Assembly: GCA_009694305.1 (NCBI GenBank)
Contig: SHVL01000016.1
Span: forward strand, 1-49,235
Direction of reading: 5' to 3'
From: Thermoleophilia bacterium
GTDB taxonomy: Bacteria; Actinomycetota; Thermoleophilia; Gaiellales; Gaiellaceae
DNA: 49,235 bases
Shown here piece after piece: positions 1-49,235 of this stretch. The position numbers and the translations under genes are program-made. Under the pieces are notes generated by a model, which had not been told where the DNA came from, did no database searches, and saw nothing but the letters and a program-made list of their open reading frames with translations. Each line of letters opens with the position of its first letter. The stretch's first letter is position 1.

Positions 1-244
1 AGACGCGAGAGGCCACATACTCGGCGACCCAGGCCGCAACCTCAGTGCTTGCGTGCTGAGCCTGCGTTTCGGTCATCCAGACCGAGAACGAGACCAGGCC
101 GCCGTCATCGACCCGGCCGACCTCGTAGCGGATGTATCCCGGGAGGCGCTTGCAGATCGGGAGTAGTCCCGCTTTTGAGATCTCGGCAGCCTCGTCGGCT
201 GTGCCAGACTTGACGTCGTACAGCGCTACGCGAAAATGACTCAT
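1..244 (-). CDS. Partial ABM-like (dimeric alpha/beta barrel) protein
   Basis: Reading the minus strand from ATG at 244 gives an open frame of 81 codons that runs off the left edge without a stop. The N-terminus is MSHFRVALYDVKSGTADEAA, followed by ICKRLPGYIRYEVGRVDDGG and SFSVWMTETQAEHA. A short strand, a helix, then strands with a conserved-looking PGY..YEV segment is the pattern of the antibiotic biosynthesis monooxygenase or stress-responsive ferredoxin-like fold of about 100 residues. The reaction cannot be inferred, since many members are not monooxygenases. A GAGG lies about 10 bases before the ATG. The C-terminus lies outside the window. Confidence 0.6.
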   Translation of the reverse strand, partial: MSHFRVALYDVKSGTADEAAEISKAGLLPICKRLPGYIRYEVGRVDDGGLVSFSVWMTETQAQHASTEVAAWVAEYVASRV

Positions 245-571
245 GTGGTTGGCCTCAGTTCTTTGGAGATGATTTGCGGTCGGTGCCGTACACGATGACG
301 ATGATCCCGCATTGCGACGGCGACAAAACCCTACCAGAGCGCGGGTGCGAAAAGTAAGAGCGCTGCACATCGTGGAATGACCTGTAGCCGGGGCCGCGAG
401 GCAGCGTTCAGAGCGGCATTCTCGCCGGCTACCCGTCGTTGCGCTCGTCCAGAGACCCCTGAACGAGGGATTGCACAACCCGGCTGCGTCGGGACAGATG
501 GGAGGAGGGGAGAGGGGTCGCACTGGCGCTGCCGCCCGCTAACCCGGGCGGCAGCGCCAAGCCTGAGCCTG
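245..571. other. Intergenic region with one strong hairpin
   Basis: This 327-base stretch separates the partial gene at the left edge from the GAF-like gene. Open frames crossing it look like shadows. The only clear structure is the 15-base-pair perfect hairpin at 524-559. I see no tRNA, no repeat array and no convincing promoter. Confidence 0.5.
524..559 (-). terminator. Strong GC hairpin after the GAF/thioesterase/mutase genes
   Basis: A perfect 15-base inverted repeat, TGGCGCTGCCGCCCG at 524-538 and its complement at 545-559, flanks a 6-base loop. It begins 12 bases past the stop of the minus-strand GAF-like gene. No T-tract follows on either strand, so it is an atypical intrinsic terminator or an mRNA 3'-end stabiliser. 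Confidence 0.6.
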
Positions 572-946
572 CTACGGCTCCCAGGCCTCGCCGCCCGTGT
601 CCCAGCCCAGAAGAACGTGTGTCGCGATGCGCTCGGCGACACGGTTCAGGAATGTCGTCTCGACGTCGCCGTCCACTGCGAGTTCGCCGACGACCGTGCC
701 CCGGTATGTCACCGGCACGGTGACGCGACTCGTCGCCTCTGCTTTGCCCGACTCCGGCCCGAGCGTCAGTGTTCCATCGTCGAGAAACAGGATTCCGGCC
801 CAGGTCACCGCGGGTTCGGCAGCGAGTGCCGCGACGACCGAGCGCAGGACGTCATCTGCCTCGTCTCCGTCGTCGAGGGCCCTGTCGATGGCGGCAAGAG
901 CATCCATCAGAATGCCGTTCCGTTGGCGCAGCACTTCATCCCACAA
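572..946 (-). CDS. Small GAF-domain-like protein
   Basis: This encodes a 124-residue soluble protein. An N-terminal helix (RNGILMDALAAIDRALDDGD) is followed by strands such as WAGILFLDDGTLTLGP and a central VTVPVTYRGTVVGELAVDGD. It ends with a helix, FLNRVAERIATHVLLGWDTG. The strand-hairpin-helix order, with the G-x-V-x-G-E-L-x-V core, fits a stand-alone GAF domain, which usually binds small ligands. No output domain is attached. The start is uncertain: the TTG at 946 is preceded by an in-frame TAG three codons upstream, and a GTG lies four codons downstream. The gene sits 22 bases after the thioesterase and is probably cotranscribed with it. Ligand and role are unknown. Confidence 0.6.
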   Translation of the reverse strand: MWDEVLRQRNGILMDALAAIDRALDDGDEADDVLRSVVAALAAEPAVTWAGILFLDDGTLTLGPESGKAEATSRVTVPVTYRGTVVGELAVDGDVETTFLNRVAERIATHVLLGWDTGGEAWEP

Positions 947-968
947 TGTGCTCTACGCGTGTTGTCCC

Positions 969-1430
969 TCATCCGGCGACGTGTTCTTGCTCGAAGCTTC
1001 GCACCGTCTGCCGGAAGCTGTCCGGCAGGGGAACGGGACGGCGAGTGGCCACATCGATCAGCACGAGCGTCTGTGTGCCCGTGACCAACAACATTTCATC
1101 CTCGAGGCTGACGGCGGCCACCTCGTAGGTGACGCTCGTGCGGCCGAGCCGACTCACGCGCACGAAGCACTCGAGCAGGTCGTCGAAGCGGGCAGGGGCG
1201 GAGTACTCGACGTGTGAGGCACGCATCACGTACTCGGTCCCCTCGATGCCGAGCGAGCCGAGGTGCCGGTGGTACTCGGTGCGCGCGTGATCGAAGTACG
1301 GCATGTAGCGGCCGTAGTAGACGACGCCCTGTGCGTCCGTGTCGGAGAACCAGACCCGGGTGAGCGCCGAATACTTGAACGGTGGGCGCCGGCGGGTGAG
1401 GCGCCCGAGCTCGAGGGGATCATGCGTCAT
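969..1430 (-). CDS. Acyl-CoA thioesterase, YbgC/4HBT hotdog family
   Basis: This 153-residue protein has the family signature VWFSDTDAQGVVYYGRYMPY at about residues 26-45, followed by FDHARTEYHRHLG. In 4-hydroxybenzoyl-CoA thioesterase relatives the Asp of the TDAxGVVYYG motif (D32 here) is catalytic, and the enzyme hydrolyses acyl-CoA thioesters. The length is typical. The ATG is one base past the stop of the upstream phosphohexomutase, so the two are translated from one transcript, with a GGAG inside the mutase end serving as ribosome-binding site. The acyl substrate cannot be told from the sequence. Confidence 0.85.
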   Translation of the reverse strand: MTHDPLELGRLTRRRPPFKYSALTRVWFSDTDAQGVVYYGRYMPYFDHARTEYHRHLGSLGIEGTEYVMRASHVEYSAPARFDDLLECFVRVSRLGRTSVTYEVAAVSLEDEMLLVTGTQTLVLIDVATRRPVPLPDSFRQTVRSFEQEHVAG

Positions 1431-1431
1431 C

Positions 1432-2778
1432 TCAGCTCCGGATCAGGGCGATGAGCTCGTCGCGCCGGGCTGTCATCTCCGCCTCGGAGAGAGCCTCGAG
1501 GTTGAGTCGGAGCAGCGGCTCGGTATTCGACGGGCGCACGTTGAAGTGCCACGTGTCGAAGTCCACCGAGATCCCGTCGAGATGTGAGACCCGTCCGCCC
1601 TCGGCGGTGTACCGCTCCTTGATCTCCTGGAGCTTCAGCGGCACATCGGCCACCGCCGTGTTGATCTCGCCGGTGATGAAGTAGCGTTCGCGGAACGGCT
1701 GCAGGATCCGCGAGAGCTTCGTGCCTCGTTTCGAGAGCAGCTCGAGCATGAGCAGGAACGGGACGACGCCGGTGTCGGCCTGCGTGAAGTCACGGAAGTA
1801 GTAGTGCGCGGAGACTTCGCCGGCGAACACGGCGTCTTCCTTCCGCATCCGGTGCTTGATGAACGCGTGACCGACGCGGTTCACGAGAGCCGTGCCACCG
1901 GCTGCGGCGACCGTGCGTGGCACCGCCCAGCTTGCACGTACGTCGTAGAGGACGGTGCCACCCGGGCTCTTCCCGAGCATCACCTCGGCGAGGAGCGCCG
2001 TGACGAAGTCGCCCGGGACGAACGCCCCGGTGTCGTCCACGAAGAAGCAGCGGTCTGCATCGCCGTCGTAGGCAACACCGAGGTCGGCTCCTTCTTCGAG
2101 CGTCTTCGCGATGATGAAGGCGCGGTTCTCCTCGAGTAACGGGTTCGGCTCGTGGTGCGGGAACGTCCCGTCCGGCTCGAAGTAGCACGGGACGATCTCG
2201 ACCCGAGGGAGGTGCGCAAGCACGGGCGGCAGCATCGTTCCGGCCATCCCGTTGGCGGCGTCAACCACGACCCGAAGCGGGCCAATCGCGTCTACATCGA
2301 CAAACGACAACACCTTCTCGACGAACCCTGCCCAGACGTCGAGCGGTGTGATCGTGCCGCGTGTCGTGACAGCGCCGAAGCCGGCCTGCGCGCCTGTCCG
2401 AACGTCGGCAAGCCCGGAGTCGCCTCCCACCGGTAGTGCCCCGCGGCGCACGATCTTCATGCCGGTGTACTGCTTCGGGTTGTGTGACGCGGTGACGCAG
2501 ATTCCGCCCTCTAGCCCGAGGTCCCCGACCGCGTAGTAGAGCATCTCGGTGCCCACCATCCCGATGTCACGCACGTCGGCTCCACCGTCCGCGGCGCCGT
2601 CCATGACAGCCGCAGCCATTGTGGGCGCCGAGACCCGCATATCCCTGCCGACCGCGACCGTGCGTGGTTCGAAGTGCTCGACGTAGGCGCGACCGATGGC
2701 GTAGGCGCCCTCTTCGTCGAGTTCCGAACCATGGACGCCGCGTACGTCGTACGCCTTGAAGACCCCGGGATCCAGCAC
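1432..2778 (-). CDS. manB: Phosphomannomutase/phosphoglucomutase
   Basis: This is a 448-residue alpha-D-phosphohexomutase that interconverts hexose-6-phosphate and hexose-1-phosphate for nucleotide-sugar and cell-surface glycan synthesis. The phosphoserine loop TASHNPKQYTG is at about residues 97-107 (Ser99). The metal-binding DGDADR is at 238-243 and the phosphate-binding RPSNTEP at about 415-421. This is the normal domain order and length. I chose GTG at 2778 (protein begins VLDPGVFKAYDVRG) because TACGAT ends exactly 6 bases upstream, the leaderless arrangement seen throughout this window. A longer reading from 2838 adds 20 unconvincing residues. The thioesterase follows one base after its stop. 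Mannose versus glucose preference is not certain. Confidence 0.9.
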   Translation of the reverse strand: MLDPGVFKAYDVRGVHGSELDEEGAYAIGRAYVEHFEPRTVAVGRDMRVSAPTMAAAVMDGAADGGADVRDIGMVGTEMLYYAVGDLGLEGGICVTASHNPKQYTGMKIVRRGALPVGGDSGLADVRTGAQAGFGAVTTRGTITPLDVWAGFVEKVLSFVDVDAIGPLRVVVDAANGMAGTMLPPVLAHLPRVEIVPCYFEPDGTFPHHEPNPLLEENRAFIIAKTLEEGADLGVAYDGDADRCFFVDDTGAFVPGDFVTALLAEVMLGKSPGGTVLYDVRASWAVPRTVAAAGGTALVNRVGHAFIKHRMRKEDAVFAGEVSAHYYFRDFTQADTGVVPFLLMLELLSKRGTKLSRILQPFRERYFITGEINTAVADVPLKLQEIKERYTAEGGRVSHLDGISVDFDTWHFNVRPSNTEPLLRLNLEALSEAEMTARRDELIALIRS

Positions 2779-2784
2779 GGTCAC

Positions 2785-2790
2785 ATCGTA
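2785..2790 (-). promoter_or_regulatory. -10 hexamer TACGAT for the phosphohexomutase
   Basis: TACGAT on the minus strand ends 6 bases before GTG 2778, placing the expected transcription start at or next to the start codon. No good -35 element is visible. Confidence 0.5.
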
Positions 2791-2986
2791 TTGAAGGTCG
2801 CGTCCTCCGGGAGCGGGGTAGGGCGATCTGCCACGCATCCCACGGCTCGAGCGGATGCTCTCGCAGGCACTCCGTGCCTACAGGGGAAGAAAACCCGACC
2901 GGACGACAGCGCGGCTACGAGGTGTGCGCCGGGCCGAGTCCGCTGTCATCTGCGCGCACTCTCCCCGCAGGCTCCTCCGGCCTCGC

Positions 2987-3808
2987 TCAACCCTTGCGCA
3001 GGCTCGCTATGTGGTCGGGGACATACGTCATTGTCGAGCGGTCAGGCCGAACGTAGCCCTTGTCCTTCTGGACGGGAGGGAGGTCGTACGCCTTCGGGTC
3101 GGGCAGCACCTCGTAGGGGATCTGCGAGAGGAGATGCGAGATGCAGTTGAGGCGTGCATGCCGCTTGATGTCTGCCTCGACGACCCACCAGGGGGCAAGC
3201 TCCGTGTCCGTCTCACCGAACATCTCGTCCTTCGCCCGGGAGAAATCGACAAACTTCTTGCGTGACTCGAGATCCATGGGGCTCAGCTTCCACCGGGTGG
3301 TCGGATCGTCCATCCGCGACTCGAAGCGCTTCTCTTGCTCCTCGTCGCTGACCGAGAACCAGTACTTCACGAAGATGATCCCCTCGTCGATGAGCATGTT
3401 CTCGAACTGCGGGCACTGGCGCAGGAAACGATGGTGCTCCTCCGGGGTGCAGAAGCCCATCACCTTCTCGACGCCCGCGCGGTTATACCAGCTGCGGTCG
3501 AAGAGGACGATCTCGCCGGCTGCCGGCAGATGGGAGATGTAGCGCTGGAAATACCACTGTGACCGTTCACGCTCGGTGGGTGCCTGAAGGGCAACGATCT
3601 TGCAGAAGCGGGGATTGAGACGCTCCTGGATACGCTTGATCACGCCACCCTTTCCGGCTGCGTCACGGCCCTCGAAGATCACCGCGACGCGTGCGCCCGA
3701 TTCACGGACCCAGTTGAGCATCAGGGCCAGCTCGACCTGGAGTCGCGTCAGTTCCTGCTCGTAGTCGGCACGGCGTATCCGCGCCGACTGTGAGGCTTTG
3801 TTTTCCAT
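2987..3808 (-). CDS. ppk2: Polyphosphate kinase 2 family protein
   Basis: This 273-residue cytoplasmic kinase transfers phosphate between polyphosphate and nucleotides. Walker A is FEGRDAAGKG at residues 45-54. The Walker B-like DRSWYNRAGVE starts at 104, and the lid region contains RFESRMDDPTTRWKLSPMDL. The Asp-containing Walker A and the RWKLSPMDLES segment resemble class I PPK2, which mostly phosphorylate nucleoside diphosphates; the class is an inference. The open frame extends upstream to 3937, but ATG 3808 is favoured: a full promoter (TGGACA, 18 bases, TATACT) ends 6 bases before it, and the upstream residues are unlike the family. The gene is divergent from the solute-binding protein at 3991. 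Confidence 0.92.
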   Translation of the reverse strand: MENKASQSARIRRADYEQELTRLQVELALMLNWVRESGARVAVIFEGRDAAGKGGVIKRIQERLNPRFCKIVALQAPTERERSQWYFQRYISHLPAAGEIVLFDRSWYNRAGVEKVMGFCTPEEHHRFLRQCPQFENMLIDEGIIFVKYWFSVSDEEQEKRFESRMDDPTTRWKLSPMDLESRKKFVDFSRAKDEMFGETDTELAPWWVVEADIKRHARLNCISHLLSQIPYEVLPDPKAYDLPPVQKDKGYVRPDRSTMTYVPDHIASLRKG

Positions 3809-3814
3809 GCACGG

Positions 3815-3844
3815 AGTATATTTCCCTGGGATGCGTGCTGTCCA
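3815..3844 (-). promoter_or_regulatory. Complete sigma-70-type leaderless promoter of ppk2
   Basis: Read on the minus strand, TGGACA (3839-3844), an 18-base spacer and TATACT (3815-3820) are followed after 6 bases by the ATG. The expected +1 is the start codon. This is one of the two best promoters in the window. Confidence 0.75.
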
Positions 3845-3904
3845 GTGAGGTGGGTCACCTGCGCGCCTCGCACAGACCGTATGTTCACGGATTCTTAACC
3901 CACC

Positions 3905-3923
3905 AGCTGCTTGCCAGGCAGCT
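3905..3923. repeat. Inverted repeat AGCTGC-N7-GCAGCT upstream of the binding-protein gene
   Basis: A perfect 6-base inverted repeat with a 7-base spacer lies 68 bases before ATG 3991 in the divergent intergenic region. Its spacing fits a dimeric regulator site, but a chance occurrence is possible. Confidence 0.3.
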
Positions 3924-3990
3924 ACCTTCTCTCCCACGAATCGCTGGTCGTTTGCAGCAGGACATGACAGGACAACGTGAAGGGGAACTT

Positions 3991-5679
3991 ATGGCTCCGG
4001 GATCGCGTCGCGTGCCGCTCGTGGTTGTCGGTCTTGCCGTCCTGCTCGCCCTCCCGGCGGTAGCAGCGGGCGGTTTTCGCGGCTCGAAGGCCGAGGCGAA
4101 GGTGTTGCGCGTCGGGACGACCTACTACATCTCGTCGTTCAATCCGTTTGTCGGGATCGAGACGAACGACTCGGTGGCCTATTCGATGGTCTATCCACAG
4201 CTCGTCCAGTACGTGCCGGGGGAAAAGATCGGAAGCGATTGGGCGTCGAGCTGGAAGAGCAGCAGAGGCGGCCTCACCTGGACGTTCCACCTCCGGAAGG
4301 GCAAGTGGTCGGACGGTACCCCTCTCACTTCGGCCGATGCCGTGTGGACGATAAGCACCGTCCTCAAGTACAAATCGGGGCCGACGGCCTATGTCGCCAG
4401 CTCGTACGAGGGCATCAAGAATGCGTCCGCGCCGGATCCCCAGACGCTCGTGATCAACTACAGTCATCCCATAGGACCCGCGTTGTCGAACCTGTCGCAA
4501 ACGTACATCCTCCCGAAGCACGTCTGGTCGGCGAAGCTCGGGAAGAACGGCAAGGGCCTGCAGGAGTTCAGGCCGCAGGAGAAGGACAACCTGCCGATCG
4601 TCGCAGGGGGGCCCTACACCGTGACGCAGTACGAGCAGAAGGGCACGACCGCCTTCAAGCCGAATCCGAACTTTTACGGCCCCCGGTCGAAGTCTGCGGG
4701 CGTAGCGTTCACCTACTACACGAATGCGACGTCGATGGTCGTTGACATGGAGCGTGGCAAGCTCGATTACATCGACTCTCTGCCCTACGGTGCGGCGGAC
4801 GCGGCAAAGACCAAGCCCGGAATCAAGGTCAATGTCGGTGGCGGGACGGAGGTCACCAACCTCGGGTTCAACTCGAACCCGAAGAAGTCGAAGAACCGTG
4901 AGTTGCTCAGCCCTCGCCTCAAGGAGGCATTTGAGTATGCCATCCCGCGGCAGCAGATCGTGGACGTCGTCTTCAGCGGCCATGCCAAGCCGTGGGCAAA
5001 CATCCTGTCGCCCGCTTCGAAGGGAGAAGGCTGGCTCAATCCAGCGGTCAAGCCTCTGCCGTACAATCCGGCTAGGGCGAACAGGACGCTTGACGCGCTT
5101 GGTTACAAGCGTGGGGCAGATGGCCTCCGGGTCGTCCCCGCGACGACCGGAAAGCTCGCTCAGCCGGCGCACGTCATGCGCTACAGCGTGATCGTCCCGA
5201 ACGATCTCGACTTCAACGGCGACCGTCAGTTCGATATTCTCGCAACGGCATTCAGGAAGATCGGCGTCAAGCTCAACCTGGTGCCGGGCGGTGACGGTGC
5301 CCAGGCCTACGAGCTGATCACCGCGCCAGGCGGGAAGTACCTCAAGGCCGACATGTACACGTGGTACTGGCACCCGTATATCGACCCGTCGTACAACCTC
5401 TCGGTCGTCACGAAGGCCGAGTGGTACAACAACAGCGACACGGGCTTCGACGACCCCCTCTACGACCGCTGGTGGAAGAAGCAGGCCTCGCTCGTCAATG
5501 TCAAGCAGCGACAGGCGCTCGTGTGGAAAATGGAGGCGTACCTCGCAAAGGAGCGCCCCTACATCCAGCTCATCGTCGCAGACGCGATCAGCGCAGAGTC
5601 ACCGAAGTGGACGGGCTTTCAGCCGACGCTCGGCGGGATGTGCAAGTGCTACTTCACCTCTCCGCACCCGTTGTCCTGA
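3991..5679 (+). CDS. ABC transporter substrate-binding protein, family 5, without permeases
   Basis: This 562-residue exported protein has a cleavable-looking signal (RRVPLVVVGLAVLLALPAVA). The mature SBP_bac_5 fold begins VLRVGTTYYISSFNPFVG and contains the family pattern LTWTFHLRKGKWSDGTPLTS and GPYTVTQYEQKGTTAFKPN. It resembles the binding protein at 39808-41481 along its length, so the two are paralogues. The paralogue has a lipobox Cys, but this one has none in its signal region. No permease or ATPase genes adjoin; a PHP-domain gene starts 3 bases after its stop. The start is ATG 3991 with AAGGGGA just upstream; the frame is open back to 3790. A peptide-type ligand is likely, but the actual ligand is unknown. 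Confidence 0.88.
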   Translation: MAPGSRRVPLVVVGLAVLLALPAVAAGGFRGSKAEAKVLRVGTTYYISSFNPFVGIETNDSVAYSMVYPQLVQYVPGEKIGSDWASSWKSSRGGLTWTFHLRKGKWSDGTPLTSADAVWTISTVLKYKSGPTAYVASSYEGIKNASAPDPQTLVINYSHPIGPALSNLSQTYILPKHVWSAKLGKNGKGLQEFRPQEKDNLPIVAGGPYTVTQYEQKGTTAFKPNPNFYGPRSKSAGVAFTYYTNATSMVVDMERGKLDYIDSLPYGAADAAKTKPGIKVNVGGGTEVTNLGFNSNPKKSKNRELLSPRLKEAFEYAIPRQQIVDVVFSGHAKPWANILSPASKGEGWLNPAVKPLPYNPARANRTLDALGYKRGADGLRVVPATTGKLAQPAHVMRYSVIVPNDLDFNGDRQFDILATAFRKIGVKLNLVPGGDGAQAYELITAPGGKYLKADMYTWYWHPYIDPSYNLSVVTKAEWYNNSDTGFDDPLYDRWWKKQASLVNVKQRQALVWKMEAYLAKERPYIQLIVADAISAESPKWTGFQPTLGGMCKCYFTSPHPLS

Positions 5680-5682
5680 GCC

Positions 5683-6636
5683 ATGCCGGGTTCCCTCTTC
5701 CGTGAGGGTGGCGTCTGGCTGCGCTGTCAGTTCCACTCGCATACGACGAACTCCGACGGCATGCCGTCACCGGCCGCTCTCTGCGACCACTATGCAGATG
5801 CGGGGTTCGACGCTCTCGCGATCACCGACCACTGGCACGTAACCGACGTCGATCACGACCGGCTCGTGGTCATCCCTTCGAGCGAGCTCACGGCAGCCAA
5901 CCCCTCTGCCCATGGTGAGGCCGAGGTGCTCGCTCTCGGTGTCTCCGAACTGCCCGAGCCGAGCCAGCCCTTTCCGGACATCGAGGCGTTGGCAGCCTGG
6001 ATCACCGCTCGCGGTGGAGTTCCCTTTCTCTGTCATCCCTACTGGAGCGGGCTGCGGGTAGACGATCTGCTTGCAGCGCCGTCCCTCGCAGGGCTCGAGA
6101 TCTGGAATGGCGGCTCGGAGATCATGCAGGGCAATGGTCTCTCGACCGTGCACTGGGACGACGCGCTCCAGCAGGGCCGCCTGCTGATGGGCATTGCGAC
6201 CGACGACTGCCATACGCCCGGCGAGGACAGCGGCTTCGGCTGGACGTGGGTGCTCGCGCAGGAGCGATCCGCGGCGGCCGTGATCGACGCGTTACGCAGG
6301 GGCCGCGCCTATGGCTCGGCGGGGCCACGGCTTCTCGACATCGTCATCGAGGAGGAGTCGGTGGTTGTGCGCTGCTCCCCGGTCAGATCCGTCCGGCTGC
6401 GTTCGGGCCCCTGGGACGGCTGCGGCGTCAACGCCGACCCGGCGATGGGCAACTGGCGCGGCGAGGTGTGCGAGCTCGACACCGCAGGGCTCGTGACCGG
6501 TGCCCGCTTCGAGTACCCGGAGTTCTGGCGCTGGGCCCGGGTCGAGGTCGAGGACGAGCGTGGCCGCCGTGCGTGGAGCAACCCCTTCGTGCTCCCCGGT
6601 GCCGGGGAGGGCACAGACGGTCCGAACACCTCCTGA
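5683..6636 (+). CDS. PHP-domain metal-dependent phosphoesterase-like protein
   Basis: This 317-residue soluble protein has PHP-domain metal motifs: FHSHTTNSDG with H18 and H20, ITDHWH with D49, H50 and H52, then FLCHPYW and ATDDCHTPG. The PHP core covers about residues 10-215. A C-terminal all-beta segment of about 100 residues (CSPVRSVRLRSGPWDGCG, then ARVEVEDERGRRAWSNPFVL) resembles the CehA/McbA-like arrangement of PHP core plus beta-sandwich. Family members hydrolyse phosphoesters or other esters with two or three metal ions. It starts 3 bases after the solute-binding protein and is probably cotranscribed, so a role in processing the imported ligand is possible. No signal peptide is visible, so it is probably cytoplasmic. 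Confidence 0.8.
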   Translation: MPGSLFREGGVWLRCQFHSHTTNSDGMPSPAALCDHYADAGFDALAITDHWHVTDVDHDRLVVIPSSELTAANPSAHGEAEVLALGVSELPEPSQPFPDIEALAAWITARGGVPFLCHPYWSGLRVDDLLAAPSLAGLEIWNGGSEIMQGNGLSTVHWDDALQQGRLLMGIATDDCHTPGEDSGFGWTWVLAQERSAAAVIDALRRGRAYGSAGPRLLDIVIEEESVVVRCSPVRSVRLRSGPWDGCGVNADPAMGNWRGEVCELDTAGLVTGARFEYPEFWRWARVEVEDERGRRAWSNPFVLPGAGEGTDGPNTS

Positions 6637-6680
6637 ATTACCCCGATTTGCGGGTACTCTCTGTCGTCCGACGGGTTTCG

Positions 6681-6686
6681 TACTCT
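6681..6686 (+). promoter_or_regulatory. -10 hexamer TACTCT for the small protein
   Basis: TACTCT ends 6 bases before GTG 6693, so the transcript probably begins at the start codon. No matching -35 is seen. Confidence 0.45.
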
Positions 6687-6692
6687 GCAGGG

Positions 6693-6929
6693 GTGGAACA
6701 GCCGACCCGGATCGACCTGCTCGAGCTCGACATCGACCTGCGGCTTGCCGATCTCTGGCGGGAGGCAGCCGACGTCACCGAGTGGAATCTCGAGGTCGTT
6801 TCCGCCTTCATGCGGGCCTCCTACGGGAAGGGCTACTGCGACGCCTTCACGGAGGATCTGCCGGGCTCGCTGTGCCACGACCACGGCTACGAGATCCCGT
6901 ACCGTAGGCAGTCCGTCCGCGCCGCCTGA
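6693..6929 (+). CDS. Small protein of unknown function
   Basis: This is a predicted 78-residue acidic protein starting at GTG 6693, VEQPTRIDLLELDIDLRLAD, and continuing WREAADVTEWNLEVVSAFMR. The C-terminal part has YCDAFTEDLPGSLCHDHGYE with two Cys and two His, which could bind a metal, although no standard zinc-finger spacing is present. Codon use is typical of the window, with high G/C at third positions, and the frame ends cleanly at TGA. The 6-base gap to a TACTCT hexamer supports this start over the longer open frame. It lies between the PHP gene and ccmE. I do not recognise the family and assign no function. Confidence 0.6.
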   Translation: MEQPTRIDLLELDIDLRLADLWREAADVTEWNLEVVSAFMRASYGKGYCDAFTEDLPGSLCHDHGYEIPYRRQSVRAA

Positions 6930-6972
6930 CAGGCACGCAAGGCTTCTAGGGCATCACCTTTGCCGACACAGC

Positions 6973-6978
6973 TATCCT
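6973..6978 (+). promoter_or_regulatory. -10 hexamer TATCCT for the ccm genes
   Basis: TATCCT ends 7 bases before the GTG start of ccmE at 6986, suggesting a leaderless ccm transcript. There is no convincing -35. Confidence 0.45.
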
Positions 6979-6985
6979 CCGGGAC

Positions 6986-7393
6986 GTGGACAGGAATCGC
7001 TCGCCTGCCCGTCTGGTGATCGCCCTCTCGATCGCGGCGGTGCTCGCCGTGTTTCTCCTATACACGTCGATTGCGGGCGGCGGCACGCCGTCGGTGAAGC
7101 CGAGCGAGCTCGCCGGCCATCAGGGGAATGTCTCCCTCGTCGGCCAGGTCATCGGGAGGCCCGTCGGTGACGCCAACGAGGAGGGCCTTCGGTTCCGGCT
7201 CCGTGATGTCAAGGGTGCTGCACGGACGGCGGTGCCCGTCGTCTACCGGGGCAGCGTCCCCGATCTGTTTGCTCCCGGCCGAGACCTCGTCGTCGAGGGC
7301 GAGCTTCGCAACGGCGTGTTCGTTGCGACGCCCGGGACGATGGTCACCAAGTGCCCGTCGAAGTACACGGCGATCAAGCCGTCTGCCCCGTAG
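6986..7393 (+). CDS. ccmE: Cytochrome c maturation protein CcmE, CXXXY variant
   Basis: This is a 135-residue heme chaperone. An N-terminal membrane anchor (LVIALSIAAVLAVFLLYTSI, residues 10-29) precedes a periplasm-side OB-fold beta domain (LVGQVIGRPV, GLRFRLRDVKG, VPVVYRGSVPDLF, VVEGEL). Classical CcmE attaches heme covalently through the His of HXXXY. Here the equivalent site reads KCPSKYT, that is C123-P-S-K-Y127, a CXXXY site. This form is known from archaea and some bacteria with a variant System I that lacks CcmH. ccmF starts at the very next base after its stop. Its role is to pass heme from CcmC to the CcmF ligase; ccmABC are not in the window. Confidence 0.92.
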   Translation: MDRNRSPARLVIALSIAAVLAVFLLYTSIAGGGTPSVKPSELAGHQGNVSLVGQVIGRPVGDANEEGLRFRLRDVKGAARTAVPVVYRGSVPDLFAPGRDLVVEGELRNGVFVATPGTMVTKCPSKYTAIKPSAP

Positions 7394-9400
7394 ATGGCTG
7401 AGCTGGGCCGGGCCGCTCTGCTCGTTACGCTTGGCCTCTGCCTGTACGCCTGCGTCGTCGGATCCGTAGCCGCTCTGACGCGGCGGCGGCGGCTCGCTCT
7501 GTCCGCCCGCAACGCTCTCATCGCAGCGTTTGCCTCCACGGCTGTCGCGGCAGGCGTCCTTGCAGCCGGGTTTCTGCGTAGCGACTTCTCGTTCGTCTAC
7601 GTCGCGGAGCATTCGAGCCGCTCGCTCGCCGGCCTCTACAAGCTCTCGGCGGTCTGGGGGGGGCAGGAGGGATCGCTTTTGCTCTGGTTGCTGATCCTGA
7701 CCGGCTACGCGGCCCTCGCGGTCTGGGTCAATCGCAACCGCACGCGCGACCTCGTCGTCTGGGTGACGCCGGTGCTCGGCGGCATCGCCGTCGGGTTCTC
7801 GTTCCTCCTCGTCGTCGTGGCGACCCCGTTTGCGACGCAGGTGGCACCAGCCGACGGCTCTGGACTGAACCCGAGCCTGCAGAACCCGTACATGACGGCC
7901 CATCCACCGTTTCTCTACCTCGGCTACGTGGGCCTCGCGGTGCCGTTTGCATTCGCAATGGGAGCGCTCCTCTCGGGACGCACGGACGAACGCTGGATCG
8001 TCGCGACGAGACGGTGGACGCTGATCGCCTGGACGGCGCTCGGGATCGGTCAGCTTCTCGGGTCGCACTGGGCGTACGTCGAGGTCGGTTGGGGTGGCTT
8101 CTACGCATGGGATCCCGTCGAAAATGCCGCTCTGATGCCCTTTCTCGCGGCCACGGCGTTCCTCCATTCGGTGATGATCCAGGAGAAGCGGGGGATGCTC
8201 AAGGTGTGGAACGTTGTCCTCGTCTCGCTGGCGTTCTGCCTTTCTATCTTCGGCACGTTCCTGACGCGCTCGGGCGTCGTCAACTCGATCCACTCCTTCG
8301 CGCAGAGCGATATCGGCGCCTGGTTCCTCGCGTTCATCGTCATCGCGGTCGTCTTTTCGACGGTGATGATCATCTGGCGGCTGCCGCTCCTGCGGACAAC
8401 GACGAGGCTCGAGTCGCTCGTCTCGCGTGAGGCCGTCTTCCTCTACAACAACCTGTTGCTCGTTGCCCTCTGCCTGACGATCCTCTGGGGTGTCGCCTGG
8501 CCGATTCTCTCGGAGGCCGTCCGTGGTGACTCGGTCGTCGTCGGCCGACCGTACTTTGACTTCTTTCTCCGGATCTTTGGCCTGCCGCTGCTCCTACTGA
8601 TGGGTGTCGGGCCGCTGATCGCCTGGCGTCGCGCCTCGCTCCGCGGCCTCGGCCGCACCTTCTTCTGGCCTGCGGCAGTGGCCGTTGTCACGGGTGTCGT
8701 CCTGCTGCTTCTCGGAGCCGGATCGTCGGTACCCGGCCTGATCGCCTACACGTTCTCGGCATTCGTGCTTGCTGCGATCGGGCTCGAGTTCGTGCGGGGA
8801 ACACGGGCCCGCCGTGCGCTCTCTCACGAGTCGTGGCCCGTTGCTCTCGGATCCCTCGTCGGCCGCAATCGCCGACGGTACGGCGGCTACACCGTTCACG
8901 TCGCAATCGTCCTCTTCGCGATCGGAGTGGCCGGGGCAAGTGCCTACGACTCCGTGGTCGAGGGAAGGCTCACGAAGGGGGAGGCTCTGACCGTCTCCGG
9001 CTACACCGTCCGGTATCAGGGCCTCACGGAGACCCAGACAGACCATGCGACAGAGGTGCGGGCCCTCCTCCGGGTCAGCCGAAACGGCAAGGATCTGGGA
9101 GGTCTCGAGGCGGGCAAGAACGCCTACAGGATCGCCGGCCCGGATCCTCAGGTCTCGTCGGAGGTCGGGATTCGCACGAACTATCTCACGGGAGAAGATC
9201 TCTTCGTGATCCCCGGAACCGTCTACGAGGACGGCAGCGTCTACTTCCGCATCTTCGTCAAACCGCTCGTCAACCTGCTCTGGCTCGCGGGCATCGTGTT
9301 CCTGTTCGGGTCGATCATCGCGCTCTGGCCCGACGCACGCGAGCAGCGGCGGCTGGCTGTCCGGTACGACGAGGCGGGTAGCCCCGTCCGCGGCCGGTGA
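7394..9400 (+). CDS. ccmF: Cytochrome c heme lyase subunit CcmF
   Basis: This is a 668-residue polytopic membrane protein of the heme-handling protein family that ligates heme to apocytochrome c. The tryptophan-rich motif WGGFYAWDPVENA starts at about residue 233. The conserved WGGQEGSLLLW is at about 88-98, and a heme-ligand candidate His lies in MTAHPPFLY (H170). Many hydrophobic helices span residues 5-480. A soluble loop follows (about 500-620: YTVRYQGLTETQTDHATEVR and onward), with a final membrane helix near 627-645. ATG 7394 abuts the ccmE stop. The C-terminal stop overlaps the GTG of the next gene (GTGA), showing translational coupling. The length is normal for CcmF. Confidence 0.95.
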   Translation: MAELGRAALLVTLGLCLYACVVGSVAALTRRRRLALSARNALIAAFASTAVAAGVLAAGFLRSDFSFVYVAEHSSRSLAGLYKLSAVWGGQEGSLLLWLLILTGYAALAVWVNRNRTRDLVVWVTPVLGGIAVGFSFLLVVVATPFATQVAPADGSGLNPSLQNPYMTAHPPFLYLGYVGLAVPFAFAMGALLSGRTDERWIVATRRWTLIAWTALGIGQLLGSHWAYVEVGWGGFYAWDPVENAALMPFLAATAFLHSVMIQEKRGMLKVWNVVLVSLAFCLSIFGTFLTRSGVVNSIHSFAQSDIGAWFLAFIVIAVVFSTVMIIWRLPLLRTTTRLESLVSREAVFLYNNLLLVALCLTILWGVAWPILSEAVRGDSVVVGRPYFDFFLRIFGLPLLLLMGVGPLIAWRRASLRGLGRTFFWPAAVAVVTGVVLLLLGAGSSVPGLIAYTFSAFVLAAIGLEFVRGTRARRALSHESWPVALGSLVGRNRRRYGGYTVHVAIVLFAIGVAGASAYDSVVEGRLTKGEALTVSGYTVRYQGLTETQTDHATEVRALLRVSRNGKDLGGLEAGKNAYRIAGPDPQVSSEVGIRTNYLTGEDLFVIPGTVYEDGSVYFRIFVKPLVNLLWLAGIVFLFGSIIALWPDAREQRRLAVRYDEAGSPVRGR

Positions 9401-9699
9401 ATGCCGCAATCGTCCTGGGCGCGGTGCTCGGTGCCCTGTGCGTGGTGCTCGTGGCGTTGCCCTTCCTGCGCGAGCCGGATCCCGTTTCGGACGAGATCGA
9501 GAAGATGACGCCGGAGCGTCAGCGGCGACTCGCGCTCGCAGAGGAGCGCGATCGTGCCCTCGCGGCATTGAAGGAACTCGAGGCCGACCACCGTAACGGC
9601 CGCGTCAACGACGAGGACTACCGCGCATCGATCGGGCCACTGCGGCGGGAGGCGGCAGGAGCTCTACGGGCTCTCGACGGTGAGGTCGGGCAGGCCTGA
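9397..9699 (+). CDS. CcmI-like membrane-anchored protein
   Basis: This 100-residue protein has one N-terminal membrane helix (AAIVLGAVLGALCVVLVALP) and a helical remainder (LALAEERDRALAALKELEAD, then HRNGRVNDEDYRASIGPLRR). That is the pattern of the N-terminal domain of CcmI/CycH without its TPR domain; the motif of an ELE-D-x-x-x-G-x-(I/V)-x-x-x-D-Y type is typical. CcmI delivers apocytochrome to the CcmF ligase. It is not CcmH: there is no LRCxxCQ motif. GTG 9397 overlaps the ccmF stop, so it belongs to the ccm operon. The role is inferred from fold and position. Confidence 0.7.
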   Translation: MNAAIVLGAVLGALCVVLVALPFLREPDPVSDEIEKMTPERQRRLALAEERDRALAALKELEADHRNGRVNDEDYRASIGPLRREAAGALRALDGEVGQA

Positions 9700-9738
9700 C
9701 AGGGAAGGGCTAGCCCCGGAAGCCACGAAATCGTTCTC

Positions 9739-10938
9739 ATGGCACGACGAACGGCTCTGGTGGTCGCACTCGCGACAGCATTCCTGCTTGCGGGACAGGC
9801 GACGGGAGATCCCGGTTCCGACAGGGCGGATCTCGATGCCCGGCTTGCCGAGGCGAGAGCCAATGCCGAGCGCGCTGCCGGGGCAGAGACGCTTCTGACC
9901 GGTGAGCTGAGCCGGCTCAACACGGACGCGCGCGAGGCCAGGGAATCGGTTGTCGCCGAGCAGGCGCGTCTCGCCCCGCTCGAGTCCTCGCTCGCTGCAG
10001 AGCAGCAAAGGCTCGCCCTGCTCGAGAAGCGAGTCAAGGTGCAGACCGTGCGCCTCGCCGTTCTGGAGCGGCAGTATCGAACAGCGCTGAGGGTACTCGA
10101 ACGGCGTGTTCGCGTGATCTACGAGTCCGACTCGCCCGACCTGATCTCCTTCGCGCTCGGGGCGACATCGTTCACCGACCTCGTTGACCACCTCGACCTA
10201 CTCGATCGAATCGGCAGGCAGGACGAACGGGTTGCCGCGTCGCTCGACAGGGCGCGTATCGAGGTCACACGGACCCGGGCCTCGACGAACCGCGCGCGAC
10301 GGGGCGTTGCGCGATCGGTCGCGACGATCGCCGTTCGCACCGAGGCGGCGCGCGCGACCCGCGACAGAATTGTTGCGCAGCGCGATGCGCTCACCACCGC
10401 AGAGACCGCGAAGCGACAGGCTCTCGACGGCGTGCGGGAGGATCGTGCGGCGTTTCTCGCCGAAGTAGACGGGATCGCCGCGCAGAGTGCGGCGCTCGCA
10501 GCCCGGATTCGTGCTGCGCAGACCGCGCCCCCCCCGTCCTCCGCATCGTCCTCCGCGCCACCCCCGTCACCGGTCGAACGCCTTCAGTGGCCGGTCTCCG
10601 GGCCCGTCACGAGCGGCTTCGGGTCGCGGTGGGGCAGGATGCACGACGGCATCGACATCGGCGTCGGAACCGGCACGCCCGTGCATGCCGCTGCCGCAGG
10701 CACCGTCGTCTATGCGGGCTGGATGAGCGGCTACGGAAACATCGTCGTGCTCGATCACGGCCATGGCCTCTCGACCGCATACGGCCACAACTCGAGTTTC
10801 ACCGTCGGGCAGGGCGCTTCTGTGGGAGCGGGGGCCGTGATCGCGCTCTCGGGTAACACGGGTCATTCGACCGGCCCTCACGTGCACTTCGAGGTGCGAG
10901 TCAACGGCGCGCCCGTCGATCCGCTGAAATATCTGTAG
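9739..10938 (+). CDS. Secreted M23 murein peptidase with coiled coil (EnvC-like)
   Basis: This 399-residue protein has a signal peptide (TALVVALATAFLLAGQATG), a long Ala/Arg/Glu-rich coiled coil (about residues 27-250), a Pro/Ser-rich linker (PPPSSASSSAPPPSP) and a C-terminal LytM/M23 domain from about residue 285. Zinc ligands are visible: H302 and D306 in HDGID, and the HVH motif at 381-383. With these intact it may be an active endopeptidase that cuts peptidoglycan cross-bridges, unlike EnvC/NlpD activators, which lack them. The architecture resembles EnvC or RipA-type cell-division factors. It follows the ccm genes by 39 bases with no clear ribosome-binding site. Confidence 0.88.
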   Translation: MARRTALVVALATAFLLAGQATGDPGSDRADLDARLAEARANAERAAGAETLLTGELSRLNTDAREARESVVAEQARLAPLESSLAAEQQRLALLEKRVKVQTVRLAVLERQYRTALRVLERRVRVIYESDSPDLISFALGATSFTDLVDHLDLLDRIGRQDERVAASLDRARIEVTRTRASTNRARRGVARSVATIAVRTEAARATRDRIVAQRDALTTAETAKRQALDGVREDRAAFLAEVDGIAAQSAALAARIRAAQTAPPPSSASSSAPPPSPVERLQWPVSGPVTSGFGSRWGRMHDGIDIGVGTGTPVHAAAAGTVVYAGWMSGYGNIVVLDHGHGLSTAYGHNSSFTVGQGASVGAGAVIALSGNTGHSTGPHVHFEVRVNGAPVDPLKYL

Positions 10939-11038
10939 AGCTGCACCAGAAAACGGGCCGCGCACCCGAATCAGCCGTGCGACGCGGCGGCGCAGGCTTC
11001 ATCGTGGCCCTGGCTCGGGAGTCTGCCTGACCCGGTGG

Positions 11039-11572
11039 CTACGCAGCGTCGGTTGCGGCCTCCGGCAGTGCCTCTGCCGGGACGGTGTGAAGATCGGGCA
11101 GCGCCCGCCACTGCTCCTCGAGGCCGAGACCGTACCCTGCAAACAGCTCGTCGGGAACCGTGAACCCGACGTAGCGGAGGCCGAGGTTCTCGACGAGGCG
11201 GCGGTAGGGGCGGTCGAGCAGCGTCACGGCTGCGATGCTCGCCGGATTGCGCTTCGCGAACGTGCGCGTCAGGAACGCAAGCGTCAGCCCGGTGTCCACG
11301 ACATCCTCGACGAGCAGCACGTCACGGTCTTCGATCTGGACGTCCAGGTCTTTCAGCAGCCGTACGCCGCCGCTGCGACCGTCCCCGTAGGCTGCCATCT
11401 CGATCACGTCGATCGTGTGGAGGATCGGCAACGCCCGCGAGAGGTCGGCAAGGAACACCGTGCTCGACTTCAGGGAAGCGACGAGCACCGGCTCTCGGCC
11501 TCTGTAATCGGTGGCAATCGCGGCCCCGAGCTCGTGCACGCGGACGGCGATCTCGGCGGCGCTGAGGTACAC
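11039..11572 (-). CDS. hpt: Hypoxanthine phosphoribosyltransferase
   Basis: This is a 177-residue type I phosphoribosyltransferase of purine salvage, making IMP or GMP from hypoxanthine or guanine and PRPP. The PRPP-binding loop VEDVVDTGLT is at residues 88-97. Upstream are the substrate-loop segment VASLKSSTVFLADLSR and the flexible-loop region MAAYGDGRSGGVRLLKDL. The C-terminal aromatic RYVGFTVPDELFAGYGLGLE contains the purine-site features. The length is typical. The GTG at 11572 has an immediately adjacent GGAGAG, which is unusually close. No better in-frame start exists before the end of the upstream gene 20 bases away, so initiation may be coupled to that gene. Confidence 0.92.
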   Translation of the reverse strand: MYLSAAEIAVRVHELGAAIATDYRGREPVLVASLKSSTVFLADLSRALPILHTIDVIEMAAYGDGRSGGVRLLKDLDVQIEDRDVLLVEDVVDTGLTLAFLTRTFAKRNPASIAAVTLLDRPYRRLVENLGLRYVGFTVPDELFAGYGLGLEEQWRALPDLHTVPAEALPEAATDAA

Positions 11573-11592
11573 CTCTCCGGGGGGCTGGTGTT

Positions 11593-11961
11593 CTATGACG
11601 CGAGCTTCAGTTGGTATCGCTGGGCGAGGCGCTCGAGGTCACGCCGGTAGAAGAGCTTGACGTTGACCTCCGGGTACAGCTCTCTCAACTCGCGCAGCTT
11701 GCGGTTCTTCCGTGTCACGAGCGACTGCTTCATCACGGTCACCTCGATGTAGAGGTTCTCGTCGGGCAGGAAGAAGTCGGGCCGAAACGCGCGGGTGACC
11801 CGCCCCTCGGCGTCGCAGTCGAGCACGAACGAGGTCGGCTCGTACTCCCAGGGGATCCCGTACCAGTCGAGGATCCTGGCGCACTCCAGTTCGATCCGGT
11901 TGGCGAACCGCGGAGACGCTGTTCCGCGGTACGCCTGGAACCGGTGAGATTCCGACCGCAC
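11593..11961 (-). CDS. PD-(D/E)XK nuclease-like protein paired with hpt
   Basis: This 122-residue protein contains RGTASPRFANRIELECARIL, DWYGIPWEYEP, then FRPDFFLPDENLYIEVTVMK and RKNRKLRELRELYPEVNVKL. The E24/E26, P61-D62 and E73-V-T residues, in a helix-strand-strand-helix order, match the restriction-endonuclease-like (TnsA-type) fold. A small protein of this kind next to hpt is a pairing I recall from actinobacterial genomes; its role is unknown to me. The frame is open upstream to 12372, but that part overlaps the plus-strand gene at 12190 and reads poorly, so I place the start at GTG 11961. No ribosome-binding site supports it, so the start is uncertain. hpt begins 20 bases downstream. 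Confidence 0.65.
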   Translation of the reverse strand: MRSESHRFQAYRGTASPRFANRIELECARILDWYGIPWEYEPTSFVLDCDAEGRVTRAFRPDFFLPDENLYIEVTVMKQSLVTRKNRKLRELRELYPEVNVKLFYRRDLERLAQRYQLKLAS

Positions 11962-12176
11962 GAGCAGACCGTACTCGCGCTCTCGGACGGCCTCTGGAAG
12001 GGCGTGACGGAATCGCGGCTCGAGCAGGGTGCTCGAGCCGCGAGGCGATTCGACGTGCCGGTGAGCGAGGACGTCGGCCTCGACGATGCGATCGGCCAGG
12101 TGCTCGACCTCGCGCTGACCGGAGCCGAACGGCTTGCGTGCGTCTGATCTCACCCGGGTTCCGTGCGGCCGCACTG

Positions 12177-12182
12177 TAGAGT
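12177..12182 (+). promoter_or_regulatory. -10 hexamer TAGAGT for the SufT-like gene
   Basis: TAGAGT ends 7 bases before ATG 12190; no ribosome-binding site is present, so a leaderless start is likely. Confidence 0.45.
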
Positions 12183-12189
12183 GGTGCGA

Positions 12190-12489
12190 ATGGTCACAGA
12201 AAATGATGTCATCGAGGCGCTCCATGGTGTCGAGGATCCGGAGCTCGGCATGGACATCGTCGAGATCGGTCTCTTCTACGAGGCGGAGATCAGTGGTTCC
12301 AACGTGAAGGTCATCCACTCGCTCACCTCGATGGGGTGCCCGGCCGGGCAGATGATCCAGGAAGGTATCCACGACGCTGTCGCGGCACTGCCGGGCGTCG
12401 AGAAGGTCGAGGTCGAACTGACGTTTGACCCGCCGTGGACTCCCGACAGGATGTCGGAAGACGCCAAGTTCATTCTCGGGTTCGGGTAG
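12190..12489 (+). CDS. MIP18/SufT-like iron-sulfur assembly protein
   Basis: This 99-residue protein of the DUF59/MIP18 family starts MVTENDVIEALHGVEDPELG and continues MDIVEIGLFYEAEIS. The characteristic DPELGMDIVEIGL occupies about residues 16-28. The conserved Cys motif LTSMGCPAG has C50, and the C-terminal strand-loop LPGVEKVEVELTFDPPWTPD is typical. Family members (PaaD, SufT, MIP18) act in Fe-S cluster biogenesis or delivery, with the Cys exposed in a hydrophobic pocket. No suf genes lie nearby. The start is ATG 12190, preceded by a -10 hexamer at leaderless distance. Confidence 0.9.
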   Translation: MVTENDVIEALHGVEDPELGMDIVEIGLFYEAEISGSNVKVIHSLTSMGCPAGQMIQEGIHDAVAALPGVEKVEVELTFDPPWTPDRMSEDAKFILGFG

Positions 12490-12685
12490 CAGGCGGGGTC
12501 TCGCACGCGCGTTGCGGCCCTGTCGTCTCCGCAGACCCGCGCCCCGGCTCTCCTCTTTACAAGTCGTTGTTCTCCGGTTACGTATTGGATGTGATGCGAT
12601 GTGAGGTCACGAGGGGCTGCTGTCCTCGAGACGCTTTTCGTTGGGTAGGAAATTCCGGGTTCATCGAAGGCAAGGGGTCTGCTGG

Positions 12686-12781
12686 ATGGTTCAACGTCTT
12701 CTAGGGCTTGCCGCGGTCGTTGCAGTCACGTCAGTCGTGACTGCCGTCGTTCTCACCACGGACACGGGCACGAGTCCCTAG
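12686..12781 (+). pseudogene. Signal-peptide segment ending at an in-frame TAG
   Basis: ATG 12686 has a good ribosome-binding site (AAGGGG, 12673-12678, about 8 bases upstream) and encodes 31 residues. MVQRLLGLAAVVAVTSVVTA is followed by VVLTTDTGTSP, a convincing Sec signal or anchor. It stops at TAG 12779-12781. The same frame continues without interruption into the large extracellular protein (next codons CAG TCG GGT, then Ala/Pro/Ser-rich sequence). The large protein has no signal of its own. The simplest reading is one gene, 12686-15097, split by a CAG-to-TAG type nonsense change, a consensus error or a recoded amber codon. Confidence 0.7.
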
Positions 12782-12838
12782 CAGTCGGGTGCTGCTCCTG
12801 CCGGCATCTCCGTCGCGTCGAACGGGCCTGGCCCGCCG

Positions 12839-15097
12839 GTGCAGCGGTTCGACGAGGTGCATCATGACACCTCGCCGCCCCTCAGGGGCATTACCCCGAA
12901 GCCGGTCCCGGCGAGGCAAGGTGAGACGGGACTCGTCCGCGAAGACATCCTGCCGCATCCAACAGGTGGTGGAACGGACCCCGTGACTCAGCGCTCAGGG
13001 CGTCCGAGCGCCTCGGGTGCCACGGCCCTCCTCAGTCCGGCGGTAGCGGCCGGCTTCGACTCGGTCGGCAACGGTTTCAGCGGCCCCCAGGGCACGTTCG
13101 TGAATCGGTATGCACCACCGGACATCAACTCTGCGGTCGGCCTCAACGAGGTGTTCACAACCGTGAATACGTCGTTTGCGATCCAGAACAAGGCGGGCGC
13201 GGTGATCTACGGCCCGGCCGCGGGCAACACGCTGTTCACCGGCTTCGGCGGCGCCTGCGAGACGAGCAACGACGGTGACCCGGTTATCCGCTACGACCGT
13301 GCGGCGAACCGCTGGGTCTTCACCCAGTTCGTCGCGAGTACGCCATACCTCGAGTGCGTTGCCGTCTCGACGACGGCGAGTCCGACAGGCACCTGGAACC
13401 GTTACTCGTTCCCCTACAAGAACTTCCCGGACTATCCGAAGCTGAGCGTCTGGCCCGACGCATACTACGTAACGTACAACCAGTTCAGGGGGGGCACGAC
13501 CTTCGTGGGCGCGCTGTCGTGCGCAATGGACAGGGCGAAGATGCTCGCCGGCCTCGCCGCAACGCAGCAGTGTTTCAGCACCTCGACGGTCTATGGAGGG
13601 CTCCTACCCGCCGATCTCGATAGCGCTGCGGCGCCACCGAGCGGTGCGCCGAACGTTCAGGTTGCCCTCGGCACCACGAGTACCTCGCTCGCATACTGGA
13701 AGTTTCACGTGGACTGGGTCACTCCGGCGAATACCACCTTCACCGGCCCGACGAGCCTCGCGGTCGCGTCGTACACACCTGCCCGCAACGGCGGCACCTG
13801 CATCCCGCAGTCCGGTACCACGACCAAGCTCGATACGCTGGGTGACCGCCTCATGTTCCGCCTCGGGTACCGCAACTTCGGCGACCACGAATCGCTCGTC
13901 GTCTCCCACGCGGTGACGGCCGGAAGCTCTGTCGGCGTGCGCTGGTACGAACTGCGCCTCAGCGGACAGAACCCGACTGTCTATCAGCAGGGCACCTACG
14001 CCCCCGACAGCTCCTACCGGTGGATGAGCTCGATGGCGATGGACCTGGTCGGCAACATCGGGCTTGGCTACTCCAGGTCGAGTAGTTCGCTCACGCCTGC
14101 CACCGTCGTGACCGGACGACTCGCCGGTGACACGCTCGGGTTGATGACCCAGGGCGAGACGACGCTCGTCACGAGCGGTGGCTCCCAGACAGGCAACCTC
14201 AGTCGCTGGGGTGACTACTCGTCGATGAACATCGACCCCGCCGGCGATTGTACTTTCTGGTATTCGTCCGAGTATCTGAAGGCGAGCGGCTCGTTCAACT
14301 GGTCTACTCGCATTGGCTCGTTCACCCTGCCGGGTTGTCTCTCGATCAGCGACAGCTTTTCGCTGTCGGTCAATCCGACTGCAGGAACTGTCACCCAGGG
14401 GTCACCCACGACGGCATTGGTCGGCACGACCACGACGTTCGGCAATCCGCAAACGGTGGCCCTTACGGCATCGGGGTTACCTGCAGGAGCGACAGCGACG
14501 TTCTCCCCTGCATCGTTCACCTCGGGTGCGAGTTCGACAATGACCGTCGCCACGTCGTCGTCTACGCCGGCCGGCACCTACGCCGTCTCTGTCACGGGCA
14601 CCGGCACAGCAAAAAATACGAGCACGCCGTACGTCCTCACCGTGAACAATCCTACCTCGAACGGCATCACAAACGGTGGCTTCGAGACGGGCTCGCTCGT
14701 GCCCTGGCTCTCCGTCGGAACCAATGCCGTCACCAGTTCCGGGCCGTATCTCGGCATGTACACCGATCTCAGCGGCTCGACCTCGGCAACGAACGGCGAC
14801 TCGGCCATCTCGCAGACCTTCGTGGTGCCAAGCGGTAAGACGAGGGTGTCGGCCTCGTACAAGATGTTTTGCTCCGGCAGTGTGGCCAACGACTGGGCGA
14901 CGATCACGCTGACGAACACCTCGACCGGCGTGACGTCCACGCTCCTTGCCAAGACCTGCTCGACGAAGTCGCGTTTTAGAACCGTCTCGGCGACCGTGAC
15001 CGCGGGCATGACCTACACGATCACGCTGACGAACCACGACGACAACAACCCTGCCAACCCGACCTACACCTGGTTCGACAACATCGTTCTGACCTAG
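12839..15097 (+). CDS. Large extracellular protein, beta-rich, Ig-like and jelly-roll-like C-terminus
   Basis: The longest reading after the TAG at 12779 starts at GTG 12839 and gives 752 residues, but the true gene probably begins at 12686 (see the signal-peptide entry). The large N-terminal part is rich in Gly, Ser, Thr and aromatic residues (VIRYDRAANRWVFTQFV, YPKLSVWPDAYYVTYNQF) and looks like a secreted beta-propeller-like domain. Next comes an Ig-like module (VNPTAGTVTQGS, LTASGLPAGATATFSPASFT, STPAGTYAVSVTGTG). The C-terminal domain of about 150 residues starts at ITNGGFETGSLVPWLSVG, a pattern common in carbohydrate-binding-like jelly rolls. No catalytic motif is recognised. It is convergent with the secreted repeat protein at 15201. 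Confidence 0.75.
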   Translation: MQRFDEVHHDTSPPLRGITPKPVPARQGETGLVREDILPHPTGGGTDPVTQRSGRPSASGATALLSPAVAAGFDSVGNGFSGPQGTFVNRYAPPDINSAVGLNEVFTTVNTSFAIQNKAGAVIYGPAAGNTLFTGFGGACETSNDGDPVIRYDRAANRWVFTQFVASTPYLECVAVSTTASPTGTWNRYSFPYKNFPDYPKLSVWPDAYYVTYNQFRGGTTFVGALSCAMDRAKMLAGLAATQQCFSTSTVYGGLLPADLDSAAAPPSGAPNVQVALGTTSTSLAYWKFHVDWVTPANTTFTGPTSLAVASYTPARNGGTCIPQSGTTTKLDTLGDRLMFRLGYRNFGDHESLVVSHAVTAGSSVGVRWYELRLSGQNPTVYQQGTYAPDSSYRWMSSMAMDLVGNIGLGYSRSSSSLTPATVVTGRLAGDTLGLMTQGETTLVTSGGSQTGNLSRWGDYSSMNIDPAGDCTFWYSSEYLKASGSFNWSTRIGSFTLPGCLSISDSFSLSVNPTAGTVTQGSPTTALVGTTTTFGNPQTVALTASGLPAGATATFSPASFTSGASSTMTVATSSSTPAGTYAVSVTGTGTAKNTSTPYVLTVNNPTSNGITNGGFETGSLVPWLSVGTNAVTSSGPYLGMYTDLSGSTSATNGDSAISQTFVVPSGKTRVSASYKMFCSGSVANDWATITLTNTSTGVTSTLLAKTCSTKSRFRTVSATVTAGMTYTITLTNHDDNNPANPTYTWFDNIVLT

Positions 15098-15169
15098 AGC
15101 CTAGAGAGAAGAAGGATGCGCAGTGCCCGGGGGCCCATGTGGGTGTGGGCCGCTGGAGCCGAGCAGCCT

Positions 15170-15188
15170 GTCACCGAGCGGAGGTGAC
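15170..15188. terminator. Weak hairpin between convergent genes
   Basis: GTCACC (15170-15175) and GGTGAC (15183-15188) form a 6-base-pair stem with a 7-base loop between the two convergent secreted-protein genes. There is no T-tract, so this is a tentative bidirectional terminator. Confidence 0.3.
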
Positions 15189-15200
15189 GGCCTGACGTAC

Positions 15201-15812
15201 CTATGGTGACGTTGACGGCGGCAGCGGCGTCGTCGGACTGGCCGCGGGTGCCGCCGGCGTGTACGCGCAGATCACGTAGCCTGCGAGCCGTTTCTTGCCG
15301 GTGGAGCTGCGGGCTGTGACGATCCAGCCGGTCGCCTTTCCGCGGTCGTCTACGGCATTCGTGCCGTCCGAAGGTGCCGAGTTGATCAAGCTGCCGTAAA
15401 AATCGTTGCCGACGTACTCCGTCTTCGTGGTCGAGAGGAAGCCGCCGCCACCTCCAACCGGCACCTGGTCCGGGTCGCACAGAATCACCAGTTGATGCTC
15501 GCCGAGGGTCATGACGTCCTTTGTCTGTCGGCGAACGACGAACGCCGTGGCCGCCGGAACAGTCCCGGGGGCAAGATCACCGGGCTTGATGGTGCCGTTC
15601 CTGATCTGCGCGCCGGTGACTGCGCCCGATCTGATCTTCTCGGCGGTGACGGCGTTCTCTCGCAACTGTGTGGTGCCGACGCTCAAGGGGGGGAGAACGA
15701 CATTTCTGACGGCCTCGCCGACACCGGTGAACCCGAGCGCCGCAACGGCGAGGGCGGCCAGTGCGAGGCCACGAGAGAGGGAATCACGCATCGTGGTGCG
15801 TGAGTACGTCAT
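15201..15812 (-). CDS. Secreted protein with short AVTxxxIRxG-type repeats
   Basis: This 203-residue protein has an N-terminal signal (SRGLALAALAVAALGFTGVG). A short repetitive stretch follows (QLRENAVTAEKIRSGAVTGA, then QIRNGTIKPGDL) of the A-V-T-x-x-x-I-x-x-G kind seen in many actinobacterial surface and tail-like proteins. The rest is a beta-rich domain (QLVILCDPDQVPVGGGGGFL, GWIVTARSSTGKKRLAGYVI) ending in a Pro/Thr/Ser tail. I chose ATG 15812 because AGGAG lies 11 bases upstream; ATG 15791 is an alternative and the frame is open to 15908. The function is unknown; an exported surface protein is likely. Confidence 0.75.
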   Translation of the reverse strand: MTYSRTTMRDSLSRGLALAALAVAALGFTGVGEAVRNVVLPPLSVGTTQLRENAVTAEKIRSGAVTGAQIRNGTIKPGDLAPGTVPAATAFVVRRQTKDVMTLGEHQLVILCDPDQVPVGGGGGFLSTTKTEYVGNDFYGSLINSAPSDGTNAVDDRGKATGWIVTARSSTGKKRLAGYVICAYTPAAPAASPTTPLPPSTSP

Positions 15813-15873
15813 CGGCTCACGGTCTCCTGCCGGGCGAACGAGGATCCGGGCTCCCCACACGGAACAGAGGCGC

Positions 15874-16911
15874 ATGCACGCGCACATCGAGGCACCTGCT
15901 CCCGTCACGGCCGCCGAGCTCAGCGGCTATGCGCTCGAGGTCGGCCTCGACGTCATCGGCGCTGCCCCCGCGTCGGCATACGTCGAGACCGAGCAGCACA
16001 TCCGCGCCCGCCACGGTCAGGGCCTCTTCGCTGACATGAAGTTCACGATGGCACGGCCCGAGGTCTCCTGTCATCCCGAGTTGCTGCTCGACGGCGCCGC
16101 GCGGACGGTCGTCTCGGCTGCGCTGTGCTATTTCGTTGACGGTCCCGACCCCGGTCAGGACGAGGGCCGGCTGCCCCGGTATGCGTGGCGCGACCACTAC
16201 GCGATCCTGCGTGAGCGCCTGGACGATCTCGGGCAGCGTCTCGGCGGGAGCTACTGCGTTCTCGTCGATGCCAACCAGCATGTGGACCGGGAGGGCGCGC
16301 GCCGTGCCGGCCTCGGGTTCTACGGCAAGAACACGATGCTGATCACGCGCGAGCATGGCTCGTGGGTCGTGCTCGGTACGCTCGTCACCGATGTCGAAAT
16401 AGAGCCCTCGGCGCCGCTCGACCTCGACTGTGGGCGCTGCACTCTCTGTATCGACGCCTGTCCGACGGGGGCTCTCGACGAGCCCGGAGTGCTCGATGCG
16501 AACCGGTGTCTCTCGTACTGGACGCAGGCTCCAGCCCCCGTTCCGGAGGCCTATCGTGAAGAGCTTGGCGCCTCGGTCTACGGCTGTGACATCTGCCAGG
16601 ACGTCTGCCCGTGGAACCGTGGTGTCGAGAAGCGCCGTGCCGGCCTACCGCTGCCCGAGGGCGCGGTACCGAACGTCTCCCTCCTCGAGTGGCTCGGCCG
16701 TGACGGTGCCGATCTCGTCGCCGATCTCGACCGGCTCTACGTGCCACGCAACGATCCACGTTGGCTGCAGCGGAACGCGCTCCACGCACTCGGCAACACG
16801 GGCAACGCCGAGAGTTTGACAGACCTCGGGCGGTGGCTGGGCAGCGACGATCCGATCCTTGCCGATGCGGCCGCCTGGGCAGAAACACGGATCACCGGGC
16901 GCACGTCTTGA
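15874..16911 (+). CDS. queG: Epoxyqueuosine reductase
   Basis: This is a 345-residue cobalamin- and Fe-S-dependent enzyme that reduces epoxyqueuosine to queuosine in tRNA, the last step of the pathway. Two ferredoxin-type clusters are visible: CGRCTLCIDACP (C186, C189, C192, C196), and C238, C241 and C245 in CDICQDVCPWN, with the remaining ligand probably C212. The N-terminal cobalamin-binding domain contains the family pattern VDREGARRAGLGFYGKNTML. A HEAT-like tail (LQRNALHALGNTGNAESLTD) contacts tRNA in the family. ATG 15874 has AGAGG upstream. queA and tgt lie at 29027-31172, so the queuosine genes are split. A small histidine kinase gene starts 2 bases downstream. Confidence 0.95.
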   Translation: MHAHIEAPAPVTAAELSGYALEVGLDVIGAAPASAYVETEQHIRARHGQGLFADMKFTMARPEVSCHPELLLDGAARTVVSAALCYFVDGPDPGQDEGRLPRYAWRDHYAILRERLDDLGQRLGGSYCVLVDANQHVDREGARRAGLGFYGKNTMLITREHGSWVVLGTLVTDVEIEPSAPLDLDCGRCTLCIDACPTGALDEPGVLDANRCLSYWTQAPAPVPEAYREELGASVYGCDICQDVCPWNRGVEKRRAGLPLPEGAVPNVSLLEWLGRDGADLVADLDRLYVPRNDPRWLQRNALHALGNTGNAESLTDLGRWLGSDDPILADAAAWAETRITGRTS

Positions 16912-16913
16912 GC

Positions 16914-17537
16914 ATGGCCCGGCTCGACATCTTGGCGCACGAGCTGCGGAGCCCTGTTGCAGCGCTTGACGCGATAGCGGCGGCCTATGGGACAGCCGAT
17001 GCCGCGACAAGAAGCCGTCTCGTCGAGATTGCCTGTGCGGCCGGATCGAACATCGATCGACTGCTCGCCGATACCGAGCTAACGTCGCTCAGGGTCGGGC
17101 GTGTAGATGTCTCTCGTCTCGTCAGCGACGTCGTCGAGACGGCCGCTCTCGTGGGTGCCACGGTCGTGTTGCGGGCGGAGACAGGCCTTGTCGTCGCTGG
17201 TGACACCGCGAGGTTACGGCAGGCACTTGTCAACCTGATCGACAATGCAATCGGTCATTCGCCCGCCGGGGGAACCGTCACCGTGACGGCCCGGCGCATC
17301 GGTGCCTCGGTCGCAATCGCCGTCATCGACGAGGGCGACGGAATCGGCCCCGACGATCTCGAGCGGATCTTCGATGAGGGTGTGCGGCTCACGACCACGA
17401 GACCGGGATCCGGGCTCGGGCTCGCCGTAGTGCGCGAGATCGCGGCGGTACACGGGGGACTTGTCGAGGTCGAGTCGAGCGAGGGTCAGGGTGCGACGTT
17501 CACGCTCGTGCTGCAGGGCGCTTTCGCCGAGGACTGA
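16914..17537 (+). CDS. Compact soluble histidine kinase without sensor domain
   Basis: This 207-residue kinase core begins directly with the H-box, LDILAHELRSPVAALDAI, with the phospho-acceptor H9. It continues to the HATPase domain: N-box LVNLIDNAIGHS (about 104-115), G1 DEGDGIGPDDL (about 139) and G2 GSGLGLAVVREI (about 165). No transmembrane helix, PAS, GAF or HAMP segment is present, so the input must come from a partner or from the dimerisation helices. No response regulator adjoins it. ATG 16914 follows the queG stop by 2 bases, so it is cotranscribed with queG. Its 3' end overlaps the end of the convergent pafBC gene by 38 bases. Confidence 0.85.
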   Translation: MARLDILAHELRSPVAALDAIAAAYGTADAATRSRLVEIACAAGSNIDRLLADTELTSLRVGRVDVSRLVSDVVETAALVGATVVLRAETGLVVAGDTARLRQALVNLIDNAIGHSPAGGTVTVTARRIGASVAIAVIDEGDGIGPDDLERIFDEGVRLTTTRPGSGLGLAVVREIAAVHGGLVEVESSEGQGATFTLVLQGAFAED

Positions 17538-19533
17538 AGCCCAGTTCGAGCTGGAGCTCCTTCGCGCGCGCGGCGACCCTCGCGCGCATGTCGGACGGCT
17601 CGAGGATGATCGTTTCGCCACCGTCGGCAAGCACCTCCGACAGCAGCCACTCATCGGTCTTGAAGAGGATGTCCGAGAGGGCCGCCTTGTCTGTCAGCGC
17701 GCGGCCACCACGTTCGAGTTTCCAGCGTGCGACGACCGGCGAGTGCCAGAGCCGGGCAAGCCGCTGCTCGTAGAGGTAGCGCGGGTCGAACCCTTCTCGC
17801 GGCTCGAACAGCGTGTCCGTCAGCCTGGCCGAACGCATCCGGTCGAGTCGATACGTCCGCGGCCCATCGGCTGTTCGATCCCAGGTGTGGACGCGCCAGA
17901 CCGGCAACTCTCGCTCGAAGGAGTATGGCTCCACCGACCTCATGGTGGGCTGGTCGTCACCCTCTTTCAGGTACTCGATCTCGACGACGCGGCGCTTCTC
18001 GACCGCATCCGAGAGCGTGCGCACGAGGCGCTCCTCGGCATCCTCGGCGTCTCCGGTCGAAGCGCGCGGTAGGTCGAACTGCCCGAACGTCTCCTCGAGC
18101 TTCTTCCGGACGCGGTCGAGGGGTGTGTGTGCCTCGGCGGCAATGGTCGGGCCGACGTAGTCGATCGCAAGGCTGATCGCCCGCGCTTCGAGCGGTGTCA
18201 GCTTCGGTGGTCGCCGGAAGACGTCGCCGTACAACTCCTTGTCAACCTGCACGATGCCTTCCTCTTCATCGACCTCGGCGTACACCGTGTAACACCCGCC
18301 GCCGAAGTTGACGAGATTGAGCAGCGACAGTGTCTCCTGGAGTTCCTCGCGCGGGATCGAGAACCGTGAGGCGAGGTCGTCGGCATCGAGTTGTGCATCC
18401 CGCTCTTCGCCACAGGCAGAAAGGACATGCGCGAGGAGGGCCTGCAGGACACCGAACCGCTCGGGAGCGATCGGCCCGACCGGACGGTCGCCGCGGTCGG
18501 ACGGTGGCTCGGCGCGTCGTTCGCGCGCGATCGTCGGGCACGCGCCATCATGACCCGCCCGCAGCCGGCTCAGCCCGTCGGCGACTGCGTCCCGCAACTC
18601 CTTCGGCGCGAGAGGAACGGCGCGGCCGTTCTGTCGGAGCACCCAGCCTGCGAGCGTCTCGATGCGTGCGAAGCCCGTTTCGAAAACACCGTCTTCGAGC
18701 GTGCCGGCGTCGGCGAGCGTGCGGCGTACCCACCATGCGGTGTCGCCCTGAACAGCGATCCGGGCCGTGCCGGCGATCTCGCCGATCTGCCAGGGCCGTG
18801 GTACGCGGTGTGCCTCGACATCGAACGCCGGAGGCAACCGGAAGTCTCGTTCGCGCCGGGTCGCAAAACGGATGTCGCTGCGGATCCGGGAGACGCGGAA
18901 CGTCCGGACGGCAGCGTGGTCGAGATCCTGGCCGACGACGTACCAGATGCCCTCGTCGAGGCGGAGTGCATACGGATTCAGGACGCGTTCGCCGACTCTG
19001 TCTCGCTGCGGCGACCAGTAGGAGAACTTGATCGTACGCTGCTTGGAGATCGCCGACTCGAGCTTCGAGAGCCGCCCGGCGAGCTCGGGCGAGTAGTCGG
19101 GTGCGTTGACGCGGACGCGCTCGGCAGTCTCCGTACGAGCCTCGTGGAATCCTGGCCTGCCGAGCGCGAGGTTCTGGAGCGCGAGCCGCAGAGGCTCCGC
19201 GTAGGCGAACTTGCCGTCGAGGTAGAACAGCGCCGTTTGGAGGGCGGCTAACTCATCGTCCTTCAGGTCGAGACGGTCGAGGAAGTAGTTCTCCGACCGT
19301 AGGGTGTAGAGCTCCTCGCCGGTGAACTCGTCGCGGTGCGAATGCAGAGGGATCCCGAGCGCCGTCAGTTCCGCACGGTCGGAATAGAAGCGACGCGCAA
19401 ACGCCTCGTCGGACATCTCCGAGTAGCCCTCGACGTTGCCCTTCACGTCGCGAGCAGTCAGCGGTCGGCGATCGGCCATCAGGAAGGCGACGAGCGAGAG
19501 CTGACGGATGAGCTTGTCGGTGTCGTGTGACAT
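17500..19533 (-). CDS. pafBC: Fused PafB-PafC WYL-domain transcription regulator
   Basis: This 677-residue protein holds two HTH-WYL modules in tandem. Module 1 (about 1-330) has the HTH segment DTDKLIRQLSLVAFLMADRR, then LTARDVKGNVEGYSEMSDEA. Its WYL domain contains TIKFSYWSPQRD, LNPYALRLDEGIWYVVGQD and TFRVSRI. Module 2 (about 365-677) repeats the plan: ERFGVLQALLAHVLSACGEE, VEIEYLKEGDDQPTMRSVEP and RTYRLDRMRSARLTD. In mycobacteria PafB and PafC are separate proteins forming a heterodimer that activates the RecA-independent DNA-damage response; here they are one chain. The ATG lies 11 bases after TAAGCT, suggesting a very short leader, and a perfect inverted repeat lies further upstream at 19561-19578. 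Confidence 0.9.
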   Translation of the reverse strand: MSHDTDKLIRQLSLVAFLMADRRPLTARDVKGNVEGYSEMSDEAFARRFYSDRAELTALGIPLHSHRDEFTGEELYTLRSENYFLDRLDLKDDELAALQTALFYLDGKFAYAEPLRLALQNLALGRPGFHEARTETAERVRVNAPDYSPELAGRLSKLESAISKQRTIKFSYWSPQRDRVGERVLNPYALRLDEGIWYVVGQDLDHAAVRTFRVSRIRSDIRFATRRERDFRLPPAFDVEAHRVPRPWQIGEIAGTARIAVQGDTAWWVRRTLADAGTLEDGVFETGFARIETLAGWVLRQNGRAVPLAPKELRDAVADGLSRLRAGHDGACPTIARERRAEPPSDRGDRPVGPIAPERFGVLQALLAHVLSACGEERDAQLDADDLASRFSIPREELQETLSLLNLVNFGGGCYTVYAEVDEEEGIVQVDKELYGDVFRRPPKLTPLEARAISLAIDYVGPTIAAEAHTPLDRVRKKLEETFGQFDLPRASTGDAEDAEERLVRTLSDAVEKRRVVEIEYLKEGDDQPTMRSVEPYSFERELPVWRVHTWDRTADGPRTYRLDRMRSARLTDTLFEPREGFDPRYLYEQRLARLWHSPVVARWKLERGGRALTDKAALSDILFKTDEWLLSEVLADGGETIILEPSDMRARVAARAKELQLELGFSPRRKRPAARA

Positions 19534-19560
19534 CGTCGTGGTCGAGCTTACAGCCCCTCA

Positions 19561-19578
19561 CCGTCCGAGAACGGACGG
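19561..19578. repeat. Inverted repeat CCGTCCG-agaa-CGGACGG upstream of pafBC
   Basis: This perfect 7-base inverted repeat with a 4-base spacer lies 28 bases upstream of the pafBC ATG, about where a -35 element would sit. It could be an operator or a hairpin ending the gene upstream. Confidence 0.45.
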
Positions 19579-19589
19579 TCGGCGAAAGC

Positions 19590-19630
19590 GACCCTGCATG
19601 GGTCTCGGTCAGGAGGGCCCCTGCAGGGTC
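19590..19630 (-). terminator. Possible hairpin terminator after the Cys-rich protein gene
   Basis: GACCCTGC (19590-19597) pairs perfectly with GCAGGGTC (19623-19630) across a 25-base loop, 30 bases past the stop of the minus-strand gene at 19660. There is no T-tract, so support is weak. Confidence 0.25.
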
Positions 19631-19659
19631 TAGGCGTGTCTGTCTGTGCTGCGGAGCGT

Positions 19660-20112
19660 CTACGCAGCGAGAGACGTGCGGGCTTCGAGGTGCTGGTGCG
19701 ACGGGCAGTAGTCGCGGCTTGGCAGCGGGGTGCGCTGACACGCCTTGCCCTTCCGCGTTGTTGCCTTGCAGCGCGCGATGCCGCCGTCAAACGCTCCGGC
19801 CTCGATCTGCTGTTCGATGAACGCGATCGCGGCCCCCACACCTTCGTGGACGGCCCAGGCGACCTGTGCCTGTGCTGCGATCGGGAAGTAGCGGCGAATA
19901 TCCTGGAAGAGTGTGCGGTCGGGGCGAGCGAAGTAATACGGGTCGGCAGCGAGCCTGGACATTGTGAGCTCGCACTCCTCGAGTACGGCACGGCGTGAAT
20001 CCAGCCGCGTGTCGCGATCGGCGTACGGGTCGATCAGATCCTTGATCGAACGGTAGATCGCGCGGGAGTACTGATACATACAGGACTGCAAATACACGGT
20101 GTGGTCTTCCAT
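19660..20112 (-). CDS. Small helical protein with C-terminal Cys/His zinc-binding motif
   Basis: This predicted 150-residue protein starts MEDHTVYLQSCMYQYSRAIY. The helical body contains DPYYFARPDRTLFQDIRRYF and AVHEGVGAAIAFIEQQIEAG. The C-terminal segment has C115-x9-C125-x10-C136-x2-H139 (RCKATTRKGKACQRT, then YCPSHQ), the small C-x-G-x-C...YCxxH knuckle found in several nuclease-associated and uncharacterised proteins. I prefer ATG 20112 over the longer frame to 20187 because the sequence between looks untranslated and AT-rich. Codon use is normal for the window. No operon partner is evident, and I cannot assign a function. Confidence 0.65.
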   Translation of the reverse strand: MEDHTVYLQSCMYQYSRAIYRSIKDLIDPYADRDTRLDSRRAVLEECELTMSRLAADPYYFARPDRTLFQDIRRYFPIAAQAQVAWAVHEGVGAAIAFIEQQIEAGAFDGGIARCKATTRKGKACQRTPLPSRDYCPSHQHLEARTSLAA

Positions 20113-20249
20113 CGGTCGGCTCTCACTTCTCCCTGAATCGAGGAATACAGGACAAAAACAACGATCGAAATCATCTACTCGAAACACTATACCCGGTTTG
20201 CCCCCGTGTTACAAACTCCGGTCAGGGAGTGTCGGTCGAGACAACAATT

Positions 20250-20804
20250 TCAGGAGTGAATCCGCGCGGTCCGGGCACCCCGCTGCACGGATTTTGCCGC
20301 GCGGAGATGGCCCGTCGCCTCGGGCTCGCTAGGATAGGTACCCGCAAAGACCGTCCAGTAGCCGGGATGGAGGCTCGCGAAGCGCGAGGAATCGAGGATG
20401 CCGACTCCCCGCAGGCCCTTGCGTCGGGCCTCGGCGGCACGCGCGACCGCGGCGTCACGCCCCTCGACCTTGGGCACAGACACGAGCACGATCGTCCAGG
20501 CGCTCTTCTCCACCGGCCACTGCTCGAAGCGGGACGCATCCGTGACGGTCGGCGTCGCGACGAACTCGCTGCCGCCGGTCGCAGTGAGGATGGCGTTCGC
20601 CGCCGTGGGCTCACGGGTGATCCCGACCGCGAGCGCGGCTCCCGCGACTGCCACGACCGCAGCGACGAGGACGGCAACCACCGCCTTACGGCGGCTCTGA
20701 GGCGGTGAGCCGACGCGGCCGGCGACGGGAAGCCGCAGCCCGCACTCGAGGCAGTACTCCTGACCCGCGGCGAGGCCTGCGCCACAACGCGGGCAGTTCG
20801 TCAC
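20250..20804 (-). CDS. Zinc-ribbon, single-TM, SPOR-like protein
   Basis: This 184-residue protein has an N-terminal zinc ribbon (C4-x2-C7 and C18-x2-C21, CPRCGAGLAAGQEYCLECG), then a Pro/Arg linker. One transmembrane helix follows at about 41-62 (AVVAVLVAAVVAVAGAALAV). An extracytoplasmic C-terminal part at about 105-175 contains SAWTIVLVSVPKVEGRDAAV and HPGYWTVFAGTYPSEPEA, a SPOR-like pattern. SPOR domains bind denuded peptidoglycan in other proteins. GTG 20804 overlaps the stop of the upstream zinc-ribbon gene (GTGA), so the two genes are coupled. The frame is open to 20981, but that part overlaps the upstream gene. The exact role is unknown. Confidence 0.75.
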   Translation of the reverse strand: MTNCPRCGAGLAAGQEYCLECGLRLPVAGRVGSPPQSRRKAVVAVLVAAVVAVAGAALAVGITREPTAANAILTATGGSEFVATPTVTDASRFEQWPVEKSAWTIVLVSVPKVEGRDAAVARAAEARRKGLRGVGILDSSRFASLHPGYWTVFAGTYPSEPEATGHLRAAKSVQRGARTARIHS

Positions 20805-21145
20805 TCGGAGGCCGGATCTTCCATGAGCGATCGACCGCAGCTCGGGCAGAAGCGTGCGCCCATGAGCAGGGGCGCGCCACAGGCGCAGATCGCACCGCCG
20901 TGGCGACGGAGCCCGCGCGCACCCTGCAGGAGCGCGGTGATCTCGCTCGTTCGTGCTTCGACTGCCACGAGCTCCGCGCACCGTTCGACGATGAGCGTCT
21001 CGTTGAAGTGATCGTGGCGGTACATCTCGAGCGTCAGGCCTCCGAGTTCGCGGAGCCGCTCGTCATGGAGCATCAGCAGCGCCCTGCGCTCGCGCCGGAG
21101 ATGGCTCGCAGTCGGGACTGCGGGCTTGCTGGAGAAGAGCCCCAC
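20801..21145 (-). CDS. Small protein with helical N-terminus and C-terminal zinc ribbon
   Basis: This 114-residue protein starts MGLFSSKPAVPTASHLRRER. A long helical segment (RALLMLHDERLRELGGLTLE) is followed by a C-terminal zinc ribbon with C87-x-C89 and C100-x2-C103 (ICACGAPLLMGARFCPSCGR). Start GTG 21145 is set by TATTCT ending 6 bases upstream. Its last codon region overlaps the GTG of the SPOR-like zinc-ribbon protein, so the pair is a translationally coupled operon and the two ribbons may act together. The function is unknown. Confidence 0.7.
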   Translation of the reverse strand: MGLFSSKPAVPTASHLRRERRALLMLHDERLRELGGLTLEMYRHDHFNETLIVERCAELVAVEARTSEITALLQGARGLRRHGGAICACGAPLLMGARFCPSCGRSLMEDPASE

Positions 21146-21151
21146 GACGAG

Positions 21152-21157
21152 AGAATA
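21152..21157 (-). promoter_or_regulatory. -10 hexamer TATTCT for the zinc-ribbon pair
   Basis: TATTCT on the minus strand ends 6 bases before GTG 21145, indicating a leaderless transcript. Confidence 0.5.
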
Positions 21158-21187
21158 GCCGGGCGACAGGTCGTCGCCGGGCCGCCG

Positions 21188-22657
21188 TTACGTTCCGACG
21201 CCTCCGACGAGCACGTACTTGACATCCACGTACTCGTCGATCCCCACCGCGCCGCCCTCCCGGCCGTAGCCCGACTCCTTGACCCCCCCAAACGGCGCGT
21301 TTGCGGCGCTGATGATGCCGGAGTTGGCGCCCACGATCCCGTATTCGAGCTTCTCGGCGACGCGTAACAGCCGGGCGTAGTCGCGCGTGTGAAAGTACGC
21401 GGCGAGACCGTAGACGGTGTCGTTTGCGACACGGATCGCCTCCTCCTCTGTCTCGAAGCGGGTGATCCCGGCCACCGGGCCGAACGTCTCCTCGGTCGAG
21501 ATCAGCATCTCCGGGGTCACGCCCTCGAGCACGGTCGGCGTGTAGAACGAGCCACCCGCGTGCTCGCCGCTGTCGAGCCGCTCCCCGCCGACGACCAGCC
21601 GCGCGCCCTTGGCGACAGCGTCTCTCACGTGCTCGTCGGCCTTGTCTACGGCTCGGCCGTCGATCAGCGGACCGATCGTGACGTCGTCCCGGATGCCGTG
21701 CCCGACGACCATCTTCGTGACCTTCGCGGCCAGCTTCGCGACGACTGCGTCGTAGACGCCCGACTGGACGTAGGTGCGGTTGGCACAGACGCACGTCTGC
21801 CCGGCATTGCGGAACTTCGAGGCGATCAACCCGTCCACTGCCTCGTCGAGGTCTGCATCGTCAAAGATCAGGTACGGCGCGTGGCCGCCGAGCTCGAGCG
21901 ACAGTCGCTTGACCTGGTCGGCCGACGCGCGGATCAGATCCTTGCCGACCTCCGTGGAGCCCGTGAAGGAGATCTTGCGGACACGCCTGTCCGAGAACAG
22001 CTCCTGCGCGACCATGCCCGCCGAACGAGAGGTGATCAGGTTGACGACGCCAGGAGGGGTTCCCGCATCCTCGATGGCACGGAGGATCAACGCGGCCGTC
22101 AGAGGCGTTGCGCTGGCCGGCTTGACGATGCTCGTGCAGCCGGCTGCCATCGCCGGCCCGAGCTTTCGCGTCATCATCGCGGCCGGAAAGTTCCAGGGAG
22201 TGATAGCGGCAGTAACGCCGACGGGTTGACGCAGTACGAGCACGCGGTTCGCCGGATTCATCGGGGGCACGATCTGTCCGTAGACCCGCTCGGCCTCGCC
22301 GGCGAACCACTCGAAAAAGCTTGCTGCGTATTCGACCTCGCCTGCTGCCTCGGCCAGGGGCTTTCCCTGCTCGGACGTCATCACGAGCGCAATCATGTCT
22401 CGACGCTCGCGGATGAGGTCGGCGGCGCGCCGCAGGATGCGGGCACGATGCAGCGCAGGGAGCGCTTTCCAGCCCTCCAGCGCAGCGGCAGCCGCGTCGA
22501 TCGCTGCCCGTACGTCGGTCTCGCCTGCGTCGGGCACGGAGCCGACGAGCTCGCCTGTGCCCGGGTCTATGACGTCGAACCGATTACCACTCGAGGCCTC
22601 GACCCATTCTCCGCCGATCAGAAGCCGTTCCTCGACCCCGGTGGCTGCTACAGCCAT
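21188..22657 (-). CDS. gabD: NAD(P)-dependent succinate-semialdehyde dehydrogenase-like enzyme
   Basis: This is a 489-residue aldehyde dehydrogenase. Catalytic residues are visible: Cys289 in GQTCVCANR, Glu255 in LSLELGGHAPYL and Asn156 in TPWNFPAAM. The cofactor loop FTGSTEVGK is at about residues 231-239. A second Cys two residues after the catalytic one, and the GQTCVCANR context, resemble the GabD succinate-semialdehyde dehydrogenase subgroup, which oxidises the semialdehyde to succinate. Other short-chain semialdehydes remain possible. ATG 22657 has AGGAGAGG upstream, so unlike many neighbours it is a leadered gene. It is divergent from the thiolase gene. Confidence 0.85.
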   Translation of the reverse strand: MAVAATGVEERLLIGGEWVEASSGNRFDVIDPGTGELVGSVPDAGETDVRAAIDAAAAALEGWKALPALHRARILRRAADLIRERRDMIALVMTSEQGKPLAEAAGEVEYAASFFEWFAGEAERVYGQIVPPMNPANRVLVLRQPVGVTAAITPWNFPAAMMTRKLGPAMAAGCTSIVKPASATPLTAALILRAIEDAGTPPGVVNLITSRSAGMVAQELFSDRRVRKISFTGSTEVGKDLIRASADQVKRLSLELGGHAPYLIFDDADLDEAVDGLIASKFRNAGQTCVCANRTYVQSGVYDAVVAKLAAKVTKMVVGHGIRDDVTIGPLIDGRAVDKADEHVRDAVAKGARLVVGGERLDSGEHAGGSFYTPTVLEGVTPEMLISTEETFGPVAGITRFETEEEAIRVANDTVYGLAAYFHTRDYARLLRVAEKLEYGIVGANSGIISAANAPFGGVKESGYGREGGAVGIDEYVDVKYVLVGGVGT

Positions 22658-22767
22658 GTCACCTCTCCTTGCTCGATGTCCTCCCGCACAGGCTAGACGA
22701 TCGGCGTCGTGTCGCCGGTTCGCTGTCGTCGGAACCCGTATCCCGTACGCTCTCGGGTCGGATGGAG

Positions 22768-22773
22768 TACGCT
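22768..22773 (+). promoter_or_regulatory. -10 hexamer TACGCT for the thiolase gene
   Basis: TACGCT ends 6 bases before GTG 22780. No ribosome-binding site is present and no good -35 is visible. Confidence 0.45.
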
Positions 22774-22779
22774 TAACTC

Positions 22780-23943
22780 GTGGCTGAAGCCCTCATCATC
22801 GACGCCGTTCGCTCGCCGATCGGCCGCCGCAACGGCACCCTCGCAACCGTTCGCGCCGACGATCTTGCCGCCGACGTGATGAAGGGCCTCCTTGGCCGGG
22901 TCGGTCTCGACGCGGCCGAGGTCGAGGACGTGCAGATGGGTTGCGTGACGCAGATCGGTGAGCAGGCATTGAATGTCGGACGGCTGGCGGCGCTCGTCGC
23001 CGGCTGGCCGGAGACCGTTGCTGCGACGACCGTCGATCGGCAGTGCGGCTCGTCGATGCAGTCTGCGTTCAACGCGGCAGCCGCGATCCAGGCGGGCCAT
23101 CTCGATGTCGTCGTCGCGGCCGGCGTGGAGTCGATGTCGCGTGTGCCGATGGGATCGAATCTCGGCGTCGAGGGATGGGAAGGCCTGAATGAGAAGATTG
23201 CAGCGCGTTGGCCGGTCGTCAACCAGGGCATCTCCGCCGAGGAGATCGCAAAGGACTGGAACCTTTCCCGCGAGCAGCTCGACGCATATGCGCTCGAGTC
23301 GAACCTGCGCGCGATCGCCGCGATCGACGGCGGACTGTTCGAGCAGGAGATCGTTCCCGTTACGCTTCCCGACGGAGCATCGTTCCTCGTTGACGAGGCT
23401 CCGCGCCGTGACACCTCGGCCGAGCGACTCGCCTCCCTCAAGCCTGCGTTCATCGAGGACGGTGTCGTTACCGCGGGCAACTCGAGCCAGATCGTGGACG
23501 GCGCCGCTGCCATGCTCGTCGTCAGCGAGCCCGCGGCTCGCCGGCTCGGATTGCGCCCGCGTGCGCGCTTCGTCTCATTTGGCATCGCCGGCGTCGATCC
23601 GTTCCGGATGCTGCACGGCAACCCGCAGGCGTGCGCGCAGGCTCTCCGCCGCGCCGGCCTCGGCTGGGACGACATCTCTGTGATCGAGGTCAACGAGGCC
23701 TTCGCCTCGGTCGTCCTGCAGACCCTCGCCGATACGGGCCTGCACGGGCGCTGGGAGTCGGGTGAGGTGAACGCGAACGGTGGCGGGATCTCGCTCGGCC
23801 ACCCACTCGGTGCCACGGGCGCCCGGATCACCGCCACGCTCCTCGGCGAGCTCGACCGCCGCGAGGCAAGGTATGGCCTCGCGTGCATGTGCATCGGCCA
23901 GGGTCAGGCGATAGCCGCGGTCGTCGAGCGGCTCCCGCGCTAG
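22780..23943 (+). CDS. Acetyl-CoA acetyltransferase / thiolase
   Basis: This is a 387-residue thiolase. The acyl-accepting Cys89 is in DRQCGSSMQSAF. The NEAF motif is at about 305-308, His341 in GGISLGHPLGATGAR, and the second catalytic Cys371 in CMCIGQGQA, where Gln replaces the usual Gly of CIGGG. It can cleave or condense acyl-CoA, in beta-oxidation or acetoacetyl-CoA synthesis. GTG 22780 is placed by the leaderless -10. A 3-hydroxyacyl-CoA dehydrogenase follows directly, so the two enzymes probably act in sequence in fatty acid or butanoate metabolism. The direction and chain length are not determined. Confidence 0.92.
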   Translation: MAEALIIDAVRSPIGRRNGTLATVRADDLAADVMKGLLGRVGLDAAEVEDVQMGCVTQIGEQALNVGRLAALVAGWPETVAATTVDRQCGSSMQSAFNAAAAIQAGHLDVVVAAGVESMSRVPMGSNLGVEGWEGLNEKIAARWPVVNQGISAEEIAKDWNLSREQLDAYALESNLRAIAAIDGGLFEQEIVPVTLPDGASFLVDEAPRRDTSAERLASLKPAFIEDGVVTAGNSSQIVDGAAAMLVVSEPAARRLGLRPRARFVSFGIAGVDPFRMLHGNPQACAQALRRAGLGWDDISVIEVNEAFASVVLQTLADTGLHGRWESGEVNANGGGISLGHPLGATGARITATLLGELDRREARYGLACMCIGQGQAIAAVVERLPR

Positions 23944-23946
23944 GAT
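23941..23946 (+). promoter_or_regulatory. -10 hexamer TAGGAT, 6 bases before an ATA codon
   Basis: TAGGAT, which includes the thiolase stop, is followed after 6 bases by ATA 23953. This is the leaderless spacing used elsewhere in the window, so a start at 23953 is suggested for the dehydrogenase. Confidence 0.4.
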
Positions 23947-23976
23947 CGTCGCATAGCGGAGATTCGCACGATCGGC

Positions 23977-24807
23977 GTGGTCGGCCTCGGTGCCATGGGA
24001 GCGGGCATTGCCCAGCTTGCGGTCGAGGCCGGATACGACGTCGTAGGGCGTGAGGTGACCGCCGAGCTCGGTGTCCAAGCGGCGACGCGGATCGGGCACT
24101 TTCTGACCCGCAAGGTCGAGAAAGGGCAACTTGCCCGGGAGGCGTGTGATGCCGCTGTCGGCCGCCTCGACACGACCGTCGACCTCGAAAGGCTTTCGGA
24201 CTGCGATCTCGTGATCGAGGCGATCGTCGAGGAGCTTGCGCCGAAGCGTTCCCTTTTCGCGGAGCTCGACAGGATCTGTCGCGCCGATGCGATCCTCGCG
24301 ACCAACACCTCGGCGCTCTCGGTGACCGAGATCGCCGCAGCGACGACGCGGCCCGAGCGCGTCGTCGGAATGCACTTCTTCAACCCGGCACCGCTGATGC
24401 CGCTCGTGGAGGTCGTCCAGGCGGAACTCACCTCGGAGGAGGTGGTGGCCGTTGCCGCCGCTGTGGGCACCCGGCTCGGCAAGGAGGTCGTGTGCTGTCA
24501 CGACACACCCGGGTTCGTCGTCAACCGCGTGCTGATTCCCCTGCTCAACGACTGTCTGCGTGTCCTCGACGAGGCGCGTGTGACACCGGAGGCGCTCGAT
24601 GTGGCGTTGAAGAACGGTGCGGGTTGGCCGATGGGCCCGTGTGCTCTCGCCGACCTCATCGGCATCGACGTGCACGTGCACTCCGCCGAGGCGCTGTATG
24701 CCCGCTCTCGTGACCCGCGCATGGCGCCCCCGGCGCGGATCGTGGCGATGCGGGATGCCGGCCTCCTCGGCCGCAAGAGCGGCCGCGGCTTTTACACCTA
24801 CGACTGA
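23977..24807 (+). CDS. 3-hydroxybutyryl-CoA (3-hydroxyacyl-CoA) dehydrogenase
   Basis: This NAD-dependent enzyme interconverts 3-hydroxyacyl-CoA and 3-ketoacyl-CoA. The Rossmann motif is GLGAMGAGIAQ. The active-site region has ATNTSALSVTEIA, ERVVGMHFFNPAPLMPLVEV and DTPGFVVNRVLIPLLNDC. The C-terminal domain has NGAGWPMGPCALADLIGIDV and the usual ending GRGFYTYD. The first canonical start, GTG 23977, gives 276 residues but deletes most of the first strand. In-frame codons upstream (ATA GCG GAG ATT CGC ACG ATC GGC) encode the missing AEIRTIG, and the ATA at 23953 sits 6 bases after TAGGAT. The intact product would be 284 residues. The upstream neighbour is the thiolase. Confidence 0.88.
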   Translation: MVGLGAMGAGIAQLAVEAGYDVVGREVTAELGVQAATRIGHFLTRKVEKGQLAREACDAAVGRLDTTVDLERLSDCDLVIEAIVEELAPKRSLFAELDRICRADAILATNTSALSVTEIAAATTRPERVVGMHFFNPAPLMPLVEVVQAELTSEEVVAVAAAVGTRLGKEVVCCHDTPGFVVNRVLIPLLNDCLRVLDEARVTPEALDVALKNGAGWPMGPCALADLIGIDVHVHSAEALYARSRDPRMAPPARIVAMRDAGLLGRKSGRGFYTYD

Positions 24808-24927
24808 CGCGATGTCACGCCCGGCCTGATTTCCGTGTGCCCGGGCCACCGTCTGCGAGCGCACGCGACGGTAGGTGCTAACAGATTCCTTACAGGTAAC
24901 TCATCTCGGGTTCACTCAAGAGGCCGA

Positions 24928-24933
24928 TAATCT
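24928..24933 (+). promoter_or_regulatory. -10 hexamer TAATCT for the envelope-sensing cluster
   Basis: TAATCT ends 7 bases before ATG 24941. The upstream region is relatively AT-rich. Confidence 0.5.
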
Positions 24934-24940
24934 CGAACAG

Positions 24941-25435
24941 ATGCGCCTTCTGGCACTGATTCTGCTCGGTCTCACGGTGTCCGCCGGCATGGCGACGGGC
25001 GCCGAGCGGCCGTCTGCCGGCTCCTTCGAGCTCGAGGGCGGACGCGGGTCGATCCAGATCATCGGAAAGGGTGCCGTTGTCGGCCGCATCGAACAGGGTG
25101 CACTGAAGATCATCGACCTGAGCCCTGCCGACCAGTGGAGCCCCTTCGTGAACGGCGTTCCACGAGGTAAGGTCGTCTGGCTGAGAGGCCGCAACATCTC
25201 CTTTCGCATCTCTGCCGGGCGCTACCAGATCATGGCGAGGGGTGAAGGCATCTCGGTGTCTGCGCGTGGAATGGGTGTAGTAGTCCTCGAGGGCGATCCT
25301 GGTACGGGTGGCGATACCGGCCTCTACCACGTCGGCGACGCGCAGCCCACTTCGTTGCCCGGTACGCCGACAAGGATGCCCTTCGGCAGAGGGGAACGGG
25401 GCTTGCCGTCTTCTCCACCGGTCAAGATGAAGTAA
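24941..25435 (+). CDS. Exported beta-rich protein of unknown function
   Basis: This 164-residue protein has an N-terminal signal peptide (MRLLALILLGLTVSAGMATG). The mature part shows alternating strands: SFELEGGRGSIQIIGKGAVV, GRIEQGALKIIDL, GKVVWLRGRNISFRISAGRY and EGISVSARGMGVVVLEGDPG. It ends in a Pro/Gly-rich tail. It resembles a small beta-solenoid or beta-sandwich, but I do not recognise the family. The stop TAA overlaps the ATG of the response regulator (TAATG). That places it in an operon with a two-component system, where it could be the signal source, a co-sensor or a target. Confidence 0.7.
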   Translation: MRLLALILLGLTVSAGMATGAERPSAGSFELEGGRGSIQIIGKGAVVGRIEQGALKIIDLSPADQWSPFVNGVPRGKVVWLRGRNISFRISAGRYQIMARGEGISVSARGMGVVVLEGDPGTGGDTGLYHVGDAQPTSLPGTPTRMPFGRGERGLPSSPPVKMK

Positions 25436-26139
25436 TGACCACCCCGAAGACGATCCTCGTTGTCGAGGACGAGGCCGCGATAGCATCGTTCGTGACGCTC
25501 TATCTCACGAAAGGAGGCTACGTCGTCAAGACGGTCGCGACGGGTACGGCTGCGCTGAACGCCATCGCAGCCGAGGTTCCCGCCCTGATCATTCTCGACC
25601 TGAACCTCCCGGACCTGGACGGGATCGAGATCTGCCGGCGAATACGTAAGGGCTCCGATGTGCCGATTCTGATGCTGACGGCAAGAGACGAGGACGTGGA
25701 CAAGATCATCGGCCTCGAGGTCGGTGCCGACGACTACCTGACGAAGCCGTTCAACCCGCGAGAGCTCGTTGCCCGGGTCAAGAGCATCCTGCGCCGCTCG
25801 TCGATGGATCGTCGTCGTGACGAGGGCGACGAGATCAGTCACGGAGACCTCACGATCAACGCCGGCAGGCGCGAGGTGATGGTCGGCGACCGCGAGATCC
25901 AGCTGGCGCCAAAGGAGTTCGAGCTCCTCTGGGAGCTGCTCGACCACCGCGGGCTCGTCCTGACCCGTGACCAGCTCCTCGAACGCGTGTGGGGCTACAC
26001 CTTCGCCGGTGACACGCGAACGGTTGACGTGCACGTGCGTCAGATCCGGCGCAAGCTCGAGGAAGCATCGCCGATCGTGACCGTCTGGGGCGTTGGCTAC
26101 AAGGTCGCGCAGGATCGCACCTCCGCGCCCGCGGCCTGA
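25435..26139 (+). CDS. OmpR/PhoB-family response regulator
   Basis: This 234-residue DNA-binding regulator has a receiver domain with the acidic pair E11-D12, phospho-acceptor D55 (LIILDLNLPDLDG), the T/S switch in LTARDED and the Lys of YLTKPFNPRELVARV. The C-terminal winged-helix domain has KEFELLWELLDHRGLVLTRD, then RTVDVHVRQIRRKLE and VWGVGYK. It overlaps the upstream secreted-protein gene by one base. The cognate sensor kinase starts 60 bases downstream from its own leaderless promoter. Target genes are unknown; the adjacent UbiA-family gene is a candidate. Confidence 0.95.
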   Translation: MTTPKTILVVEDEAAIASFVTLYLTKGGYVVKTVATGTAALNAIAAEVPALIILDLNLPDLDGIEICRRIRKGSDVPILMLTARDEDVDKIIGLEVGADDYLTKPFNPRELVARVKSILRRSSMDRRRDEGDEISHGDLTINAGRREVMVGDREIQLAPKEFELLWELLDHRGLVLTRDQLLERVWGYTFAGDTRTVDVHVRQIRRKLEEASPIVTVWGVGYKVAQDRTSAPAA

Positions 26140-26187
26140 TGTTCCGGATATGTGGGCCCTGACCGGACGCGGTACGGGCCACCGTTC

Positions 26188-26193
26188 TACACT
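26188..26193 (+). promoter_or_regulatory. -10 hexamer TACACT for the sensor kinase
   Basis: TACACT ends 6 bases before GTG 26200, favouring that start over ATG 26203 three bases later, and giving the kinase its own promoter. Confidence 0.45.
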
Positions 26194-26199
26194 GCCTGC

Positions 26200-27597
26200 G
26201 TGATGGGGTCGCTGCGTTTTCGTCTGCCGGCTCTGTTCCTGCTCGGGATCGTGCTCGCAGGCGTCGTTGCGGCGCTGATCTCGCTTCGTCTCTTCCAGAC
26301 ATACACACGCGATCAGTCGGTGCGGGAGCTCGAACGTGAGGCATCCGGGCTGTCGCGGCTCTACGCCGACGCGGCGCTCAGAGCCGCAGACGAGGGATCT
26401 GGCGCGATCGACTTCGCGGCCTCGGAGCTCGAGCTTGCGACCGGTGATCGGATCTTCTACATCGGCGCTTCACTTTTCCCGGGTCAGGACTCGGGACTGC
26501 CGCGGCTTGCCGAGGCGCTGGTGCCGCCCGAGGCGCGCGCCCTGAAGAGGCCGGTCAGCTTCGAGTTCACGCCGCCGGGTAGCAACCGCGCCTACCTCGC
26601 CGCCTCCGGGCCCGTGCGGCTCGAGCCAGGGAGCGAGGCGCTCGGGGCGATCATCGTTGCGAAGCCGCGGACAGAGCTGCGTGACCAGTGGCTCTCTCTC
26701 GTTGTCCGTCTTACCGCTGCGTTCGCCATCGGCGCGCTGCTCGCAGGGATCCTCTCCTGGTGGCTGTCACGCAGGATCACCGGCCCCGTGTTGGCGCTTT
26801 CGAGTGCGGCGGACGAGATCGCCGCGGGGAACTACGCCGTCAGGGTCCCGGCGGGGGAAGGGGGCGACGAGATCAGCCACCTTTCACAGAGGTTCAACGA
26901 GATGGCTGCGCGGCTTTCGGCAACCGAGGAGCGAGAGCGGCAATTCCTGATGTCCGTCTCCCACGAGCTACGCACACCGTTGACGGCGATCAAGGGTCAC
27001 GTTGACGCGATTCGTGATGGGCTGTTCGACGACCCCGAGGCGGAGAGAGCCTCCCTCGACGTCGTGGCCAGTGAGACGGTCAGGCTCGAGAGGCTCGTCG
27101 GCGACGTTCTCGACCTCGCCAAGCTGAACGCCCACCGGTTCACCGTGCACGCCGAGGAGGTCGCCATCGGCGCGCTCGTGGCGCAGGCTCACGCGGGATT
27201 CGGCGAGGAGGCGCGTGCCCGTGGCGTCACCTTCAGGCTCGATTCCGACCCCGCGGCGCCGACGATCGTCACGGACGGCGACCGGGTGATGCAGGTGCTC
27301 ACGAACCTGCTCGCGAATGCCTTTCGCTGGACGCCCGACGGCGGGACGATCTCGATCGGCTCGGCGAGCGGCAGCGGCGAAGTGAGCATCGACGTGCGTG
27401 ACACGGGTCCCGGAATCGGGCCCGACGAACGTGAGCGAATCTTCGTCCCCTTCATCTCACGCGACAACCACGGCACCGGCCTCGGTCTCCCGATCGCCCG
27501 GGAGCTGGCACTTGCGCTCGGCGGACGCATCGAGCTCGAGTCCACCGTCGGGGAAGGAAGCCGGTTCAGGCTGGTACTGCCCGAGCGACCGGCGTGA
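26200..27597 (+). CDS. Membrane sensor histidine kinase
   Basis: This 465-residue kinase has a first membrane helix at about 8-30 (LPALFLLGIVLAGVVAALIS), an extracytoplasmic domain of about 135 residues, and a second helix at about 168-189. A HAMP domain follows (about 192-242, RRITGPVLALSSAADEIAAG). The HisKA H-box has H255 (SVSHELRTPLTAIKGH). The HATPase domain contains the N-box NLLANAF, DTGPGIGPDE and GTGLGLPIAREL. It pairs with the response regulator just upstream and, through the GTGA overlap at 27594, is coupled to the UbiA-family gene. I selected GTG 26200 from the -10 spacing; ATG 26203 is equally readable. Confidence 0.93.
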   Translation: MMGSLRFRLPALFLLGIVLAGVVAALISLRLFQTYTRDQSVRELEREASGLSRLYADAALRAADEGSGAIDFAASELELATGDRIFYIGASLFPGQDSGLPRLAEALVPPEARALKRPVSFEFTPPGSNRAYLAASGPVRLEPGSEALGAIIVAKPRTELRDQWLSLVVRLTAAFAIGALLAGILSWWLSRRITGPVLALSSAADEIAAGNYAVRVPAGEGGDEISHLSQRFNEMAARLSATEERERQFLMSVSHELRTPLTAIKGHVDAIRDGLFDDPEAERASLDVVASETVRLERLVGDVLDLAKLNAHRFTVHAEEVAIGALVAQAHAGFGEEARARGVTFRLDSDPAAPTIVTDGDRVMQVLTNLLANAFRWTPDGGTISIGSASGSGEVSIDVRDTGPGIGPDERERIFVPFISRDNHGTGLGLPIARELALALGGRIELESTVGEGSRFRLVLPERPA

Positions 27598-28478
27598 CGT
27601 CGCCCCGAGAACGACGATCCCCGGCTCGTGCGGCTCTCGTCGCTCTGCGCCCGCGACAGTGGCTCAAGAACCTGCTGCTCTTCGGCGGCATCATCTTCGC
27701 GGGGGAGGTCGGGGATCCCCGGCTGTGGCTCTGGGCGCTAGCCGCATTCGTCGCCTACTGCGCGGCGTCGAGTGCCGCCTACCTCGTGAACGATCTCCGG
27801 GACGTGGAGGCCGACCGGCTGCACCCGGTCAAGCAGCGGCGTCCGATCGCGCGGGGTGAGCTTCCCGTGCGGTCGGCGATCGTGCTCGCCGGCGTGCTGC
27901 TGTTTGGCGCCCTCGTCGTCGTGGCGCTTCTCGGCCCTCCCTCGTTTGCGTGCCTGCTCTGTTTTGCAGGTCTCCAGACGGCGTATTCGCTTTGCCTCAA
28001 ACACGTCGTCTGCGTCGATGTCCTCGTCATAGCCACGCTTTTCGTGATCCGCGCGGCAGCCGGAGCGATCGCCGTAGACGTACGGATCTCGCCCTGGCTT
28101 CTCGTCTGCACGGGGCTGCTCGCCCTGTTTCTCGCCCTCGGTAAGCGTCGAGCGGAGCTCGCACTCGTGAGAGACGACCGTGCGCCGGGGAGGCGCGTGC
28201 TCGAGGGCTACTCGGCAGCGCTCCTCAACCGCCTGCTCATCCTTGTCGCGGGTGCTGCCACCGTGGCCTACGTGCTCTACACGCTCACGGCTCGCGACTC
28301 CTACAGCCTCGTCGTGACGGTGCCCTTTGTCGTCTTCGGCCTCGGCCGCTACCTCCAGCTGCTCCGCCGCAGCGATGCGGGGGAGGAGCCCGAGAATGTC
28401 CTTCTCGGGGACAGGCCCATTCTCGTCACCGTTGCCGTGTGGGCCGCGATCTGTGCGGCGATCCTCGTGGAGGGGTGA
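27594..28478 (+). CDS. UbiA-family prenyltransferase, decaprenyl-phosphate phosphoribosyltransferase-like
   Basis: This is a 294-residue polytopic membrane protein. The N-terminal RPRQWLKNLLLFGGIIFAGE and the motif N66-D67-x2-D70-x3-D74 (NDLRDVEADRLHPVKQRRPI) are typical of the DPPR synthase branch of UbiA enzymes. The second polar loop is FVIRAAAGAIAVDVRISPWL. In mycobacteria this enzyme moves phosphoribose from PRPP to decaprenyl phosphate, the first step to the arabinose donor for cell-wall arabinan. Whether this organism makes arabinan is not known, and a ribosyl or other glycan use is possible. GTG 27594 overlaps the sensor kinase stop, so it is the last gene of the two-component cluster. 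Confidence 0.85.
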   Translation: MTSPRERRSPARAALVALRPRQWLKNLLLFGGIIFAGEVGDPRLWLWALAAFVAYCAASSAAYLVNDLRDVEADRLHPVKQRRPIARGELPVRSAIVLAGVLLFGALVVVALLGPPSFACLLCFAGLQTAYSLCLKHVVCVDVLVIATLFVIRAAAGAIAVDVRISPWLLVCTGLLALFLALGKRRAELALVRDDRAPGRRVLEGYSAALLNRLLILVAGAATVAYVLYTLTARDSYSLVVTVPFVVFGLGRYLQLLRRSDAGEEPENVLLGDRPILVTVAVWAAICAAILVEG

Positions 28479-28497
28479 GGTCGGCGCCGGCCCGAGA

Positions 28498-28529
28498 AAC
28501 GGTGTCAGCGCAACCGGCGCTCACCCGTT
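28498..28529. terminator. Imperfect hairpin between convergent genes
   Basis: AACGG...AGCGC (28498-28511) pairs imperfectly with GCGCT...CCGTT (28517-28529) between the convergent UbiA-family gene and the coiled-coil gene. A bidirectional terminator is plausible. Confidence 0.4.
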
Positions 28530-28531
28530 GG

Positions 28532-28972
28532 CTAGGACGCGGCGGCGCGGTGGTCCTGAAGTGACAGGACATTGGCGGTATCGCCCTGCTCGAGCCGTTC
28601 GAGGCGCCGGTCTACGCCCTTCCAGCCAGACGAGATGAGATCGACGAGGAGGGTGAGGTCGTCGAGTCGCGCGTTCCTCTCGGCGATCAGTTCCTGCTCC
28701 ATCCGCTCGAGCCGCCCGATTGCGTTGTTGAGCAGCCCTTTGATCTCGCCGAGGTTCCGGGCCACGGGGAGCACCTCGCGGCGCAGCCCTTCCTGCACGG
28801 CCTCGCCGACCTGGCCGGGCAACGCCGCCTCGAGCGTCAGTGCCGCGGCGCCGAGTGCCTCGACCTCCTCGCGCGAGCGGCGAAGCGCTGCCTCGAACCG
28901 TCCTTCCTCGTTGCGGCCTTCGCGCGCTGCCGCGATCCGTTGCTTCGCTCTCTCCAGTGCCTGATCGTCCAT
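28532..28972 (-). CDS. Coiled-coil protein of unknown function
   Basis: This 146-residue, almost wholly helical, charged protein starts MDDQALERAKQRIAAAREGR. Heptad-like stretches include LRRSREEVEALGAAALTLEA, NLGEIKGLLNNAIGRLERME and VDLISSGWKGVDRRLERLEQ. No signal, membrane helix or catalytic motif is seen. ATG 28972 lies 7 bases after the -10 TAACCT. The gene is divergent from queA, with 54 bases between starts. The frame is open to 29236, but that part overlaps queA. A scaffolding or regulatory role is possible but not supported by sequence. Confidence 0.7.
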   Translation of the reverse strand: MDDQALERAKQRIAAAREGRNEEGRFEAALRRSREEVEALGAAALTLEAALPGQVGEAVQEGLRREVLPVARNLGEIKGLLNNAIGRLERMEQELIAERNARLDDLTLLVDLISSGWKGVDRRLERLEQGDTANVLSLQDHRAAAS

Positions 28973-28979
28973 GGGTGCA

Positions 28980-28985
28980 AGGTTA
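28980..28985 (-). promoter_or_regulatory. -10 hexamer TAACCT for the coiled-coil gene
   Basis: TAACCT on the minus strand ends 7 bases before ATG 28972, indicating a leaderless transcript. Confidence 0.45.
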
Positions 28986-29026
28986 CTCTGCTTCGTCCGC
29001 GAGCGCAAGGCTACGCTGGCCACCGG

Positions 29027-29965
29027 ATGAGATCGAACGAGCTCGACTACGACCTGCCGCCCGAACTGATAGCCCAGCGACCGGCCGACCGGCGTGATGG
29101 CTCGCGGCTTCTCGTCTACGAGCGTGCGACGGGGGCTGTGCGTCACCTGTTGTTCGCAGACCTTCCGGGAGAGGCCGGCGACGCGCTCGTCGTCGTCAAC
29201 GACACGAAGGTCGTACCGGCGCGCCTCCATCTGCAACGCGAGACGGGCGGCAAGGCGGAGGTGCTGCTGCTCGAGCCGTTGGGTGAGGGAGTCTGGGAGG
29301 CGCTCGCTCGCCCGTCACGGCGGCTGCGGGCCGGTGAGCGGCTCGGCCCCGTCGAGCTCCTCGAGTCGCTTGGCGAGGGGCGCTGGCGGGTTCATCTCGA
29401 CGGGGAGCCGGAAGGCGAGCCTCCGTTGCCTCCCTATATCCACGAGCCTCTCGCCGACGCCGCGCGCTATCAGACCGTCTACGCGGTTGACCCTGGCTCG
29501 GCGGCCGCGCCCACCGCGGGCCTCCATTTCACGCCCGACCTGCTCGGGCGACTCGACGTCGAGAGGGTTACGCTCCACGTCGGTCTCGACACCTTCCGGC
29601 CGCTTGGCGTATCCGAGCTCGAGAACCACGAGCTGCACGGGGAGCGCTACCGGGTCACGCCGCTGTCCTGGGGCAGGATCGAGGCGGCCGAGCGCGTGCT
29701 CGCGGTTGGCACGACAACGGTGCGGGTGCTCGAGACGATCGTCCGCGGCGGCGAACTGGAAGGCCGGACGTCGCTCTACATCCTGCCCGGGTTCACGTTC
29801 CAGCGTGTCGATGCGTTGCTGACGAACTTCCATCTGCCACGGTCAACGCTGCTTGCTCTCGTGATGGCGTTCGCCGGAGTCGAGGTCGTGCGCGACCTCT
29901 ACCGACTTGCGATCGAGGAGGAGTACCGATTCTATTCCTTCGGCGACGCGATGTTGATCCTGTGA
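29027..29965 (+). CDS. queA: S-adenosylmethionine:tRNA ribosyltransferase-isomerase
   Basis: This 312-residue enzyme moves the ribosyl part of SAM to preQ1 in tRNA, giving epoxyqueuosine. The typical N-terminus is LDYDLPPELIAQRPADRRDG, followed by VVVNDTKVVPARL. The central motifs PTAGLHFTPDLLGRL and VGLDTFRPL, and the C-terminal TNFHLPRSTLLALVMAFAG with EYRFYSFGDAMLIL, are all present. The length is a little below the usual 340-350 residues; it looks complete, so the loss is in loops. ATG 29027 lies 9 bases after TACGCT, suggesting a very short leader. tgt follows 73 bases later with its own -10. Confidence 0.95.
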   Translation: MRSNELDYDLPPELIAQRPADRRDGSRLLVYERATGAVRHLLFADLPGEAGDALVVVNDTKVVPARLHLQRETGGKAEVLLLEPLGEGVWEALARPSRRLRAGERLGPVELLESLGEGRWRVHLDGEPEGEPPLPPYIHEPLADAARYQTVYAVDPGSAAAPTAGLHFTPDLLGRLDVERVTLHVGLDTFRPLGVSELENHELHGERYRVTPLSWGRIEAAERVLAVGTTTVRVLETIVRGGELEGRTSLYILPGFTFQRVDALLTNFHLPRSTLLALVMAFAGVEVVRDLYRLAIEEEYRFYSFGDAMLIL

Positions 29966-30025
29966 CGGTGGGTGCAAAGCGGTGTCGGAGTCAGGCTGAA
30001 GCCCGGTACCGACATTGCTTTCATC

Positions 30026-30031
30026 TAGCCT
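30026..30031 (+). promoter_or_regulatory. -10 hexamer TAGCCT for tgt
   Basis: TAGCCT ends 7 bases before GTG 30039, giving tgt-yajC-secDF a possible leaderless promoter of their own. Confidence 0.4.
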
Positions 30032-30038
30032 CGGCCCC

Positions 30039-31172
30039 GTGACCTGCTTCTCGCTCGAGACCACGGACGGCGCGGCGCGCGCGGGTACCGTCCACACCGC
30101 GCACGGTGACATTCCGACTCCGGCGTTCATGCCTGTAGGCACCAAGGCGACCGTGAAGACCCTGCACCCGGACGAGGTGCGCGAGGCGGGGGCCGCCGTG
30201 ATTCTTGCGAACACCTACCACCTCCATTTCAGGCCGGGCGAGGAGCTGATCGAGGAGCTCGGCGGGATCCACGCGTTCTCGGGCTGGGACGGGCCGATCC
30301 TGACCGATTCCGGCGGTTTCCAGGTATTTTCCCTCCGTGACACCTTGCTCGCGGTGGATGACGACGGGGTCACCTTCCGCTCGGTCTACGACGGCGACGC
30401 CGAGAGGTTCACGCCCCTCGGCGTCGCGGAGATCCAGAGGCGGCTCGGGAGCGACATCGCGATGTGCCTCGACATCTGCCCGCCCGCGGGCGCCTCCCGC
30501 GACGAGCACCGGGATGCGGTCAGGCGTACCGAGCTCTGGGCCCGCATCCAGGTTGACGCGCCACGGGCGCCGGGGCAGCTGCGGTTCGGGATTACCCAGG
30601 GAGGCACCGATCCCGAGCTCCGGCGTCGTTCGATCGAGGAGATCGTTGTGCTCGGGTTCGACGGCAACGCTCTTGGTGGTCTTGCGGTTGGTGAGAGCAG
30701 GGCGGAGATGCTCGAGACCGTCGGCTGGGCCGCGCCGCTCCTGCCTGCCGATCGACCGCGCTACTTCATGGGGCTCGGCGACATCGAGGGGATCATCGGG
30801 GTGATAGCGGCAGGGATCGACATGTTCGACTGTGTCCTGCCGACCCGGAACGCGAGGACGGGCACCGCGATGACGGCAACCGGAAGGATGAACCTCCGAA
30901 ACGCCGGGTATGCGCGCGATCCGCGTCCCCTCGAGGACGGCTGCGGTTGCCCGGCATGCACTCGATTCTCGCGGGCGTTCATCCGTCATCTCGTCAATCA
31001 GAACGAGGTACTCGGCCTCCGACTCCTCTCTTTGCATAACCTATGGCTCGTTCACCGACTCACCGCGGATGCGCGGGATGCGATTCGCCGTGGAGGGTTC
31101 GACGACTTCCGCACAGAAACGCTCTCGCGACTCGCCGGTGGCCCACAGGAGGATCCGTGTCAGGACTGCTGA
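30039..31172 (+). CDS. tgt: tRNA-guanine transglycosylase
   Basis: This 377-residue enzyme exchanges guanine 34 of GUN-anticodon tRNAs for preQ1. The general-base Asp90 is in LTDSGGFQVFSLRDTL. The substrate loop is GITQGGTDPELRR, and the nucleophile region is GIDMFDCVLPTRNARTGTA. The zinc site is CGCPAC plus a downstream Cys/His, in DGCGCPACTRFSRAFIRHLV. GTG 30039 fits the -10 spacing; a TTG at 30015 is an alternative. The end overlaps yajC by 16 bases. Together with queA and queG it completes the tRNA part of queuosine synthesis; preQ1 synthesis genes (queC, D, E, F) are not in the window. Confidence 0.96.
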   Translation: MTCFSLETTDGAARAGTVHTAHGDIPTPAFMPVGTKATVKTLHPDEVREAGAAVILANTYHLHFRPGEELIEELGGIHAFSGWDGPILTDSGGFQVFSLRDTLLAVDDDGVTFRSVYDGDAERFTPLGVAEIQRRLGSDIAMCLDICPPAGASRDEHRDAVRRTELWARIQVDAPRAPGQLRFGITQGGTDPELRRRSIEEIVVLGFDGNALGGLAVGESRAEMLETVGWAAPLLPADRPRYFMGLGDIEGIIGVIAAGIDMFDCVLPTRNARTGTAMTATGRMNLRNAGYARDPRPLEDGCGCPACTRFSRAFIRHLVNQNEVLGLRLLSLHNLWLVHRLTADARDAIRRGGFDDFRTETLSRLAGGPQEDPCQDC

Positions 31173-31612
31173 TCATCGTTCTTCTCTTCGGACTCATGTA
31201 CGTGCTCATGATCCGCCCACAACGCGCGAAGGCGCAGGCGCAGCAGCGGCTGCTCTCGACGGTTGCCGTCGGGGATGAGGTGCTCACGGTCGGCGGCATC
31301 TACGGCATCGTCGAGGAACTCGAGTCCGATGAGGATGGGGGAGACATCATTGTCGAGATCGCCGACGGGATCCACGTGAGGGTCGCCCGCAAGGCGCTCG
31401 CGACGGTCGTCAAGCCGGAGGACGACGACGAGGACGACGACGAGGACGACGACGATGGCGATGCGTCGGACGGCGACATCGTGGACGAAGAGGCCGAGAT
31501 CCTCGCAGATGTGGCCGAACTGGCGCCTGCAGGGGTAGCGGAGGTTAACGGCGAAGAAGATTCTGTAAATCCGGGTGCTGGAGAGGGAACGGCAGTCCCC
31601 GAGCGCAGCTAG
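31157..31612 (+). CDS. yajC: Preprotein translocase subunit YajC with acidic tail
   Basis: This 151-residue Sec accessory membrane protein has one N-terminal helix (GLLIIVLLFGLMYVLMIRPQ) and the YajC core (LLSTVAVGDEVLTVGGIYGI, then EIADGIHVRVARKALATVVK). A strongly acidic C-terminal tail of about 65 residues includes an Asp/Glu run coded by a 12-base tandem repeat. E. coli YajC, at 110 residues, lacks such a tail. GTG 31157 has a perfect AGGAGG (31147-31152) 4 bases upstream inside tgt, one of the few textbook ribosome-binding sites here. secDF follows after 16 bases. Confidence 0.92.
   Translation: MSGLLIIVLLFGLMYVLMIRPQRAKAQAQQRLLSTVAVGDEVLTVGGIYGIVEELESDEDGGDIIVEIADGIHVRVARKALATVVKPEDDDEDDDEDDDDGDASDGDIVDEEAEILADVAELAPAGVAEVNGEEDSVNPGAGEGTAVPERS
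31418..31453 (+). repeat. Three tandem copies of GAGGACGACGAC in yajC
   Basis: This perfect 12-base repeat, three copies, encodes Glu-Asp-Asp-Asp units in the YajC acidic tail. Its length could vary between strains by slippage. Confidence 0.85.
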
Positions 31613-31628
31613 CCTTCCCGCCGCATCC

Positions 31629-34334
31629 ATGACCCATCGCAGAGCCATCATCGTTGTTGCCCTGGTCGTCGCCGCACTCGTCGGCGTCGGCCTCATGGTC
31701 GTACCCTCGTCGCCCCTGCATCAGACGCCCACGCTAGGCCTCGACCTTCAGGGCGGCCTCGAGATCACGAAGCAGGCGGTGCCGCCGAAGGGCCGTGAGC
31801 TCACCAAGGAGGACCTGAGCCGGTCGGTGACGATCATGCGTGACCGCGTTGACCGCCTCGGCGTCTCCGAGCCGGAGATTCGCACGCAGGGCAAGGATCA
31901 GATTACGATCCAGCTGCCGGGTGTCAAAGATCCCGAGGCCGCGGCGAAGATCATCGGCAAGACGGCACAGCTCGAGCTCTACGACCTCGAGACGAGCCTC
32001 GTCTCGCCGTCGATCGACATCACCGGGAACCCGCAGCCGCGTGACTCGGTCTACGCGCTGCTCGCAGGCCAGCAGGCGCTCGTCAAGGGCACGTCCGATC
32101 AGTGGTGGCTCTTCGACAAGAAGAAGAAGCTCGTCGTCGGGCCGGTCTCGACGAAGGAGAAGGCGCTTGCCCGGTACGACGGCAAGCTGCCCGACGGCTA
32201 CAAGCTCTTCGGGACGCCCAACGAGACGGTCGTGATCTCGTGCGGCGTCCAGGCCGTCGTGTGCCCCGGAGGAAACGGGGCGCCAACGGGGAGGTCGTAC
32301 TACCTCTTCAAGAACACACCCCCAACCGTGCCGCAGATGACGGGTGCCGACCTCAAGCTCTCCGGCACACGACAGGACTTCGACACGCGCTCGAACGAGC
32401 CGATCGTCTCCCTCGAGTTCACGAAGAAGGGGAGCGACAGATTCCAGGAGATCACCCGCTCGGAGTACCTGCGCGGGAAGCTGAGAAATGCACCGCAGCA
32501 CTTTGCGATCGTGCTCGACCGTGAGATCCGGTCGTGGCCGCAGATCGACTACACCGACAACACGCTCTCGGGTGGGATCTCGGGGAACGCGCAGATCTCA
32601 GGCATCGGAGACATTCAGGAGGCAAAGGACCTCGCGCTCGTCCTCCAGACCGGCGCCCTCCCGGTCAACTTCGTCACGCTCGACCAGACGGCTATTTCGG
32701 CGACGCTCGGGAAGGACTCGCTCGACGAGGCCAAGACCGCGGCGATCGTCGGCCTGCTGCTCGTGGCGCTCTTCCTGCTCGTCTTCTACCGCTTCCTCGG
32801 CCTCATCGCAGTCCTCGGTCTCGGCGTGTACGCGGCCTTCCTCTATGCCGCGATCCTTCTGTTCAACGTGACGCTGACGCTGCCCGGCTTCGCAGGGCTC
32901 GTGCTGACACTGGGGGTGGCCGCCGACGCGAACGTCGTCATCTTCGAACGGATCAAGGAAGAGGCGCGTGCCGGACGCAGCATCAAGGCGGCGATCCAGA
33001 CGGGCTACACGAAGGGCTTCGCGACGATCGTTGACGCTAACGTCGTCACCGCGATCACGGCACTCGTTCTGTTTGCCGTAGCGACGTCGTCGGTGCGCGG
33101 ATTTGCCCTGATGCTCCTGATCGGTACCGCGATCTCGATGCTCACCGCCGTGCTCGCAACCCGCGCCTTCCTTTCGCTCCTCGCCGACTCGAAGTTCCTC
33201 AGGAACCCTCGGGTGATCGGCACCTCCGGCGGTGGCATCCCGTCGTGGCTGAAGATCGACTTCATCGGCAAGCGGCGGCTCTGGTTCGGCCTCTCGGCCA
33301 CCATCATCGTCGTCTCGGTGCTCTCGCTTGCGATCCTGCAACTCAACCTCGGGATCGACTTCAAGGGTGGAACCCAGATCGGCTTCGAGACGCCGACGCC
33401 GACCTCCCTCACGCAGGTTCGCCTCCAGACCGCTCGCGTCGGTCAGGCGAACGCGGTCATCCAGGGCCGTGGGCCCTCGACGAACGACAGCTACAAGAGC
33501 TTCCAGATCAGGACGGAGACGTTGACCACCGACGAGACGGCAGAGCTCACGGCGGATCTGAAGAAGACGGTTGACGCCGGCTCGTTCGGGATCAAGAACG
33601 TGTCGGCGAGCTTCGGCCGCCAGATCGCCAAGAGCGCCCTGCTTGCGATCGTCGTCTCGCTCCTGCTCATCGTCGGCTACATCTCGTTGCGATTCCAGTG
33701 GCAGTTCGCTGTTCCGGCGATCGTCGCACTGATTCATGACGTCCTGATCACGATCGGGATCTACGCATTGCTCGGCCGGGAGGTGACGACCGCCACGGTT
33801 GCCGCGGTGCTGACCGTGCTCGGGTACTCGATCTACGACACGATCATCATCTTCGATCGCATCAGGGAGAACATCCCGCTGATGAAGCGCGCGTCGTTCC
33901 GCCAGATCACGAACGTCTCGCTCTGGGAGACGATCCCGCGGTCCCTCGCGACAACCTTCATCACGCTGCTGCCGATCGTCTCGCTCCTGATCTTCGGCGG
34001 TGCGACGCTGAACGACTTCGCCTTTGCCCTGCTGATCGGGATCGCCTCCGGCGCGTACTCGTCGATCTTCGTCGCAGCTCCGCTGCTCGACTGGATCAAG
34101 GAGCGCGAGCCGGAGTACGCGCGTCGGAAGCATGACGAGACGGGCGAAGTGCAGTCGGTCGGTGGAACCGTCCTGCTCGACGCGTCGTCGGCGACGCTCG
34201 TCACCGAGGCCGACGAACTGCTGGCACCGAAGCCCGCGTCCGAGGACGCCGCTGCGCCGAAGGAGGGCGACACATCAGCCCGTGATCGTCGCCGTGCCAG
34301 GCGCTCTAGCCGCCCGCACGGCCGCGCCCGGTAG
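31629..34334 (+). CDS. secDF: Protein-export protein SecDF (SecD-SecF fusion)
   Basis: This 901-residue membrane protein joins SecD and SecF in one chain. The SecD half has the motif LGLDLQGGLEI at about residues 36-46, a large extracytoplasmic domain, and membrane segments including VLTLGVAADANVVIFERIKE. The SecF half has its own LGIDFKGGTQIGF (from about 574) and VLTVLGYSIYDTIIIFDRIR with the proton-path Asp. SecDF uses the proton gradient to pull preproteins through SecYEG. Many actinobacteria have separate secD and secF genes. The tail of about 80 residues is Ala/Glu-rich, then basic. ATG 31629 is 16 bases after yajC. Two hairpins follow the stop. Confidence 0.95.
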   Translation: MTHRRAIIVVALVVAALVGVGLMVVPSSPLHQTPTLGLDLQGGLEITKQAVPPKGRELTKEDLSRSVTIMRDRVDRLGVSEPEIRTQGKDQITIQLPGVKDPEAAAKIIGKTAQLELYDLETSLVSPSIDITGNPQPRDSVYALLAGQQALVKGTSDQWWLFDKKKKLVVGPVSTKEKALARYDGKLPDGYKLFGTPNETVVISCGVQAVVCPGGNGAPTGRSYYLFKNTPPTVPQMTGADLKLSGTRQDFDTRSNEPIVSLEFTKKGSDRFQEITRSEYLRGKLRNAPQHFAIVLDREIRSWPQIDYTDNTLSGGISGNAQISGIGDIQEAKDLALVLQTGALPVNFVTLDQTAISATLGKDSLDEAKTAAIVGLLLVALFLLVFYRFLGLIAVLGLGVYAAFLYAAILLFNVTLTLPGFAGLVLTLGVAADANVVIFERIKEEARAGRSIKAAIQTGYTKGFATIVDANVVTAITALVLFAVATSSVRGFALMLLIGTAISMLTAVLATRAFLSLLADSKFLRNPRVIGTSGGGIPSWLKIDFIGKRRLWFGLSATIIVVSVLSLAILQLNLGIDFKGGTQIGFETPTPTSLTQVRLQTARVGQANAVIQGRGPSTNDSYKSFQIRTETLTTDETAELTADLKKTVDAGSFGIKNVSASFGRQIAKSALLAIVVSLLLIVGYISLRFQWQFAVPAIVALIHDVLITIGIYALLGREVTTATVAAVLTVLGYSIYDTIIIFDRIRENIPLMKRASFRQITNVSLWETIPRSLATTFITLLPIVSLLIFGGATLNDFAFALLIGIASGAYSSIFVAAPLLDWIKEREPEYARRKHDETGEVQSVGGTVLLDASSATLVTEADELLAPKPASEDAAAPKEGDTSARDRRRARRSSRPHGRAR

Positions 34335-34343
34335 AGCACGACG

Positions 34344-34359
34344 CCGGAAAGCATTCCGG
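34344..34359 (+). terminator. First hairpin after secDF
   Basis: CCGGAA (34344-34349) and TTCCGG (34354-34359) form a perfect 6-base-pair stem with a 4-base loop, 10 bases past the secDF stop. It may act with the stronger hairpin just downstream. Confidence 0.45.
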
Positions 34360-34369
34360 TTCTCCGTAG

Positions 34370-34392
34370 GGGCGAGACCTGTCTCGCCCGTT
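34370..34392 (+). terminator. Second, stronger hairpin after secDF
   Basis: GGGCGAGA (34370-34377) and TCTCGCCC (34382-34389) form a perfect 8-base-pair stem with a CCTG loop, followed by GTTTGG. This is the likely terminator of the tgt-yajC-secDF transcript. Confidence 0.65.
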
Positions 34393-34464
34393 TGGTGTGC
34401 ATGCGGGTTTGGCGTGACGACCGTCCCGGCGGGCGAGACACCTGCTGGATCACCGGTTTTTTGG

Positions 34465-34494
34465 TTGGACGGCGGGCAGCTGTGGCAGTACAAT
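34465..34494 (+). promoter_or_regulatory. Complete sigma-70-type leaderless promoter
   Basis: TTGGAC (34465-34470), an 18-base spacer and TACAAT (34489-34494) are followed after 6 bases by ATG 34501. The expected +1 is the A of the start codon. This is the clearest plus-strand promoter in the window. Confidence 0.75.
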
Positions 34495-34500
34495 GGTTCC

Positions 34501-34833
34501 ATGGACGAGAATGGTTCATCCGCGCCGCACTCGCTCGAGGAGCTGGCGCTCGCGGCGCTCGGTTGGGCATCGCTCACGGTCGAGGCCTCGGAGGCGCTCG
34601 CGGATGATCTAGCTCGTCGCGTCGGCGTCGAGCGTGACGAGATGCGAAACGCCGTCCGCGACATGGTCACGAGCTGGCGGGCCGAGGCGGAGAAGATCGG
34701 TTCGCTTCCTGCCGGTGTAGCCGACAGGGCCCTCGGTCACCTCGGCGTCGTTCGGCGCGACGAGGTAGACGACCTCGCGCTTCGCGTGGCGCAACTCGAG
34801 CACCGTCTGCGCCTGCTCGAGAAACCCCTCTAG
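34501..34833 (+). CDS. Small phasin-like helical protein
   Basis: This 110-residue soluble helical protein starts MDENGSSAPHSLEELALAAL. LTVEASEALADDLARRVGVE and MRNAVRDMVTSWRAEAEKIG are followed by a C-terminal coiled coil, VDDLALRVAQLEHRLRLLEK. The pattern (helical body, then DEVDDLALRVAQLEHRL) resembles PhaF/PhaI-type granule-associated or phasin-like proteins, but no PHA synthase is in the window and the match is only by pattern. It has its own leaderless promoter. The ABC1/UbiB gene follows 57 bases later and may be cotranscribed. Confidence 0.65.
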   Translation: MDENGSSAPHSLEELALAALGWASLTVEASEALADDLARRVGVERDEMRNAVRDMVTSWRAEAEKIGSLPAGVADRALGHLGVVRRDEVDDLALRVAQLEHRLRLLEKPL

Positions 34834-34890
34834 ATATGCCTCGGGGTCGCACCCGTAGCCGAAACCGGCTCTGACGACGACAATGTGACG

Positions 34891-36525
34891 ATGGAGACTG
34901 CGCGCCCTCAGCGGAAGATCGGCCGACTGTCCGAGATCGGTCGTGTAGCCACACGGCACGGGTTCGGCTATCTCATCGACCGACGGCGCGGCAACGACAA
35001 CACGCAACTGGCCGACCGTGGCCGGCGGCTTCGCGAGATGCTCGACGAACTGGGCCCGACGTTCGTCAAGTTCGGGCAGTTGCTCTCGACCCGGCCGGAT
35101 GTGATGCCCCCTGACATCGTGGTCGAGTTGCGGAGCCTGCAGGACGACGTCGCGCCGGTTGACTTCTCCGAGATCCGCCGTGTCATCGAAGAGGAGGTCG
35201 GGCTCACGATCGAGCAGGCGTTCCTCGACTTCGACGAGGTGCCGCTGGCGGCCGCGTCGATCGGCCAGGTGCACCGCGCGACGCTGCCGACCGGCGAGGC
35301 CGTCGTCGTCAAGGTGCAGCGGCCGGAGGCACCCCGTCAGGTTGAGTCGGATCTCGAGCTGATGCGGTCGGCTGCCAGGGTCATTCGTGACCGGGTTCAT
35401 GCCCTCGACTTCATCGACGCGGAGGCTCTCGTCGAGGAGTTTGCACGCTCGATCCGGCAGGAACTCGACTACAACCACGAGGCCCGGAACGCCGAGACGT
35501 TCCGCCGTAACTTCGGCGGCTCGACCGAGGTTGTCGTACCGAAGGTCATCTGGCGCTACTCGTCGGCACGCGTGCTGACGCTCGAGTATCTCGAGGGAGC
35601 CCAGTTTGCCGACCTCGACCTCGAGTCGCGCTCGCTCGAGGAACGCCGTGAGATCGCCTATCGGATGACGGACGCGTGGATGACGATGATCTTCCGTCAC
35701 GGCTTCTTCCATGGCGACCCACACCCCGCGAACATCCTGCTTCTGGATGACGGGCGGATAGGCCTCGTTGACTTCGGGCTCGCGGGGCGCCTGACCAACG
35801 AGGACATGACGCACCTGACGCGCCTCTTCATCGACGCAGCAACCGAGAACGTCGCTGCTCTGCCGCGGCATCTCGCCGACCTCGGGCTGAGCTACCCGAA
35901 AGACCGCGAAGACGAGTTCAGGGAGGCCCTCGAGGAGCTCTTCTACCGGTATCACGGGTCGCGGGTCTCGGACATCGATCCGGTCGAGGTGATCCGGGAA
36001 GCCCTCGACCTCGTTTACTCGTTGAATCTCCGCCTACCGAGCCGGTTCGTCACGCTCGACAAGGCGGTAGCCACGCTCGGTGCCGTCGGGGTCGAGTTGT
36101 ATCCGGACTTCAACGTGTTCGAGGTGGCGCGGCCCTACGCCCGCCAGTTGATTGCCGAACGGTTCTCGCCGAGGCGGATATCGTTGCGTGCGCAGGCCGA
36201 GGTGCGCGACCTCGCCGCCGTTGCGCGGGAGTTGCCCTCCCAGATACGGGATGTGATGGAGCAGACGCGCCAGGGGCAGTTGACAGTCCAGATCCGGAAC
36301 CCGGGCCTCGATGACATCAGCTACCACATCCACCATGCCGTCAATCGGCTCGCGGTGGCGCTGATCGTCCTCGGTGGTCTCGTCGGCTCGGCGATCCTCG
36401 GCGTTCTCGCAACAGGCGGGCCACACGTCGTAGGACTCCACATAGTCTCGTTTCTCGGCTTCATTATCTCCGGTGCTTTCGCTGTCTGGCTCGTCTGGGG
36501 GATCGCCCGCTCCGGCAGGCTGTAG
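34891..36525 (+). CDS. ABC1/UbiB-family protein kinase-like membrane protein
   Basis: This is a 544-residue atypical kinase of the ABC1/ADCK/UbiB family. The diagnostic KxGQ motif is K60-x-G62-Q63 (FVKFGQLLSTRPDVMP). The Ala-rich loop AAASIGQVHRA starts at about 120, Lys141 is in VVVKVQRPEA, the catalytic loop is HGDPHPANILLLDDG (about 274), and DFGLAGRL replaces DFG at about 294. Two C-terminal membrane helices follow (LAVALIVLGGLVGSAILGVL, IVSFLGFIISGAFAVWLVWG). Members support quinone or isoprenoid-lipid metabolism. I chose ATG 34891; GTG 34885 is an alternative. Convergent with the P1 peptidase gene. Confidence 0.9.
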   Translation: METARPQRKIGRLSEIGRVATRHGFGYLIDRRRGNDNTQLADRGRRLREMLDELGPTFVKFGQLLSTRPDVMPPDIVVELRSLQDDVAPVDFSEIRRVIEEEVGLTIEQAFLDFDEVPLAAASIGQVHRATLPTGEAVVVKVQRPEAPRQVESDLELMRSAARVIRDRVHALDFIDAEALVEEFARSIRQELDYNHEARNAETFRRNFGGSTEVVVPKVIWRYSSARVLTLEYLEGAQFADLDLESRSLEERREIAYRMTDAWMTMIFRHGFFHGDPHPANILLLDDGRIGLVDFGLAGRLTNEDMTHLTRLFIDAATENVAALPRHLADLGLSYPKDREDEFREALEELFYRYHGSRVSDIDPVEVIREALDLVYSLNLRLPSRFVTLDKAVATLGAVGVELYPDFNVFEVARPYARQLIAERFSPRRISLRAQAEVRDLAAVARELPSQIRDVMEQTRQGQLTVQIRNPGLDDISYHIHHAVNRLAVALIVLGGLVGSAILGVLATGGPHVVGLHIVSFLGFIISGAFAVWLVWGIARSGRL

Positions 36526-36538
36526 CTGTGGCGACACC

Positions 36539-36554
36539 CCACGGTAAGCCGTGG
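36539..36554. terminator. Hairpin between convergent ubiB-like and P1 peptidase genes
   Basis: CCACGG (36539-36544) and CCGTGG (36549-36554) form a perfect 6-base-pair stem with a TAAG loop in the 36-base gap between two convergent genes. It is symmetric and could serve both strands. Confidence 0.55.
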
Positions 36555-36561
36555 TCGGACG

Positions 36562-37653
36562 CTACGCGCCCAGCCGCCCGTGGAGCCGTAGGAGGTCGAG
36601 CACCGGAGCGTGGGGGATGGCGCGCACGATACGCCCTTCGCGCCCTGTCGCATCCGTCGCGGCCCAGAGCGCGTTGAGCACTGCCTCCTCGGTCGCCTCG
36701 ACGGCGGCGGCAAAGAGCGGGTCGAGGAGCCCGTCCGGAACCGACGGCCTCGTGACCCGGCGTGCAGACGCGTCGTCACGCTCCTCCGCCACCGTCGAGA
36801 AGGCGAGGAAGATTTCGCCGCTGCCGTGATGGGCGACCGACCCGGTTCGCGCAAGGCCGAGGCCCGCCCGGCGGGCCAGCCGTTCGAGTTGTGTGGTGTG
36901 CAGCGGTGCATTGGTTGCGACGACCGCGATGCAACTGCCTGCGGGGCGCCGCGGATCGAGGCCGTTGCCGACGGTGGGAAAGACCGGCACACCGTCGATC
37001 CGGAGGTCGCGGGCCGAGCCGAAGTTCGCGAGCACGAGCACACCGACCGTCGCTTCCACCTCGGGCACGAGCCTGCTCGACGAGCCGATGCCGCCTTTCC
37101 AGCCGAACGCCATCATCCCGGTTCCGGCGCCGATGCAGCCCTGCGCGACGGCACCGGCCTGCGCGTTCGCGACGGCGCGCCCCGCGTCGGCGGCCTCGAC
37201 CTGCACCGTGCGTGCGTCGTTGAGCCAGCTGTCGTCGCACTCGCCGACGACCGGGATCACGACGTCGTCCACGCCGACTCCCGCGTCCGCCGCGCAGGCG
37301 GCTGCAATTGCGCCGTCGAAGACGCGCCCTACGGCCATCGTCGAGGTGAGGTAGATCGGCGTCTCGATCAGCCCCCACTCGGAGATCTGCAGGAACCCGG
37401 TCAGCTCGCCCGCGCCGTTCAGGGCCGTCGCTCCTGCGGGAACCGGGCGACGGAACGTGGATGTCTCACCGCCCGGCACGATCGCCGTCACACCTGTCCG
37501 CGCAATCCCACGCCCCTCGGGAGGCTGCACCTCGTCACGGACGACGGTGACGTGGCCGACGCGCACACCTTCGACGTCGGTGATTGCGTTGGCAGCACCG
37601 GCCTCGAGATGACCGATCCGGAGACCGTGCTGACGGAGTGTCCGCTCTCCCAT
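36562..37653 (-). CDS. P1 (DmpA/S58) family self-processing aminopeptidase
   Basis: This is a 363-residue Ntn-hydrolase of the L-aminopeptidase/D-esterase family. The expected autocleavage site is Gly239-Ser240 in AGSCIAVVATNAPLHTTQLE, where Ser240 becomes the N-terminal nucleophile of the small subunit. Upstream family motifs include AITDVEGVRVGHVTV, GAGTGMMAFGWKGGIGSSSR and VLANFGSARDLRIDGVPV. Members cleave N-terminal residues, including beta- or D-amino acids, from small peptides, and some act on nylon oligomers. There is no signal peptide, so it is likely cytoplasmic. ATG 37653 lies 7 bases after TAGTCT. It is divergent from the S9 peptidase gene and near the peptide transporter operon, suggesting peptide use. 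Confidence 0.92.
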   Translation of the reverse strand: MGERTLRQHGLRIGHLEAGAANAITDVEGVRVGHVTVVRDEVQPPEGRGIARTGVTAIVPGGETSTFRRPVPAGATALNGAGELTGFLQISEWGLIETPIYLTSTMAVGRVFDGAIAAACAADAGVGVDDVVIPVVGECDDSWLNDARTVQVEAADAGRAVANAQAGAVAQGCIGAGTGMMAFGWKGGIGSSSRLVPEVEATVGVLVLANFGSARDLRIDGVPVFPTVGNGLDPRRPAGSCIAVVATNAPLHTTQLERLARRAGLGLARTGSVAHHGSGEIFLAFSTVAEERDDASARRVTRPSVPDGLLDPLFAAAVEATEEAVLNALWAATDATGREGRIVRAIPHAPVLDLLRLHGRLGA

Positions 37654-37660
37654 CGCGACG

Positions 37661-37666
37661 AGACTA
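37661..37666 (-). promoter_or_regulatory. -10 hexamer TAGTCT for the P1 peptidase
   Basis: TAGTCT on the minus strand ends 7 bases before ATG 37653, matching the leaderless pattern. Confidence 0.45.
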
Positions 37667-37823
37667 CAGGGACGCCACCATGCAGCTGATCGGGCGGGCC
37701 ACCGGGGGACGGGTCAGATCGTTGCCGGCTGTGCGGTGTCCTGGGTGGTACTGCAGGAAGCTGGCTACGATCTCGACTCGATCTGAGACCTTGTCCTCGA
37801 AACCCCGGAAGGATGGAACCTGG

Positions 37824-39677
37824 ATGCCCGAGCCGTTGCAGAGTTGGAGAGGCAAGGACGAGCACGGTGGCATTCCGCGTCCGGCCCGTGTGGACGTGAA
37901 GCCTCCGGCCAACTGGCGGCTCGAGGCCGTCATCGCGACCGAGCGGCCGAGATCACCCTCCGTCTCGTCCGACGGCCGTTCGGCCGTCTTCATCCAGGAT
38001 CGCGACACCTCCGACCTCTGGCTGCTCGACTTCGAGGGTGGCGTGCCCAGGCGGCTCACGACCGGCCGTGACCCGCACCCGTACTGGGAGGACACCCAGC
38101 CGGTCTTCTCGCCCGACGGCGCGACCGTGGCCTTTACCGACGACGGCTGGGTCTGCGTGGTGCCGACCGAGGGAGGCCCGGCACGGCGGGTTGTCGAGGC
38201 GGGCAGTCCGGGATGGGTCGGCAACGATCGCCTCGTCGTCTCGGTCGAGCGAGACCGCTGCGATCGCCTCGCCGTCGTCGCGGTGGCCGAAGCATGGCCG
38301 CAGCGGCTCGCCCGCGAGCACGGCGACCTGGACACGCACGGCGATGAGCAGGGCGCGATCGTCTCGCCCGACGGCTCGGCCGTCGCCTACGTCTTTGTTC
38401 CCCACAGCGACTACAGCCGCTACGAGGTCCGGGTCGTCGATGTCGCCGGCGGCACCGTGCGGGCGTTGACGGGGACACCGGGGATTCGCGACTACGCTCT
38501 CGACTGGTCGCCCGACGGGACGACGCTCGCCGTGGCCTCGGAGCGCAGCGGCTGGTTCGAACTGCATCTCGTCGCCGCAGACGGCAGCGGTGTGCGGCAG
38601 TTGACGGCGGCGGAAGCCGATTTTCTCGAGGCACGCTGGCATCCCGACGGCACCCGACTCGCGGCCACGCGGGGAAGAGCCGGGCGCTTCGATCTCGTGA
38701 CCGTCGCAACCGCCGACGGCACCGTCACCGACCTCGCCGCGGGCGGCGTCTGGGGTGCGCCGGCCTGGACGGCGGGCGGCCGCATCCTCGCAAGCTACGA
38801 GAGCCCGACGACTCCCCCCGAGCTCAGCCTCGTCGCCGAGGGGGAGAAGCCGGTGGCGATCCACGCACCCGCGCCGCTCGCCGTCGTGCGCGCGCCCTAC
38901 GTTGTCGCCGAGGAATTGACGTACACGACGTTCGACGGGCGTGAGCTCCAGGCCTTCCTCTATCGCCCCTCGACCGCCTCGGCGGAGTGTCCGGTGCCTG
39001 CGATCGTCTACCCGCACGGTGGCCCGGCCGACTGTTACGGCGGTGAATGGGACGGCCATGCCCAGTACTTCGTTGACCGGGGCTACGCGTGGTTCGCGAT
39101 CAACTACCGTGGCTCCACGGGGCACGGCAGCGACTTCGAGCGCGCCAATCACGGCGTCTGGGGCGTTGACGACACGAAGGACTGCCTGGCTGCAGCCGAC
39201 TATCTCCGAACGGTCGGCTGGGTGGACGGCGACCGTCTCGGCATTTTCGGACCGAGCTATGGCTCGTACATGGCGCTGCTCTCGGTCACCGACGACCCCG
39301 GATACCGGTTCCGCTGCGCCGTCTGCAAGTACGGCGACTGTGATGCCCTGACGACCTGGGCCCAGGCGGATCGAGCGGGCGTACAGATGCAGATGCGGAT
39401 CATGGGCCATCCGGGAAAACGGCGGGAGGACTACCTCGCCGCCTCACCGGTGCTCAGGCTCGACGCTGTTCGGGTACCGATCCTCGTCGCCCACGGGCAC
39501 ACCGACCGGCGCGTTCCGTTCGAGCAGTCCACCGAGCTCGTGGCCGAGCTCTCCCGACTCGGCAAGACCTACGAGTACGTTACGTACCCGACCGAGGGCC
39601 ACGGGTTCCTGCGGGTCGGGCCGCAACTCGACTTCTACCGCCGGCTGGAGGGATTCCTCGATTGGTATCTGATGTGA
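37824..39677 (+). CDS. S9-family prolyl oligopeptidase-like peptidase
   Basis: This 617-residue protein has an N-terminal beta-propeller with TolB/PD40-like repeats (SPSVSSDGRSAVFIQDRDTS, TQPVFSPDGATVAFTDDGW, ALDWSPDGTTLAVASERSG). The C-terminal alpha/beta hydrolase has nucleophile Ser478 in FGPSYGSYMALLSV, Asp561 in AHGHTDRRVPFEQS and His593 in YPTEGHGFLRVG. It is a dipeptidyl- or acylaminoacyl-peptidase type enzyme acting on short peptides. No signal peptide is seen. I chose ATG 37824 with GGAAGGA upstream; the frame is open to 37584. It is divergent from the P1 peptidase and 130 bases before the peptide transporter operon, consistent with intracellular peptide breakdown. Confidence 0.92.
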   Translation: MPEPLQSWRGKDEHGGIPRPARVDVKPPANWRLEAVIATERPRSPSVSSDGRSAVFIQDRDTSDLWLLDFEGGVPRRLTTGRDPHPYWEDTQPVFSPDGATVAFTDDGWVCVVPTEGGPARRVVEAGSPGWVGNDRLVVSVERDRCDRLAVVAVAEAWPQRLAREHGDLDTHGDEQGAIVSPDGSAVAYVFVPHSDYSRYEVRVVDVAGGTVRALTGTPGIRDYALDWSPDGTTLAVASERSGWFELHLVAADGSGVRQLTAAEADFLEARWHPDGTRLAATRGRAGRFDLVTVATADGTVTDLAAGGVWGAPAWTAGGRILASYESPTTPPELSLVAEGEKPVAIHAPAPLAVVRAPYVVAEELTYTTFDGRELQAFLYRPSTASAECPVPAIVYPHGGPADCYGGEWDGHAQYFVDRGYAWFAINYRGSTGHGSDFERANHGVWGVDDTKDCLAAADYLRTVGWVDGDRLGIFGPSYGSYMALLSVTDDPGYRFRCAVCKYGDCDALTTWAQADRAGVQMQMRIMGHPGKRREDYLAASPVLRLDAVRVPILVAHGHTDRRVPFEQSTELVAELSRLGKTYEYVTYPTEGHGFLRVGPQLDFYRRLEGFLDWYLM

Positions 39678-39807
39678 AGCCGGGGTATCGACCGGCGGTG
39701 TCTCCCCGGTACAGAAGGGTAGGATGGTGCGGCGTATCGAAAAGACAGTCCGACCAACAGTGGCGCGTGGTGCGCCTTCCGGTTACCGAGACAAGAGGGA
39801 GCCCGAG

Positions 39808-41481
39808 ATGAGAATACGCAGGCTGATAGCGGCGGCGCTGGTGACCGCGATCGTGGGTGTTGCTGCAGGGTGTGGGGGCGGAAGCGATTCGTCGAGTGGC
39901 GTGCTCCGCATCGGGACGGCGAGCTACATCGACTCGCTCAACCCGTTCAACTACATCGAGGGGCAAGCGTACATCGCGATGCAGATGATCTTCCCGCAGT
40001 TTGTGCAGTACAACGACGCCTTCGAGTTCGAGGGTGACCTGGCCGAGTCGTGGACGACGTCCGAGGACGGGAAGGACTGGACGTTCAAGCTTCGGCCCAA
40101 CGCGAAGTGGTCTGACGGCGAGCCGCTGACGGCTGCTGACGCCGCCTGGACGATCAACACGACGGTCAAGTACGCGAAAGACGCGACGGCCGTCGCCGCA
40201 GCCGCACTCGCGCATGTGAAGAACGCCGAGGCGATTGACGACACGACGGTCGTGGTCCACTACGAGTCCCCCGTCGGGAACGTGCTTGCACAGTTGGAGC
40301 AGGTCTTCATCCTCCCCGAGCACGTCTGGGGGCCGAAGGTCGGCGCCGACGGCAAGGGACTGAAGAGCTACCACCCCGAGTTCAACCTCCCGATCGTCGG
40401 AGCCGGCCCGTACACGATCACCCAGTACGAGAAGAAGGGGACAACCGCGTTCAAGCCATATGCCGACTTCTACGGCCCGCCCTCGAACGCCTCCGGCGTC
40501 GCCCTGACGTACTACACGAACGCCGACGCGGTGATCGCCGGCCTGAAGAACGGAGATATCGACTGGACCGACCAGGTGCCGTTCGTGGCCGTGGACGCAG
40601 TGAAGAGGGCCCCGAACGTCGTCGTCACGACGATCCCGGGCTCCGAGACGACCAACATCACGTGGAACTCGAATCCCGCCAAGCCAAAGAACCGGGAACT
40701 GCTCGATCCGGCGGTGAAGAAGGCCCTGTCGATGTGCGTTGACCGTAAACAGATCATTGCCGTCGTCTTCGCGGGCTATGCCACGAAGGTCGAGAGCATC
40801 GTCGGCCACATCTCACCGCTCGAGAACCCCGACCTGGGACCTCTCGAGTACGACTGCGCAGCCGCCAACGCGGCGCTCGACAAGCTGGGATACGCGAAGT
40901 CCAAAACAACCGCCGTCCGCATGGTTCCCGCTACGACCGGGACATATGCGCAGGAGGCGCACCAGATGGCGTACGAGATCGTGACCCCGACGTCTACGGA
41001 CTTCAACGTAGATCGGTCGTTCGATATCGTCAAGGATGGCTTCGCACGGCTGGGCGTCACTGTCACGCAGAAGGTCGGAGGAGATGCCACGGCAGCGTTC
41101 GCGGTCGAGACGGGCGACTGCTCGGGGCCGGAGAGCAAGCAGTACACGGGCTTCGACATCGCAATGTGGGACTGGATCGGCTACGTCGATCCCGACTTCA
41201 TGCTGTCCGTCGTCACGAAGGGCCAGTGGTGTTCCTGGAGCGACACCGGAGCGAATAACCCCGCCTACGACAAGATGTACGACGAGCAGGGCATCACGGT
41301 TGACCCCGAGGCGCGCAGGACGCTCGTGTACGAGATGCAGAAGATCGTCTACGACAACTTCTACTACACCCAACTCACAAACCACCTTGGCATCGACGCT
41401 CATGTGGACACGTGGACGGACTTCAGCCCGAAGCTCAGCGGCTACTCCAAGGTCTACTACACCTCGCCCAGGCAGCCGTAG
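39808..41481 (+). CDS. Peptide-type ABC transporter substrate-binding lipoprotein
   Basis: This is a 557-residue family 5 solute-binding protein with a lipoprotein signal. MRIRRLIAAALVTAIVGVAA is followed by the lipobox Cys22 (AAGC). The mature part starts VLRIGTASYIDSLNPFNYIE and carries KDWTFKLRPNAKWSDGEPLT and GPYTITQYEKKGTTAFKP. It is a clear paralogue of the protein at 3991-5679. ATG 39808 has GAGGGAG 6 bases upstream. TAGGAT at 39720-39725 could be the -10 of a leadered transcript of about 80 bases. It is the first gene of a five-gene operon with two permeases and two ATPases. The ligand is probably a peptide, given two peptidase genes upstream. Confidence 0.93.
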   Translation: MRIRRLIAAALVTAIVGVAAGCGGGSDSSSGVLRIGTASYIDSLNPFNYIEGQAYIAMQMIFPQFVQYNDAFEFEGDLAESWTTSEDGKDWTFKLRPNAKWSDGEPLTAADAAWTINTTVKYAKDATAVAAAALAHVKNAEAIDDTTVVVHYESPVGNVLAQLEQVFILPEHVWGPKVGADGKGLKSYHPEFNLPIVGAGPYTITQYEKKGTTAFKPYADFYGPPSNASGVALTYYTNADAVIAGLKNGDIDWTDQVPFVAVDAVKRAPNVVVTTIPGSETTNITWNSNPAKPKNRELLDPAVKKALSMCVDRKQIIAVVFAGYATKVESIVGHISPLENPDLGPLEYDCAAANAALDKLGYAKSKTTAVRMVPATTGTYAQEAHQMAYEIVTPTSTDFNVDRSFDIVKDGFARLGVTVTQKVGGDATAAFAVETGDCSGPESKQYTGFDIAMWDWIGYVDPDFMLSVVTKGQWCSWSDTGANNPAYDKMYDEQGITVDPEARRTLVYEMQKIVYDNFYYTQLTNHLGIDAHVDTWTDFSPKLSGYSKVYYTSPRQP

Positions 41482-41518
41482 CCGATGAGAGACCGGAGAG
41501 GAGCGGGGGAGCGCTGAG

Positions 41519-42493
41519 GTGAGAGGTGCCGACTACGTGGTGAAGCGGGTTGCGTTTGCGATCCTGACCGTCTTCATCGCGATCACTCTCAACTTCGTGC
41601 TCTTCCGCGCCCTCTCGGGCGACGCTATCTCGGGTCTTCGTTGCAGGCAGTGCAGCGTCGCGTTCAAGGAGGCCCAGCGGCGCAATCTCGGTCTCGACGA
41701 GTCCCGGTGGGTGCAGTACAGGCTCTACCTCGCCGACCTCGCCCACTTCGATCTCGGTAACTCCGTTCCCTCGGAAAAGCCAGTCCGTGGCGAGCTCGTC
41801 GAGCCGATCAAGAACTCGTTGCCGATGATCGCACTCGGGACGCTCTTTGCGATCGTGTTCGGCACCCTCGTGGGGGTGGTCGCGGCATGGCGCCGTGGCA
41901 CCTTTGCCGACAAGGGCGGCCTCTACACGGCCCTTGGATTCTACTCGATGCCGACACAGTGGCTCGGCCTGATGCTGATCTTCTTCGTGGCCAACGCTAT
42001 CGGGCTTCCGTCCTCGGGGATCAAGACACCGACCCTCGGCCTCTTCGCCGATGCCTCGACCTGGGCCCTCTTCAGCGATCGAATGAAACACATGTTCCTG
42101 CCCGCGCTGACGCTCGGGCTCGTCCTCTACGGCGACTACGCCCTGATTGTGCGTTCCGCGATGCTCGAGACGCTCGGCGAGGACTACGTGCTCACAGCGC
42201 GGGCGAAGGGCCTGAAGAACTGGGCGATCGTGCGGAGCCACGGACTGCGAAACGCGATGCTGCCGATCATCACCCTCGTCGCCCTGTCGCTCGGCTTCAT
42301 CATCGGTGGCTCGATCACCGTCGAGTACGTGTTCTCCTATCCGGGGCTCGGACTGCTGACGGTCGAGGCGATCGACAAGCGCGACTTCCCGCTTCTGCAG
42401 GCGATCTTCCTCCTGCTGACCCTGTCGGTGATCTTCTTCAATCTGCTTGCCGACCTGCTCTACTTCAGGTTCGACCCGCGGGTGACGACGTGA
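41519..42493 (+). CDS. ABC transporter permease, DppB/OppB type
   Basis: This 324-residue inner-membrane permease has the family N-terminal helix (VAFAILTVFIAITLNFVLFR). The characteristic extracytoplasmic loop (RCRQCSVAFKEAQRRNLGLD) contains a CxxC that is not usual in DppB. The EAA loop is LTARAKGLKNWAIVRSHGLR, which binds the ATPases. About six membrane helices are seen. GTG 41519 follows the binding-protein gene by 37 bases, with GGAG and GGGGGA stretches in the gap. The stop overlaps the next GTG (GTGA). Confidence 0.92.
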   Translation: MRGADYVVKRVAFAILTVFIAITLNFVLFRALSGDAISGLRCRQCSVAFKEAQRRNLGLDESRWVQYRLYLADLAHFDLGNSVPSEKPVRGELVEPIKNSLPMIALGTLFAIVFGTLVGVVAAWRRGTFADKGGLYTALGFYSMPTQWLGLMLIFFVANAIGLPSSGIKTPTLGLFADASTWALFSDRMKHMFLPALTLGLVLYGDYALIVRSAMLETLGEDYVLTARAKGLKNWAIVRSHGLRNAMLPIITLVALSLGFIIGGSITVEYVFSYPGLGLLTVEAIDKRDFPLLQAIFLLLTLSVIFFNLLADLLYFRFDPRVTT

Positions 42494-43455
42494 GCCTGAT
42501 CGAGCCGCTGCAGGCGGCAGACGAGGACGGCCTCGCGCACGGCATCGCAAAGACCAGCCGGCCGGGATTTGTTCGTTCGACCGTCTTTGGCAGCCCCGCG
42601 GCGATGGCGGGACTCGGGATCATCGTATTCTTCGTTGTCGTCGCAATCTTCGCCCCCTGGCTCGAGCCGTACGATCCGACGGCCAAAACCGGCCCCGTCT
42701 ATGCGCCGCCGAGCGGTGCCCACTGGCTCGGGACCGATGACGGGGGCGGCGACATGCTCTCGCTTCTGATCGCCGGCAGTCGCGTCTCGCTCGGCGTCGG
42801 CTTTCTCGCCGCACTCGTCGCGATGCTGATCGGAGGCACCGTAGGGGTGCTCTCCGGCTACTTCGGTGGTACGACCGACACCGTGCTGATGCGGTTCACC
42901 GATTACATGCTCGTGATTCCCGACATTCCACTGATGATCATCGCCGCCGCCCTGTTTGGCCGGAACCTGAAGAACATCGTGATCATCATCGGGATCATCT
43001 ACTGGACGAGCACCGCCCGGCTGATCCGTGCCCAGGTGAAGAGCGTCCGCGAGCGGGTCTACGTGAAGCGCGCCCAGGCACTCGGAGCGGGCAACCGTCG
43101 GCTCGTGGTCAAGCATGTCCTACCCCAGGTGGCCCCGCTCCTCATCGCGAACACCGTCCTGATGATCGCGCTCGCGATCTTCGCCGAGACCTTCATCACG
43201 TTCCTCGGTCTCGGCGACCCGAGCACGATCTCCTGGGGGCGGCTGATCGAGAACGCGTTCACGGGTGAGGCGACGATCAACAACGCCTGGTGGGCGATCG
43301 TGCCGCCCGGCGTGTGCGTGACGATCGTCATTCTCGCCTGCACGATGGTTGGCCAGTCCGTCGAGGACGGGCTCAACCCGCGCCTCCGCGTCGGTCATCT
43401 CTCCGTGAAGCGCTTCCGGGTTCGCACGCCAGCGGGGCCGGAGGCGTCGAAATGA
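42490..43455 (+). CDS. ABC transporter permease, DppC/OppC type
   Basis: This is a 321-residue inner-membrane permease. The first helix is AAMAGLGIIVFFVVVAIFAP, then the OppC_N signature HWLGTDDGGGDMLSLLIAGS. The BPD permease domain has the EAA loop VKRAQALGAGNRRLVVKHVL and the C-terminal ETFITFLGLGDPSTISWGRL. GTG 42490 overlaps the DppB-type stop, and its own stop overlaps the next ATG (ATGA). The longer in-frame reading to 41887 lies wholly within the upstream permease gene and is rejected. It forms the transmembrane channel with the DppB-type subunit. Confidence 0.92.
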   Translation: MSLIEPLQAADEDGLAHGIAKTSRPGFVRSTVFGSPAAMAGLGIIVFFVVVAIFAPWLEPYDPTAKTGPVYAPPSGAHWLGTDDGGGDMLSLLIAGSRVSLGVGFLAALVAMLIGGTVGVLSGYFGGTTDTVLMRFTDYMLVIPDIPLMIIAAALFGRNLKNIVIIIGIIYWTSTARLIRAQVKSVRERVYVKRAQALGAGNRRLVVKHVLPQVAPLLIANTVLMIALAIFAETFITFLGLGDPSTISWGRLIENAFTGEATINNAWWAIVPPGVCVTIVILACTMVGQSVEDGLNPRLRVGHLSVKRFRVRTPAGPEASK

Positions 43456-44450
43456 GCTCCCGCCCGCCGGTGATCCGGGTCGAGGACCTGCACGTGTGGT
43501 TCGCGTTGCCCGGCGGCGGCGAGTTACATGCCGTCCAGGGAGTGACGTTCGAGTTGCGCGAGGGAGAGCGGATGGGGCTCGTCGGGGAGTCCGGGTGTGG
43601 TAAGACGACGACGATCCTTGCCATGATGGGGCTGCTGCCCGCAACGGCCTCGGTCTCGGGTAAGGTGATTCTCGAGGGCAAGGACATCCTCATCGGCGGC
43701 GAGGAGACGATCAGCCCTCATCGCTGGAACGACATCGCGATGATCTTTCAGGGTGCGATGAACGCCTTCAACCCCGTCAAGACCGTGGGCGCGCAGATTG
43801 CAGAGCCCATGGTGCTGCACGGCCTCGCGACGAGGAAAGGTGCACGGCTGCGGGTGGCGGAGTTGCTCGATCTCGTAGGGATCTCGGGCGACCGGGCAGA
43901 CCGGTATCCACACGAGTTCTCCGGGGGCATGCGACAACGGGCCGCGATCGCGATGGCCCTCGCCTGCTCGCCGAAGGTGCTCCTCGCCGACGAGCCGACG
44001 ACTGCGCTCGACGTGATGGTGCAGGCCCAGATTCTCGAGCTGCTCGTGAGCCTCAGCTCGACGCTCGGGCAGGAGCTCGGGCTGACGGTGATCCTCGTCA
44101 CCCACGATCTTCCGGTCGTGGCCCAGGTGTGTGATCGCACAGCCGTGATGTACGCGGGCCAGATCGTGGAGATGGCGGGGATGTCGGAGATCTACCATGA
44201 CCCGCGACATCCGTACTCGCGGATGCTCTTTGCGGCAACCCCGGATCTTCTCGGCGACGAAGAGGTGGCCTCGATTCCGGGAGCACCTCCCCGGCTCGAC
44301 AGGGAGATAGCCGGATGCCCCTTCAGGCCGCGGTGCGATTCGGTCTTCGAGCCGTGTGCGACCCTCAGTCCGCCGCGGAGGGAGCCGGTGGCAGGCCACG
44401 AGGCGCGCTGCCATCTCAACGACCCCGCCCTGACCGAGATGGCGTCGTGA
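43452..44450 (+). CDS. ABC transporter ATP-binding protein, DppD/OppD type
   Basis: This is a 332-residue ATPase with Walker A GESGCGKTTT from residue 45, Q-loop MIFQGAMNAFNPVKT, signature FSGGMRQRAAIAMAL, Walker B VLLADEPTTALD and the switch His in LVTHDLPVVAQV. The C-terminal oligopeptide-type extension has Cys-rich REIAGCPFRPRCDSVFEPCA, which in DppD/OppD proteins can hold an Fe-S cluster. ATG 43452 overlaps the permease stop. The stop overlaps the GTG of the partner ATPase (GTGA). It works as a heterodimer with the DppF-type protein. Confidence 0.94.
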   Translation: MSSRPPVIRVEDLHVWFALPGGGELHAVQGVTFELREGERMGLVGESGCGKTTTILAMMGLLPATASVSGKVILEGKDILIGGEETISPHRWNDIAMIFQGAMNAFNPVKTVGAQIAEPMVLHGLATRKGARLRVAELLDLVGISGDRADRYPHEFSGGMRQRAAIAMALACSPKVLLADEPTTALDVMVQAQILELLVSLSSTLGQELGLTVILVTHDLPVVAQVCDRTAVMYAGQIVEMAGMSEIYHDPRHPYSRMLFAATPDLLGDEEVASIPGAPPRLDREIAGCPFRPRCDSVFEPCATLSPPRREPVAGHEARCHLNDPALTEMAS

Positions 44451-45469
44451 GCGAGGCGGATGTGGCTCCCCCGGGGGCCGACGCCCGGCTGCTCGACGTC
44501 GAGGGGCTCATCGCTCGGTATCCGGTTCCGCGCGGCCTGCTCGGTGCCGTCATGCGCCGGCCGCAGCTGACCGTCAAGGCAGTTGACGGCGTCTCCTTCT
44601 CGGTCGCCGCGGGTGAGATGGTGGCGCTCGTCGGCGAGTCAGGCTGCGGCAAGACGACGACGGCCCAGACCGTGATCCGGATGGTCGAGCACCAGGGTGG
44701 CTCGATCCGGTTCGACGGCACGGAGATCGGCAGCTTGAATCCCCGGGAGCTACGGCCGTTGCGCCGGGAAATCCAGATCATCTACCAGGATCCGTACGAG
44801 TCGCTCGACCCGCGATTCACCGTGCGGGACACGATCGAGGAGCCGATCCGCGTTCACTCTCTCGTTGCTCGCAGCGAAGACCGGGAGGCGAAGGTGCACG
44901 AGGCGATGGAGCGGGCCGGGCTGACACCACCCGAGCTCTTCATCGACCGCTATCCGCACGAGCTCTCGGGTGGTCAGCGCCAGCGCGTGGCCATCGCGGC
45001 CGCGCTCGTGCTCGAGCCGAAGCTCCTGATTGCCGACGAGCCGGTCTCGATGCTCGATGTCTCGGTGCGGGCAGGAATCCTCGCGCTCCTCGATGGGCTC
45101 CGCCGGGACGGGATGGGCGTGCTCATGATCACGCACGATCTGTCCACCGCTGCCCACTTCGCCGACCGGATCGCGGTCATGTATCTCGGGCGGATTGTCG
45201 AGGAGGGACCTGCGCGGGAGGTCGTTCGGAACCCCCAGCACCCGTACACGAAGGCACTGATCTCGGTCGTGCCGCGTCGTGACCCCGACCAGCGAACCGT
45301 GCCGCAGATCCTCATCGGCGAGACGCCGAACCCGGTGAACGTGCCTCCCGGCTGCCGCTTCCACCCGCGCTGTCCGGCGGCCGAGGGGCGCTGTAAGGAG
45401 ACCGATCCCGAGCTACGGGAGGTCGTGGGCCTCGATCCGTTGCACCGGGCGGCCTGCCTTCTCCTGTAG
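44447..45469 (+). CDS. ABC transporter ATP-binding protein, DppF/OppF type
   Basis: This is a 340-residue ATPase with Walker A GESGCGKTTT from residue 63, Q-loop IIYQDPYESLDPRFTV, signature LSGGQRQRVAIAAAL, and Walker B LLIADEPVSMLDVSV. The switch His is in MITHDLSTAAHF. The C-terminal segment NVPPGCRFHPRCPAAEGRCK carries the same Cys pattern as its partner. GTG 44447 overlaps the DppD-type stop. It closes the five-gene operon, whose coding order (binding protein, two permeases, two ATPases) and GTGA/ATGA couplings are those of dipeptide transporters. Confidence 0.94.
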   Translation: MSEADVAPPGADARLLDVEGLIARYPVPRGLLGAVMRRPQLTVKAVDGVSFSVAAGEMVALVGESGCGKTTTAQTVIRMVEHQGGSIRFDGTEIGSLNPRELRPLRREIQIIYQDPYESLDPRFTVRDTIEEPIRVHSLVARSEDREAKVHEAMERAGLTPPELFIDRYPHELSGGQRQRVAIAAALVLEPKLLIADEPVSMLDVSVRAGILALLDGLRRDGMGVLMITHDLSTAAHFADRIAVMYLGRIVEEGPAREVVRNPQHPYTKALISVVPRRDPDQRTVPQILIGETPNPVNVPPGCRFHPRCPAAEGRCKETDPELREVVGLDPLHRAACLLL

Positions 45470-45518
45470 TCGGGCGCGCGCGATGGACGGTGGGCGGGGC
45501 TTCACATTCAAGCGTGGC

Positions 45519-45524
45519 TACGAT
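45519..45524 (+). promoter_or_regulatory. -10 hexamer TACGAT for the SUI1-like gene
   Basis: TACGAT ends 7 bases before ATG 45532, with no ribosome-binding site, so a leaderless start is likely. Confidence 0.45.
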
Positions 45525-45531
45525 CGATGCC

Positions 45532-45864
45532 ATGGCAAACCACCGGCTCGTCTATTCGAGTGAAGACGGCGACCATCGCCGTAAGGAGACCGCCCGAGCA
45601 GTGGCCTCGACGAAGGGGCCTCGTCTTCCGGACGACGGCGTTGTGCGAGTCTTTCGCGAGAAGGGCGGTCGTGGCGGTAAGACGGTCACGGTCGTCCGGG
45701 GCCTCGGGGGTGACCTGAGCGCTGTCGCGAGCGATCTCAAGCGCCATTGTGCGACGGGGGGTGCGGTCAAGGCCGGGGCGATCGAGATCCAGGGAGACCA
45801 TCGCGAGAAGATCGTGGCCCGCCTGCTTTCGGCCGGGTACCGGGCAAAGCCCGCGGGCGGCTGA
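45532..45864 (+). CDS. SUI1/YciH-family translation factor-like protein
   Basis: This 110-residue protein starts MANHRLVYSSEDGDHRRKET. The SUI1 fold begins GVVRVFREKGGRGGKTVTVV and continues RGLGGDLSAVASDLKRHCAT, KAGAIEIQGDHREKIVARLL and SAGYRAKPAGG. The GKTVTVV-RGL, C-A-T-GGAVK and IQGDHR features are those of the bacterial YciH/eIF1 relatives. These bind the small ribosomal subunit and affect start-codon choice in some bacteria and in archaea and eukaryotes. It lies after the transporter operon but has its own -10. In a genome with many leaderless mRNAs a role in initiation is worth noting, but is not shown. Confidence 0.9.
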   Translation: MANHRLVYSSEDGDHRRKETARAVASTKGPRLPDDGVVRVFREKGGRGGKTVTVVRGLGGDLSAVASDLKRHCATGGAVKAGAIEIQGDHREKIVARLLSAGYRAKPAGG

Positions 45865-45961
45865 ATCGGTCGTTGCGCAGCGGTGCGTCGTCCGGATCGA
45901 ATCCCCGGGCCGTTCGACACCTCGGCCTGAATCCGGCCTCGGTCCGGCCTGGACTCCGTCC

Positions 45962-46861
45962 TCAGTCCGGGCTCGCGGCCGGAACTGCGCGCTCCGGCTC
46001 GATCTGCCCGCTGTCCTCGCGCGCTGTCGCCTGCACGATGACTGCGACGGACACGACCGTCCCACCCACGAGGGTCGCCGTTGCCGGCTGCTCGGCGTAG
46101 GCGAGCCAGACCCAGAGTGGTCCGAGGACGACCTCGATCATGGCGAGAAGGGCAACCTCGGCAGGAGGGAGGGCCCGCGCCCCGATCGTCAGGAGCGTGA
46201 GACCGAAGCCCATCTGCAAGACGCCGAGAACGACGAAGATCCGCCAGTCCGAGGCGGTGGCCGATCCGAATGACGCAAAGGGCCCGACCACGACAACGAT
46301 CAGGCCCTGAGAGAGGCACGTCGCGGGCATCATCGACACCTCGCGCCGGTAGCGCGTGATCACGATCACGACGGCGAACGTCGCGGTCATCAGGATGGGC
46401 AGAAAGACGGTGAGTACTCCGGCGTCGAGAGACCCGACCACCATGATGGCGACGCCCGCGGCGGCAATGCCCATCGCGGCCCCGGTGCGTCGGCTGATTC
46501 GGTCGGACAGGATGACCCGGCCGAGAACTGCCGCAAGAAACGGCGCTGCCGCCATGAAGAACAGGACGTTTGCCACGGTCGTGTAGTTCAGAGCGAGCAT
46601 GAACGTCCCCGAGGAGATCGCGAGGCACAGTGCCAAGACGATCCCGTCGAAGCCGAGCGAGCGGAGTGAGGAGAGGGCCTTCGGCCCCTCGGTCAGCAGA
46701 ACGATGACGAGCAGGGTGAGAAAGGCGAACAGTGCTCGGCCGGCGACGTCGGTGGCGGGGGTCGCATCGAGTGCGTGCTGCCCGAGGCCGGCGGTAGACC
46801 ATGCCAGCCCGGCCCCGAGCATGGCAATGCGGCCGTTCCGGGTTGCTTTCCGCTCCGCCAC
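45962..46861 (-). CDS. EamA/DMT-superfamily transporter
   Basis: This 299-residue membrane protein of about ten helices in two EamA repeats contains MLGAGLAWSTAGLGQHALDA, LRSLGFDGIVLALCLAISSG, NVLFFMAAAPFLAAVLGRVI and LLTIGARALPPAEVALLAMI. Family members export metabolites such as amino acids. I placed the start at GTG 46861 with GGAGG 10 bases upstream; TTG 46882 is an alternative. The start lies opposite the aminotransferase promoter, and the two genes are divergent, 38 bases apart. The substrate is not predictable. Confidence 0.85.
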   Translation of the reverse strand: MAERKATRNGRIAMLGAGLAWSTAGLGQHALDATPATDVAGRALFAFLTLLVIVLLTEGPKALSSLRSLGFDGIVLALCLAISSGTFMLALNYTTVANVLFFMAAAPFLAAVLGRVILSDRISRRTGAAMGIAAAGVAIMVVGSLDAGVLTVFLPILMTATFAVVIVITRYRREVSMMPATCLSQGLIVVVVGPFASFGSATASDWRIFVVLGVLQMGFGLTLLTIGARALPPAEVALLAMIEVVLGPLWVWLAYAEQPATATLVGGTVVSVAVIVQATAREDSGQIEPERAVPAASPD

Positions 46862-46887
46862 GGTGCTCACGCCTCCAGTCAAGCATC

Positions 46888-46893
46888 TATGGT
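46888..46893 (+). promoter_or_regulatory. -10 hexamer TATGGT for the aminotransferase gene
   Basis: TATGGT ends 6 bases before ATG 46900, fitting a leaderless start. Confidence 0.45.
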
Positions 46894-46899
46894 GAGCCG

Positions 46900-48075
46900 A
46901 TGAGACCGACTGTTGCGCACGCCGTCACCCGTCTCGGCACCGAGGGCGCCTTTGCGGTGCTCGCCCGTGCGCGTGCGCTCGAGGCGGAGGGGCTCGACGT
47001 GATCCATCTCGAGATCGGGGAGCCCGACTTCGAGACGCCTCCCCACGTCGCAGAGGCCGGGATCGCCGCGATCAGGGCGGGGGAGACGCATTACTGCCAG
47101 ACGGCGGGCCTTCCGGTGCTCAGGGAGGCTGCGGCAGCGTCACTCTCGTGGTCTCGCGACATTCCCGTGGATCCGCAGAATGTCCTCGTGGCCAACGGCG
47201 CGAAGCCGTTTCTCTTCTTCACCGTCCTTGCCACGTGCAGCCCCGGTGACGAGGTGATCTACCCCGATCCGGGCTTTCCGATCTACGAGTCCGCTGTGCG
47301 GTTTGCAGGCGCGACCCCCGTCCCGCTGCCGCTGCGAGAAAGCCTGGGCTTCAGCTTCGATCCTGCCGAACTCGAGAGCCTGCTCACCGACCGCACGCGT
47401 CTCGTCATCCTCAACGCACCGCAGAATCCGACCGGGGGAGTTATTCCCCTGGCCGACCTCGAACGCGCTGCCGCGGCGATCCTGCGCACGCCCGCCTGGG
47501 TGCTCACCGACGAGGTATACGCACGCATTACCTACGACGTAGACGCACCTTCCATCTCGTCGCTGCCCGGGATGCTCGACCGCACGATCCTCCTGGACGG
47601 TTTCTCCAAGACCTTCTCGATGACGGGATGGCGGCTCGGGTACGCCGCCGTTCCGACCGACCTCGTTGACCCGCTGACACGCCTGATCGTCAACTCCACG
47701 TCATGTGTGCCGCCGTTCGTCCAGCTCGCCGGGGTCGCAGCGCTCGAGGGCCCGCAGGATGCGGTCGTCGAGATGGTCGCCGAGTTTCGCAGTCGCCGCG
47801 ACTACCTCGTCCCTGCGCTGAACACGATCCCGGGTGTCAGCTGCATCGAACCGGGCGGCGCGTTCTACGCCTTCCCCAACGTCTCGGCGCTGCCAATCGA
47901 TGCGGACACGCTCGCCGAGCGGCTCCTCGTCGAGGCGGGAGTCGCGCTGCTCGCGGGGAGCGCCTTCGGGGTTCACGCGACCGGCCACCTGCGCGTCTCG
48001 TACGCCTCGTCGCTTCGGAACCTCGAGCAGGCTGTCGAGCGCATCCGCGCGTTCGTCGCCACGTTGGGTGTCTGA
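46900..48075 (+). CDS. Class I/II pyridoxal-phosphate aminotransferase
   Basis: This is a 391-residue fold type I aminotransferase. It has the N-terminal IHLEIGEPDFETPPHVAEAG and NAPQNPTGG for cofactor and substrate contact. Asp is in LTDEVYARITYD, the Schiff-base Lys237 in DGFSKTFSMTGWRLGY, and the substrate-carboxylate Arg in HLRVSYASS. The overall pattern resembles aspartate- or alanine-type aminotransferases of subgroup I-gamma, but the substrate is uncertain. ATG 46900 lies 6 bases after TATGGT. A PHP-domain gene starts 9 bases after the stop and is probably cotranscribed. Confidence 0.92.
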   Translation: MRPTVAHAVTRLGTEGAFAVLARARALEAEGLDVIHLEIGEPDFETPPHVAEAGIAAIRAGETHYCQTAGLPVLREAAAASLSWSRDIPVDPQNVLVANGAKPFLFFTVLATCSPGDEVIYPDPGFPIYESAVRFAGATPVPLPLRESLGFSFDPAELESLLTDRTRLVILNAPQNPTGGVIPLADLERAAAAILRTPAWVLTDEVYARITYDVDAPSISSLPGMLDRTILLDGFSKTFSMTGWRLGYAAVPTDLVDPLTRLIVNSTSCVPPFVQLAGVAALEGPQDAVVEMVAEFRSRRDYLVPALNTIPGVSCIEPGGAFYAFPNVSALPIDADTLAERLLVEAGVALLAGSAFGVHATGHLRVSYASSLRNLEQAVERIRAFVATLGV

Positions 48076-48084
48076 CCGCGGGCA

Positions 48085-48807
48085 ATGCGCGGCTTCGTAG
48101 ACGTCCATTCGCATGTCGTGCCGTCGGGTGACGACGGGGCCGAGGGGATCGAGGAGGGCCTGACCCTCTGCCGTCTGGCGTTCGAGGCGGGCACGGACGT
48201 CCTCTTTGCGACACCACACGCCCATGCTCCCTGGGACACGTTTCCGCGCACGCCCGCGCGCAACGCAACCTATGCTGCCGCTTTTCCGGAGATGCAGAAG
48301 GAGGTCGCCACCTGGGGGCTCGACCTCCGCCGGGGCTGGGAGGTCTATCCGACTGTGATCACACCGGAGAACGTGGGGGAGTACACGCTGGAGGGAACGC
48401 GCGGCGTCCTCATCGAGTTTCCCGGCTCGTGGCTCGACCTCGACGATGCGATCGAGATTCTCACCGAGGCGGGGCGCGTCGTCGAGGCCGCCGGCCTCGT
48501 GCCGGTGTTCGCCCATCCCGAGCGGTGCCGCGCAGTCGCCGAGGATCCGGGCTGTATTCGGCCTCTCTTCGATCGAGGTTGGCTGCTCTGCGCCAACGCG
48601 CCCTCTTTTCTGGGGCGGCACGGCGTGGTTGCCGAGCGTACCGCGTGGGCACTGCTCGCCGCCGGCCAGATAGCGCTCGCCGCATCGGACGGGCACACGC
48701 CCGGGCGCTCTCCCGTGCTGCAAGAGGCCTACAACGTGGTCTGTAAGCGGCACGGCGAAGCCGTAGCCCGGCCGCTGTTCACGGGCTCGGCGCTTCCCTG
48801 GAGCTGA
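48085..48807 (+). CDS. PHP-domain phosphoesterase, CpsB/YwqE-like
   Basis: This 240-residue cytoplasmic protein starts MRGFVDVHSHVVPSGDDGAE, with metal ligands H8 and H10. FATPHAHAPWDTFPR follows, then EFPGSW and PVFAHPERCRAV, with the final Asp in LAASDGHTPGRSPVLQEAYN. The order of motifs is that of the tyrosine-protein phosphatase CpsB/CapC/YwqE branch of PHP proteins, which control capsule assembly kinases. No such kinase or capsule cluster is in the window, so the substrate is open. It follows the aminotransferase by 9 bases. It is 11 bases before the 168-base inverted-repeat element. Confidence 0.85.
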   Translation: MRGFVDVHSHVVPSGDDGAEGIEEGLTLCRLAFEAGTDVLFATPHAHAPWDTFPRTPARNATYAAAFPEMQKEVATWGLDLRRGWEVYPTVITPENVGEYTLEGTRGVLIEFPGSWLDLDDAIEILTEAGRVVEAAGLVPVFAHPERCRAVAEDPGCIRPLFDRGWLLCANAPSFLGRHGVVAERTAWALLAAGQIALAASDGHTPGRSPVLQEAYNVVCKRHGEAVARPLFTGSALPWS

Positions 48808-48818
48808 TCGCGTTCCAC

Positions 48819-48839
48819 TAAGAACTCGAATCAAAATGA
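48819..48839 (+). repeat. Left terminal inverted repeat (21 bases)
   Basis: It matches the complement of 48966-48986 at 20 of 21 positions; the only difference is an A versus G in the sixteenth base. Confidence 0.85.
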
Positions 48840-48843
48840 GACT

Positions 48844-48872
48844 TGTGCCGCCAAAACGCGCTGGGCGGCACA
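48844..48872. repeat. Internal hairpin TGTGCCGCC-N11-GGCGGCACA
   Basis: This perfect 9-base-pair stem with an 11-base loop lies inside the 168-base element, next to its left end. Confidence 0.75.
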
Positions 48873-48892
48873 CTGCTTCGTCCTCGGTCGCC

Positions 48893-48911
48893 CAGATATG
48901 TCCCATATCTG
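48893..48911. repeat. Internal hairpin CAGATATG-TCC-CATATCTG
   Basis: This perfect 8-base-pair stem with a 3-base loop lies near the centre of the 168-base element. Confidence 0.75.
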
Positions 48912-48965
48912 CGGCTCCCTGCGTCCTCGCATCGCACTCGCCCATCACGCCCCAGCGACGAACCG

Positions 48966-48986
48966 TCATTCTGATTCGAGTTCTTA
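48966..48986 (-). repeat. Right terminal inverted repeat (21 bases)
   Basis: It is the inverted partner of 48819-48839, with 20 of 21 bases matching. Confidence 0.85.
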
Positions 48987-49116
48987 CCCCTGCCGGCCCG
49001 GAGGCCTCGAGCAGGGCATTGGCGCGGGAGGGGGGCACACGACGCCTGCTTCATCGTTCGACGATCCTCCGGATGACCTATCGACGGGGCCGAAACCAAG
49101 AGGGCGCGAGCCCGGG

Positions 49117-49235
49117 CTACTTCTTCTTGCCCTTGCGGCCACTCGAGCCGGGTCGTTGCTGCACGATCATCCCCTGCGCGCCACGCTCCTGTCGCCGCCG
49201 CTGGTCGCGGTTGACCGGCTCGGGCATGGCCCCCT
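49117..49235 (-). CDS. Partial protein with basic C-terminal tail
   Basis: The minus-strand frame is open from the right edge to the TAG at 49117-49119, about 39 codons. The readable part is MPEPVNRDQRRRQERGAQGM followed by IVQQRPGSSGRKGKKK. The ATG here is either internal to a longer gene or the start of a very small protein; the window edge lies only a few codons upstream. The Arg/Gln-rich stretch and Lys-rich end suggest a nucleic-acid or membrane-surface contact, as seen in tails of many actinobacterial proteins. I do not recognise it. It is convergent with the PHP gene. Confidence 0.4.
   Translation of the reverse strand, partial: GAMPEPVNRDQRRRQERGAQGMIVQQRPGSSGRKGKKK

Follow-up and report, generated by a model that had tools for sequence, protein, structure and literature searches.

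Interrupted reading frame

An in-frame stop codon between an export signal and the protein to be exported may mark a recoded gene or a gene that has recently been broken. This question is raised by a locus on contig C45 of a Thermoleophilia genome (2.47 Mb, 98 contigs); the contig, at its full length of 49,235 nucleotides, is referred to as the window. Coordinates refer to the forward strand unless stated otherwise. An earlier note on this DNA had pointed out a start codon with a ribosome-binding site and a short leader that runs into an amber codon. This was confirmed in the sequence: ATG 12686 is preceded by the Shine-Dalgarno-like AAGGGG (12672-12677) with a spacer of 8 nt, and is followed by 31 codons for a leader resembling a signal peptide or signal anchor (MVQRLLGLAAVVAVTSVVTAVVLTTDTGTSP; 12686-12778) and then by TAG at 12779-12781.

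The leader was described in that note as a convincing Sec signal, which holds for its positive n-region and long hydrophobic core, and its position agrees with the leaders of homologues. It does not hold for the cleavage site, as no clear AxA signal-peptidase site is found ahead of the TAG. An A-P-A site lies shortly 3′ of it, suggesting that the cleavage site of the leader may be situated beyond the stop, in which case cleavage would perhaps need the post-stop sequence. The coding sequence of the leader also contains a perfect 9-bp hairpin with a 5-nt loop (12722-12744), and the leader RNA at 12700-12778 folds better than its shuffles (z −2.4).

Past the TAG, the frame continues with QSGAAPAG and stays open for 771 codons (12782-15094; one fewer than previously counted), with a G+C3 of 0.81, encoding what appears to be the mature extracellular protein. 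It ends at TAG 15095-15097, which we regard as the genuine terminator, since the C-terminus is conserved and homologues end at residue 770-771. The premature TAG falls in a linker, as had been proposed; the linker is poorly conserved, and residues 1-14 after it are predicted to be disordered. The downstream part indeed has no signal of its own and no start backed by a convincing ribosome-binding site: neither of the in-frame codons GTG 12839 (12839-12841, the first past the TAG) and GTG 12857 has a good Shine-Dalgarno sequence.

Homologues of the interrupted gene

The window's genome holds a single copy of the gene, and no compensating paralogue was found in it. Homologues are present in genus, family and order mates, and a profile search of the family genomes gave matches in 41 of 103, many of which cover single domains only. 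A wider search returned at least 581 related stretches across many phyla, of which 80 were kept. The closest full-length homologue is 59% identical, and a scan of contigs gave nothing closer than ~62%. Viral contigs yielded no relative, and a viral origin was rejected on this ground.

An HMM built from 37 family members aligns with 12734-15088 in a single frame, straight through the TAG, and GAAPAG in the sister homologue L086 aligns with the first residues after the stop, in line with the single frame that the earlier note had read across it. Of the 76 homologues checked, 75 begin with a hydrophobic leader that reads into the mature chain in the same frame, uninterrupted by a stop. The exception, L136, looks leaderless and directly follows another gene, so that its N-terminus is unclear; it has no stop similar to TAG 12779. 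The unbroken passage from leader to mature chain in the 75 homologues, together with the in-frame alignment of the profile across the TAG, shows that the two pieces were once one gene.

None of the ~80 relatives examined has a stop at this position. Sense codons run across the region in the relatives, a result that the earlier note had named in advance as the mark of a mutation or an error. From the genomes compared here, TAG 12779 is private to one genome.

Genomic context and origin

In the five genus mates for which the locus was fetched (G001, G003, G004, G005 and G006), the FeS-assembly (FeS_P) gene and a QueG-like gene lie 0.15-1.4 kb apart and the interrupted gene is absent; the relative orientation of the two flanking genes is altered in two of the five. 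In the window, the FeS_P gene occupies 12163-12489 and is separated from the QueG-like gene by a 3.4-kb insertion (12490-15870), making this a variable locus. The insertion carries the interrupted gene and a convergent ORF on the reverse strand (15201-15908), which encodes a 235-aa protein, probably exported, without a Pfam or NCBIfam match. In a phylogenetic tree, the gene is sister to L086 and L099 (support 100/98) within a wider clade of Acidimicrobiia/Streptomyces-type sequences (100/97), apart from the genus and family mates. Because it groups with other Actinomycetota in this way, the gene was probably acquired horizontally.

Signs of loss were found on the other side of the FeS_P gene. 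At 11998-12144, ~0.5 kb before ATG 12686, lies the 3′ remnant of a 2-phosphoglycerate-kinase-like gene (its last 50 codons, 67% identity), which is whole in G001, G003, G005 and G006. The neighbour of this kinase gene (~423 aa, no NCBIfam match), which we take to be cyclic 2,3-diphosphoglycerate synthetase-like, is absent from the window's genome. The remnant and the missing neighbour together imply that ~2.9 kb or more has been deleted here, and the insertion with a deletion so close by points to a segment of recent gain and loss. Further along the window (17500-19533, reverse strand), two WYL-type regulators are fused in one 677-aa ORF, a PafB-PafC-like fusion that is also seen in genus mates.

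Decoding of TAG in the genome

The genome decodes TAG in the standard way. RF1 is intact and scores above its curated cut-off, and a second, RF2-like match is also present. EF-Tu, SecA and S13 all terminate in TAG, as do 51 of 130 long ORFs. A suppressor tRNA had been suggested, but none of the 38 tRNAs in the 97% complete draft has the anticodon CUA; PylS gave a weak match below the cut-off, as in most control genomes, and no true PylS was found. The genome thus has neither the CUA tRNA or PylS nor the loss of RF1 that would signal amber suppression, pyrrolysine insertion or reassignment, and a change of the genetic code was rejected, with RF1 present and core genes ending in TAG.

The site itself also lacks the features of a recoding signal. 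The earlier note's suggestion of phase variation was dropped, as there is no homopolymer, simple or short repeat, slippery tract or invertible element at TAG 12779. The RNA 3′ of the stop folds no better than shuffled sequences (z −0.65 and 0.88), by which a downstream readthrough stimulator was rejected. Programmed readthrough, likewise raised in the earlier note, gained no positive support: the stop is not conserved in relatives, and no stimulatory RNA structure follows it.

Explanation of the premature stop

The earlier note had listed nonsense mutation, base error, phase variation or readthrough, and re-initiation as possible causes, and as a list of candidates this is supported. The stop most likely reflects a recent knock-out of the ordinary kind, or a variant at the level of strains, and not a novel mode of decoding. 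Specifically, we favour one nonsense mutation of recent date, either fixed or still segregating in the population, in a dispensable gene that was acquired by horizontal transfer and encodes an exported multidomain beta-propeller protein (probability roughly 0.64). Translation would begin normally at ATG 12686, yield the 31-residue leader and halt at TAG 12779, where RF1 would terminate it; the short hydrophobic peptide would presumably be degraded. Export of the mature protein would be essentially nil, background misreading aside, and the gene would either have become a pseudogene very recently or represent the null allele where strains are polymorphic. Both the loss of function and the degradation of the peptide are inferred. 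As expected of a nonsense pseudogene or null allele, the homologues are intact with a sense codon. The gene also behaves as accessory, being absent at the locus in five genus mates, with gene loss nearby.

The age of the stop was estimated from the frame that follows it. Since a stop would arise from 2.9% of the single-base changes possible across the 771 codons, a second lesion is expected after ~1-5% neutral change (95% bound), whether or not indels are counted, and no further lesion was seen. Provided that selection no longer acts on the gene, the unbroken remainder of the frame means that the stop is young, at most ~1-5% neutral divergence.

Two considerations speak against the nonsense mutation: a consensus error would look identical, and 771 codons that have stayed open, with a strong coding bias, also fit a gene that is read through under selection. 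An error of base calling or consensus, or a mixed-strain consensus, in this metagenome-type assembly would leave the real gene intact. The 98-contig draft (97% complete, 2.7% contamination), the sense codon in every relative and a lesion that stands alone in a gene without other flaws agree with such an error, but the site lies mid-contig and outside any homopolymer or repeat. Moreover, no convincing internal stop was found in the ~597 kb sampled, a test limited by antisense shadow ORFs, so that the assembly does not seem generally error-ridden. Surveys for other interrupted genes, based on codon composition and on G006, gave no clear second case, though the same shadow ORFs make them noisy and they yield no clean rate. 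We consider a consensus error unlikely. Readthrough that is functional, with a few per cent of ribosomes misreading the TAG and little full-length protein being exported, is a still less probable explanation. Bacterial RF1 terminates weakly at a TAG with C as the next base, as is the case here, and the long coding frame beyond the stop has stayed intact. Against this, no homologue shares the stop, the downstream fold is unremarkable, and both a CUA tRNA and a PylS above the cut-off are lacking. Bacterial in-frame stops retained with dN/dS < 1 have been reported in a large-scale study, although its authors hold many of them to be short-lived (Belinky et al. 2021, PMC7918605). The gene resembles those cases in having one in-frame TAG, an otherwise intact frame and relatives with sense codons. 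It differs from their prime example, whose TAG is common to several genomes, in that the TAG is seen here in one genome only.

A more far-reaching form of this idea, in which selection maintains the amber codon as a throttle, appears very doubtful. Low-level readthrough by ordinary near-cognate tRNAs in competition with RF1 would then set the exported amount, and the stop between leader and mature chain would act as an export valve. Should other strains be found to share the stop, with selection acting downstream, the locus would be a natural setting in which to test cleanly whether stop codons throttle expression. Re-initiation at GTG 12839 or GTG 12857, giving a functional cytoplasmic protein that is not exported, is similarly improbable. 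The first of these codons immediately precedes the first strand modelled with confidence (residues 21-24), and its product could fold; however, the ribosome-binding sites are poor, the leader and domain content mark the family as extracellular, and no homologue uses such a start, except perhaps L136. Reassignment of TAG to an amino acid throughout the genome can be dismissed: only the open frame speaks for it, whereas RF1 is present, a CUA tRNA is missing, and the core genes named above and the interrupted gene itself end in TAG. The case is chiefly cautionary, as a stop between export signal and cargo mimics recoding and yet all tests for a decoding trick were negative.

Predicted structure and family

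An AlphaFold2 model of the protein, built with 37 sequences (mean pLDDT 86.8), starts to fold near residue 21 after the TAG. It predicts a beta-propeller domain (13040-14326; pLDDT mostly > 90), which matches many propellers with VIA-align Z scores of ~20-22, followed by an Ig-like domain (14354-14647) and a jelly-roll, carbohydrate-binding-module-like domain (14672-15094). Sequence searches against Pfam, NCBIfam and PDB gave no confident family; the jelly-roll region has a weak match to NTTRR-F1, below the cut-off. Judged by its fold alone, the protein may have an extracellular role in the binding of polysaccharides or glycans.

The top Foldseek matches were to the three-domain sialidase of Micromonospora viridifaciens (1eut / 2ber), an actinobacterial exported protein in which propeller, Ig-like and jelly-roll domains follow one another as they do here. 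Identity to this enzyme is ~11%, however, and the whole-model superposition is poor. The protein here lacks the FRIP motif, the Asp boxes and a Pfam match, and its assignment as a GH33 sialidase was rejected for these reasons. The seven-bladed propeller lectins PLL/PHL of Photorhabdus share the propeller fold (Z ~21), but at ~10% identity this match is to the fold in a generic sense only.

Exported beta-propeller proteins of this family are widespread, occurring in Actinomycetota, Chloroflexota, Acidobacteriota, Pseudomonadota and others. This unnamed extracellular family, which sequence searches link to no Pfam or PDB entry, may merit annotation. Across its members (12782-15094 and loci L081-L160), the motifs RWGDY and DYPK are near-invariant.
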